This document shows, one piece after another, positions 1 to 64,000 of a DNA stretch of 64,000 nt. The DNA is taken from NCBI RefSeq assembly GCF_020520425.1, contig NC_079491.1:6745143-6809142 (forward strand), written 5' to 3'. The DNA is from Spinacia oleracea (lineage: Eukaryota; Streptophyta; Magnoliopsida; Caryophyllales; Amaranthaceae). The translations under genes were made by a program, and so were the position numbers. Position 1 is the first letter of the stretch, and each line of letters begins with the position of its first letter. Below the pieces are notes generated by a model, which made no database searches, had not been told where the DNA came from, and was given only the letters and a program-made list of their open reading frames with translations.

Positions 1-33
1 ATATTCGCCCGCATCGCGTGCATATAAGACTAG
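1..33 (+). mobile_element. 3' end of a truncated Helitron-like element
   Basis: The first 33 bases nearly match the 3' end of the Helitron ending at 1315: a short GC-rich palindrome, then AT-rich bases, then CTAG followed by T. Only the terminus lies in the window, so the body cannot be judged. Bases 34 to 971 hold no gene that I recognise. Confidence 0.45.
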
Positions 34-439
34 TTGCATCTAAATGCAACTCATTTTTAAAATTATTTTAATTGAAAATCAACCTTTTTAATTAATAATT
101 ATTAATTAGGTCCACTTAGAAATAAATTGAATGCTCAAGAAAATTTATTGAAAATTTTGCGTTGCACGAGAGCTAACTAGTTGTAAATATTGTACGGTAA
201 GAAGGGTAAGGTAGTAAATTTTCATGTCTAAAAATAGAATAAAACAAAGTCTAAGAACATTATGAAATAGATTAAAATAAAAAGTGTAAAAATCATTTTG
301 AAAAGAAGGCAGTAATTTTTTTAAGCTTTTACGGAGTAATAATTAGCAATTCTTAGTACGTTAGCAATCCTCTCAACTCACTAGTTCATAGAAAGACGGC
401 CAAGTGCATGAATGAAAATGCCCACAAGTTGTGGTAATT

Positions 440-785
440 TGGTCCCAAGCACATGGAGCCCTAGAACTTGACAACCATTCAAGTCCTTGAGTTTTTAAAA
501 TACCCCAGCACTTGATAGTCAAGTGCGAGGTTTACTTTCAGTGAAATGTTTCAAAGGGAAGTTTAACTGTAATTTTTCAAAGGGACATATCACTGAAAAT
601 CAAATTAACCTAATAAGAAGGTCCAAGTGCTTGAGGTAAATAGTAAAATAAAAATTTGCAATCAATTGCTTGGGTGAATAGGAAAACCAAGCACTTGTGA
701 AATATTTCTTTAAAATAAAATTAGGTGTTATCAAGTGCTTGCGTTTTTCTAAAACTCAAGCACTTGACTCGAAACACTTGAAATT
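440..785. repeat. Cluster of CAAGCACTTG-type palindromic motifs
   Basis: About eight occurrences of CAAGCACTTG, its equivalent CAAGTGCTTG, or one-off variants lie within 350 bp, in non-coding AT-rich DNA. No open frame or known element explains them. Function unknown. Confidence 0.4.
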
Positions 786-971
786 TTTTCTAATATTCAA
801 GCTCTAGTGACCCTCACTGACCCGGCCCGCCCAATAGCCAGGCATAGTTACTTGTTTGTAGCTTGTAACAATTGTAAGAAAGATTTCGTAGGTAAACCAT
901 AAACAAAGTTGCACGGCCACAGAGGGCTATACTAAAGAAAATTAGAACTTGCTTGTCATAGTGCAAATGCA

Positions 972-1315
972 TCTCTATTATATAAGTGAAGATGTGAGGT
1001 TATTTTAGTAGATCCACTTTTGGTGTACCCCATTGGATTACTAAAATATCTTCCACACTTATAGAATAGAGAATATAATGACAACCTATCCAATAGGAAA
1101 AGCCCAAAGAACCATTTTAATCAATCTAGCCCATTAAATAAATTCTTACCATTTTAATCAATCTGTTTATATGCGTTCAGCTCTATCTAACTTATATGTT
1201 TCTTATATTCGCACGCATCACATTTGTATTATATTTTTACATGTTATTCAGGTTTAAATGTAATAACACAAATCTGTTTCTTATATTCGCACGCATCGCG
1301 TGCATATAAGACTAG
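972..1315 (+). mobile_element. Short non-autonomous Helitron
   Basis: The 5' end reads TCTCTATTATATAAG after an A. The 3' end reads CTAG followed by T, giving the A^T insertion site expected of Helitrons. About ten bases before CTAG lies a stem-loop (GCACGC, loop ATC, GCGTGC), the usual Helitron 3' hairpin. A degenerate second copy of the terminal sequence lies about 75 bp upstream of the end. No coding capacity. The 5' boundary is inferred from the terminal motif only. Confidence 0.55.
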
Positions 1316-1915
1316 TATAATTAAAGCAAAGTGGTGGACTATGAGAGGTGAGCAAACCCCCAATACTCTCTTCTCAGCTATGCCATGTCATATGCCACGT
1401 CAACCCATTCAAAAGGCAACCATTTAATCACACACCAATCAAGCAAGAAAATAAGGATAAAAAATTAAATAGTTACAGTCTAACTTAATTAAGGTCAAAG
1501 TTTCCGAAATAAGCCTAAAATTATCAACAATAGGGAAAAAAAATAATATAATTTCCAAAATAAACCTAAAACAAATATCTTTTTTTTGAGGGAACCTAAA
1601 ACAAAAATCTGACAGAATATAAAAAGTAAAAAAAAAACAAATATGTAGGAAATGATATACACATGTAGGTAATTAATCTACAATACTACATATTTCTTAG
1701 AGAGAAAAAATAAATTTCGAAAATTTATTTTAGAAATGTGAATTGGGCAAAATCAAACCGCATACCTAAGTTTGACTAACACGTCTAAGGTATACCCGCA
1801 CATCTTCCCACATTTTCCCCTTATATATACATATCATGTTAGGAGAAAATGCAAGTGAGACCAACACTAGGCATAAAAGTACCTTTGGGTGCACGGTACA
1901 CGTTTTTCCCTTATA

Positions 1916-2225
1916 CTCCCCCCGTACCAAAATTATATTCCTATGTTTCAAATCGAGCGTTCCAAAATTATTGTTATGTTTCTAATTTTGGCTATTAAGA
2001 TCTCCACTTTATCATGTACTATATTAATTAAAAATGCATTGAAAACCCCACTCATGTACTATATTCCACTTTCCTATGTACTATATTCTCTTTCCCATGT
2101 ACTTTATTCCACTTTTCAATGCAACTCAATCATTATTTTATTTCACTTTTCTATGTACTATATTCCATTTTTCTTAAAACCCGTATTTTTAGTCAAAAGA
2201 TATTATGAATATGAGACGGAGGGAG
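1916..2225. mobile_element. Stowaway-like MITE
   Basis: Terminal inverted repeats of the CTCCCTCCGT type (left end degenerate: CTCCCCCCGT) are flanked by TA. The interior is AT-rich with repeated 'catgtactatattcca' motifs. The copy at 39060-39354 shares the interior, so this is a family. Mariner-type non-autonomous element upstream of the PX-domain gene. Confidence 0.75.
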
Positions 2226-2374
2226 TACATATTTTTTAGAGTGAAAAGTCAAAATTTTAAAATTTATTTTAGAAATGTGTATTAAACAAAATCAAACCGC
2301 ATACCTAATTGGCTAAATTTGACTAACACAAAAATTCAATAGTTGATATGCTCAAACTCTACGTTGTAGAGTTA

Positions 2375-2705
2375 CTCCCTCCGTCCCTTAATACTCGCAC
2401 CGCTTTCCTTTTCGGGTCGTCCCTTAATACTTGCACCGCTTCTATAAAAGGAAAATTTTATCAATATTATATTATTTCTCACACTTACCTACTACCCCAC
2501 CTACACCCCTTATTCTTTACAAAAAAATATCTAAAAATTCACATCCTCCACTCACAACTCCCCACCTCTTACACATTTCCACTAACAATATTAAAAAAAT
2601 ACAGTACCCCACTATCAACTAACACCGTTAAATTAATAAGTCAATTCAAATGTCTTAAAACTCCGCACCGGTCAAATCAGTGCGAGTATTAAGGGACGGA
2701 GGGAG
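2375..2705. mobile_element. Stowaway-like MITE
   Basis: Terminal inverted repeats of about 28 bp begin CTCCCTCCGTCCCTTAATAC. TA dinucleotides flank both ends (2373-2374 and 2706-2707). No coding capacity. It lies about 420 bp upstream of the PX-domain gene start codon, so it may sit in that gene's promoter. The element at 41944-42203 has the same terminal sequence but a different interior. Confidence 0.85.
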
Positions 2706-3124
2706 TATTTTAGAACTCTAGAGGATCCAAAACCATACGAAGTATATTATATGCTAATGCAAATTAGGCACAATTGCTGTTTTCCCTCCGCGGTCAACAA
2801 AAGAAACTTCAATTTTATCACATACCAAAAATCAAACCAACAGTTTAACCAAATTCTGCCGTCACTCCCTCTAATTCCAATTTTGTCGATCACTCGATTG
2901 CATATCCAGGTTATCTTTCTGTCTCAATATTTCAGGTAATACCACAAAACCCACCTTCTGAATTCAATTATTTTGCTTAACTATTCGTGATTTAGACTGC
3001 ATGAGTAGAAACAAGAAGCCACCAATCACCAATTTTGTTTAAAATTAGGGCATAGTTTGAATTTCTGGAATTCTGTATATGCTGGGTCTCTGTTAATTTT
3101 TGGTGAATTGAACTTGAAGATTTA

Positions 3125-6100
3125 ATGGAGAGGGGGCTTACAAGTGAGGAAGTCACCTCTCCAGATCAATTGGATGGTGGGTTTCAGATATCTGATGGTG
3201 GGGAAATCGGGGATGGGTTATCTCCAGTTTCTTCACAGTACTCTTCATGTGAGGAATCTGAGTTTGATCGGTATTGTAGCGCGAATTCTGCTATGGGGAC
3301 CCCTAGTGTGTGTAGTTCAATGGGGTTTTATCATGATACTTTGGATTCTGATTTTGGTTCATTCAAGAGTTTGGAGGGTTTTAGTTTAGGTGGTGAGAGG
3401 GTTCCTAGAAAGCTTGAGGGGAGCACATATTCATTATTATCTAGGGAACCCGGGTTAGGGAATCGTGTTTGCGAGCTGCAAAATGAGGAGGAAGAATTGA
3501 GTCCTGTGTTGAGTAGGGTTGATGGGAAGATGGAAGTTTTTGATAAAGGAAAGATGGAAGTTTTGGATAAAGGAGGGAGTTCTTCGTCTAGTTGTGGAGT
3601 GTTAGGGAACAAAACCGGGCTTAAAGGGGCTAAGGCGGCGTTTGATGGGGATGTTGGAAAGAAGGAAAATTTGGCTGTACTTTTGAAAAATGTGGAGGAT
3701 GTGTTATTGCAAGGAGTTGTTGCTGCTAGAAGTGCAGCTGAGAACTTGTTGGATAGTAATCATGCGGATGAAATGGAGGACGATAGATGCAGAGAACAGG
3801 ATGAGACTTCTTCGAGGTATGATCATTCGGAGGGTGAGGATTCTATGTTTAACTATGGTTCAGATGATGAATCTCAGCGTAATGCTGCATATTATGTGAG
3901 AAATGTAGGGGATTACCGTGATGAAGATGCAGGATGTGAGAATTCGGTGCTTATGAACCCGTCTGTGGCTTTTGGATCTAATGACTGGGAAGACTTTGAG
4001 TTAGATGGAATGGAAAATAAAATGCAGCTTCCTGATAATTTTTGGTTGCGGCATCAATCAGCTGAAAATGAAACCACTTCTCTAGATTTGACTTTGACGA
4101 GGTCAACTTCTAAGGAAAATTTTCATTGCCATGAGGAAGAAAGGAATGCAAGGGATGATCTCCTAGAAGTTGATAAATCATCAGAGTGTTCTCTTAGTTG
4201 TTCGACTGTCAATACTCATTCCTCGAAGGTTATGGAAGCAGGGGCAACGGAGGGCTGCGGGGACATTTCAAGAAGATTCAAACAGATCAACAGTAACGAT
4301 GAATTGGATGAGTATCTTGAGAATTGTTCTGGATACGATGTATTCCAAAAGCCATGTACTTCAGCGTATGCTGTGGCAGAGATTGGATCCATGGCAGACG
4401 AGAAAGAGAGGAAGAACCTCGATATAATTATTGACGGAGCAAGTGGCCATGATGACCACCCAGTTCCACAACAATGCTTGGTTCCTCTGCGTGATATTGG
4501 GGGTGAAACGTCTTTTCCTTTAGTTGATGTTCACAAAGATCATAGGTTGGAATCGTTGGATGTCCTTCAAGGTGCCCAGAAGGAATCTAAATCAGCTTCA
4601 ACATGGCTTAAGACTGAAGAGGGGAGGACTCAGGGTGACTTAAATCTAAGTGGAGGTCAGATCACAGGTAGCAAGGTATGTCAACTTTGGATGAGATACA
4701 ACTGCTTTTAATTTTAACTTTGCTTTGGCTTGTTATTGTTGTTTATTCGGTGAATACTAAGTAACCCAGTCGTTCTGATTGCATTGTTGTGTTATATATT
4801 GGAAAACTGTGCAGAAATTTAAAGGAAGAAGATGAAAATTTGCCTTAAAAGCTGGAAATAAAAGGTAGTAAAAGCTTTTGAGAGGCTTGTTCTCTCTCGA
4901 AGTGTAAACAAAATCAAAGAAAACTCTCAATAACATTGTTCATGCCTTTTGTCTCACTGATCCCCACTTTTTATAGCATGTCTAAGTCTTAAGTTCTTAA
5001 CTGACTTTATATAGTATTTCTAAGTGGTGACTGACTTCCTTCTTCTTCTTCAAGCTGATTCTAACTACTAATCATGCATTGCCTACACTACCCACCCCTT
5101 AGGTTTGTTCATTACATATGTGGTTTGATTGAATTACTCTTTCTGGTTTGATTGAATTAGCTCTTTGCTAACATCTTATAGTGCAGACCTTTCATGAGCG
5201 AAGGTATAGACTTCACCAAGTAGAATGGTTTTAAGGAAATTCTTACAATGACTATTCTTCACACTTCAGGATCCTCACCATATTGGAAGCCCTTGCATAA
5301 GCTTCCGCAAAAGTAGTGGAGGTGCCTCCTTCTAATCACTTTTGAATCCTAAATGCTAATCCATCTCAAACTTTTGACCCTTAGCTCTCTCATTTGATCC
5401 AACATTAGGGCAAAGCTTGGCTAAGTCATTGAATTTGTCATCATATTCTTGCAAACCTCCTTGGACCTATAATTCGAGAGCATTAGGAGGCAAAAGTTTA
5501 ACGAGTTTAGCAGGCTTAACCAGCAACAAGGAAAATATTATCAAAATCTCGGACCCAATTCTCAACAATCACGAGATCTCCTTTCCCTACAAATAGGGGA
5601 GGTTTCAATGCAGTAGTTTTCTTAGCCATGGCAGCTTGCGGGTGATACCAACAATGTTGTTAGCTAGGTGGTTTAGGAGGACTAACCCATATTTTTGAGC
5701 TAATTGTTAAAGTGCTCTCAATCTTGCAGCAACTTGTACGGGTGTTTCATCCATTCGTTCGTTTCTTCCACGTGACTTCATATAAACGTTATAGCTTTGC
5801 ATGCGCGTGTTGCACAAACAATAAATGTTACCACCATAACACATCTAGAACGCAATTATAGCGTCACAACTATACTGCACATTTTCATATGTTTATAAAG
5901 AACAAAGAACTATTCAATATTGTTTATAAACGGATGAAGATGTGCAGTATAGTTGTAACGCTATAATTGCGTTCTAGATGTGTTATGGTGGTAACAATAT
6001 TGTGTGCACGACGCACATGCAAAGCTATAACGTTTATACGAGGTCAAGTAGAAGAAATGGATGAAACACCCGAACAAGTTGCTACAAGATTGAGAGCACT

Positions 6101-9100
6101 TTAACAATTAGCTCAAAACTTTGGGTTAGTCCTCCTAGACTAGCTAGCTAACAACATTGTTGGTGATGACCCGCAAGAAGATCCCATGATAGTTAAGAAT
6201 TGGTTCTGAGATTTTGATAAGATTTCCACTGTTGCTGGTATACCCGAGCCTCAAAAGGTGACCAAGCTACCTTTTACTTGCGTGAGAATGCTGACACTTG
6301 GTGGGAAAATGAAGGACCTATAATTCGAGAGCATTAGGATTTAGGAGGCAAAAGTTTAACGAATTTAATAGGCTTAACCAGGGAGGTTTGTAAGAATATG
6401 CTGACAAATTTAATGACTTAGCCAAGCTTTGCCCTAATGTTTTACCAGATGAGAGAGCTAAGGCTCAAAAGTTTGAGCTAAGGCTCTTGTGTGATAGCAA
6501 GTTTTTCTGTTTCCTAACCAAAAGCTTCGCTTAAGCGATTACATACCCGAACAAGTTGCCTTCCCTGTTCACTGCTTGCTAGTTAAGGATTTGTTGGTCT
6601 TAGGGGTGATCTGATTTTCATTTTATTTTGTATTCATCTAAAGATCGGTGTGCTTTATGGAATAATCTGAGCTTAAGCAACAATTATCTTTTATTCTTTT
6701 ATCTAACACACAGAACGTGTTTGCCCTACTTCTTTTGGACCTCTGAATTTTAAGACTTCAAATGATATTGTTTTGTAGGGAAAAGAGATGAATGCATTTT
6801 ATGATGATTTTGTACATGAAATGGAAGAGATTTTGTTAGAATCATGTGAATCCCCTGTGAGGAGATTTAAGGAAAGGAATACTGGGCTCCAATCTGACCA
6901 CTCGTCGCCTTTAGGAGACGGTGAACACATTGCTTGTACTTCTGGTTTCGATGATAGCAACCCCTTGTTTAATCATCCACTTAGGATTGATGGGATTGAA
7001 GTAGTGGGTGCAAAGCAGATAAAGGGAGATATCTCACTTAGTGAACGACTGGTTGGGGTGAAGGAATACACGGTATACATAATACGGGTTTGGATTGGCA
7101 AGGATCAGTGGGAGGTTGAGCGCCGATATCGTGATTTTTATGCACTTTATATTCAGTTCAAAACATCTTTTTCTTCTCAAGAATGGGCTCTTCCGCCCGT
7201 TTGGTCTTCAGTAGACAAAGAATCCAGAAAATTCTTTGGTAACACTTCTCCAAATGTCATTGCAGAGAGAAGTACTCTTATCCAAGAATGTTTATGTTCC
7301 ATTCTCCAATCCAGGTATTGTTCCAGTCCTCCAAATGCTCTGATTTGGTTTCTCTCTCCGCCAGAAGCTCTTCTGAGTTCTTTTCAGTCAGATGCTGTGA
7401 TGCGACAATCTAATGGGGGTGCACGTACTGAAAGAGTTCCTAGTTTAGGGAAGACAATATCACTGATAGTTGATATCAGATCCCACCAGTCTGTAAAGGA
7501 GCTTCTGGATATACAACATTATACATGTGCTGGGTGCCGTATACATTTTGACAATGGTAAGACTCGTATGCTAGAAATTGCACAGACCTTTGGTTGGGGT
7601 AAACCACGATTTTGTGAATATACTGGGCAGCTATTCTGTTCTTCATGTCATACAAACGAAACTGCAGTTCTGCCTGCCAGAGTTCTACATAACTGGGATT
7701 TTACTCCATATCCGGTTTCTCAAATGGCCAAGTCATTCCTGGATTCAATTATTGACAAGGTTAGTTGAGACTTGTAATACATTTCAACATCAATATCACT
7801 CAACATCATCAGTATTACCCTAAACTTATGAAGTGGCTCCCGCTTTTGTCAAGGTGGTCGGGTGGTAGGGTGGATAATACATCCTTTTTGTCATCAGAGT
7901 AATGTTCAGAAGAGCTCCACCCAAAAGAAAACATTAAAAAAATTTAAAAAAAAACTAGGTGGGAGCCTTATTAAAGACATCGGGTAATAGTATTCCCTAC
8001 ACCAATTTGTGGTTTCTGTTGTTTCATTCTTTCCTTCTCTCTGTTCTCCTTTACTTTTCCTTTTTTGGTTCTTGTCGTGTTTTCCTCCCATTGAAAGGCA
8101 TGTCAAGTTAGATATCTTCCATGAGTTTTGATCTTCAAAATTATGGACTGAGAATAGTTCTGTAATTCACTGCAGAAGTCTTCGGATTATAATGCGTTTT
8201 CTTCTAGCAATATCAAGTTTATACTAGTAGTGCTTTCATTTTAAAAACATTTTACACTTGACCAAAGACTCCCTTGTTGAAATTCTACTTTTCTGTTTAT
8301 ATGGCCGATGTATCCTATTCTATAGCAGTTTCTATATATTGCTTCCATTAACTCTCTCCTCCTTCCACCCTTTGCTATTACTCAACTTGTATCTGCTTGT
8401 TAAAAATATTGAAATTTCTCTGCTAACTTCCTTGCTATAGGTTGACATAGAACTTGAAATAAAGCTCAGGCACGTGTTTGCATTTGTTGTCATATTGCTT
8501 GGGGTCTGCTGCCAGCTTGCAATTATATGCAACTTGTGTATTACCATATTGTGATTTGGGCTTGATATTTTTCTTCTTCATTTGGCAGCCTATGCTCTGT
8601 GTAAGCGCAGCAAATCCTTTCCTTTATTCTCGTGTTCCTGCACTGCTCCATGTTGTGGGTACTAGGAGGAAAATTGGCGCTATGCTTCCGTACATCCGCT
8701 GCTCTTTTCATAGGTCTATCTATAGAAGACTTGGATATCGGAAATATCTTCTTGAAAGTAATGACTTTTTTGCATTAAGGGATCTTGTTGATCTTTCCAA
8801 AGGAGCATTTGCAGGTATTTCCACCTTCTCTCCCCCGAGTCCCCCCCCCCCCCTCTCCCGTCAAAACAACCCAAAAAAAAGGCTACATGTGAAATTGCAA
8901 AATGTTCAAAGTTATATGTTGCTTTTTAAGTTGTTTAACTTGCATTTTTCATTTGGCGTGGCCATGGACACTCCAAGCAAAACCCCCTTCTTCTGCATCC
9001 TTCTATAAATTCTTTGTTTAGCTCTCCCCCTTCCTGAATTCTCTACATCTGATAATCTGATTGTACGAATAAGATGGATTAATGGTATCAACTGTGAGGC

Positions 9101-11553
9101 TTGGTATACTAAATTTGTTGCGTATATAAATCAAGATTAGATTTGCAGGAAAGTTTAGCATCTTGGTTATGGAAAATTGTACTTCGTATTAGACATCTTG
9201 AAGTGTCTATTTTTGTTCGACACTCTGAATGGTAACATCAGCCTTGCTTAGGTAACATGTATTATTCCCTTTGGAATGTAATCCTGGGAAAGTGGGAGAC
9301 TGATAATTTTTATGTTTTCTCTTAGTTTGACTTGACACCATCACACTTGCCTGGTTAATTAACAGGAATTAGAGATTCTGGTTTCAGGTCATGCATTTAA
9401 TTTTGGAGTTAAAATATGAATGAAAGCTCCCAAGACTCCCCATCTCACATGAGTTTAGTTGTATAACACTTTGTTTGGATAAGAGGAAATGAGGAGAAAG
9501 GGAGGGAAGGGAAAGGGAGGGGTACAAGTTCCCTTGTTTGGATGAGATGGGGGGAGGAAGGGGAGGGAGGAGGAGGGATTCAGTTTCCCTAAATAAACAC
9601 CATCCCCCAAAAATTGGAGAGATTTGGATGGGAAATGGAGGTCCACCTTCCCCCTCCCCTTCCTCCTCTTTCCCTCCCCTTCCTTTCCCTTCTATCTTGC
9701 TATCCAAACAAAGTGTAAGTGTCTAGCGTATTTACTGTTTCATCCCTGCTTTTTTGGTTCATGCTCTTTTGATTTGTAAAAGTTATCATTTTACTTTACA
9801 TTTGAGGGTTAGATAAATCTTACCTTCATGTGAAGTTCTGATTAAGGTTTTGCATCTCTTTCCGATAAACATGTGATACACAATCTTAATGACTTTGCCA
9901 TATTATTGAACGTAGATCTAAACTTCTGAAATGAGCTAGCTATGTCATGTAGTTACGACCTACAGGATATGGTTTATGATTTATCTGATATAAGCTTTGG
10001 ATTGAACTTAATTCATCTTTAGATCTAGCTAAGCTGCTTCATGTTCCAATTCATCCACTGTTGATAGGGATTTCGTTGAGCAACACATTCTGGAAGATTA
10101 CAAAGTACCAAACCTATGGTATTTCCAACATATGGACCATAGCTGTGATTTTTAGATTTTAGATGACACCTATCAGAGATTACGGAAAAGTTGACATGGT
10201 GGATGATTGCCTGTTTTTATTTTTTTTTAAATTTCTCTCTTTGGTTAGTTTAAATGTGTGAAGGATAGATAGTCTTACAATTGCTGATTAGATTTTTTTT
10301 AAAAAGAGTTGATATTTGACTTTGCACTTATGTAGCACTTCCGGCGATTCTAGAAGCTGTATTGAAGAAAATCCAGGAGCACATCACAGAGTTATGCCTT
10401 GAGTGCTGCGACCTTGGTGTTTCTTGTGGTGCTCGACAGGCTTGTGATAACCTATCCTCTCTTATTTTTCCTTTTCAGGTATAAATATTTGTCACACTTT
10501 GATTATTCCAAGCAATTTCCCAACAATAACTTAGCTCCAACACCTGAATTCTCACTCTACCAAGAAAAAAAGGGGAAACTAAAAGAGGAACATGACAGCT
10601 GATTTTCCTTTGCTCTTTTAACTTTATATACTCCAATCTGAATATTGCTTTTCGACTGAATTTCTGCCTTACATCAGTACATGGCTTAGTAACACTTATT
10701 TAAGGCTTGATGAAAGAAAACTGGGATCTAGCAGTATTATCTACTTGAACAAAGAATTTAATGGAGCTGTCAGCAGATTTCTGTCTTTGACGTGTCTAAT
10801 TACATCAGGAAACTGAAATGACTGCCATTTTATTCCTGTTGTAGCGTATTATTTTTGAGATACACTGGATTATTCTCTTGCGTGGACCTGGTCCACAAAA
10901 TTATTAGTGTAGACCCAAAACCAATGATTTTCTCCAGCATCCTTTTTACGTACATTGGGACCTTTATTTTTCATATAGTGACTGTAAAAAAATTAAACAC
11001 CAAATTTCTTAGATATACAAACCATTTTTTTAATCATAGTAGCCCTATGTTTTTAAGTGAATTGTGACTTAAAATCACATTATTAAAGCACAACATGTAT
11101 CAAACATCGATTTGAAATTGATTTTCATAATAATCCTAATAAACATGCCAAAATAAATTAGTAACAAATTGTTGATATTTTTTAGACATGGTCCACAATA
11201 AATTTAGTATGGACCTCATCCATTTAAGAATTGGTGTGTTCTTTTTGCTGCTAGTAAATCTATAAATTGTATTGTAGGAGGAGGAGATTCAGAGGTGCAA
11301 GTCTTGTAAATCAGTTTTTCATAAGCATTGCTTCAACAAACTCCTGGAGTGCCCATGTGGAGCAGTCCTCAAAGAGCCTGTAAAAACCGCAAGTGCTGCT
11401 GGATTTTTGTCTTTGTCGGTGAAGAAATCCGACCCAAAGTCACCTTCGGGGTTCCTTTCACGTCTGTTCCCAGTTTCAAGACACGAGAAGAGACATAAGG
11501 ATAATAATGATAACGTGATCTTGATGGGATCTTTGCCGAGCACCTCACTCTGA
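3125..11553 (+). CDS. PX-domain protein with Rubicon-like Cys-rich C-terminus (5 exons, 1058 aa)
   Basis: Exons: 3125-4675, 6779-7759, 8589-8814, 10336-10478, 11278-11553. All introns are GT-AG and phases agree (0,0,1,0). Residues 1-517 are acidic, serine-rich and low in known motifs, with a small duplication (KMEVFDKG/KMEVLDKG, about 138-153). A PX domain spans about 600-710; the basic motif RRYRDF near 632 is the expected phosphoinositide-binding site. From about 757 to the end lies a cysteine-rich region (CAGC near 767, then CKSCKSVFHKHC and CPCG in the last exon) typical of the plant PX plus DUF4206/RUBCN-like family. Members bind phosphoinositides on endosomal or autophagic membranes; that role here is inferred from the family. 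The start ATG gives the longest frame after an AT-rich 5' leader. Intron 1 (2.1 kb) contains opposed gag fragments, intron 3 a MITE, and intron 4 a TIR repeat. Confidence 0.88.
5395..6490. mobile_element. Inverted pair of Ty3/gypsy gag fragments in PX-gene intron 1
   Basis: The right half (about 5935-6490) reads as decayed gag on the + strand; motifs YLRENADTWWENE and PEPQKVTK are visible, broken by stops and small indels. The left half (about 5395-5905) is largely its reverse complement, with a short AT-rich spacer at about 5905-5935. One segment, beginning at about 5463 and 6316, is in direct rather than inverted orientation, so the arms are rearranged. The intron would transcribe a long hairpin. 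No LTRs seen. Confidence 0.75.
9467..9715. mobile_element. Tourist-like MITE (PIF/Harbinger type) in intron 3
   Basis: Terminal inverted repeats CACTTTGTTTGGATA and TATCCAAACAAAGTG are flanked by TAA on both sides (9464-9466 and 9716-9718), the three-base duplication of PIF/Harbinger elements. The interior is purine-rich on the left and pyrimidine-rich on the right, so the whole element folds back. It lies within intron 3 of the PX-domain gene. Confidence 0.65.
10869..11235. repeat. TIR repeat family, copy A (intron 4 of PX gene)
   Basis: This sequence matches 13259-13628 and, more weakly, 18610-18937. Ends are imperfect inverted repeats built on a TGGACCTGGTCCAC-like core and end in AAGAATTGGT. 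Non-coding. Probably a MITE; superfamily not determined because the target duplication is unclear. Confidence 0.6.
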
Positions 11554-12185
11554 TCCCTTGTAACCGTAACATATCAGCAACTGTGTATAATTGTATTGTA
11601 ATTCACTGATTTTGTAGATGACATTCAAAAAGTTTTGGCCATTCTTTTGTATAGAAATTGTGGTTGTAATAAGTAGGGAACTAGAAAATGAAGAGAACTG
11701 TTTAAATTATATCGGTACTCAACACCGTGAATTTCGTTCCTTAGTGTGATTTTAGAAGTAGGGTTATGTTGTAACTTGTAAGTACAGATGATTTCTTCTT
11801 ATTTTGGTTGTGCAGAATAGTGAAGATTAGAGATTGGATCCTCTGTATATTTTGAAGCTTATGGGTGAATCCCTTGTAGCTTTGAATTCGTGATAAATAG
11901 AGAGTAGTTTAGGCTCTATTTGGTTTGTGTGTAACGTTTTCTTGGAATAAGATTTTTTTTCATTTTTCAATCATTTTATGTTATTTGGTTTGACAATAGA
12001 TGCTCAAAGGTGGAAGAGCCTTTTCTATTTGAAAGAAAGGGACACTGTTTTCTGAAATAAGTAATAAGGTCCCATCAATCTTCAATAGGGCCTTAGTCTT
12101 TTGAGCTCAAAGCTATACAAGAATTTTGTCAAGAAATCCTTGTTTTTTCACACGTTTATGCGAAAGCTAGAGCTTCTAGTACACC

Positions 12186-12896
12186 TACTTAGAGCACATA
12201 CAACCTTGACATGTAGCTTGGGTCAAGTGATAATTGACATGACAAAATGACTACAATGTTGACAGTGTACAAGGGTCAAAATTTAATTAACTTGACCCGG
12301 GTCGCATATGTGACCCAAGGTCAAGTGCGTTAAAATTGAAGGTGGGACCGACTTCAGCTCCACTTGCAGTTGCATCGGCTGTTTGCATGCAAATATTTAA
12401 TGCAATTTGTACCGTGATTACATTACTGTATGCATGCAACAAATATTTCAAGTTGTTGGGCTCATGTGAACCTGCCACGCATGCAAGCATAATTAATTTT
12501 TTTTTGTTTTTTTTATTTTGCATGATAACAATCCAGTTATGTATCAATTTTACTTCATTGTGCTATATATGTATGTTTAAGATTATACGTTACATTTTTT
12601 ATTTATATGTAATGTTAATTTAATTTCATATTTTTTCGTTTGTTAAAATTAATAATTGTGTTTGAAGGTAAATTTTAAGTGGAGTATATGTAAAAATAAA
12701 AAAGTAGGTAAGAGAAATTAATGACCTTGAGTCAAGATTGTAGAAGCAAAAGGAGAGATTTAAGTAAGTGATATGTCAAGTTAGTGGAATATGAGGTGGA
12801 AGAAGGAAAAGGTTGAGAGAGAAATTATTTTTCACTTGATCAAAGGTCAATGATGCACATGATCTTAACAATCACGTCAACTTTCGGATTGAGCAT
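12186..12896. other. Intergenic stretch with weak inverted ends
   Basis: The interval 11554-13258 between the PX gene and TIR copy B has no gene. Within it, 12186 onward (GAGCACATACAACCTTGAC) and the end near 12896 (reverse complement ATGCTCAATCCGAAAGTTGAC) are loosely inverted, and 'GGTCAAGTG'-like motifs recur. It may be an old foldback element. Weak evidence. Confidence 0.25.
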
Positions 12897-13258
12897 ATCC
12901 AAAAAAAGATACAAGTCCTTGCTTGATGTATGGTTTCATAAGTCTAACCCTAATAAAGAACATTTTAAAACTACATTCTCCTTCTTTTAATGTCACTTTT
13001 TTGTCATGAAATATATGTTGAACCGTTGGTGTCGTACTATTTTTTCTAATCATCAAGACTATGTGTATATTTCAAGACATTTCTAGATTATGGGTCAATA
13101 GGGTCAATTGTAATTTTATTATTGTATTTCATTATTAAAACAAAAATGTATAAAAACCGTATTTTATTTCGAACCAGACAATTCGTGGCTCTGAAAGAGT
13201 CTTGTCTCAATTTAAAAATACCAAATGTTCTTCACAAAAAAAAATAAAGTACCAAAAA

Positions 13259-13628
13259 TTATTCTTGCATGGACTTGATCCACATTAATATTAGTGTGGA
13301 CCCAAAATCAATAGTTTTCTATAGCACCTGTTTTACACTCATAGTGACCTTTGTTCATATAGTAAGTATAATAAATTAAACACCAACATTCTTAGACATA
13401 GTAACCATTTTTGAAGCATAGTAACCCTATGTTTTTAAAAGCAAATTGTGACTTAAAATCACATTATTCAAACACAACATATATCAACGACACTAATTTG
13501 ATACTCGTATTTTTTTTCATGATAATCATAATAAAATGCCAAAGTAAATTAGGAACAAGTTATTGACTTAATATTAAGACATGGTCCACAATAAATTTAG
13601 TGTGGACCAAATCCATTTAAGAATTGGT
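13259..13628. repeat. TIR repeat family, copy B
   Basis: Second copy of the repeat at 10869-11235, sharing the left end (cttgcatggacttgatccac) and right end (ccatttaagaattggt). It lies between the PX gene and the SRP receptor beta gene. Confidence 0.6.
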
Positions 13629-14600
13629 TTAATACAAAATGTTAATTCGAATAAATTTTGTAAATATTTAAATCAGATTGGACTTAACGTTTCAAAATTT
13701 CAGCCCGAATCCAAACCAAACACCAAATTGATATTCCTATTACACTTTGCGTCTCTCTTTTACATCATCCATTACACTTTGCGTCTTACAATCGGAAAAG
13801 TAAAATAAAATAAATAAGAGCGTCTTTCAAGCCCATAGAAAAGTCAAACGAGAAAGAGGGAGTGTCACAGACAGGACTGGTGCAACCCGAAGGTTCAACT
13901 TCTCGAAGCTTCGGTCTCGTTTTCTCTCTCCTCCATTCCCGCTCATCTTCCTCACCAGGTTTCATTCAATCTTCTTGTTTTTCCTTGAATTTTATATCTT
14001 CACAACCAATTATTCATGCTAATTGTGAAAACCCTAATTATTTGTACATGCATCTGTGCTATTTTGTTGATTCGTTGTTTTTCTTAAAAATCGGGAATTA
14101 GGGTTTCAAAAAATTGAATTCAACCTTCACCGTCGCTATTGTTGAATGTTGGCTCCCATAATCACAAATTATACCGAATAATTGGCCGGAATTTGATTTC
14201 TGATAGTTTTTCAAGTTGGTGATAGCTCAATTTTCGTATTCGAGTTTGTAGGCTCCTCGATATTGAAAGCATGCGCTTTTATATGATTATATCTACTGAT
14301 TTGAGTATCGGATTATAAAATGAGTAAATGAGTGAATTTTTGTGATAAAAAATTCGGATTAGGTTGGTATATCGTCATGCTGTTACATTAGATTCTTAGT
14401 TTAATATGTTGGTGAATTGGTGATGCCCTGGATAGTTAACTGGTGGGTTGGGTGGCCAATGTCGGTTACAGGTCAATTATATTCGAATTAATCAGAGGTT
14501 GTGGGTAGTAATTGGTTGGATTTCGAAATAGAACAACTCACTTTGTCATCATATTTATGTTCTTTTAATCTTATCATTGTGTAGTTGGTTGGATTTCGAA

Positions 14601-17600
14601 ATGGACAACGTGGAGCAATGGAAGGCCAAACTGTTCGATATGCTCGAGCAGGGGAAGGGTGTAGTGCAGGAAAGTCTTATCCCTGTGTTCGAGCAGGGGA
14701 AGGTTATAGTGCAAGAAGGTATTGTCCAAGCAAAGCAGAAATTTGATGAGATGCCGGAAATAAAGCAGAAGATTAAAGAGACACCGGAAATCCAACTGTA
14801 TATTGCAGCTTCTGTTGTAGTCCTAACAATATTTTTGTCTCTGATATGTAAGCTCTCAACTCTATCTTGCTTTTGTTGCACTGTATATGCTCTTAATTTC
14901 TATGATTGCTTTTACTTTATCCTTTTTTTTTCTTGTTGTGTTTAAAGCACTTAAAAGTGTGGAACTTGTACAGTAAGGGAGATAAAAAACCATATGATTT
15001 GAAAGGGTAATTAATGATGTTATTGAGTTCTTCTAGACCATACAGTTGGTGAAATTGTAGTTGTAGTTTGGCAGGCTATACTTCGCGATTTAGATACAAT
15101 TATACTATGGCTTCCATCAAAGAACGAGGTAGAATGACGATGGCTGGATGGTTATAACACCTTTTGACCAGTTTTGGGGTTGAATTGTGTTTCTCTTATC
15201 TATGAAAGTAACTTAAAGATTGCACTGCCAAGCGATGATGTAAGTTTTAACCTTCAGCTTTTGTGATGGCCTGACCTAATGCCACTGATACCCAAGGGGA
15301 GGCAAGAGACACACAATTATCAAACTTTATTGTTGTTGTTGGGGCATGATATGGTGGAAATGGAGTGTTACTTTCACTGAAAAGAGATAGTAGAGGGTTT
15401 TTATGAAGTTTCTGATGAAGGGGTGCATTTCCGAGGATATCCTGGTGTGGTAGAACTATGATTTGTTTTATATGGGAGAAGGGTATTAGGTCTTACTCTG
15501 AAAGTCTGTCACCCTACCCTGTCCCCTACAGGGGCTGGAGGTTGTAATGACCTTAATGCATGGAATTAACTTCATCTTAGTTCCTACAAGATGCGGCTTT
15601 CTCCATCTAATTTTTCCCTTTTTGCTCTTATAGATGACAAAAGGTTGTGACTTTTGACAAAGGTGGTTTAGCATTCTGAATGCTGGCTCCCCTATCACCC
15701 TCAAATGGTGTAAATGGCAATAGAAAGTGGAAAGAAAGAGGGGAGGGAGGGAGGGGGGAGAGGATGGGGGGAGGGGTGAATTTTTTTTCACTGATTTTTG
15801 GTGTAGAATTGGATTGTCTGAACTTATGAGGCTTGATAATAGATATGAATGATCCATGTGGAGACAAAGGCTGATGGTCTTGTAATTATTCTAGATATTT
15901 GGTACCTTTTCTCCTATCTCCGATAAAGAAGTTGGTCTTGAGTACAACCCTGAGAATGCCTGCATATTCAGATAAATGAAGACACGTAAATACCATACCC
16001 CCGAGATAAACAAAGATAAAATTTAAGGTCTGTCTCAAGTATTCATTTTCTTTCAATTGTTTGACACAACTTTTTGCTCGTGACTTAATAACTTTTGACA
16101 ATGTACCTCTATTTTGCACACTTCTCCCGTAGAGAGTGTCTCCTGAATGAGTGGATATGTATGAAGTTACTTGTTAATACAAGTGCAGATTCAATATTTG
16201 TTTTTTAAGCTTTTGATGCTTAATAAATTTATATCTAGTGATTGTGTCACCCTGAAAGGTTTTTGATCTGGATTTTATGGTTCGTTGCTGCCAGTTTCTT
16301 ACACCCTCGGAATATCTTTGACTTGTTAGGTGTCAAGTTGCCACTTTGATTAATTTATAGGAAGAGTGAAATGATGCCTATTTGTTAACCTTTTTTCCTG
16401 AAAAACAGTGAGTTTGTTCAAGCGCAAGAAGTCTAACACCGTTGTGCTTGCTGGACTGACCGGGAGTGGGAAAACTGTTCTTTTCTACCAGGTGAGCAAC
16501 CTCCGTCTTGCATACATTGTTAATTCTGTCGTTAGGCCTTTGTTTTTTACTCTAGTTTCTTGAGCCGTCATGTTGGAGAAGTTTGTGTATGACCTTTCTT
16601 TTTGACTTGCTGGTTCAGTTTTTTGGTTTAGTCATTAAGACCTATTGGTCAATTCACTCAGTGTTCAACTTTTGTGTATGAATGAAAATACTGTCTTCTC
16701 TTGTTTGTCAGCTTCGAGATGGTTCTTCACATCAAGGAACTGTGACGTCAATGGACCCAAATGAGGGTACCTTTGTGCTGCACTCTGAGGTCACTAAGGT
16801 ACTATACTAATTTAATGAATTAACTGCATTGAAGTTGGACAAAAGGATGCAGTTTTCTGTAGATTTATATTCACCAACTGTATTTGAGTTCGTTTGAAAT
16901 TTAATTAGTTAGGTGTTGAGGTTCTATTGCTTTCGAGCACTGATTTAAAATAATTTGCTAGGCCGGCTCACAATTATTCGACAACTGCTCTCATTTATGC
17001 TCATAAATTTGAATTCTATCCTAGTACAGTAGTACCCCTTTCCCCTGTTATTTACTTTGGTCATAAACTTCATAATGAAAATTGCAACTAAACTTCCACT
17101 TTTTTTACATGGACAGAAGGGTAAAATCAAGCCTGTGCATTTAGTTGATGTTCCTGGACACTCACGTCTTCGGCCTAAGCTTGATGAGTATATGCCCCAG
17201 GCGGCTGGTGTTGTTTTTGTTGTTGATTCTTTGGAGTTTTTGCCCAACTGCCGGGCAGCCGCTGAGTAATTTTTTTCCCTCCAATCCTTTCGCTTCCCGT
17301 TCCTTTCACTGCACACTTGTAATGATTCTGAAGTCTGACTTTATATCTGATTTATTTTAAGGTACTTGTACGATATCCTAACCAAGGCCAGTGTTGTAAA
17401 GAAGAGAATTCCTTTACTAATTGTTTGCAACAAAACTGAGAAAGTGACTGCACATTCCAAGGATTTTATTCGCAAGCAGCTGGAGAAAGAAATGTGAGAC
17501 TTCATTTCTTTTGCCTTTTTATGTTACAATTTTTTTGATTTGCCCCCCCCTGCTAGACGTATTCGAAGTTACTAAGTACTTGTAGCTGGTTTGCCACTTT

Positions 17601-18228
17601 GTAGAGTTTTGTCTACCAATCACCTCAGGCCATAATGCTGCAAATTTTTATTTCATGCTAAAGTTACATAGTCTAACATGGAAATGCTTCGTACTTTTAC
17701 TCAAATCACTCTTTAAAAGGCATCATTTATTACTATTTCAATTCTTTCAGAGTATCTAGTGTGCACCATTCTATTACTTAATATGAAAGTAGGAACTCTC
17801 AATTTGTTGTTTTATGTCATGTCTCCTTATTTTGTTCTTGGAATTTTGGTGATCTCTTTCAAGTGGTATTTATGTTTCCTCTATTCTACAAGCATATATG
17901 CATTTGATTTATAAGCATATATGATATATCGTGATGTATAAGCATATATGCATTTGATTTTCCCCCCTCCTCGTTCCTATCAGAAAAGATAAGCATTCTA
18001 TACGATGTCTATTAATCATGGCTTTCTTAAACTCACAGTGAGAAATTGCGGACTTCGAGAACGGTGATGTCGGATGCTGATATTACCAGTGAATTCACCC
18101 TGGGCGAATCTGGGCAACCATTTGCATTCACTCAGTGTCATAACAGAGTAACCTTTGGTGAAGCCTCAGGGATCACAGGCGATATCTCGCAGGTTGAGGA
18201 GTTCATCAGGGAGCATGTAAAACCTTGA
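14601..18228 (+). CDS. SRPRB: Signal recognition particle receptor subunit beta (6 exons, 295 aa)
   Basis: Exons: 14601-14847, 16409-16491, 16712-16798, 17117-17265, 17362-17493, 18039-18228; GT-AG introns, phases consistent (1,0,0,2,2). The N-terminus (1-60) is amphipathic with a duplicated 'EQGKxxVQE' segment. One membrane span lies at about 66-86, followed by basic KRKK. The small-GTPase part has a P-loop GLTGSGKT at 98-105, DVPGH at 150-154 (G3) and NKTE at 212-215 (G4, with E where D is usual). The family protein anchors the SRP receptor alpha subunit to the ER membrane for co-translational targeting. The ATG at 14601 begins the family-like N-terminus. A possible 5' UTR exon ends near 13958 (CACCAG followed by GT). 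Confidence 0.93.
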
Positions 18229-18609
18229 TGTCTTTTTTTTCATCTTTGTTTTTTCTTAACTTTATCAAATGTTGTTTTTGTTGTAGAACTGATGTAAGAT
18301 GATATCAAATTAAAAGAGACGTAGGAACTTGATTATTTCACTTGTCTCATTCATTTATTTTTGCTTAGCTTGTTCTTATAAACATGAAACTGCCCTCAAC
18401 ATTTAACTTTGGTAGTTAAGAGTGAGTTCTGATTGGATAATGTTTTTGGGATTGGCCCTTCGACTGATGTACAGAGTATGAGATTTGATGTTGCCAAGCC
18501 CATGGGCCTGATTAAAGCTTGAACCAGACCCAACCATGATCACTATAATTATCGCATTTACATTGCATTCACTTTTTCGTTAAAGACGAAAATTAGATGG
18601 ATGTGATTA

Positions 18610-18937
18610 TGTGAACGTGGTCCACAATAAGCAAACAATTTACTCTACCATCGCTTTCAATTATATAGTGACCTTTATTTTTCACGTAGTAACTATAATA
18701 AACTAAATTAGATATAGTAATCATATTTTGAATCAAAGTAACCATGTATTTTTAAAAGAGAATTATGACTTAAAATCTCATTATTCAGTCACACATGTAC
18801 TAATGACACTAATTTGATATTTTTTTTCATAATCATTCTAATAAGCACGTCAATATAAATTAGAATCAAGTTGTTAACTTTTGTTTTAAGACATCCACAA
18901 TAAATTTAGTGTCGACCAGGTCCATTTAAGAATTATT
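18610..18937. repeat. TIR repeat family, copy C (diverged)
   Basis: Third copy of the repeat at 10869 and 13259, recognised by 'gtggtccacaataa' at the left and 'caataaatttagtgtcgacc', 'ccatttaagaatta' at the right. More diverged and slightly shorter than the other two. It lies downstream of the SRP receptor beta gene. Confidence 0.5.
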
Positions 18938-19629
18938 AAATTTCTTTTTTGATGTAGACGAGATAAGATCTCACGTTTTTAATCACCCCATCAAAATTTA
19001 ATCAACTAAGACCTTACACCCGTATATGAGTATGGAGTCATTCATAATATTCATATAGTTTCACCAAAAAAATAAAATAAAAAAATCAAATAGTCATTAC
19101 TCATTAGTCTTTGTATGAGTTGTATCCATGCATATAGCTAAGATAGCATTTCGTTTTATGTTTCACCTCTGACCTCGGTAAACCTTTAGAATGATTCTAA
19201 CCAACAAGGTACATCCGTACAGGGATAGTGTATTACCTCTGAAGATAAAAACAACTTTCGTATATCGTATGTAGAAATGTAAAATGCATAAAAAGCTGTC
19301 GGTGTTGGAAATTCAGAGTACAGTAACATGGATATTTGTATGCTTTTTCTAAAACTTTATATAGCTCAAAACTCTCCATCATCTTTTAGACTTTGGACTA
19401 TCTTTTAATTCCAGCACCAATATTTATTCTTGTAAAGCACAAATTATAGACAAAATGACACTGATATGGCCCATTTTCCATCACTTAACCAAAGTGATTT
19501 GCTTTGGTTACTCACTAACACACTAACATTTATTCATCAAAATTTCAAATTAATATATAAGGGGGGATTTTCAAATATCTAAATAAAGCTACCACTAAAC
19601 ATAATTCCCACATGCTTTAATTCCCAAAA

Positions 19630-20095
19630 AATATATCCGAAATATAATCCCTACATGTCGGTTTAGGCAACTATTTTCAAAAACCACGAAAGTCATGCAC
19701 GACGATGAACAGCTGGTCCATATATCTCATGGGCGATGAACCGCCTATCCATATATCTCATCTTACGTGGATAGTGTAGCGGGAATTGTTTCTAAAAGTT
19801 ACAAGCAATCTTTAAGAACTATTTAAGATTGAGACGGGATTAAAATTTCCCAAAAAAATCGGAATATAATCCCCACACGTCGGTTTAGGAGTGTGATTTC
19901 TACAAACCACTAATATCATGCACGATGAGTAAACTGCTCATATCAGTACTAATTACTCGGTGTTAGTTATGTAAGAAGACAACAAAATAATCCGTGTATC
20001 TCATTTTACGTGGATAGTATAAGAGGAATTATATTTTAAAGGTGAAAGACATACAAGAAACATTTTAAGCACTATTTAGGAAATTTGATTGGCCT
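19630..20095. repeat. Direct duplication of about 230 bp
   Basis: Two diverged head-to-tail copies (about 19630-19840 and 19858-20095) share 'ggaatataatcccnacac/tgtcggtttagg', 'atcatgcacgatga', 'atctcattttacgtggatag' and 'aagcactattta'-like segments. Non-coding. The rest of the interval from 18938 to 20727 is AT-rich, with a GGGCC-GGGCC run near 20517; no gene seen. Confidence 0.55.
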
Positions 20096-20732
20096 TTACT
20101 TCTTCAAGCCCAAGCCAAATGTGCCTTTTCAACCACCCCACCAGATGTTTTAAGTTTAAACAAGATCTTCTTGGTTTTCAGTTGAACAGAAGTTGAAATG
20201 ATGAGAATCTTGATCTGTTAATTTTAGTTGGAGGCATCATTAGAATTAATGACTAATTTCACCCTACTTGGTACTTACCTCTTTAACCCTTTATATTTAC
20301 AGGATTTACCAGTAATAGAATCTGATTCTTCTTTATCTTATCAACTTTTGCTAAACAATAATTATATTCCAAGTTCCAATAATCTAATAAAGTTTCATGC
20401 TATATTCAAAAGTACAGTTTCACAAAATTTGACGCGCCAAAAACACCTAACTACTACGCGTCTACGTATGTGCTACTTTAGTACGGAGTAACATGGTAGA
20501 GGTGATCGATATTTGGGCCGGGCCGGGCCGGGCCGGGCTTCCTGCCAAACCCAAAATTTTGGTGTAGGCTTTTCAGATCGAACGGGGATCGGGCTATAGT
20601 TAATAAGGTCTATAACCAGGTTTTAACACACCTCCATGTAAGTAGAGTACGAAAAACTCTGTCAAAAACACTTCTCACTACTCAAATGCAAGAACTTTTA
20701 ATAAAATGTGTATCCAAATTGAGAATAAAAGT

Positions 20733-21157
20733 TGTTTGGGCTCCCAATTGATTCTCAATTGGGCCACTAAGTCCAAAGCCCAATGGCTCTAAACGACAAC
20801 ATCAAACCTACCAATGGCTATTCAGCCATCCATTAAGGCCCAAGGCCCAATAACAATAAATGACCTATGGGCATTTATTATGCAAACACTATAAATAGGC
20901 CGCCAAGGCTCACACCTCAAGGTACGTCCAATTTATCGCCTTAAGACTACTCTTCTAGAGAACTTCTCTCTAGAATCCGAGCATCATTCTTACTTAGGCA
21001 TCGGAGGGGCTTTCCTCGGAAACACCCCCGAGGCTAGTGACTTTGCTCTTGTGCAGGTGAATTCGGACTCCACTCATTCAAACAAGCAAGATCTTCAACA
21101 CATACAAAAGGGCCTTCATTCGAAGCCCATTGTTTCCATCTTTACAACACCGGAACA
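20733..21157 (+). repeat. 5' LTR of the Tat element
   Basis: Begins TGTTTGGGCTCCC and ends CCGGAACA. The copy at 31865-32289 appears identical. It contains a TATA box (20890-20897, TATAAATA), which marks the probable start of the genomic transcript about 30 bp downstream. Confidence 0.95.
20890..20897 (+). promoter_or_regulatory. TATA box of the Tat LTR promoter
   Basis: TATAAATA within the 5' LTR, about 155 bp from its start; the equivalent in the 3' LTR is 32022-32029. The position fits a U3/R boundary shortly downstream. Confidence 0.6.
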
Positions 21158-21160
21158 ATT

Positions 21161-21178
21161 TGGCGCCGTCTGTGGGGA
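21161..21178 (+). other. tRNA primer-binding site of the Tat element
   Basis: TGGCGCCGTCTGTGGGGA begins three bases after the 5' LTR. TGGCGCC is the usual start of the site in Tat/Athila-type elements, where it pairs with the 3' end of a tRNA of Asp or Arg type; the exact tRNA is not resolved here. Confidence 0.75.
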
Positions 21179-21227
21179 AGAACACTTCAAAGCCTTTGAA
21201 AGACATCAATCACCTCTTTCCGCGAAA

Positions 21228-24200
21228 ATGGTGAACGATGTTGTTAACAACAATGACGACGATATGATGGTGCGGTCAGATTCAGAATCTGACCAAGAGG
21301 GGCACCCTCAATCGATGGCGAGGTCACAGCCAAGCAGAGCTACGACCGCCACAAATGCAGGACCTCCGATTCCAACTAGGGAAGAGCTCACTGCGGCCAT
21401 GACCATCATGCAAAACTTCCTCTTCAATGAGAAGCAGCAAGGACTGGCAAATGACCGCAGAGAAGAGAGGAGGACCAGGCGAAGGCTGAACGAGCCACCC
21501 AGTGTGGAAGTGTCCAGACCCGAACGAGAACTCCTTCCCTTGACAGGTACACACTTGACGTCGAGGTGGATGGAAAGCACGTGGGACACCCAAAAAAGGG
21601 CACAACAGCAACCAGATTGGTTTGCGAGACCATCGCCTACTCCAACAGCTCTCCAAAGCGAATCAACTACTCGTAATCCTCGGATCCGAAGCTCGGTACT
21701 CAGCAGGTTGAGGCCCTCGGTCCACTCAAGGTTAAGACCTTCGATCCATACGAGACTCGGGGTAGGTGAGTCGAGTAGATCTGGCGAGCGACCCGAGGTC
21801 AGTAGCCGAGAAAGAAGAAGAGACGGGAGGCATGATCGAACCCCTAGCCCCCATCGTACGCCCGAACGTTCTAATCACAGAGCCTCGGCAAACGAAGGCA
21901 TCAGGGCTAGACTCGGGAAAAGAATCATGACTCCTACGTCATCCCCTTTCTCGGACGAGCTGATCATGGAAGAAATACCGAAGGTAAGGCTGCCAGCTCA
22001 CCTAACCTACAGCGGAATCACAGATCCGAGGGATCATGTCATCTCCTACGAGCAGCAGATGTTCTTGAGTCCCTACTCCGAAGCATGCTGGTGTAAATAC
22101 TTCCCAACCACGCTAACCGGAGTGGCGGGAGAGTGGTTTAGATCGCTGCCGAAGGGATCGATCAAGAGTTGGAAAAAGCTGAAAAAGAGATTCTGCACAC
22201 AGTTCGTGAGCAACAATCGCCCCGAGCGAACCACAGCAGAACTGACCTCAATCCAACAAGAAAGAGACGAAAGTCTGAGAGAATTCATGGCCAGATTCAT
22301 GAAGGAATCAACAAACATACCAAACTTGCAGCCAGACGTGGCCATCTTCGCCTTGAAGCACGCGCTCCAGGAAGGGAAGTTCCGTGACGAACTCTCAATG
22401 AAGAACCCCTCCAGAATAGCTGACGTGCTCCAAATGGCTGATGCGTTCATCAGAACCGAAGAGTTCAACAAGGCCGCTGCAAGATTGAAAGGATCGTCGG
22501 ATCCGAGAGACACAAAGAATACTCAGAGCAAGCCCGAGGGCGGCTCAAGGAAGGGGAAAGAGAAAGTAGGAGCTAGAGAGATGAGCCCGAAGAAAGACGG
22601 GAGAAGGGGTGAACTTCAACCCAAGTACACCAACTACACTCCACTAGCTCTGCCCCGAAAGGAGATATTCAGCCTCAATAGAAATGACGAAAAGTGGAAA
22701 CTACCTGGGAAGCTCAAGTCCAACCCAGCTCGGAGAAACAAGAACAAATGGTGCGAGTTCCATGATGACTTCGGTCACCATACCGAAGAATGCAACTCGC
22801 TGAAAGACAACATTGAGGACCTCGTTCGCCGAGGCTACCTGAAACAATACTTGTTAGACCGAAGGGAGGAAAAAGAAAAGGCCGCAAGCGGCAAACAACA
22901 CGAGCAACCCCAGAAAAGGGTCTACGAAGCAACAGGGCACAAGAAAAATGACATCCTAGTGGTGTTCGGGGGACAGAAGTCTGGCCAGGCCAGCAAAAAA
23001 CACCTAAGAGCCCTCTCCCATCGGGTCAACTTCAGCGCGGTGGGAGACAACCAACCACACCCCCCGAACATGACCTTCACTGCTGATGATTGCTTCGGAG
23101 TCCAGTACAAACATGACGATCCTCTGGTCATTTCCATGGACCTCAACAACCACAACGTACATCGAGTGTTAGTCGACGGAGGAAGTGCCGTCAACATCAT
23201 CTTCAGAAACTGCTTCGAGCAGCTGATCCTCGAAGAACCAGAGGAAGCACTGACGAAAGTCAGTTATCCTCTGATCGGATTCAACGGATCCGCAGCTATC
23301 CCTCGAGGAAAGATCACCCTGCCAGTCACAGTGGGCGAAGGCCAGGCAGCAAAAACCCTTCGGGACGAATTTTTGGTGATGGACTGCGACTCCGTATACA
23401 ACGTAATCATGGGGAGAACCATGATTCACAAGATGCAAGCAGTCCCCTCCACATACCACCAGCTGATGATATACGTCTCGGATGCAGGATTCGCCGAACG
23501 AATCAGAGGTGATCAAGAAGTGGCGAGAAGAACCTGCCACACTGCTGTCCGAAAACCCAAATTGGAGGACGGCCCCGAGGAAGGAAAGGGAGCTAAGGGA
23601 GAGGAAAGCGAGGCAAAAAGGAGAAGAGCAAGCACGAGCAGCTTGTCTCCCGCAGAAGTTGATGCCCGCCCCGAAACCCCATCTCCCGAACCAGATCAAG
23701 AAATGGAGGATATCTTCCTCGAAGATAATTCAGACAGGAGCGTCCGAATAGGCAAGGGCCTAAGCTCGGGGCTCCGAATCGATTTGATCCGACTACTCAA
23801 GGATCACAAAGACATCTTTGCATGGTCAGCAGCAGATATGCCAGGGATAAATCCGAAGCTGATTTGTCACAAGCTGGATGTCAACGCTGAAGCTCGGCCA
23901 ATCAAGCAAAAAAAGAGAAATTACTCCTCGGAGAAAAACAAAGCCATCGCCGAGGAGGTTAAAAAGTTGCAAGAGGCCGGATTCATCGAACCATGCATGT
24001 ATCCGAAGTGGCTGGCCAACGTGGTGATGGTCAAGAAAGCGAACGGCTCATGGCGAATGTGCGTAGATTTCACAGATCTGAACCGAGCCTGCCCCAAAGA
24101 CTGCTATCCCCTGCCAAGGATAGATCAACTGGTTGACTCCACCAGCGGCCATGCACTGCTCAGCTTCATGGATGCCTTTTCAGGCTACCACCAAGTATTC

Positions 24201-26981
24201 ATGCACCCCGATGACAGGGCAAAGACAGCGTTCATCACAAGCGCAGGAGTGTTCAACTACAAAATGATGCCTTTCGGCTTGAAAAATGCCGGAGCCACCT
24301 ACCAGAGGTTAGTTGACCACGTCTTCGCCGACCAGAAAGGGAGGAATGTGGAGGTCTACGTGGATGACTCCATCGTAAAAAGCATCAAGGAGGAAGACCA
24401 TGTCAAAGACTTGGCAGAGACCTTCGGAAATCTGAGGAAATACAGCATGAAGCTGAACCCAAAAAAATGCGTCTTCGGGGTGAAGTCAGGGAAGTTCCTC
24501 GGATTCATGGTGAGCGAAAGAGGAATTGATGCGAACCCAGACAAAGTCCAAGCGGCATTGGATTTACCCGAGCCGAAGACCAAGAGAGATGTGCAGAGGC
24601 TAACCGGCAGGTTAGCCGCACTAACAAGGTTCATATCAAAAGCCTCGGACAAGGGAGCCCCCTTCTTCAAGGCACTGAAACCAAAGAACCTCCCCGGAGG
24701 AGAAGCAGAACCAGTCAAGAAAAAGGGGGTCCCGAGGAAAGTGGATCCCGAACTGATATGGGAACAGGAGCAAAAAGAAGCTTTTCAGCAACTCAGAGCC
24801 CACCTAGCTCAACTGCCGACACTGGCCAGACCAAAGGAGGGGGAAACCCTGTACCTATATGTCGCAGTTAGCCCTGGAACCGTCAGCGCAGTGCTTCTTC
24901 GGGAAGAAGAAAAGAAGCAACAGCCAATCTAATTCACCAGCCGAACACTCACAGGAGCCGAAACCCGGTACCCACTCATCGAGAAAGTCGCATATGCAGT
25001 AGTGGTAGCTGCACGAAAACTGAGGCCATACTTCGACTCCCACCAGATCACAGTGCTAACTGACCAACCGCTCGAAAAAGTACTCGACAAAATAGAGAGG
25101 TCAGGAAGATTGGCTGCCTGGGCCTTCGAACTATCAGAGTTCGGCATCAAATATCAGCCGAGGACAGCAATCAAAGCACAAGCATTGGCAGACTTCTTGG
25201 CCGAGTGCTCATACCAGGAAATGTTGGATGATACGAAAAGCACTTGGGAGGTCTTCACTGACGGATCTTCCACAGTAAACGGCTCAGGGGCAGGAGTTGT
25301 ACTAATCCCCCCGACGGGGAAAAGCATAGAGTATGCATTGAAGTTCGGCTTCAAAGCAACCAACAACGAGGCCGAATACGAGGCCGCAATCGCAGGGATA
25401 GAGCTTTGTTTATCCCTGGAGGCCGAACATGTTCGCCTCAAAACTGATTCCCAGCTTGTAGCCAACCAGATCCGAGGGGAGTATGAGGCCAAATGGCCCA
25501 GCATGACAGCCTATTTAGCAAAAATTAAATCCTTAACGTCAAAGTTAAGATCCTTTGAAGTCATCCTCATTCCCCGAGGACAGAACACGCAAGCAGACGC
25601 ACTGTCCAAACTCGCAAGCTCAACACTCATCGACCTAAACAGGTCGGTCCACGTGGAAGTTCACCAAAAGAGAAGCATCGACTTGCTACCCACCACAGTA
25701 TGCAGCTTACGTACCGAACCTAGCTGGATGGACGCAGTAGTTGCATACAAAGAAAGGGGAGAACTTCCCGAAGATAAGCTGCAAGCGAGAAAACTGAGAA
25801 GATTCAACAGATGGTTCATCATCAGCGCCGAAGGAGAGCTCATGAGGAAATCATTCTCTGCTCCGCTGCTAAAATGTGTGGGTCCAACAGACGCTGACTA
25901 CATCCTAAGGGAAATCCACCTCGGGATATGCGGAAACCACATTGGAGGTAGGACATTAGCACATAAAGCCCTTCGGGCTGGGTACTGGTGGCCCACTATG
26001 GTTTCCGTGGCAAAGCAGATGGCAAGGAAATGCGAGAAATGCCAAAAGTTCGCACCAGCCATCCATCAACCAGCTCAAACCCTACAATCAACACTGTATC
26101 CCTTACCATTCGCACAGTGGGGGTTAGACATCATTGGTCCCTTTCCCTCAGCGACGAACCAGAAGAAGTGGTTGATTGTAGGAGTCGACTATTTTAGCAA
26201 ATGGATCGAAGCCGAAGCTGTCTCCTCCATCACCGAACCCCAGGTCCGCAAGTTCATATGGCAGAACATCATCACAAGGTTCGGCATACCAAGACTGATG
26301 GTCTTCGACCACGGGAAACAGTTCGACAACACCCCGTTGCAAAAGTGGTGCAAACAGTTCGGCATACACCTAGCGTACTCGGCAGTCTGTCACCCACAAA
26401 GCAACGGGCAAGCCGAAGCTGCTAACAAACTCATCCTCAACGCACTCAAGAAAAGAGTCGAGGATGACAAAAACAAATGGTTAGAAGAGCTACCCGGAAC
26501 GCTATGGTCCCTTCGGACCACTGAAAAAGAAGCTACCGGACAAACACCGTTCCACCTTGTATACGGATCCGAAGCTGTAATTCCTGTGGAAATCGGAACA
26601 GAAAGCCTGAGGATCCAGGCATACAACAGATATGATGGGCTCCAAGGAGAAAGCAACAATCAACTTCTATCCGAAGCTCTCGATCTACTGGACGAAGCTC
26701 GGAACGATGCAAGGACACTCAACGCAGCCTATTTGCAGAGGGTCAATAAGCATTACAACCGAAGAGTCAACGCCAGACCTCTAAAAGTCGGTGATCTAGT
26801 ACTCAGAAACGCCGCCTCGGTTCAGAAAGGACGGATCCATGGCAAACTCTCAGCCACTTGGGAAGGACCATACATCATCCATTCCGAAAAAAGGCCAGGC
26901 ACGTATATGCTGAAACAGTTAGATGGAACAATCCTGAAGAACCATTGGAATACCGATGTTCTCAAGAAATATTTTGTATGA
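21228..26981 (+). CDS. Tat gag-pol polyprotein with one in-frame stop
   Basis: The frame opens at ATG 21228 and runs to 26981, broken only by TAA at 24930-24932 (codon 1235); the same frame resumes at once, so this looks like a single nonsense change or a leaky stop. Order by residue: charged N-terminus with an SRLRPSxHxRL repeat (about 160-185); gag core about 254-430; an unusual zinc-knuckle-like C/H motif about 508-525; aspartic protease with DGGSA near 650; reverse transcriptase with YVDD at 1044-1047; RNase H containing the stop; second RNase H (about 25240-25620, FTDGSS, NNEAEYEA, TDSQLV); integrase HHCC zinc motif (about 25905-26045) and DDE core (LDIIGP, VFDHGKQFD, GQAEA). The start is chosen because upstream sequence is LTR and PBS. 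All enzymes of reverse transcription and integration are otherwise present. Confidence 0.9.
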
Positions 26982-27364
26982 TCTCTGTCTGTAAACCAAG
27001 TAAGTTGTTTAATGAGAAGAGGAAAGCCATTGGCACCATGTGTTTCATTAAACTTATCTCTATAATTATTGTCCCTTTATATATATATGCAGCCTCGGAT
27101 CTGATCAATCCGAGACTAAAAACAGGTTGACTTTGCCCATTCCTTGATAAAATGCAAGAAATGACCAAATCATACACTTCAGGGAATCGTCCAGAATCCT
27201 CGGATTCGCGGTACCCTAATAAAATTTGTTCGCAACAAACAGTCGCTCGAATCAAGTTATAAAACTCCGGCTCAGATCCACGGATCGCCGAAGGCATAAC
27301 TAAAGAGGCAGACTAGCGATCTCTTGCCCAGGTTTCCGAACCACAAGAGATCGGAAGAACAATC

Positions 27365-27740
27365 CAAACCTCTGAGCAGATCGACGGATTTGAAGAGTCT
27401 GGAAACTAAAGAGTCTCTTAGCAGATCTACGGATTTGAAGAACTCGCAAAACTAAAGAGTCTCTTAGCAGATCTACGGATTTGAAGAACTCGCAAAACTA
27501 AAGAGTCTCTTAGCAGATCTACGGATTTGAAGAACTCGCAAAACTAAAGAGTCTCTTAGCAGATCTACGGATTTGAAGAACTCGCAAAGTCAAAGAGTCT
27601 CTTAGCAGATCTACGGATTTGAAGAACTCGCAAAAGTTAAAAAGTCTCTTAACAGATCTACGGATTTAAAGAGCTCGCAAGATCAAAAGGTTTTTAGCAA
27701 GTCTACAGAAAGAGGAGCTCGAGAAATCTACGGATCTAAA
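27365..27740. repeat. 46-bp tandem array in the Tat 3' region
   Basis: Units begin GAGTCTCTTAGCAGATCTAC at 27411, 27457, 27503, 27549 and 27595, exactly 46 bp apart; diverged copies flank these on both sides (about 7-8 in all). The array lies between the integrase stop (26981) and the end of the antisense gene (28036). No spacers differ between units, so it is a simple tandem array. The remaining bases 26982-27364 and 27741-28035 hold no gene. Confidence 0.9.
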
Positions 27741-27799
27741 GACCTAAAATTGCGAAAGTACAAATTGAAAAGAAGCAGCCAAGTAACAAACATTCATTT

Positions 27800-27805
27800 T
27801 TTATT
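27800..27805 (-). terminator. Poly(A) signal of the antisense gene
   Basis: AATAAA on the minus strand about 230 bp past the antisense gene's stop codon. Positioned as expected for 3' end formation before the tandem array. Motif evidence only. Confidence 0.4.
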
Positions 27806-28035
27806 CAATATTTGGGGGGAGTACAAATACACTGAAAACCTCAAAAATTGAAAACAAAATGAAACAGTTAAAATCGGCAGCCATCAACAGACAATACCGG
27901 CCTACCGAAGTACTAAAGAAAGCAAAAAGAAATGAGTACAACGCAGCGCCGAGGCAAAAGGGGGAAAAGCAAGCACATATTCGGAAGTCCTCAACTGGAA
28001 CCGACCGACTCTGAAGAAGACGACTGCCCGAATCC

Positions 28036-31000
28036 CTAACTCTTGGGAGTCTCAGGAGCGGCCCCTAGGGGAGCATCCTTCGAAGAACCCCCAGCAGTGG
28101 TATCACCTTCGGAAGTTGCCTTCTGGGCCCGAGCCTCTGCAAGAGCAGCTTGGCGTTCAGCTTCAGCTTCATCTCGATCAGCTTGGCATTCCACCAAGTG
28201 GTCCTCGGCCTGCATCCATAGAGGAACTTTCTCGTTCCAAGGGAAGTGAGGCATGTGCTTCGCAAACATGCGCCGAGCACCCAGGATGCCGTTCCAATAC
28301 TGCTCTCTACACTGATCAGCAGTGTAGAGGTTGACTCGCTCCTGCTCCAGCTTCCGAATATAGTCATCCTTTTCCCGAAGCTTCAGCCGAAGGACAGGCA
28401 CCTTATCAGCTTGCTGCTGGATCAGCTCCCGATGCTGGACAAAATGGTGGAGCCTTAACTCCGCCTCTTTATGCTCCTTGTCGGCCGCTTCAAATTTAGA
28501 CTTCATCTCCTGGAAGAGTCTATCTTTTTCCTCAAGTTCGCTAGCGAACTTAGCGGCCATATCCTTCTTTTCCTCAGCAAAGGAAGCGATCTTCTCAGCA
28601 TCCTCTTCAACTCGGAAGATGAGCTGGCCAACCTCGGTCCCGATCTTCTCAGCAGACTCTCTAGCCTCGCGACTATAGTGAAGGTACAGCTGCTTGAGTT
28701 CCGTAAGCTCGGAGAGGAGTTGCCCAGCCTTCTGGTCCAAAATGGGAATATCACGAGCATAAGCCTCACGATATTTCCTCAGTTGTTTCTCCTCAACCGA
28801 GCTACACTCGAAAGCGAACGAAGACCAGAAAACAGCCTGGGAACGAGAGAAAGATGAGCAAAATAGGAAAAACATAAAACAAAAACACAACTCAAAGAGA
28901 AAAATCTAGCAAATTACCTCGTTCAGATAGTACTGGGCCATCATAGCCGGATTCCTCTCTTCGGCCCCAGGAACCCTCCACTGCGGGTTAGCACGAAGCA
29001 GATTCTCCCGAGCAGCCTCGGGGCCCACCAAGGATCCCACGTGAGCCAAGGGGTCCTCTCCCAAAATCGGAGCCCTGGCATATCGAGCCATCGCCTCCCT
29101 TACTTCTTCGGGGATCCGTTTTAGCGGAACATCCGAACAGGGATCAGCATGGATCAGCCTATCCAGGGCCGAGGTAGAAGTAGAACCCAAAGTTGAGTGG
29201 CGCCTCTTCCTCGTCAAACCTTGCTCGGGCTGCTCCTCCTCTCCAGCAGAGGGAACCTCCTTCTGAACCTCGGGGACCGCAGCTTCGGGGCCCGAGAGAT
29301 CTATCATCTCCTTGTCTGGACTCTTCTCCCTCTCGAAGGGAAGATCAGCAGACTCCTTCTTCTCCCCAGCTACCTCAGGGACATCCGAACCAGGAACAAA
29401 ATCGGCTTCAATCGCCTCCATCACCTCGGTGATATCCTGGATTTCGATCCCCAAAGCAGCAGATGGTTTAAGGGGAGAAGGGATGATATCTTCCTCGACC
29501 AGCGGCTGATCCACGGGCGGCGGTTCAGCAACCACCACACTCTTTAACTTCTGCCCTGGCAAGGGCATGAAGTGAAGAAGATTCTTAGGAGGAGGCATGA
29601 CTTCCGAAACCGCTTCCTACATAGCAAGCGTTCAAAGATTAGTTTCCGAAAAAGGGAGAAACGAACTACAAAAAATCCAAGTCAGAACAAATACCTTCTC
29701 CGAGGGCCGAGAAGCCTTCGCTTTCTTCGGATGCGTGGACGGCCTCAAAAGAGTGCTACCCTTCCTTTTGCGTTGATCCTAAAAAGGGGAGACCAAGGGT
29801 CAACGAATATAAAAGAAGAAAAAGGAAGAAATAGAGAAAAAAGCGGGAAATACCCGGTTCCTAGATAAAGTGATATCTATCCGAGCCGGAGATGAAACCG
29901 AAGGAACGGCACGCGGCACAGCGTCAGTCCCAGGACCCTAAAAAGATGGTCCAGGACCAAGACGTTAGCCGACGGCCAACCGAAAAGAAAAAGATAAACA
30001 GAAAATCGAGCTTATAAATGAACACTCACCGGGTCCGAAGTTGTCTTCAACTCAGGAAGCACAACCTTCACAGGAACAGCTTCAACAGAAGAGGCGGAAT
30101 CCCACGGATCAGCTCGAACTTCGGATATCCGAGCAACCCCCGAAGGAGACAACACGTAATCCTTCAGACGAGGATTACGAGGGTTATCTTTTCCGAACTT
30201 GTACTCGGGAGCCGGGTCGTGAATAGTCTTCAAATCCAAAGAAATGCCCAACTTCTTAGGATCAATGCAGCTAAAGCCGTACTCTGCAAAAACAAAGCAC
30301 AAAACATGTCAGCAAAACGAAACAGGAAAGAGGACAAACTCACTGAAAAAACGGTCTCAGCCGAAAGACACCTACCCCTGTCAAAAATCCTGCTGAGACC
30401 GGCAACAGCAAGAATGTCCTCCCTCAAAATGTAATTGAGATTCGGGAGCCAGCTAGACGGCAGTCGATGGTTATCCTCTTGAGCCAAGAACCACTGGAGG
30501 AGGTCCACATAGTGGCGATGGTTCCGATCTGGAGCTGCCACACCCCTCATATCAGGATCAGGAGCCACGAACCACTGCGGAGGACGATAAAAGTTGGGAT
30601 GCTTCGGATCCGTCGGCACACGGACGAGCAACCACTCCGTCTTCCAATTGTGGTCAGAGCTAAGGTAGGGGTACGCCGTGATGTAGTTCGGATCCCCCCT
30701 CTTTCGGGACTTCTTGTTGACAATGGTCCACCAACCATACCCATCACCCTTGGAAGCATGGTTGAGAACCAGATCGTGAAGATCCCGAAAAATAGCGACA
30801 GAGCAAGGGAAATTGACGAAGTCACACACCCATCTAAATCCGATTATGTGCCTCATAGATTTGGGTGTGAGCTGGGCCAAACTAATGTTGTACGACACCA
30901 AAAGCTCGGATACGAACGGATCCAAAGGAAAGCGGAGACCATTCTCCAAATGGTGAGTATACACGGAAATGAACCCCCTCGGTGGATGAGTCACCCGAGG

Positions 31001-31423
31001 ACGCTCTTGTTCAGGAAGCTCGCACCAGTACCCCAAGGCATGCTGAATTCCGTATAGCTCCTCGGCCTTCCGATGATAATTCCCTAACTTCGCTTCCACC
31101 AACCAGTCACCGCTGACCGATTTCTCCAACGGACCGTCGATCTGCGTGGTCTCATGCAAAATTGAGGCATACTTGCCCTTCGGATCAGCTTCCGTCCAAT
31201 GAACTGGAAACTCGGAGTAACGACGACGAGCACCCGAAAAGCCAGCTCTCTCACCAGAGGTTGCGCGTTCATCTTCGGAAGCATCCCAACCAATCGAACT
31301 CTTCACCAACGGCCTCTCCGAAGGTCGACCCCTCGAAGATTTCGGTAACCTCCCCGAAGGCACGTTCTCTCTCTCACTAGAGGAACCAACAACGAACTTG
31401 CTTTTGCCCCTATTCTTTGCCAT
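28036..31423 (-). CDS. Antisense six-exon gene inside the Tat element (989 aa)
   Basis: Exons on the minus strand: 31423-30376, 30283-30030, 29937-29854, 29778-29695, 29616-28918, 28836-28036. All five introns are GT-AG and short (76-92 bp); phases agree (1,0,0,0,0), and no stop interrupts the 990-codon frame. The N-terminus is basic and serine-rich. Residues about 148-225 (HPPRGF, GLRFPLDPF, LTPKSMRHI, WVCDF) resemble the 'putative gypsy type transposon' domain (Pfam Transposase_28). A WWTIVNKKS segment follows. Exons 3-4 are short, 28 codons each, and basic. Exon 5 is acidic and proline-rich. Exon 6 is a long coiled coil (about 735-900), ending in an Ala/Glu-rich tail. Antisense extra ORFs are known in some Tat elements (for example Grande); function is unknown. 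Because it is spliced in the minus direction, these introns are not removed from the sense genomic RNA and so are retained through retrotransposition. Confidence 0.85.
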
Positions 31424-31674
31424 GGTCGCGAAATCTCGATCTAGGGTTTAGATTGAGGGGTAGAAGGAAGAGCGAAGAAAAAAGGAGAACTCAGAAGCAA
31501 ATTACCTTTTTCCGAAGCGGAATTCGCCGATAAAGCGAACAACACAAGTTCCCGAAGTCTAAAGTTGGCCGAATTTCGTAGATCTGAAGAAGCAAATTGC
31601 ACTGCGATCGCCGGAATTTAGAGAGAGAATGGGTTTGAAATAAGGAGTAAAAAGTTCAAAAAAAGCAAAGCACC

Positions 31675-31685
31675 CAGTATTTATA
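31675..31685 (-). promoter_or_regulatory. TATA box for the antisense gene
   Basis: TCTATAAATAC on the minus strand, about 255 bp upstream of the antisense ATG, just inside the 3' LTR boundary. It would start a transcript running away from the LTR with a leader of about 220 bases. Motif evidence only. Confidence 0.5.
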
Positions 31686-31842
31686 GAAAAGAGAAAGGGC
31701 GCATCAACTTCCTCAAACCCACGATCTCCATGACACATTACAATTCCCAACACTTGTCATCAATGCAAATCATCCCTTTTCAAAAAAGAGAGGGAACCTT
31801 CGGACTTCTGACAGCTGGAAACCCACCCATTTAATTCTAAAT

Positions 31843-31864
31843 GGACCGGGTCTGGGGGGCATGT
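31843..31864 (+). other. Polypurine tract of the Tat element
   Basis: A G-rich stretch (GGTCTGGGGGGCATGT) lies directly before the 3' LTR at 31865, as needed for plus-strand priming. Boundaries approximate. Confidence 0.65.
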
Positions 31865-32289
31865 TGTTTGGGCTCCCAATTGATTCTCAATTGGGCCACT
31901 AAGTCCAAAGCCCAATGGCTCTAAACGACAACATCAAACCTACCAATGGCTATTCAGCCATCCATTAAGGCCCAAGGCCCAATAACAATAAATGACCTAT
32001 GGGCATTTATTATGCAAACACTATAAATAGGCCGCCAAGGCTCACACCTCAAGGTACGTCCAATTTATCGCCTTAAGACTACTCTTCTAGAGAACTTCTC
32101 TCTAGAATCCGAGCATCATTCTTACTTAGGCATCGGAGGGGCTTTCCTCGGAAACACCCCCGAGGCTAGTGACTTTGCTCTTGTGCAGGTGAATTCGGAC
32201 TCCACTCATTCAAACAAGCAAGATCTTCAACACATACAAAAGGGCCTTCATTCGAAGCCCATTGTTTCCATCTTTACAACACCGGAACA
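31865..32289 (+). repeat. 3' LTR of the Tat element
   Basis: 425 bp, apparently identical to 20733-21157, followed by the target duplication AAAGT. Confidence 0.95.
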
Positions 32290-32652
32290 AAAGTATATAT
32301 ACTTGTAAAAAAATCATCATTTTTGTATATGCAATCTTCTTTATACAAAAGCTACATATGGTAAATTACAATTGTTCCATCCTCTTTTAAAAGAATGGGT
32401 TTTACAAACATTACAAAGATGACAAATTCACCACATTTCTGAAAACAAAACTTGCCAACATTTTTTAACTACTTCAATTCGTATATGTATAAATCCTCTG
32501 ACCTGTATAGTTAGCTTCTGAATTTCTTCTACCTCTCTTTCAACCTTCGAAAACGATCGAAAAAATCATTGTAATAATCTGTTCAAAATCATGAAATCTT
32601 TTCGGGTTTCGGGCTTCGATTAATCGTTGACAAATAAACTTTCTGGTTTCTA

Positions 32653-35600
32653 TCATTTGGAGATTTGGTACGACAAAGGGAAATATCTTGATAAGAGATT
32701 ATGTTTGAGTTTCATTATATAGTAGAAGATGCCGTAACATGGGAGATGCATTACTGCAACCGAAGAATACCTGCACGTACAAATTGAGCTAATTAGATTC
32801 GTATAATTTCGTCCAAAATGTAATATAGCTTCCTCTTTACACTCTCTTAGGTCAAAAATTCAACAAAAAAATCTAATTTCGTTCACATTAGAAAAATGTG
32901 GACATGATCATATGACGGGCCATGACGGGTTCAGGTCAGCCCATCATCTCGGGCCGGGCCAAACTTTGGGTATTTTCGTGCCCAAACCCATTATTTCGGG
33001 TCAAATTTCCGGGCTTTTTAGGCAATTTTCGTGTCGGGTCAATTTATAACTAAAATTCAAGCTTTGAATTGTCCCAAACCCGCCCAAAAAAATTAAAATC
33101 AGGTCGGGCCCGAAAACGGGCATGGAACGTCATTTTGGGGCCAAACTCGAGATGATTCGGTCTAGAAAAGTAGTAATGTAATCAAAATCATGTGCTAATG
33201 TTGGTATTTAGTTTTGAATGATTAATAACACATTAATGTTTATAAAGTCTATCGATTACCCGATCCGATTATACTAATGGTTCAGATACCCGACCCATGC
33301 TCACCCCTGTCTAATTACAAATTTACAATTGCATTCTTCTTAAAAAATAAAATATCTAAGGAGGTAAAAGGAATAGGAAATTCTTACCATAAAGGGGAGA
33401 ATGAAGAAGACAAGTCCAAAAACGGATATGGCCACCTGTTTTACATATTTTGTGTAAAAGACACATTAGAGAGAGTAAGACACAAATGGGGGAAACCGGG
33501 AAACATTATTGCTTCATGAAGAAGCATTATTATTATTATCATACGATACGACTATACGAGTACTACAAAAGAGATTAAATGTAGCTAGCTAACTTACCAA
33601 ATTGAAATACAAGCATGAAGGACCCATTGGAAAACGACGTAGAACGATGTCCAAAGGATGAAATACGCTATCCGGAACCATGGAAATCTCTGAGAAAACC
33701 CGAAAATCACACGTATTAGTGATCGGAAATGTAGATCCGAGGAGTAACTTGAGATTTTTTGAATAGTCGTTTTGGTAAATAAATTTGTCAAAGTAGTCAG
33801 TTTGGTAAAAGTCCAGTAACTTACCAAGCTATTCAGCGCGGTATCACCAAGCAGGAATACAAGGTTGATTGTGTGCATGTTGATAATGAACTGTCCAAAA
33901 TTAGGTTAAGAAAATAAGTTAATATGATCATGAGTTCATAGCATATGGATTACACTTGAACAAAAGACGGGCTAGACGGGTTCAGGTCGGGCCACAACCA
34001 AAAATCAGCCCATCATGTCGAATCGGGTGAGATTTCAGGGGGATTTTTGTGCCCAAACCCTGTCATTTCAAGCATAACAATATCGGGCTTTCAGGCCATT
34101 TACGGGCAGGACCGATTTTATAACTAAACTTGTAATTTTAATTCGCCCAAAACCACTCAAAAAACAAAAACAGGACCGGACCGGACAAACATGCCTAAAT
34201 ATGCCCAGACCCGTTATTTTTAGGGTCGGGCCGGGCCTGTGGACAGGCTCAAGATAAACAGGTCTAATTATAGATTAAACAAAGCAATATATTGATCAAC
34301 TAGAGAATTTGGTACTCACGAAATTGAGATCGTAGTTTTTGGTAGCTAGAAACGGAACAATGATGAACCAAAATACACAATCTGTAAGCATCACAGCTCC
34401 TGCATTCATCTGTTCAAAATGCACACATATTATAAGCAACATTTGTTAGTTTTCACTCATACAAAAACAGCTCTTTTTAACATTGAACATACAAAAAAAA
34501 AACAGAAACTTCAAATTTCTAATACTTGTATATTTAAGTCTGTTTACCTGAAAAATAATCTGTAAAACATAACCCCAGAAACCGGCAGTAGCCCGTTGCC
34601 GGTCAAGAACTTGTTGAGGGCTAAAACTGGTTTTGATTGCATTTGGAGCTCCATCATTGATTGATGCAAAATAACCACCTCTTTCTGCATCTATTCCTTC
34701 ACTATGAACTCTATCACCACTTATTTTTTGGTGGTAATCATAACACCCATACATGGATAACACCGATCCTAACTACAATTAGCAATCCAAATTAAAAAAC
34801 CAATTAGGGAAACTTTCCAATTTGGGGTTATCAAATTAGAAATTTGAATGTAAGTTTAGATAATGATTTACCCCAAAGTATATTGTAACAAGAGTAAATG
34901 TCCACCTATTGATCATAAAAAAAAAAAAACACCAAAATAACCCCATTAGCATCATCATTATCATCACAATTTAACTAAAAACTCATTAATCATATGCTCA
35001 AAGTTATTAGAATGTCCATATCAATCAAACAAAAAACACCAAAATAACCCCATTAGCATCATCATCATTATCATCACAATTTAACTAAAAACCCATTTAT
35101 CATATGCTCAAAGTTATTAGAATGTCCATTATATACCCGAGTCACAATACGCCACACCCAGATGTATAATGGCACTCGCCAATATAACGAAAACAACAAA
35201 AAAAAAACCATTAATCATATGCTCGATTTTATGATAATGTCCATTATACACCCGAGTAATAGTATGCCCACAAATGCGATCATTTTTTTTGTTCATTAAA
35301 TTATTTGGTGCTTATTTATGTGTATAAATTATAATGTATGTACAAGCTACACCCGAACATATAATGAAACTAAATTAAAAAAAACCCATTAGCATCATGA
35401 TCATCATCACAATTTAACTAAAAACCAATTAACCATATGCTCAAAGTAATTAGAATGTCCATTATACACCCAAGTCATAAATTGAAATCGCAAATGTAAC
35501 AAAAACTAAAATTAAAAGTAAAAAAAAAAAACTTACTGAGTGTAATAGTAGAAAATGGAGCCACCATCAACAATAGCATTGACAATGAGGAGAATCAATA

Positions 35601-35910
35601 GCACAAAAAAGGCGCAAACTCGAAAAGCTAATAGCCAACCAGGATGAACTCCTTTAAGACAAGGCATCCAAACTTCATCTGCATACAAAATTCCTGGTTT
35701 TTCTTCTGAAATTTCAGCATCCAATCTTGTTTTTGAAGATTTTCTCGGGCCTTCGTGTTTTGATATTAGAAATGCGGCAAAAATCATGGAGACTAATACC
35801 CAGATTACACAGAGCAACACCCTCCAATTTAGCCAGTAGTGTGAATTTGATGTATCACCTGTCACAACTGGTTGCCAAGTTACTCTTAGTGTTCTTGCTA
35901 AATCACCCAT
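32653..35910 (-). CDS. Conserved plant multi-pass membrane protein (8 exons, 348 aa)
   Basis: Minus-strand exons: 35910-35537, 34905-34872, 34772-34548, 34409-34320, 33890-33825, 33689-33598, 33435-33388, 32770-32653. All introns are GT-AG; phases agree (2,0,0,0,0,2,2). About seven hydrophobic spans are seen (about 29-49, 92-114, 126-147, 193-230, 242-263, 266-290, 313-335), with motifs [14 protein letters not shown] (122-135), WWPYPFLDL near 294 and HLPCYG near the end. This matches a family of uncharacterised plant membrane proteins (Arabidopsis At1g10660-like, from memory). No catalytic motif seen, so no function is assigned. The Tat element lies about 360 bp past the stop. Introns 1, 4 and 7 contain repeats. 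Confidence 0.87.
32919..33170. repeat. CGGGT-rich dispersed repeat in intron 7 of the membrane gene
   Basis: Shares 'gacgggttcaggtc', 'cagcccatcat' and 'gggcttt' segments with 33966-34266 and resembles 43590-43916. It ends near a GGTCTAG motif. Probably a non-autonomous DNA element; boundaries approximate. Confidence 0.45.
33966..34266. repeat. CGGGT-rich dispersed repeat in intron 4 of the membrane gene
   Basis: Second copy of the intron 7 repeat (shared 'gacgggttcaggtcgggcc', 'cagcccatcat'), ending in AACAGGTCTAA. Boundaries approximate. Confidence 0.45.
34925..35470. repeat. Imperfect duplications in intron 1 of the membrane gene
   Basis: A segment of about 105 bp ('ccattagcatcatcat', 'catcacaatttaactaaaaa', 'catatgctcaaagttattag') occurs at about 34935 and 35042, and a diverged copy at about 35388. 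Parts ('attatacacccgagt'-like) recur between. These are local tandem duplications inside the 631-bp intron 1. Confidence 0.65.
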
Positions 35911-36828
35911 TTTTCAGAAGTCTGGATTTAATCCAAAGTTTTTGTCTTTTTTTATGATTTTTTGGAGGAAATTTGATGGGAAAATGGGGGATTTTTGGGG
36001 GTTTTATAGTGGGTTTTTGGTGTTGGTAATGGGGAAATTGGCAAAACCCAGAAAAGATTCACTATCGGAAAAATGAAAAAATGGAGTTTTTTAGGAAAAT
36101 TTTTGAAACAAAATCCAAGAACAGAGAAGAAGACTACAAAAAGCAGGGGATTGAAAATGGGGGGATTTTCAATGCCATGAAATTGGAAACATGTAATTAG
36201 AGACAAACATTCAACTCCCCCCACACTTAACCAAGGATGAAGATAACAAAGCTCTTGAAAAACCCACAACAACAAAAAAATTAAAAAAAAACAAAAAACA
36301 AAACACAAAATCTAGAGAAAAAAGCTCAAATTGGGAAATCTAGAACAATCATGAAACTTGACTAGAAAGTTGGTGTTTTTTTGGGGTAGCAAGAAAATTT
36401 TTGTGGGTTAATTATATATGTGACTCAATAAACCAAAACCCACAATGGTTTAATTGTGAAACAAATTAAAGCAAATATTCCAAACTTTAAGATGGAAATT
36501 ATTTTTTTATTTTTTCAGGGTACAAAAAGTTCAAGGATTTACAAAAAATGGGAGATTTTTGGTTGGGAAATTATTATTATTTGTGTGTATAATGAATAAG
36601 AAAGAATAGTATGAGAATGAAAAAAGTTCTAAATTGTAAGTAAAGGAAAGGCTAGATACTTGCATGGGATGGAAAGCAAGGAGGCAAAGGTGGTCATGTG
36701 TTATGTGTGGAACAAAGATGCTTTGCTTGGAGTTCTTTCTTCTTATTCTTCTTTGTTTTTAATTTGAGTTAAATTACAAAAAATGAAGACAAGATTATGT
36801 GAAAGAGGGGAATAAAAAGGAGGGAATA

Positions 36829-36836
36829 CTTATATA
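36829..36836 (-). promoter_or_regulatory. Candidate TATA box for the membrane-protein gene
   Basis: TATATAAG on the minus strand, about 920 bp upstream of the ATG. If used, the long leader probably contains an intron ending at an AG just before the ATG (ATCCAG at about 35920). Motif evidence only. The region 36840-39059 beyond is AT-rich intergenic DNA with no gene seen. Confidence 0.35.
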
Positions 36837-38966
36837 GGAGAATTGGAGGATGATGTGCTAAAATGCTAGTATTATGCTTATTGAACAAGCTTTTTCCTTT
36901 CTTGTGGTTGCTCCATTTCTAGTGAAAAGACAATATAATCAATAAATAAGTGCATTATTTGTTGACTTTAAAATCATCAATCTAATTTGTACGATTATTA
37001 TCTCAAGCCACTTTGGTATAAATGATAATACCAAGTTATTCTATATTGTTGGCTTATTCACTTATTTTTTCCTAAACGTATTTTGTCTAAAATTTACTGA
37101 ACTTATCAGAGTTTATTACATTTGCAAATTATACTCCATACTTTTGCATCCCTTATAATTCTTGAACATCTAAACATATACAAAGTTTACTCTAGTGGAA
37201 AGACTATAGTCAATGTAAGTGCATTATTCTTGACGTTAAACCATCAATCCAATCCATACAGTGATACGAGTAGTGTCTTAAATGAAATATGAAGTTATTT
37301 TATAATGTCAACATAGTTATTTTCTTCTTACTCGGAATATTCAGTCGTTTTAATTACGTGTATACTCGTTCAATCTAGCTTATAACCAAAACGTAATGTT
37401 ATCAAATGATACACTTTCTATTATCCAAACTTTATACCATAATGAACTATTCAGATTAGTGACACAATATTACATTAATATCTACTCTAATTAAGATTTG
37501 TAAACTCGAACAATTAATGTAGAGGGTACCTAAATGGCTATATGGCTATATGCTTGGACCACAAGCTTCTTCCTATTTCTATTTCTTATTTTTATTTTTA
37601 AAAACAAAAGGCATTAAAAATTTAACAGTCTGTGGTCGCAATCTTCATAAGTCCATGCAAATAAAAATAAAATAAAATAAATAAAAAAATAAACGTCTGT
37701 CTTGTCACCTTTTTCTTTCTTAAGATGACCAGCCTTTGATAAAACAGAGGAATTTAGAGAGAGAAACTACCTAGAGAGAGAAAGTTATGGTGTGGGCCCC
37801 TAATGGAGGGGACAAAAATTCTGTTTTCAATTTGGATTTTGTGGGTAAGAAGAGCTTTGAAGATGCTTGACTCACCAGTCACCATTTAAATTACTAAAAT
37901 AACCCTAAAAAATATAGTTTGCCACACATCACAATAAAGTAAATTAGTTAAAGCCTGCCATTTTTCATAAATTTGGGCAAATTTCACACAAAAATATTGG
38001 TCAAATGTCATACAGAAATTGCTTTAAATACCATCAATCAAAATAACCCAATTTAATAATTGTTGAAAAATGCGTAATATGTACTAATGAGTGAAACTTT
38101 ATGCAAATATCTGCTTATTTGGGCGGTAAATTGAAAATTTAGTTTAAAAAAAATGTAACTAGGGAATTTTGACGTGATAAAATTGTTTGATTTAACAATA
38201 TTAGGCATTGTTATAAATATTTTTGGTCAAATGTAATTCAAATATTGTTAATACATCAATCAAAATAATCAAATTACTCATTTCATCTCATTTTCTTGTT
38301 CTATTTTGACCAAAAACACTAATAAAAATTGATCAAATGGAACAAGTAAAATGAGACGAACAAAGTAATACGGAGTACTTGTTGTAAGATGTCAGATGTG
38401 TAGTATAATGAATACAATTTTTATGCAATATCATTAAAAGCACCTACTAATCCGACTGATAGATTGAGAATTTTCTTAAATAAGAGTATTTATGTATTAT
38501 TGACCATTATAGACCACAAAATAAGAGTAAAATTTTAAGTCAAAATTGATAAATTTCACAAAATTGGGCAAATGGCCATAAATATTTTATGGTCAAAGCC
38601 CAATGTAATGCAGAAATAGGTTGAAAACTTGAAATACATCAATCAAAATGAGCCAATTAATAATAATTGATAATAAATGTGTAATGAGTGCAACTTTTAA
38701 AGCAATAATAATAATAAACAAATCATGCATGCCACAACTACCAAGAAAGAAAAATGAGGGGGAGTACATTTTATTGAGATTCTGGATAATACATGCATGA
38801 GATTCTTGTAAATAAATGGATCCAAAGGTGGGGATTGGGCTGTGATGTAGAAAAGGTGACAGCATATTTACTTTATGAAAATAGCATGTGAGCAAGTTCA
38901 GGCAGGCTTGCGAGGGGACAACTGTAAGAAATGGTACCATAAGTATAGCTGCCATCCTACTGGTTC

Positions 38967-38995
38967 ACACAAGGCATACACCCTATGCCTTGTGT
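38967..38995. repeat. Perfect 12-bp inverted repeat (hairpin)
   Basis: ACACAAGGCATA, loop CACCC, TATGCCTTGTGT. Perfect stem in otherwise non-coding DNA. No CTRR end follows at Helitron spacing; origin unknown. Confidence 0.6.
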
Positions 38996-39059
38996 ACTAT
39001 AGTCTTCAGACCAATTACCAATTTTACATTTTTTTTGGTTCTTTCCTTTGTGCCTAAGA

Positions 39060-39354
39060 CTCCCTCCGTCCCAAAATTATCTTCATGATTTTCTAAACGA
39101 GCGTCCCAAAATTATCTTACTGTTTCTAATTTTGGCTATTAAGGTCTCCACTTTCTCATGTACTATATTAATTAAAATTGAATTGAAAACCCCACACATG
39201 TACTATATTCCACTTTTCCCATGTACTATATTCTATTTCACATGTACTTTATTCCACTTTTCCATACAACTCAATCATCATTTGTACTTTATTCCACTTT
39301 TCTTAAAATCCGTGTTTTTTGTCAAACAGAAAGATAATTATGGGACTGAGGGAG
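39060..39354. mobile_element. Stowaway-like MITE
   Basis: Left end CTCCCTCCGTCCCAAAATTATC and right end its near reverse complement (GATAATTATGGGACTGAGGGAG). The interior matches 1916-2225. TA follows the right end; the left TA has decayed. Confidence 0.8.
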
Positions 39355-39869
39355 TAGCTTAGCGGTGATGAATCTTGAAAAATTTAATTAATTCTCTCTG
39401 TATTTTATTAGATATTATATATGTTGACTGACATGCGTATTAATAAAGGATAGTTGAATCTAATAAAAATAATAAAGCAAGTTGGGGAGTGAATAATAAA
39501 CAAATAGAAAAAGATGATAGTGAAAAATATTTTAATAAAAGTAGATATGAAGTTTATTGTAGTGGTGATCCCTACAGAAAATTAAATATATTAAATAATT
39601 AGAATGTGAGGGTAAAAAAGTTACGAAGTACTCCGTACTAAAAATTGAAGTGTAGCTGTTAATAAAATACGGTCGAAAATGGTAAATATGACTCTTAATA
39701 AAATACAAAAGGAGTATATGGAGTATGGGATTTTTACAATTATATATACTCGAATAATATTTTTGAGTTAATTAGTTACAAGAAGTATTGAACATATTGT
39801 CGAAATGTGTTTTTATATGGAGTATCCAAGTTCCGTTAATTGATACTCCATAATAAGGAGTACTTAGTA

Positions 39870-40082
39870 CTCCCTCCGTCCCGTTTTAAGTGTTTCATTT
39901 TCCATTTATAGTTGTCTCAAATCTCATTTAGACCCCATACAAAATTAGAGCTCCCTAAGCTAACAATAAATATAAAATAAACTAAATCAAAAAGTGATAT
40001 TTTTCTTATCTTCTTTTTTGTTTATAAAATCCGTGTCAAAATCCACTAATGAGTTGTGACACTTAAAATAGGACGGAGAGAG
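39870..40082. mobile_element. Stowaway-like MITE
   Basis: Left end CTCCCTCCGTCCCGTTTTAAG and right end CACTTAAAATAGGACGGAGAGAG, flanked by TA (39868-39869 and 40083-40084). Short and non-coding; a different subfamily from 1916-2225. Confidence 0.8.
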
Positions 40083-41943
40083 TATAGGAGCATGTCAAAC
40101 CGAACTACCATTCCATTACTCTATAATTTGTTAGAAATAGGAGATCTCCTAATAGTTAACTAGCTAGATGAACATTTTAGAAGAAAGTGGAAAAGCGTGT
40201 GGAGCAAGGAAACTCATCATGGGGTGTTTACACTTAAAACTAGCTAAATGTGTAATCCACTAATCCCCATGCAAGAAATACGTAATGTATAATGTGGCAC
40301 AATAAAGTCGGTGATTATTGACTTGAAATCGACCTCTTTTATTCTATCGGTACATTTGGAGATAGTCACTTTCGTAATGTATGTTAAGTTGTTAATTGGT
40401 TGGTAAGGCTTCTCTTACACGCCATAAGTAGGACCCATAACTTACTTAACAAGCTACTACTTCTAATTATTCAAATCGAACCAAATTCTAACTAACAACG
40501 AAAATGAACTATATATATGTATATATAATTAGTTAATTACCCATTTTTGGCGTTGCTTAACTGGAATCTTACCTGGAATAACAGAGATTGTGAACCCATG
40601 CAATGCTACTAATAACGAATACTGCCACATTGAACATTTGCATGCTATTGCTGGCTCCACACTGTTTCGTATGTTCTTATTCCAATGTACCTAAGTACAT
40701 ACTTCCCGTGACGGATCTTGAACACTTTTACGAGGATTAGTAGAATAATTAAACAATATAGGACTATAGGAGTAGTATGATAATTTATACAATTATCATA
40801 CAAAAATTATAGGAGGGCCGTAACTAAAAATACACTATAAATTTTTCGCATGGAGGGGTCGGGCCCATCCGAGCCGTATAGGACATCCGCCGCACGCTGC
40901 ATAATTCCTTATAAATTCGTCTATAAATACTTACGCCACTTTGACTTTTATATTATTGACATATTTATGCATAATTCTCAATATACAGAAACAAATTTTA
41001 TTAATGAAAGTCTTGTTGAATTTGTCTCAATAAATATATTTTAATAATATCAATGACACAACAATTTATAAACCATGCGGTGTACTACGGAGTAATTGAT
41101 GATAACTAAAGAAAATAATGGTCAAAGTTTCTTGTTAAAAAAGAGTGTAAGTTAGAAAATTGTTGAATATAAGGATTTGAATAACAATGTTAAAAGATCA
41201 TTTTTAGAGTAATGTTGTAGAGAATTTCCAAAGAGCCCAAAATCTTTCCCCAAAACTTTTATAGCTATAGGGAGCATAAAAAAATGTTAAGATTGTCGTC
41301 ATAACTCATAAGTTCAATTCTTAAGCCAATTTTTTTTTCTTTACTTCCAATTTCTCCACGCTACTACTCCATTGGATATTCAAATTAAAAATCAATCCAA
41401 CACCAATCGATAGACTATTAATGGGATGTTGTAACTTGTAAGTAACTTGTAAGCGCTACTCCTCTCGTCCTGGTATTCTGGTATATCAGGACAGTTGAAG
41501 CGAGATATTTACGTGATAAATCGATCTTGATAACTTTGAAAATCAAATGGATCAAATAAAAATGGCAGATCGATGGAGTACACATGACATGTCAATTTAC
41601 ATATATGAACACCCCATTTGCATCATTATTGTCCTTTTGTGACGCGCTAAGAAACAAAGAAACTTCAAAAATCGATACAACAAAATAGTGCTAGACTATT
41701 GAATTGAATTGTGTCTTTCCTTTTGTGTTGGAGCATATAGTATGCTTCAATTCCAATAAAAGCCATATTATTGTGACTATGAGATATAGAAAGGTGTCGT
41801 ATTAAGGGTTGTTACGTACGGTACTGTGGCAAGCAAGGCATGAAATAACCAACACACTCCTATTTGCAATGAAACCAACATCTCAACAACTTCATTAAGC
41901 AATCACTCATGACAATTCACAATTCACAAACCTCTATCTACTA

Positions 41944-42203
41944 CTCCCTCCGTCCCTTAATACTTGCACCGTTTTGACTAAACACGTTTGCCGATGAATA
42001 ACTTTGACCACTAATATCTTTAACTACATATTATAAAAATTTATAAAATTATTAATAATTTGAAAATATATATAAAGATGAAGCCAACAATATATTATAT
42101 ACTAACATTTATTTTCATATATTAGAAATAAAATAGGGTCAAAGTAAATTATGTAAATAGTGCAAAAAGTCAAAACGGTGCGAGTATTAAGGGACAGAGG
42201 AAA
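41944..42203. mobile_element. Stowaway-like MITE
   Basis: Left end CTCCCTCCGTCCCTTAATAC and right end GGTGCGAGTATTAAGGGAC plus AGAGGAAA, flanked by TA. Same terminal type as 2375-2705. The surrounding intergenic DNA (40083-44255) has no gene that I can support; a diverged direct repeat ('aggtttaggtaacgttttggtaccataagtt') occurs near 42503 and 42612. Confidence 0.8.
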
Positions 42204-43589
42204 TACTATACTCCGTATTATTTTGTCATTCAAATCTAATTTTTGTTTTTATTCAATCCTTCGAGAAAAATTATCCACACAAAAGTTATGTACTATTGTG
42301 CTTGTGAAGTTTGCACGTTTCAATTTTTCTAGAAAAGAACCATAATGTTGAGACTTAATTAGCATGTTACATTCTTCGAGAGTCGTGACAGATCATCATT
42401 GCCCTATTTGGTGAGAATTTGCCAACTTTTATATTATTAGTATTTCTACTTGCGTTTTATTGGAGGTTATTTTGAAACGGGAGGTTTAATAGTATAGATT
42501 GAGGTTTAGGTAACGTTTTGGTACCATAAGTTAAAACATGCCCATTTAAATGTATTGGACCTCGTCGGCCTTATTAAATTGATTGGACGTTAATTACTTT
42601 CAAATAGAGGTTGGTTTAGGTAACATTTTGGTACCATAAGTTATGTACATTTCGGTCATGATACAAGATATATGCGTTATGGTATGAAAATACTTAAAGT
42701 TAATAGGAGAACAAAAAAAAAGAAGGAAGGGGTGAAAGAAAGGGTATTCTGATCATTAGCCCACAACCAAAGTCCACAGCTAGAAGCAAAACGGTACAAA
42801 AGGGTTCGATAAATAAAAGCTTGACGGGTTTAGGCCCAACTAATACGTAAGATATCTGTCGTATTATCTGGCCCGTAAGACCCATGGTTAAAGTAATGGC
42901 CTAACTTATCCTTTCGGATGAAATTAGTATTTTTATACCAGAACATTTATTGTCAAAGTACGTGTAATACAAATTAAAAATGGGTATGAAAAGATAGCAA
43001 ATATAAGCATAGATTCGGAGAGAAATTGAAAAGAAATTGTACCTTTGTAAAGATATTGAGCCATTGAATATAACAATTAATCGAGCAACGTTCAAAACGA
43101 CTCGTTTAAATCCCTCGCAACGAAGGAGATCAATGTCATCAAAGGAAATGAAAAATTAATATTTTTGTATGGCTTGCAAAAGGAAGGAAGAAATGTAAAA
43201 AAGATATGAGTTGGGAATGAAGAGAAATGAAGTTAGAAGTCAACAAAAAATGGGAAGTTATTAAGGTGAGAAAAGAGCTAAAGAGTGATTATTCATACTA
43301 ATTAGCAAGTTTAATTTAACTAACTTGTTGTCGTGGACAAACAATTCAGAACACGTACAAATTGTATGTGTTTCAATTAATTTCCTAGACGCTTAAGGAG
43401 GTAAATTTTGCATGAGTTATACGGAGAGACGTGACAGCTAAAATTAATACAGATTTTACTATATGGTCGGTTGTATATTTTCCATATACGAACTTACGAA
43501 GTATACTTTTATGTACGGAGTCGATGCTTGGGAAATTACTCGTATATGTCAAGAAAGTGTATTTTCATAGGTGATCTGTAACATACATG

Positions 43590-43916
43590 CTCGGGAGACC
43601 TGTTCAACAACTGGTCGGGCTGGGCTGGGCTACAATAATAAAAATAAAAATAAAAACAAAAGAAACAACACATCATCTTGGGCAGGGTCGGGTTAAACTT
43701 CGGGCTGATTTTATGTACCCAAACCCGCTATTTCGAGGTAAAAATAGTGAGTTTTTCGGACCATTTCAGAAAAAAATGATTTTATAGCTAAAATTTCAGT
43801 TTGAGTTGCACAAAACCCGCCCAAAAAAATTAAAATGGGGATGGCCCAAGCAGGAAAACAGCCCAAATTTACCCAAACCCGCCATTTGCAGGCAGGGCTT
43901 GAGATGATAAGGTCTA
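43590..43916. repeat. CGGGT-rich dispersed repeat
   Basis: Left end GAGACCTGTTCAAC and right end GATAAGGTCTAG are imperfectly inverted; the interior resembles the intron repeats of the membrane gene. Probably a diverged member of the family typified at 48985-49496. Confidence 0.45.
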
Positions 43917-44255
43917 GTATATGGGTGAGATGACTCTGACCCGCATGTATTTTTCCATGACCCGCAAATGACCGCCCCGCTAGTGAGCTGCCCCGACCCG
44001 CCCAATTTATGCATATCGGATCATACATCTCATCCAAAGTCTGATGATATATACTTCGTACCATACTACCATAAGGCATTGGCAGCAAGTTTTGGACTTG
44101 AAAAGAAATTCTTGGAAATACAATACCTTGTTTGATCACAACTCACACAAATACACAATACGTTGGTAAAACCTTGTTATTTAGGAACATAAGACTGACG
44201 TGAAAACATAGAAGAAAAGGGAAGTGAGGGAGATTAAAAAATGCAAAGAATGAGG

Positions 44256-44337
44256 CGTGAGCGGCAGGATTCGAACCTGCGCGGGCAAAGCCCACATGAT
44301 TTCTAGTCATGCCCGATAACCACTCCGGCACGCTCAC
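44256..44337 (-). tRNA. tRNA-Ser (anticodon AGA)
   Basis: 82 bases on the minus strand, starting GTGAGCG and ending CGCTCACG, so the seven-pair acceptor stem closes with discriminator G. The anticodon loop reads ACTAGAAAT with AGA central. A long variable arm (GTGGGCTTTGCCCGC) and a T arm with GGTTCGAATCC are present, as in class II tRNA-Ser. A-box and B-box sequences give the internal Pol III promoter. No intron. Confidence 0.95.
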
Positions 44338-44524
44338 TTTGTTGATGAAACCCAACAACAGATATGTTTTATCCTTAGTAGCAGATCTTACTATGTTTTT
44401 CCGGTGTGTTTAGGTTGGGGATTAATCATTGATTACCAAAACTTTGTCTTATAAACGAAGGTCTTATGTATAACATCAATTCTTACCATACATTATCATT
44501 TTCATTACCCCATTATCTCGATGA

Positions 44525-44605
44525 TGCTCACGCAAGAAGCGGAGTATGGGAGGGTCGGATGTACGCAACCTTACACCTGCAATTGAAGAGAGGTTGTTTT
44601 CAATT
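44525..44605 (+). mobile_element. Au-like SINE 3' fragment
   Basis: Contains GGGTCGGATGTACGCAACC and an AGAGAGGTTGTTT tail, a combination recalled from the 3' part of plant Au-type SINEs. The tRNA-related head is missing. Recognition from memory, so moderate confidence. Confidence 0.35.
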
Positions 44606-44779
44606 CTTACCAAATAGTTATATTTTTTAATCAAGAGTTTCTCAAATGTGATAAAATAGTTATAATCTACTATGAGTAATTATACTTTTCAATCAAATAC
44701 TTGTACTTTTTAATAAAATAGTTATAGTTTCTAGACAGACAATTAGTTATCTTTTTTTAGTCCTGACAGATGTCTAACA

Positions 44780-45717
44780 TTTTGAGCGACACTAACATTA
44801 GCTAGCCAATCTTGGCGCTCGAATACAAAGCAATTGCGCTACTTCCAAATCCACCAAATAGCAATACCAAAGTATGATGGCCATTTATAGGAATGGGCTG
44901 CGTGATCATGTCTTGGAGAGAAGTATTCGTAGCTCATTTATGATCCAAAAGATTACTAGAGCCATTGTCTACTGCCATTCTCATCCCTTCACAAAGTAGT
45001 TCCGAGTTTTCCGTTATACCACGCTATACATTAGACATCCCGACCTTAGGAACAAACATATCGATATTGCATCTTCCTTTACAATATTTAGAGCGCGACC
45101 AAAGTGTTTTTGGTTCAGTTAGAGTTCTCCACCCCAATTTTGTCAAGAAGGCCGAGTTGTCCTGTCGAGCTGGCCATAGCCCTAATAGGCTAATCCACCG
45201 CGCTCACGAGCTTTTCGTAGAGCTGCCCAAGCTAGTAGGTGTACTCCCCTTTTCTTCTCACCTCCACCCCAAACAAATTTTCCTATTATCTTGCAATGTC
45301 ATCACATATTTTACTGGGTAACTTTGCAATTTGCATAGAATGGCATGCCATTGTCGAGAGAGTGGATTTGGCTAGAGTTATTTGGCCCGCTGGTGAGAGG
45401 TATTTGGTTTTCCATCCACATATCCTCCGATCAAAATTTTCGCACAAGTGACTGAAAATTTCACGCGTCACTCGACTAGTAATGGCCGGCATGCCTAAGT
45501 ATATACCTAGGTCCGACGCGATCTCCATTTCGGATTGCACGAATGGGCTTCCAATGATTCGCAACGATTGCTTCTTCCATTGTTTGGTACAATCTTTTCG
45601 TACACATGACAAAGAGGTAAGGAGAAAGTAGGTCTCCTTACTTGGTTTGAATTTTTGATATGATTCACCATTCCAAAGTACTTGTGGAGAAGCTTTTGAT
45701 ACACACTCCATGATCAT
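44780..45717 (-). pseudogene. LINE (L1-type) reverse transcriptase remnant
   Basis: The minus strand reads as the C-terminal RT region of a plant L1 element: an open segment at 45717-45286 has YLGMP, ICGWKTKYLSPAGQ and TLAKSTLSTM, the family's thumb-region signature. Further downstream, in shifted frames, VWGGGEKK, LLAWAALRKARERGGLAY and NGSSNLLDHKW follow in the expected order. Stops and frameshifts break it, and the catalytic YADD box is not seen. Dead relic in intergenic DNA. Confidence 0.8.
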
Positions 45718-45792
45718 GTTACCATAAAATATGGAAGATTCATGTGTAATCCAACATCATTAGTAATATGTAAAATTGAATACGATACATAT

Positions 45793-45930
45793 TAGATTGG
45801 ACAATTGTTTTTGAAGGATTTAAATTCATTTGAATCAATCTAAACATTATTATATTGGACGATTGTTTTTGAAGGATTTAAATTCATTTAAAGTACAATC
45901 TAATCATATATTGGACAATTGTTTTTGCAC
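45793..45930. repeat. Short tandem repeat (about 60 bp unit, 2.3 copies)
   Basis: 'attggacaattgtttttgaa' plus 'ggatttaaattcattt' repeats at about 45796, 45854 and (partial) 45911. Non-coding, downstream of the SNU13 gene. Confidence 0.65.
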
Positions 45931-46344
45931 CAAGATAATTTACAATCATCATAGGACGAGAATGGCACATTTGAGCAATTAACAGCAAACTGAGAAAATT
46001 GGCCGAACAAGTTAAAGCATGAAAAAAAGAGAAACATGTCTTTGAAACAAAACAGAAATGTCATCCAACAAAAACGAAGAATACCACAAAGTATTCTACC
46101 AAGTTTTCAATCGATTAACAACTATAAATTGAGCTTACATCAGAATTCAAAGTTCTTAAATTCCACCCTTCTTCATCCAAAACACTAATCCATTACGACA
46201 ATTGCTAAAAATAGAAAATAAAAAAGACTATATTCCCTAGTGGCACAACATCATCAGTCAAGAGCCTCCAAGGAATAAACGTTTACAATCCAAGAGGCCT
46301 ATCACTCCGAACAGCGATATACAGGCATCTAGTTTAAGTATTTC

Positions 46345-48323
46345 TCAAATCAATAGCTTCTCGATTGCATCCTGCATTCCAGATACAACAGAACAAGTCA
46401 GGAAAAAGATTTGAGCTTTCTTCAAGCAATCATACGTTAAAGCTACGTTCTATTGGGACTTATTTTAACTAAACTTATTTCTCTGAAATAAGTCAAACAG
46501 AACAAAGCCTTAGTTTTAGAAAATTGGCAGTAGATGCTTATTGAAGGAAAAAACTCACCTTGAGTTGTTGGATTTGTGATTTCAATTGGCTTCCCTCGTT
46601 GGAAGTCACTGAACAAGCGATTACTGGTCTTGTTACACCACATGCACGGCCAAGAGCTGATTTTGCGGGGACGAACACATAGGGAACATTCTGCCAATTG
46701 GAAAGCAAGGAACAAAAACATTACAAACAGCACAAGTCAAACAAAAATGTTTAATCTACATAATACGCGTGTAAGCTTTTACTTACAGAATTAGTTTTTC
46801 AAAGAAAAGACAGTTTGGCACGAAGATTATTTGTATAAAAGCACATGTACAATATTCCAATCCACAATCAAACTCTTCCTCACTTGACAGATAATTCATC
46901 ATCCAACCTTCTGCCTTGTCAACCATATTAAAAGATGCTAGATCAACCCACTGGTCTTCAGCAATTTTACACAAATCAAAGTATTTGCAGCACTTTTTCA
47001 CCCAAATTCTAGGATTACTACCATCACATTTATAGGAAATGATAGTTTGGGGTTCATTTCCTTATCATGTCACAATTGAGAATTATATTGATGAATTTGA
47101 AAGCCTGATATCAGTAATGTTGATGAACAAACCATATTCTACCTTGCTGTCATTAGGGAGATTCATTAGGGGCTTGAAACTTGCTGTCAAACCTTTTGTT
47201 AAGGCTTTCAAAACAACCAAAAAGAGCAAGAGTAATTAATTTCTTTAGGGCTTCATTAACTAAATTTTTGTACTTACTTCTACCATGTTCAGGCTTCATT
47301 AACAAATCTTATCATACTACTCCATATACTAGGAAAAGAGTCACTCAAATGCAACCAGCAAGTACAAACTTAATTACAATAACTGAGACAAAAATTCGAA
47401 AATACAACAATAGCCATATATGGATCACTGAAAATGTGTGTCTAAATAAACTAGACATGGGGATTACAAGAAACCAAACTAAGTGAAAAGTCACTGAGAT
47501 TTTAGTGATACATAGCCCCAGAAAACAAAATTTCGGCATATCAATCTAGACTAACAAGAAGCTTCTAAACCCTTGGCATAGCTAATACTCAGTAGACAAC
47601 TAGACACCACAATACACTAGCTCCTCTTAGCAAGTAAAAGGAGTAGGCAATAGATCTTCCCTTGTATGCATGTGAAGGTAAAAGGCAAATGAAGCACAAA
47701 TACCTCCAAATATAGTTCTAGAAACCCTAATTTGTCAACTTCCCTAAACCCAATTCACAGAATAAGAAATAAAACAAATACAAACATTGAACCAATTGCA
47801 GCATGATTAACAACAAACTGTTGAAAATATACCTTATCTTCAGCCAACAAAGGAAGATGGAGAAGAATCTCCAACGGCTCAGTATCAGCAGCCATGACTA
47901 CAAACTCAGCAATACCCCTGTTCAAAGTTTTTGTCGCTGCAATTCGAAATAAACCACATTAAAAATCAACAAAATCGGAAAACCCCACCAAGATTAACCC
48001 CCTAAATTATCCATTTGATTCAAAACCCAAAAAAAAACTATTAGTTGAAGGTTAAGAACAAATTCGAACCTTCATTAGCACCCTTTTTAAGTTGCTTGTA
48101 ATTAGCAGCTTGCTGAACAAGGTCCATGATTGTTATTGTCAACTGAGCATCAGCCAACGGGTACGCTTTAGGGTTAACAATGTCTGCTGTCTGCAAACAA
48201 AAAAAGAGAAAATTAATTACTTTAATCATGAACTAAATCATACAACGCATAATTAACTAATCAAATTCAAAAACCCTAAGAACCCTAAAAACCCAGATGC
48301 AGGTAGAGAGAGAAAGTTACCAT
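46345..48323 (-). CDS. SNU13: SNU13/NHP2-like protein 1 (15.5K; 5 exons, 128 aa)
   Basis: Minus-strand exons: 48323-48321 (ATG only), 48190-48070, 47936-47833, 46690-46559, 46371-46345. GT-AG introns, phases 0,1,0,0. The 128-residue product is the family length and matches the conserved protein along its whole length: [72 protein letters not shown], ending EKLLI. It belongs to the L7Ae/L30e/S12e/Gadd45 fold. Known role: binds K-turns in U4 snRNA (tri-snRNP) and in box C/D snoRNAs, in the nucleus and nucleolus. A telo-box-like AAAAACCCTAG lies at 48378-48368 just upstream, common in ribosome-biogenesis genes. Intron 3 (1.1 kb) has gag fragments. Confidence 0.96.
46783..47239. mobile_element. 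Two gag fragments in opposite orientation, SNU13 intron 3
   Basis: The minus strand of 47015-46800 reads like the N-terminal part of a plant retroelement gag ([30 protein letters not shown]). The plus strand of 47039-47239 reads like a later part of gag ([27 protein letters not shown]). Their junction is within about 40 bases, so an inversion split one fragment, or two copies joined. No LTRs are seen. Confidence 0.65.
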
Positions 48324-48658
48324 GGTGGCTGATGTGAACTGGGGGAGAGAAGAGAGGAAGAGGGAGGCTAGGGTTTTTCTCCAAATGGCGCAGAAAGAAG
48401 GTCAGGGTTTTAGCGGAATGAAACAATATATAGGAAGGTTTTGTCTTTGTTAGGTTATAAAACGACAGTATCTTAACTATCTATTTTATGTTACGGCGCC
48501 GTTTTCATGCCCCTTGCTCTGTTTTCGTTTTTTCAGTGTCAAGAAAGAAAGAGTTAAGTTGAAGCCGAGTTAACCCAATAAGGGCCTAGGTTATGCAAAA
48601 ACTCACCAATAAGGATTTTAATATCTTTTAATCACTGATTAGGACTTGAGGTATCAAA

Positions 48659-48731
48659 GTGGCTGTAGTTTAGTGGTAAGAATTCCACGTTGTGGCCGTG
48701 GAGACCTGGGCTCGAATCCCAGCAAGCCACA
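48659..48731 (+). tRNA. tRNA-His (anticodon GTG), possibly defective
   Basis: Starts GTGGCTG, with D-arm box TAGTTTAGTGGTAAGA, anticodon loop GTTGTGGCC (GTG), and T arm GGGCTCGAATCCC. It is almost the standard plant tRNA-His, but the 3' acceptor strand reads CAAGCCAC where CAGCCAC would pair with the 5' strand: one extra A. The extra base would bulge in the stem. It may be a functional variant or a pseudogene. It lies about 340 bp from the SNU13 start, on the other strand. Confidence 0.8.
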
Positions 48732-48876
48732 AATGTTTTTGAATTTTAATTTAATTACCAGCATTTTCAAACAATGCAATCTTCTTGTACACCCAACAGG
48801 GGCGAAGCCAGAAATACTTGTCTAATTTCCGAAAATAAAATACTAGAATTTCAATATATCAAACCAACTACTCCGG

Positions 48877-48899
48877 TTTTTTTTTTTTTTTTTTTTTTT
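48877..48899. repeat. Poly(T) run
   Basis: A run of about 23 T just downstream of the tRNA-His-like gene. Too far (about 145 bp) to be its normal Pol III terminator. May be the tail of a small retroposon. Confidence 0.6.
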
Positions 48900-48984
48900 G
48901 TTGTTTAGTATTGGAGAATGTAAATTGACCTAAAATTCTTAACATTTTAAAATACTAACACTAAAATACTTGGACACTGTCTAT

Positions 48985-49496
48985 TAGACCTGTCAAACGG
49001 GTCGGTCGGGTCGGGTTGTAAAAAAAATTATTTTCGGGTTCGGGTTATATCGGGTCGGTCACTTTCGGGTTCGGGTTTACAAATGCTTGTTCAAAACCCA
49101 GAACTTTCGGGTTCGGGTCGACTCAACGGGTTGGGAGATATTGAAACGCGTATTATATTTTCATTAATTTAGGTGATAAATATACAAAATATGGGCTCAA
49201 ATTAACAAATTTTCCTACACAAGTTTATATTTAGTCAAATTCAACCATAAAATGGCGTATAATTCAAATTAAATTCATATTACACAGAACAATAGTAAAA
49301 ACAACGTGTTTATTATGCTTAAATTTTCTTATAATCTCATTTATTACTATAAATACAAGTAGGTCCAAAACAGGTTCGGTCGGATTTTGACTTATTCCTT
49401 TTCGAGTTGTTCGGGTTCGGATAAAATCGGGTTATGGGTCACAAAATCTTGTTCAGGACCCAGTATTTTCGGGTCGGGTCGATTTTGACAGGTCTA
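48985..49496. mobile_element. hAT-like MITE with CGGGT-rich interior (512 bp)
   Basis: Terminal inverted repeats TAGACCTGTCAAA and TTTGACAGGTCTA. An 8-bp target duplication with one mismatch (CTGTCTAT and CTATCTAT) flanks them, as for hAT elements. The interior has many GGGTTCGGGT-type words near both ends and AT-rich DNA in the middle. No transposase. Confidence 0.7.
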
Positions 49497-49677
49497 CTAT
49501 CTATCTATTACTATTTACTAAAAGAGACACTATGAATGACACGTGTCAAATCCTGGTGCAGTAAGCCTAATCTTAATCCAACTACCTGAACGTGATTCGC
49601 ACGATAAGACCAAGAAGACGTATGGGCCTAATCGTACGCTTCCAACTAATGAAACAATGTGTGGCAACAGAAGGTCA

Positions 49678-49761
49678 AGTGAACCATGTCATTCCTCCTC
49701 CACTGCTAGTGAACCATGTTCTTCCTCTACTGCTAGTGAACCATGTTATTCCTCCACCGCT
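49678..49761. repeat. 27-30 bp tandem repeat, three copies
   Basis: 'agtgaaccatgt...cctc..ctgct' repeats three times (30, 27, 27 bp). The plus frame at 49543-49821 is open across it (SEPCxSSTA repeated), but there is no recognisable protein and no support for a gene. Confidence 0.75.
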
Positions 49762-49860
49762 AGTGTGATAAGCCAGAGCATAAAATCAGGTAAACTACAA
49801 CTTAACAGCTTTACTTTTTGAATAAAATTGACATACACTATAATGAAATCAATGATAGAT

Positions 49861-49988
49861 TATTATTTTTTTGTGCAAATGAGCCACAAGGGCAATATAA
49901 ATTACAAAGGGGGACAGGGGGATTCGAACTTGAGACCTATTGTACACAGGCCCTCAGTCTTAACCACTAGGCCAAGACATCATTGGTG
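49861..49988 (-). mobile_element. tRNA-derived SINE
   Basis: On the minus strand an A box (TGGCCTAGTGGTTAAGA) and a B box (GTTCGAATCC) are spaced as in a tRNA gene. An unrelated body follows, then an A-rich tail (CACAAAAAAATAATA). A 9-bp target duplication (ATGATAGAT) lies at 49852-49860 and 49989-49997. Length about 128 bp. Confidence 0.8.
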
Positions 49989-50037
49989 ATGATAGATAAG
50001 TCTTACTTGCTTTTCAGCACAGGAAATCGTTGCCACG

Positions 50038-50314
50038 TGTTAGTTATAGCTTTAGCTTTTATTTCTTTGCTTCATAAAGTTCACGTTGCATGATGTGATG
50101 CTGCTTCCATACACACATTCTGTTATTCTCCTCTCCTAGTTTTTAGGAGTTAGTTATAACAACTTATAGAATAGTCTAGAAGCTTTCATTACTATTTATA
50201 TTCTGCTTTGCTGTAATAATCAGTTAACAAGATTTGCAATAACAAGAAACACATTGCTTCTCTCTCTTCTTCGTTTCCTCTCAATCTCAATTCATATTTG
50301 TTCATATTTTGTCA
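50038..50314 (+). repeat. 5' LTR of the host copia element
   Basis: The end (TTTTGTCA) is fixed by the primer-binding site that follows directly. The start at TGTTAGTTATAG is the best TG-type candidate; it cannot be confirmed because the 3' LTR is not in the window. Confidence 0.6.
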
Positions 50315-50326
50315 TGGTATCAGAGC
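50315..50326 (+). other. Primer-binding site of the host copia element
   Basis: TGGTATCAGAGC, complementary to the 3' end of initiator tRNA-Met; the standard plant copia site, immediately after the LTR. Confidence 0.9.
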
Positions 50327-50514
50327 AGGATTAAAGATCCTTGGCTCATTTTTCTCAAATTCCGCAAGTTCCTCTTCCTGATTCTGTCTGATTCCTTCTG
50401 TTTTTACTGCAATTTCTGGATTTCTCTGAAAAATCGAGTTTGTTCTTCGATTCTTTTGCTTCTTATATCTGAATACTTGTTTGATTTCAACATCTTTTCA
50501 AACAATTTTTGACA

Positions 50515-51865
50515 ATGCCTTCTAGAAATGAGGATTCTGCTAATTCACACAGAAACAATGCTAATCTTCCACCAAATCAAGATCCTTCTAGCATATATTA
50601 CATACATCCTTCTGATGCAAACTCAGTTCAGCTTGTTTCCTTCAAGTTCAATGGTGCAGAAGGTTTCACCGGCTGGAAGAGATCGATGATATTGGCTTTG
50701 TCAGCAAAGAATAAGATTGGATTTGTTGATGGCAGCATTATGAAACCTGATTCTGGTACAATTGAGTACAAAGCTTGGGAGAGATGCAACGATCTGGTAT
50801 GTTCTTTGATCTTAGGCAATCTGAATGAGGTGGTTGCTAAGAGTGTCATGTTTCTGAAATCTGCTAGAGACATCTGGATTGATTTAGAGGATAGATTTGG
50901 ATTCACATCTCTGGCTCAGATTTATTCTCTTGAACAAAAGTTAGCTGAAATAACACAAGGAAACAAATCTGTATCTGAATTTTTCACTGAAGTTAAATCT
51001 GTTTGGGATGCAATTGAAGAAGCACATCCTATGCCTTATTGCACATGCAATAATTGTACCTGTAATGTTACTAGGAAATTCTTTCAGAGGCAGCAAGAAA
51101 AAATGGTGATGCAGTTTATGATGAAGTTAAATGAGCAGTTTGCTACAATTAGGGGTAATGTGTTGATGATGCCAACATTACCTAAAGTCTCAGAGGCATA
51201 CAGACTTTTTGCTCAAGAGGAGAGACACAAAGAAGTATCACAAGCTAGCACTCAAGCAGAAACATTAGCTTTTGCAGCTGAGAAAAGAAGATTCAGTGGA
51301 GAACATTGGAACAACAACAACAAAACTTACAAAACTCAGCAATCTGACTTTCATTCTGGTTATCAGAAGACAGGAGTTACTAACAGATATGGCAGACCTG
51401 GATCTAACTACTTTTGCACTCATTGTCAAACACAAGGGCACAATGTGGACAGATGCTTTAAGCTTCATGGATATCCACCTGGTTTCAAGAATTTCAAAGA
51501 AAACAAAGTTACTGCACTATCACATGATGATAATTCTGGTGAGAATGTCTTACTTGGACATCACAGTGAAGTTAATCCAACAATCACTGTGGAGCAATAC
51601 CAACAGTTGATGGATCTTTTGGCCAAACAACAAAACAATACCGCTGCTGCTACAACTCCTAACCTAGCCATGATGGCAGGTAATCTCTGTCTGTTATCTC
51701 ATTCTAATACTAGGTGGCTCCTAGATAGTGGTGCTTCTGACCATTTTTGTCATGATTTATCTCAATTTGCTGACTATAAGCCTATTGACAAGTCTAACAC
51801 CTTTATTACATTACCTGATGGGAGTAAAATTGTTGTTAAAAATGTTGGTTCAGTGATGATAAATA
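50515..51865 (+). CDS. Copia gag and start of protease (5' part of polyprotein)
   Basis: ATG at 50515 opens the frame about 190 bp after the primer-binding site. The gag part has the plant copia N-terminal pattern (FKFNGAEGFTGWKRSM, LALSAKNKIGFVDGSI) and the gag core. A CCHC knuckle lies near 51415-51465 (CTHCQTQGHNVDRC). The aspartic protease active-site motif WLLDSGASDHFC lies near 51716. The frame then enters the nested element at 51866 and meets a stop about 30 bases inside it, so the polyprotein is truncated. The rest is at 62271 onward. Confidence 0.9.
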
Positions 51866-53245
51866 TGTTAGGTTATGATACATATGACATTACATAGATC
51901 ATGCGGAAACAACCATTAACCCAGGACAACATATTATTTACACATAATCATATAGCATAATTTAGATGCATACTCTTTGTTGCGTGCCCTCCCTAGCTGC
52001 GCCCGAACCGAACAAGAACAAGTCTTTAGGACTCCAAGTGTCGTCCCTCCGTAGATAGTCCACAGCACGTCCGGATCCGCCTTAAGATTGACCAACTAGA
52101 ATCGCCCTTAAGGTACTAGAAAATTTCGGCACTTTTATGAGCAAGATGTGTGTTTTAATTTTCTCTCAAAAAACTCACTTTTGAATACTTTGAAACTTGT
52201 TATAAATTGTGAGCCCTAGCCTCATATTTATAGGGGTATGGAAAGGGAATCGAAATCCTATTCAGATACAAATTAATTAAACCTAGAATCCTACAAGAAC
52301 TCTAATTTAATTAATTTATCAAATAGAATTAGGAATTTAATCATTAACCGAACTCTGCATGTTTTAGGAAACGTGCACGAACACAAACACTTGCACACAC
52401 ACGCACGGCTGCCACGATGGGCCCCATGCGTGCGCGCGAGCAGCAGCCCACGCGGCGCCCGCGCGCGCTGCGCAGCCTGCTGGGCCTGGCCTTGCGCTGG
52501 GCCTGGCGTGGCTGTTTGTGCGGCGCGCTTGGCTTGCTGGGCGATGGCCTGGCTTCGTGCTGGGCCTCGTCCGGCAGGCCTCGTCCGATGCTTATTCGTA
52601 CGATGCGCTTCCGATTAAATTTTCCGATTCCGGAATTCATTTCCGATACGAACAATATTTAATATTTCCGATTCCGGAATTAATTTCCGTTTCGAACAAA
52701 TATTTAATATTTCCGTTTCCGGAATTATTTTCCGATTCCGGTAATATTTCCGATTCTGACAATATTTCTGTTTCCGGCAATATTTCCGATTCTGGCAATA
52801 TTTCCATTTCCGATAATATTTTCCGATACGTACCATGTTTCCGTTTCTGGCAACATCTACGACTTGGATAATATTTATATTTCCGATACGATCCATATTT
52901 CCGTTTCCGACAATATCATCGTTTCCGGAGTATTCATTTCTTGCCTGTGACGATCTTAGCTCCCACTGAAACCAAGATCCGTCGGTTCCGAATATTCATA
53001 GATGGAGTATTTAATGCCATTAAATACTTGATCCGTTTACGTACTATTTGTGTGACCCTACGGGTTCAGTCAAGAGTAAGCTGTGGATTAATATCATTAA
53101 TTCCACTTGAACTGAAGCGGCCTCTAGCTAGGCATTCAGCTCACTTGATCTCACTGAATTATTTAACTTTGTTAATTAATACTGAACCGCATTTATTAGA
53201 CTTAACATAGAATGCATACTTGGACCAAGGGCATTATTTCCTTCA
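51866..53245 (-). repeat. LTR of nested element (3' LTR in its own orientation)
   Basis: 1380 bp. By eye it differs from the other LTR by about five substitutions and lacks a 41-bp GC-rich segment. It contains a GC-rich block (about 52420-52600), an array of short TTTCCGATTCCGG-like words (about 52612-52930), and TATAAATA on the minus strand at 52232-52225. Confidence 0.93.
52612..52930. repeat. TTTCCGATTCCGG-type short-word array within the LTR
   Basis: About 18 variants of 'atttccg(a/t)tt(c/t)(c/t)gg' spaced 15-35 bp. The same array lies in the other LTR at about 61630-61950. Explains the long minus-strand frame of NRK-type repeats there, which is not a gene. Confidence 0.75.
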
Positions 53246-53260
53246 GTCTCCCACTTGTCC
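53246..53260 (-). other. Polypurine tract of nested element
   Basis: Minus-strand GGACAAGTGGGAGAC abuts the start of the downstream LTR (in element orientation), as expected for the plus-strand primer. Confidence 0.6.
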
Positions 53261-55447
53261 TTAGGGACAAGTGTGCATTTCCTAATTCCTTTGTCGCTCG
53301 ATGCTTGCTCTTGAACATAAGGTAAGAGTTGTCATCCTTATTATGTCCAGAGGTGTTCCTCGGTTTCAGAGTTCAACTGATCAAATAAACAGATAATGAT
53401 AGCCTATGATTCATCCGAGCACGGCCATGCATTTCACAGTTTCTAGCTCTCCGAGTGGCCTTGTACAACTTTTAAGCATCTCATCCCGATTTATGGGAGG
53501 ACAATCCCAATCTTGCGATCTTGAGATTAGACTTCGTTTGATAGGTGATTACCTGAGCGTTGCCTTTATAGCCTCCTTTTACGGTGCGACGGTTGGTCAA
53601 CGTCAAAGCAACCAGTTCTCAAACAAGTAATCTCAAATCACTCAGGTATTGAGGATTTAGTGTCTAATAATTTTAATGAAATTTACTTATGACAGATTTT
53701 CATCTCTTACAGTAAAGTTTCATAGGTCTTGTCCGATACTAGTCTTCCCAAAGTAAGTATCTATGCAAATGATTATGACATTGCCATGTCCACATAGTTC
53801 AAGAAACAGAACTACTAGTCATCTTGCATTCTAATCGTCTAACGTTTTCTATGCGTCCAATTTTATAGAAAACTCCGACTAGGGACCATTTTCAACCTTT
53901 GACATTCAAGTTCACTTGATAGACATTTCTTAGTCACAGGACTGGTCCTGACAGTCTATCTTGAATATATCGTCAAATTGAAGGGACTCATCATTTAATA
54001 CTAAACCAAGATTAAATGGAATATGAAAATTCATTTCATATATGATAAATGTTCAACCCCAATGTTTTACAACCATGGGCCTCTAACCCATCTTTAAAAC
54101 ATTTCATGGAATTCAGAGCTATGCTTGATTTCCAGTGCTACAACGTGAGTGTTGCTTCTCACTTGTTGCATAGGTTTAGTTATCATGCTTTGCCAATCTT
54201 AATATCCTTTTCATCGAATGTTCTTCGAGATATGATGATAAGATCTTTTCGAGTTTGTTTATTATGTGATCTAGTCTTTCTTACTTCGATGGTGGTTTTA
54301 CTCATTTTTCAATGAAGAACCATCAAGTTAGCAGACGTTTTTCTTGCTTCAAGAGTGGTTCTACGCATTTTTCAATGAAGAACCATCAAGCCAGCAGATA
54401 GGTGATCTACCCAAGTCCAGTGAAGAACTTTAAACAACCCTGTTTTATTGCTTCTTAGGCAATAATTACTTTTACTTCAACTGTATAGGTTGCTACTGAT
54501 GCTTTGTTTGGATTTACCTATCCAGGCAGTTCATAGATATGTGGAAGATTCTCCAACTATATCTTGGAACATAGAAATTATTATTTTAATTTCCCACGCA
54601 ACAACTCATGGTCTCCAACCCATGTTGCCATTTTCAAAACACGATGCTCTATAGCTCGTCCTTATCAATGGTTAACTCCAAAGGGTCTTGCTTGATCCTT
54701 TGCCAGTGTTTATGCATGTAGCATCAATATTTAGCATATCTTTGTTTCCTTGAATCAAGAATTATTCCTATGTACCTTTTCAAGTATCATAAGTATTCTT
54801 GATCTCAATCTAGTTGATCTTTACTTAGATCAATAGAGATTGGTATATGTTCGTCATGCCCAAAGTCATACGATACGTTTTTGGCGATCCTCATATTATA
54901 TCATACATGATAAATTCTTTTGCAGAATAATTCCCAATTGAATTCTATTCATGTAACTTTAGCTTATCTAGTTTCAGCTAAATTCTTTGACATATAATAT
55001 AGGTTAAGAATCTTATTTAGATCCTTTGATGTTTAACTTAGTAAATGCTTATACATAGTTCAAACATCCTTTACTTAGATTTATTCACATGGGTCGAATA
55101 TCTCCAATGGAGACTTTCGTGTTTGATTTAGTAAATGCCATTACTTAATCCAAAATAATATCATAAGATCTTTGTAAATAGATCTTAATACCCAGTATGT
55201 ACTAAGTTTCGCCATGGTCCATTATTGATGAATAATTTCAAATCTAAGTCATTAGCATTTGAATGTTGTTTCACAATAGAGAGATATGTGTGTAATACAC
55301 ATAGGACCAAATAAGTTTTACGTACTCCCACTAAACTTCTTATATATCTATAAGAATCATGTATATTTTATGAAACTAAAATGCTTATTAGCTTCACTAA
55401 AATACAGTTCCAATTCCCAATCGCTTGCTTAAATCTGTACTTAGATT

Positions 55448-55774
55448 TCATAAGTTAGCATTCCTTTTCAAGCATTTATTTGGATCCACAAATCCTATGA
55501 CATGCCATGTACATAGTTTCTTCCAACATTTGACTGAGGAAGATGTTTTGTCATCCAATTGCCATATGTACCAATATGTAATCATTGCTTGAATTATAGA
55601 CTTAAGCATTACGATTTTGCATGAGGTTTCAACACAATCCACATCGTGAATTTGCTTGTAACCTTTAGCAACTAATCTAGCTTTGTGTGTGAACACAATT
55701 TCATGTTTGATGGTTTTTATCTTTAAAACAAACTTGCAACCAATAGGTGTGAAACTATTCTTGCAAATCAACAA
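55448..55774 (-). pseudogene. Copia reverse transcriptase relic in nested element
   Basis: Minus-strand frame with the RT entry pattern (IGCKFVLKIKTIKHE, HKARLVAKGYKQ, VDCVET, YWYIWQLDDKT). These match the first third of a copia RT; the YVDD box and the rest are lost. Its strand and position agree with the element's orientation. The surrounding interior (53261-60830) shows small local duplications (near 55812/55849 and 55951/56008) but no other gene. Confidence 0.7.
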
Positions 55775-58700
55775 AATTTCAATTTTGTCATCAAAACATT
55801 GAGTATGTTTTATGGCCTCTAACCATTTAAAACATTTGAGTCTATATATGGCCTCTAACCATTTTAGGGAATCTGGGTTTCGTCATAGCTTTCTTACAAG
55901 TCACAAACTCATTAATCTACATGATAATAGTTTGACTGCAAGTTGTAGGTTTCTTCATTATCTAATAGAAGAATCTCATAGTTTTATTGACCAGAACTCT
56001 ATGTTTCTTTACTATCTAATAGAAGAATCTCATAGTTTCAGTGACTTGAACTCTATGCCCTACTTGGGTATAGAACATCAAACAACAGAATATCAATAGC
56101 CACTTGAAAGTCCTTTGAATATTCTGTTCTCCTTGAAGCACTTGTAAAGTCTTCTAAGAGATGTCTATTCTTTAAAGCCACTTCTAAAGTCCTTAAAGAA
56201 TAAGTTCGGGTTTTCTGAAGCACTTCGAAAAGCCTCCGGAATGTCCGTTTATGTTTGTTGTTCGCCTCGAAGACTTTCGAGGTCTATTTTCTCCCACTTG
56301 TCATTTTGGAAACGAATCTCCAAAAGGACATTATTTCGAGCAAACAAACATTATGTTCTCAAAAATTCGTGGTAGAAACAATACCCTTGTGTCTCATTTG
56401 AATAAATCACAATGAAACATATATCTAGACTTGGGCCTTAGTTTGTTGAATAACAAACACTAAGCTCCCACTGAGTTTTGCAACTCCCTAGATATATTTT
56501 ATGAAAAGTTATTCTGAAATTACTTTTCAATAGCTTTGACGAATTTGGTTTAGTTTGGTGGTAGTTGAGCATTTTGTTTTAGAAATTATAGGAAAAGTCT
56601 TTATGATTCATCATTGATCGAATCAAGTGCTATTTGACTTCGATTATTCCAACTAAGATATGTTATATCTTATGGACCTAGATTGTGAAATTACAACACA
56701 CAATCATTGATGATCATATTTGGTCTCAAGTAATCATCAACATGATCTAACCTAGATCTTTATGATTTCTTGCCAAGTGGATTTTATACTTCTGAATCTT
56801 TGAACTAGTCAAACAGATTCAAACTTATATCACTTTGAGTAAATAAACCTATATTCACTCAAATCCATGTGAAATAATAAAGTCATAAAATCTTTCTTTA
56901 GCTTTGAACTCTATTGTCTAGGAGTTCTAACAATAGTTCATATCTTTTGTTACTTTCAACAAGTAAGACTAGTCGTCTTAAATTGATCTAGAAATCAATT
57001 AACTTTCAAAAGTCCATCAAAATAGAGCTTTTGAATGTTAACTTGTTGATATGGTCTAAGCAACAATGCCAAAGATTAGTGGAACTCAAATCAAGGGTTT
57101 GATTTGAACCTAGTAAAGTTCTTTAAAGAGTTGTTTGTTTTAATCAAGCATATTGACTCATTCCGTAAATGACCATTTCATTCAAATAAACAAACAAACA
57201 AGCATTGTTTTTGTTCTTCTGAATGTGAGTCTTTCTGTGTTTGAAGCAGAAATTTAGGTATGCTGATTATGGAACAAAATAGCCATTTAGTTCCAGCCTT
57301 TGAAAGGACTTAAAACAAACTAGATGACCCTACAACTAATGTAGCATTGCCATGCTTCATTTCCCACTTGTAGGTCATTAGTGTATCCTAGCTTCCATTG
57401 TTTGAGTTATTACCGAAGTAAGAACCTCAAGCGGTATATGATACCAAGGAAGTTTGATTGCTAGGTCACTTCTCTTTAAACATAAACTTATAGGTAGAAA
57501 CGGAATCGTAATTCCTTTCATTTGTTCCCCGTTTTCCTATTTCTTGTACCCTTTCTTATAGTCTTAAGAATTGAATTCTTTAGTGTTGACTTTTATACTT
57601 TGTTAGACATGTCCAATGTCACTAACAAGGTTCTTTACCATTTTAATTTATGTTGAATATTTTGTTTCAACTAGATGATCTTACCAGAAGCTTCTAAAGT
57701 TCTCTAAGTATCGATCTATTCGAATGTCTAGGGACTAGACTCATTCGAGAATTAAATGGACAAAGATATTAGGTTGTTAACCATTGGTAAAGCTGAGCGT
57801 ATTAGACTCAATGCTTTATGATCTCAAAACTACAGTGTATTTTGAATTCACAAGCACCAATTGGTTTGCCATTCGATTTTGATATTCGAAAACAACCATA
57901 AAAGTCGATATAAGAAACGTACATTTTAAATTGCTCACTTTCTCTCTTTTCCGTGAATCGTTCTTGGATTCACTACCAATCGAGGAAATTTACTGTTACC
58001 TTTCTAAAAGGATTTATTGCAGTGCAAGATATTTAATTATAAACAATAATTAAAACATACATTGAAGCATGCAAAGTCTAAACATTTATCATGAATAATA
58101 ACTTGAAATTAAAGCAACCATGCAATTCAAACAAGTTATTAGCATTTTATTCGATTTTATTGTTCCGGCAGGTGTGAATAAAATGATTCCAAGACCCTAA
58201 AACCATTGAAGAATTAAGCACAGTTTGTCGACTCAATTCTAAAACATTTTAGGTAAGCAAAAGCCTTTTGCTAATAGTCTAGAAACTACTCTTGGTTGAT
58301 AGGTACGTCTAAGAACTTATTAGGTAAACCTATCGATTTTGCCACGACATAAAAGGACTCCTTACTTATATCGTTGAGTTTCACCAAAACTAACATGTAC
58401 TCACAATTATTTGTGTACCTTGCCCCTTTAGGACCAATAAGTAACACCTCGCTGAGCGAAAACTATTACTAGATTGATGTAAAGGATATCCAAGCAAGTG
58501 TATATTTTGGCATGGCACCTTTTAACTCAATTTTTAAGTTTGGAACTTAAGGCTCTTACTATGTTGGTTAGATTTTAAGTGAACTAAAATCCTTAATCAT
58601 GCAACATAATCAAGCTTTTGATCTCATGCATTTTAAGACATATTTAAAACAATAAATAACTTAAAACATGCATAAGATAAATGTGATCTAGTATGGCCCG

Positions 58701-59639
58701 ACTTCATCTTGAAGCTTTGACTTCAAAGTCCGTCTTGAAAATCTCCGTGGGAGGCACCATTTTCTTCAAATAGGATAAGCTATAACTAATTACAACTATT
58801 TGATGGTTCGCAGACCATATTTGAATTGAAAAATAACTTTGGTACTTTAGACCAATTACATTCAAATTAATGGTACGCAGACCATATTTTCTATCCTATT
58901 TGGGCCATACTAGTCACTTCATAACCTGCAAAACAGTACATATACAATATATACCATTCACCCATTCATTATCATGAATGGCCCACATAGCTGGTTAGTA
59001 AAACACATTATGCATCACGTAAACATTTGCAGCAATTAATCAAGGGCACCAATAATCTACCAATTATTCAGTCCTTATTAATTCTAATCAAGTTGTTTTA
59101 ACCTTAAGGATTTGTAGACCTAATCAAGAGTTTATGACTAAAAAGCGCTCCCACTTAAACCAATAAATTTATATGCTTTACTAATTTTAAACATAAAAAT
59201 GTATTTCTAGTCCAACCGGAAACATACAAATTTAATTAAAATTTAAAGCTCATATAAATTTATAATTGAATCCAAAAAGTTTAATTTAATTTCAGTCGTA
59301 TTTAAATTAATTCATGATTTTAATTTTAGTAAAATAATTAGAATAAATAACATTTATTATAATTACAATATTCAAAATTAAAATCCAAGAAAATAATTTA
59401 AATTATTAATTTTAAAATTAATTAAAATTACGTGAACTGAAATTTTCAAATTAAACATTCAAAACGATCTTTAATCGTAACGCAAACACCCTACGCGTTG
59501 CACGCCCATGGGCCGCACGCACACAGCCATTGCTGGCCATGTGCGCGCAGCCCATGCGCTCGTCGCATAGCTGCTGCATCCCCATCGCAAGCCTCCGCAC
59601 GCATTGGTGCTCGCTGCGCGCGCCAGCGCTCATCGCACG

Positions 59640-59790
59640 CGAGCTATCGCTCGCAGTGCGCGCGCGACATCGCTCGCTGGGCGCGCGACATCGCTCGCTG
59701 GGCGCGCGAGCCATCGCTCGCTGGGCGCGCGACATCGCTCGTTGGGCGGGCGACATCGCTCGCTGTGCGCGCGAGCAATGTTGGGCGCAG
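59640..59790. repeat. 21-bp GC-rich tandem array
   Basis: Units of about 21 bp (gcgcgacatcgctcgctgg plus two bases) repeat about six times in a GC-rich island (59490-60060) in otherwise AT-rich DNA. The unit length is divisible by three, so all six frames stay open; long frames here are artefacts of composition. Confidence 0.8.
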
Positions 59791-60830
59791 CGCTCGTGGC
59801 ACGCGAGCTTGCGCTCGCTGCGCGCGAGGCTGCGCGCTCTTGTGCGAGGCAGCGCGCGTTGTGGCGCAGCTCGCTTGCTGCCCACACGCGACTGCCTTGG
59901 CTCGCCCTTCGCCCATGCCCATTCGTCCATTGCTCGTGGCACACGACACAAGGCAGGGCTGCTGCCTTGTGCTCGTGCACTACGCCCTTGCTCATTGCAT
60001 TCGTGCCGCACGGGCGACGAGCTCCCTTGCTCGTCGTCGCATGCCCGCATTATACAACACCCCTTAAGGGTAACACGAAGCGTCCATTGCTTCGTGCGTG
60101 CAAGTTTTATGAACGAATCGCATAAAATTTAAAATTTTATATTTAAAATTAATGACAAATTAATAAATAATATTAATTTCATAATTTTAGGGCGAAAAAA
60201 TCGAAAATTTATTATCCAATTGATTTCCGATTGTTATGGATTCAAGTCTAGGTCATAAAAATTTAAAATTTATCATAAATTTACAATTTTTATGGTGGTT
60301 TTTAATCATAGGTTTCTAATTAAATTACAATTAATTATGAAAATCAAATTAATTCTAAATTATTCTAATTTTCAACAAATTAATCATAATTACAAATTAG
60401 ATTGCATAATTAACAAGACTAGGCATTCAAACTTGTTAAACATATGCAGTAGGTCAATCAAAAATTCAAGATTTATCAACAAGAATCGCAAATATTTAAT
60501 TTAACATCTTAAATTTACGAAATTTTGCATTCGAAAAACTAAAACCTTCGAAAAGTCATAGTTAGGCTTCGAATTTGAGAATTCTGGGTTCGGCAGAAAA
60601 ATACTATTTTTGTCAAAATTTTAGAATGCCTTTTACATGCGGAATTGACACAAAAATCACTCAATTCGGATGAGTAACGAAGAAACTGCCGAAAAACTGC
60701 GTACGTATAATTAAATAAACGCAATTTGCAATTAATTAACAATTACGAAAATTAATCACCCCTTTTAATTCTTGCAAATTTGTAATATTTAACCATGTTC
60801 ATGCAATTTAGATTATGAAAATAATAAGGG

Positions 60831-60843
60831 CCTCGTGATACCA
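60831..60843 (-). other. Primer-binding site of nested element
   Basis: Minus-strand TGGTATCACGAGG, one base from the LTR end, resembling the initiator-Met site TGGTATCAGAGC of copia elements. Confidence 0.7.
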
Positions 60844-60844
60844 C

Positions 60845-62265
60845 TGTTAGGTTATGATACATATGACATTACATAGATCATGCGGAAACAACCATTAACC
60901 CAGGACAACATATTATTTACACATAATCATATAGCATAATTTAGATGCATACTCTTTGTTGCGTGCCCTCCCTAGCTGCGCCCGAACCGAACAAGAACAA
61001 GTCTTTAGGACTCCAAGTGTCGTCCCTCCGTAGATAGTCCACAGCACGTCCGGATCCGCCTTAAGATTGACCAACTAGAATCGCCCTTAAGGTACTAGAA
61101 AATTTCGGCACTTTTATGAGCAAGATGTGTGTTTTAATTTTCTCTCAAAAAACTCACTTTTGAATACTTTGAAACTTGTTATAAATTGTGAGCCCTAGCC
61201 TCATATTTATAGGGGTATGGAAAGGGAATCGAAATCCTATTCAGATACAAATTAATTAAACCTAGAATCCTACAAGAACTCTAATTTAATTAATTTATCA
61301 AATAGAATTAGGAATTTAATCATTAACCGAACTCTGCATGTTTTAGGAAACGTGCACGAACACAAACACTTGCACACACACGCACGGCTGCCACGATGGG
61401 CCCCATGCGTGCGCGCGAGCAGCAGCCCACGCAGCGCCCGCGCGCGCTGCGCGCTGCGCGTGCTGCGCGCTGCGCGTGCTGTGCGCGCTGCGCAGCCTGC
61501 TGGGCCTGGCCTTGCGCTGGGCCTGGCGTGGCTGTTTGTGCGGCGCGCTTGGCTTGCTGGGCGATGGCCTGGCTTCGTGCTGGGCCTCGTCCGGCAGGCC
61601 TCGTTCGATGCTTATTCGTACGATGCGCTTCCGATTAAATTTTCCGATTCCGGAATTCATTTCCGATACGAATAATATTTAATATTTCCGATTCCGGAAT
61701 TAATTTCCGTTTCGAACAAATATTTAATATTTCCGTTTCCGGAATTATTTTCCGATTCCGGTAATATTTCCGATTCTGACAATATTTCTGTTTCCGGCAA
61801 TATTTCCGATTCTGGCAATATTTCCATTTCCGATAATATTTTCCGATACGTACCATGTTTCCGTTTCTGGCAACATCTACGACTTGGATAATATTTATAT
61901 TTCCGATACGATCCATATTTCCGTTTCCGGCAATATCATCGTTTCCGGAGTATTCATTTCTTGCCTGTGACGATCTTAGCTCCCACTGAAACCAAGATCC
62001 GTCGGTTCCGAATATTCATAGATGGAGTATTTAATGCCATTAAATACTTGATCCGTTTACGTACTATTTGTGTGACCCTACGGGTTCAGTCAAGAGTAAG
62101 CTGTGGATTAATATCATTAATTCCACTTGAACTGAAGCGTCCTCTAGCTAGGCATTCAGCTCACTTGATCTCACTGAATTATTTAACTTTGTTAATTAAT
62201 ACTGAACCGCATTTATTAGACTTAACATAGAATGCATACTTGGACCAAGGGCATTATTTCCTTCA
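60845..62265 (-). repeat. LTR of nested element (5' LTR in its own orientation)
   Basis: 1421 bp; same as 51866-53245 except about five substitutions and a 41-bp expansion of a GCGCGCTGCGCGTGCT-type repeat at about 61450-61490. The minus-strand TATA box (61211-61204) is the likely promoter of the element. Confidence 0.93.
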
Positions 62266-62270
62266 AAATA

Positions 62271-64000
62271 GAGATATAACACTGACCAATGTGCTGCATG
62301 TACCAGAATTCAAGTATAACTTGATATATGTACATAAACTCTGTCAGGACTTGGGTTGTGAAATTCATTTTACTCACAACAGATGTTTTGTTTACTGTCA
62401 GCAAGGGAAGCTGATTCCTCTTGGTGAGGTGCAATCAGGTCTATACAATTTGGCAGAATCTAGGGTGGAAGGAGCTCATTCTGTGCAGACACACAACTGT
62501 AGTGTAGCTTGTTCATCTACAGTGGATAATGCAAAACTCTGGCATCTAAGGCTAGGACATTTACCTTTCAATAAATTGAAGTACATAGATCCTAACTATG
62601 AAATTGGTGATTGTATGCAAAACACTATTTGTCAAGTATGCCCTGCAGCAAAACAAGCTAGACTTAATTTTCCTCACAGTGAGATTAAGTCTGTTAGTCC
62701 TTTTGATTTGATACATTTGGATGTGTGGGGACCTCATTCTGTAAACACTCCATCTGGTTGTAATCAGTTTTTTACTATAGTGGATGATTACACCAGGTTT
62801 ACTTGGATACATTTTCTGAAACACAAAAGTGACTGTGTTGCTATCATTGAAAATTTCTTACATATGGTACAAACTCAGTTTGGTGTCATGGTTAAGTGTG
62901 TTAAATCTGATAATGCTAAGGAATTGTGTGAAGGTGATATGAAGAAATTATATTTGAAACTTGGAATCTTAATTCAAACCAGTTGTAGTCATACACCTCA
63001 GCAAAATGGAGTTGTGGAAAGGAAACATAAACATCTGTTATAAACAGCTAGGGCATTGTATGTTCAGTCCAAAGTTCCACAGAAGTTTTGGGGTGAATGT
63101 GTTCTTTGTGCAGCCTATTTGATTAACAGAATGCCACTTCAATCAATAGGCTTTGAATCACCATATTCCAGAATGTACAAACAGACTCCAAGTCTTAAAC
63201 ACTTGAGAACTTTTGGTTGTCTCTGCTATGTGTCTACTACAAAGGTTGGTAGATCAAAAATGGACAACAGAGCCACACCTTGTGTGTTTTTGGGGTATTC
63301 AACCACTCAAAAAGGATACAAAGGGCTGGAAATTGATACACACAAGTTCTTTGTATCCAGAGATGTTCATTTCCATGAAAAACATTTCCCATTTCATCTT
63401 TACCACAAACACAACTCTTCCCTTACTCCATACACCAGTGCCATTTATCTACCAACTCTTCTTTCCTCTGATGTTTTTGATACACCAGATTTCTCCACTC
63501 TTGCAACCACATTCCCACCTCACACCTTGGAAACATCTGATCATACAAACACAAACTTCTCACCTGACCTCACAAATACAATTCTTTCTCCATCACATTC
63601 TTCACCCTCAGATTCCATTTCTTCTTCTCCTTTACAGACTAATCCCAATTCCACTCCTAACTCTCCTCAATCCCATTCTGAAACCATTTCTCATTCTGAA
63701 CATGTTCATGTTGCACCATCCATTCTCCCAACAAGACAGTCAAGCAGATCACACAAAAAACCAGGGTATTTAGATGCATATGAATGTTTCTCAGCATACA
63801 CTGATAAAGATGATCTCATGCCAATCACAAAACACTGGTGCAATCTAGTATCTTATGTGACTTTCCCTGATGAGTTTCAAGCTTTTTTGTCTCAATCATG
63901 TGACATTACAGAACCTGCAACATATACAGAAGCTGCTCAACAACCTTTGTGGGTTGAAGCAATGAAGAAAGAACTGGAGGCACTAGATAGAAACTATACT
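62271..64000 (+). CDS. Copia polyprotein 3' part: integrase onward, with one in-frame stop, cut by window end
   Basis: Resumes the frame of the host copia element after the nested insertion. Visible are the end of the protease/linker, the integrase zinc motif (WHLRLGHLP, CQVC), the DDE core (LHLD-type IHLDVWGP, VKSDNAKE, QQNGVVERKH) and the downstream FGC and FLGY motifs. TAA at 63041-63043 falls just after the integrase glutamate; the same frame then stays open from 63044 to the window end, where the start of the RT region (WVEAMKKELEAL) appears. So the element carries at least one nonsense change apart from the insertion. Confidence 0.88.

Follow-up and report, generated by a model that had tools for sequence, protein, structure and literature searches.

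Antisense TRP28 (Pfam Transposase_28, PF04195) genes are already known in the Retand lineage of LTR retrotransposons. According to the accessible part of a recent survey, antisense TRP28 open reading frames (ORFs) are present in 97% of recent Retand clusters (Vicient 2025, PMC11963269); separate ORFs of at least 600 bp were counted in that work, and the word intron is absent from the accessible part. Previous work, again as far as the accessible text goes, reported the Transposase_28 domain in 23% of Retand elements on the basis of additional ORFs that reached 250 codons or more (Neumann 2019, PMC6317226). In maize, gene23 of the Grande element is driven by a promoter of its own and its product is nuclear, and the excerpt available of the paper that describes it asks for a search for spliced antisense transcripts (Vicient and Casacuberta 2020, PMC7264820). 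By description, not by sequence, gene23 can be likened to the gene analyzed here, as it is likewise antisense and placed between pol and the 3′ LTR. The accessible sections of a 2025 review single out Ogre and EVADE as plant LTR elements that, exceptionally, contain introns (PMC12786077), and the words Retand and antisense are absent from those of a survey of spinach repeats (PMC6337768). None of the literature matches listed describes an intron-bearing antisense gene in a plant LTR element; an earlier description is possible, and the intron structure of these genes and its age are apparently not in print.

The gene described here lies in a 64,000-nucleotide stretch of the Spinacia oleracea genome (C5:6745143-6809142, referred to as the window). 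Genome searches covered 894 Mb in 242 contigs.

Host element of the antisense gene

An LTR retrotransposon located at positions 20732-32288 of the window holds the antisense gene, between a tandem array and the 3′ LTR. Its 5′ LTR (20732..21156, plus strand) and 3′ LTR (31864..32288, plus strand) are identical and 425 bp long if AAAAG represents the target-site duplication, the exact repeat spanning 428 bp (20731-21158 at the 5′ side). This 5-bp candidate duplication, found at 20727-20731 and 32289-32293, is of low complexity and tentative. On the plus strand, a Pfam scan located gag (22095-22352) and reverse transcriptase (24030-24509) in an open frame that runs from stop to stop (20895..24932) and is terminated by the in-frame stop 24930-24932, and RNase H, RVT_3 (25260-25613) and integrase (26106-26396) in the remaining pol frame (24933..26981). 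Among the Pfam matches up to an E-value of 0.1, no protease family was found in the element. RVT_3 is a second RNase H-like domain situated between RT_RNaseH and rve, that is, between RNase H and integrase, and its presence there assigns the element to the Tat group of Ty3/gypsy. We read it as the aRH domain, which is given as a Tat trait in the accessible text of PMC6317226.

A tandem array of 6.8 copies of a 46-bp unit (27370..27680, plus strand) separates pol from the end of the antisense gene. A post hoc inspection found that the antisense leader weakly echoes the motif of these repeats, with 2 mismatches in 14 positions. Matches to this motif amount to 15 in the whole window as compared to 7.4 expected, and about half of them are inside the array itself.

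In the available portion of the survey by Vicient (PMC11963269), the Retand cluster 'Spinacia oleracea 1' has an LTR of 425, an internal region of 10,719, a distance from pol to the 3′ LTR of 4,850 and one array; the corresponding values of the element in the window are 425, 10,707 and about 4,880 bp, also with one array, this comparison being one of figures and not of sequence. Gag, RNase H, integrase and antisense TRP28 are common to both, whereas protease is listed for the cluster and gave no Pfam match in the element.

Anatomy of the antisense gene and selection on its frame

The minus strand of this region comprises six exons and five GT-AG introns whose removal gives an uninterrupted frame of 2970 nt, corresponding to 989 aa plus stop. 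Exon 1 (31423-30376) begins with the ATG at 31423 and contains the TRP28 domain. It is followed by intron 1 (30375-30284; 92 nt, phase 1), exon 2 (30283-30030), intron 2 (30029-29938; 92 nt, phase 0), exon 3 (29937-29854; 84 nt), intron 3 (29853-29779; 75 nt, phase 0), exon 4 (29778-29695; 84 nt), intron 4 (29694-29617; 78 nt, phase 0), exon 5 (29616-28918), intron 5 (28917-28837; 81 nt, phase 0) and exon 6 up to the stop (28836-28036). A TATA box with the core CTATAAATA (31686-31678, minus strand), the presumed antisense promoter, lies 263 nt upstream of the ATG, within the internal region adjoining the 3′ LTR, and an AATAAA (27805-27800, minus strand) is the presumed poly(A) signal; both are kept in 40 out of 40 copies of the gene. 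The first-pass annotation, made from the window alone, had proposed this arrangement of exons with consistent phases, flanked by a TATA-like box and AATAAA and carried by a Tat-group element, and each of these points was recovered when recomputed.

The G+C content is lower in each of the five introns (0.32-0.42) than in any of the six exons (0.50-0.57); the introns are also short and T-rich (46-57% T). Keeping any single intron either shifts the frame (introns 1 and 2) or introduces an in-frame stop (introns 3, 4 and 5). The donor sites fit the consensus moderately (6-7 of 9 positions). The three longest stop-to-stop stretches of the minus strand measure 405, 289 and 236 codons, with exon 1 inside the first of them; by comparison, dinucleotide-Markov randomization of the same 3.4 kb, repeated 1000 times, gave longest open stretches with a maximum of 328 codons (median 124, 99th percentile 227). 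The borders of exons 3 and 4 are the least certain ones, because neither exon shows a codon-position bias.

Transposase_28 matched residues 154-216 of the predicted protein (30964-30776, exon 1) with an E-value of 1.3e-10 and a score of 41.8 bits, above the curated cut-off of 26.2; this was the profile search that the first-pass annotation had suggested for the product. Exons 3 and 4 together encode a basic stretch (14 K/R and 4 D/E out of 56 residues), the product of exon 5 is acidic and rich in proline, and that of exon 6 is coiled-coil-like: in the 56-residue segment and register that scored best, 81% of the a/d positions are hydrophobic, a value that stands with no control run. The structure predicted for exon 1 had a mean pLDDT of 50.8, with values of 71-80 at residues 151-220. 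A search by sequence for solved structures resembling exon 1 returned one match only, a kinase with an E-value of 0.19, which was taken as chance. No relatives were found in viral contigs with either exon 1 alone or the exon-1 alignment A1, described below, as query.

In order to compare the gene with its siblings, we searched the genome with a query placed in exon 6 and intron 5 and scored the best 40 of 597 candidates. The window copy is one of these 40, and the other 39 are the siblings examined here, which lean to young copies because they are the closest matches of the search. All five introns are bordered by GT-AG in 39 out of 39 siblings, and the frame is uninterrupted in 37 of them, L017 and L045 being broken. 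Compared to the window copy, exon indels of 27 nt (one copy), 3 nt (three copies), 2 nt (one copy) and 1 nt (one copy) were observed; single-base indels account for all four intron indels and for 12 of the 19 flanking indels listed.

The variants among the 40 copies comprise 83 nonsynonymous and 121 synonymous changes and 1 stop, whereas the neutral expectation for N/S is 2.3-3.2, depending on transition bias. In exons 1, 5 and 6, the N/S ratio was 0.64 in the gene's own frame. Values in the other two minus frames were 3.59 and 4.42, and those in the plus frames were 3.37, 6.16 and 1.01, the last one being the lowest rival and taken to mirror the third positions of the coding frame. The copies form two subfamilies of 18 and 22 members, and 396 between-subfamily pairs gave a dN of 0.0058, a dS of 0.0308 and a dN/dS of 0.19. 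At the first, second and third codon positions, the subfamilies diverge by 0.8, 0.6 and 2.0%, respectively, which indicates constraint on the first two; divergence reached 1.6% in introns, 1.8% in the upstream flank and 2.0% in the downstream flank. Intron divergence is thus near that of third positions and flanks and only about half of dS (3.1%), so that it is not evident that the introns evolve without constraint. With 3 variable sites in exon 3 and 7 in exon 4, these two exons have too few variants to be informative, and no codon-position bias is seen in them. The anatomy of the gene and the selection on its frame can be regarded as firmly established. The first-pass annotation had claimed selection on the antisense protein and had proposed dN/dS across sibling copies as a check, a value near 1 with frequent stops speaking against it; the ratio of 0.19 and the 2 broken frames out of 39 siblings bear the claim out.

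One argument that had been offered for this selection, the intact antisense frame beside a broken pol, was abandoned. The stop at 24930-24932 was looked for in 15 of the 39 siblings, and it was absent from all 14 that covered the codon; since the two LTRs of the window copy are, moreover, identical, one damaged pol beside an intact antisense frame is uninformative on selection.

Persistence of the introns and the age of intron 1

Genome searches for joined exons covered junctions 1 and 5. The unspliced boundary between exon 5 and intron 5, used as a positive control, gave 79 matches in the genome (77 of them exact, the other 2 with a single mismatch), whereas joined exons at junction 5 gave none with up to 3 mismatches allowed and the best candidates scored. 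Joined exons at junction 1, a search with no boundary control of its own, were also absent from the genome with up to 3 mismatches allowed. These searches may have overlooked joined copies that are old and diverged, because nearly all control matches were exact and only the best candidates were scored. The absence of joined copies agrees with the earlier proposal that copying of the element does not visibly remove the introns; it fits a sense genomic RNA unable to lose them and is no direct proof of splicing. Splicing of the antisense RNA is nevertheless very probable, as the conserved intron strongly implies.

A search of the genome with PF04195 yielded 2698 candidates, of which 150 were scored and all 150 passed the cut-off, and no match was obtained in any of 14 control genomes. 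Thirty of the 150 scored matches were examined as loci and assigned to groups F1, F2 and F3, where F1 and F2 were joined at the 80% link and split by their proteins. The alignment A1 contains the window copy and 17 out of the 19 loci retained by the stricter motif scan described below (L051 and L052, represented by short stretches, were left out); the 17 exon-1 proteins are 23-29% identical to that of the window, and PF04195 matches all 18 aligned proteins.

The end of exon 1 carries a motif around GL, and a few codons on, the window codon is split as G|GT. This motif is present in 26 out of 30 loci (it is absent from L063, L065, L070 and L074), and 25 of these 26, belonging to F1, F2 and F3, have GGTA at the position of intron 1, L059 being the exception; the 25 loci represent three families and not 25 independent cases. 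When an open frame was demanded, a stricter scan retained the motif in 19 out of 30 loci, 18 of them with the donor and L059 again as the exception. In all 10 distant loci inspected, an acceptor in phase 1, situated 69 to 130 nt further along, keeps the frame going. These acceptors were chosen by frame and pyrimidine content, and by pyrimidines alone another of the candidate AGs listed scores equal or higher in 7 of the 10 loci (L050, L062, L068, L071, L072, L075 and L076) as well as in the window copy. The plain reading of these sequences is that intron 1 would have been present already in the ancestor that these antisense genes share, and would have come down from it as a single intron, a shared position being established in distant families for intron 1 alone of the five.

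In the three distant families, the median dN/dS of exon 1 was 0.20 (36 pairs), 0.11 (6 pairs) and 0.02 (3 pairs), with a maximum pairwise value of 0.96 for F1 and of 0.85 for F3, where dS is near saturation. This analysis covered 16 of the 19 loci of the stricter motif scan, with L051 and L052 (short stretches) and L068 left out. In F1, RNase H and integrase, with identities of 46.6 and 45.1%, were found 4.6 kb further along on the strand opposite to the TRP28 gene, which is the same arrangement as in the window element. No pol match was detected in the pieces taken for F3 and F2 (L094 and L095) at the distance tried, and antisense placement in distant families is shown for F1 only.

Proposed function and comparison with known systems

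We favor, with moderate confidence, the explanation that the gene is resident in a Ty3/gypsy element of Retand type (Tat group), which it serves as an accessory gene with a nuclear regulatory product. Transcription would run against gag-pol from a promoter of the gene's own, located in the internal region beside the 3′ LTR, and the antisense RNA would be spliced five times to encode a 989-aa protein with a predicted layout of TRP28 domain, basic nuclear-signal-like stretch, acidic linker and coiled coil. The sense genomic RNA would carry the introns unchanged into each new copy, because splicing is possible only from the antisense RNA. The protein, for its part, would enter the nucleus, pair through its coiled coil, and bind and regulate the element's own DNA, acting either on its expression or on its protection from silencing. 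Such a nuclear regulation is suggested by the domain make-up and by the analogy with Grande, which make it somewhat probable. The gene seems to be an old and functional component of these elements and not an accident.

The antisense gene could also be selected for assembly, packaging or integration, as a structural coiled-coil protein and not as a regulator, which we consider unlikely. The coiled-coil-like C-terminus (assessed with no control run) would suit such a role, and no solved structure resembles exon 1 beyond an E-value of 0.19, so that a role related to DNA is not established. However, the basic stretches and, in the available excerpt, the nuclear product of Grande (PMC7264820) point to the nucleus, and DNA-binding residues have been predicted in TRP28 by Vicient (accessible part of PMC11963269).

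A further reading takes the protein for a VANC-like, sequence-specific factor, anti-silencing or self-regulating, that would bind the 46-bp repeats of its family and a related site in the leader, keeping the element active; protein and repeats would change together, and the introns would predate the split of the Retand families present in this genome. VANDAL elements are DNA transposons, unlike the LTR element described here. As far as the available text goes, VANC of Arabidopsis VANDAL is an extra protein encoded by elements with fast-changing noncoding tandem repeats (PMC10398659), and it is this analogy, together with the array beside the gene and the weak motif echo in the leader, that hints at a reading we hold to be quite improbable.

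It is very unlikely that the antisense RNA, and not the protein, is what matters, by pairing with the genomic RNA and thus causing small-RNA silencing or blocking reverse transcription. Antisense transcripts of LTR elements can form double-stranded RNA, as stated in the accessible parts of PMC7264820 and PMC12786077, but the frame would then be incidental, whereas codon selection acts in one frame (N/S of 0.64 compared to 1.0-6.2 elsewhere), TRP28 protein similarity extends across distant families and 37 out of 39 frames are intact. Equally hard to sustain is a weak use of the introns with separate translation of shorter ORFs (exons 1, 5 and 6). Published surveys, in their available portions, do tally antisense ORFs one by one (PMC11963269, PMC6317226), and joined copies are absent at junctions 1 and 5; against this, the exons regain a single frame only through removal of the GT-AG introns, and families at 23-29% identity agree in the codon and phase at which intron 1 interrupts the gene. 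Recent capture of a host gene as a passenger, in which the introns would suggest capture as DNA or in antisense and not as spliced mRNA, is extremely improbable given a gene present in 39 out of 39 siblings, the 150 out of 150 scored TRP28 matches (of 2698 candidates) that pass the cut-off and the antisense TRP28 of nearly all Retand clusters in the accessible text of PMC11963269. The word passenger used in the first-pass annotation is hence inappropriate for a gene resident in the lineage whose intron 1 is shared by distant families; an ancient capture of a host gene is possible.

Reading the antisense TRP28 ORFs as a single selected spliced gene changes both the protein to be tested and the annotation of the element, and it may explain that TRP28 is sometimes found in short ORFs. 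The question of function has now a defined full-length product and defined junctions. If the resident accessory gene proposed here is real, it would be a natural case of introns passing for a long time through a reverse-transcribed life cycle, which they would survive because they face the opposite way.

As to its way of working, the nearest system appears to be HBZ of HTLV-1, which, according to the available part of PMC1459196, differs from the spinach gene in starting in the 3′ LTR, in having two spliced variants and in belonging to a human retrovirus. Like the gene proposed here, HBZ is antisense, spliced and polyadenylated, lies at the 3′ end of a retroelement and has a regulatory product.

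Age of the family and the pol stop of the window copy

In a search of the source genome with a 40-mer from the exon 5-intron 5 boundary of the antisense gene, 77 of the 79 copies found were exact matches and, because of this identity, the element family looks like the product of a single very recent burst. The in-frame stop in pol (window 24930-24932) was shared by none of the 14 siblings, i.e., other genome copies of the element, that cover that codon. The window copy carries this stop despite its identical LTRs.

Length of the 46-bp tandem array

When 15 sibling pol pieces were taken at their predicted distance, 12 were shifted by 45-47 bases, one by 92 and one by 2, while the remaining piece was a partial match only. 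Given that most displacements were of 45-47 bases and one of 92, it is as if the 46-bp array (window 27370-27680) varied in length by entire units among very young copies. The core motif of the array was also matched at 12 of 14 positions inside the leader of the antisense gene (window 31572-31585, minus strand).

Intron 4 acceptor and tRNA genes

Elsewhere in the window, genes for tRNA-Ser (aga; 44254-44337, minus strand) and tRNA-His (gtg; 48659-48731, plus strand) are located. The acceptor AG of intron 4 was retained in the 40 copies. The third-last base of this intron (window 29617-29619) was a T in 18 copies and a C in the other 22, counts which equal the sizes of the two subfamilies.
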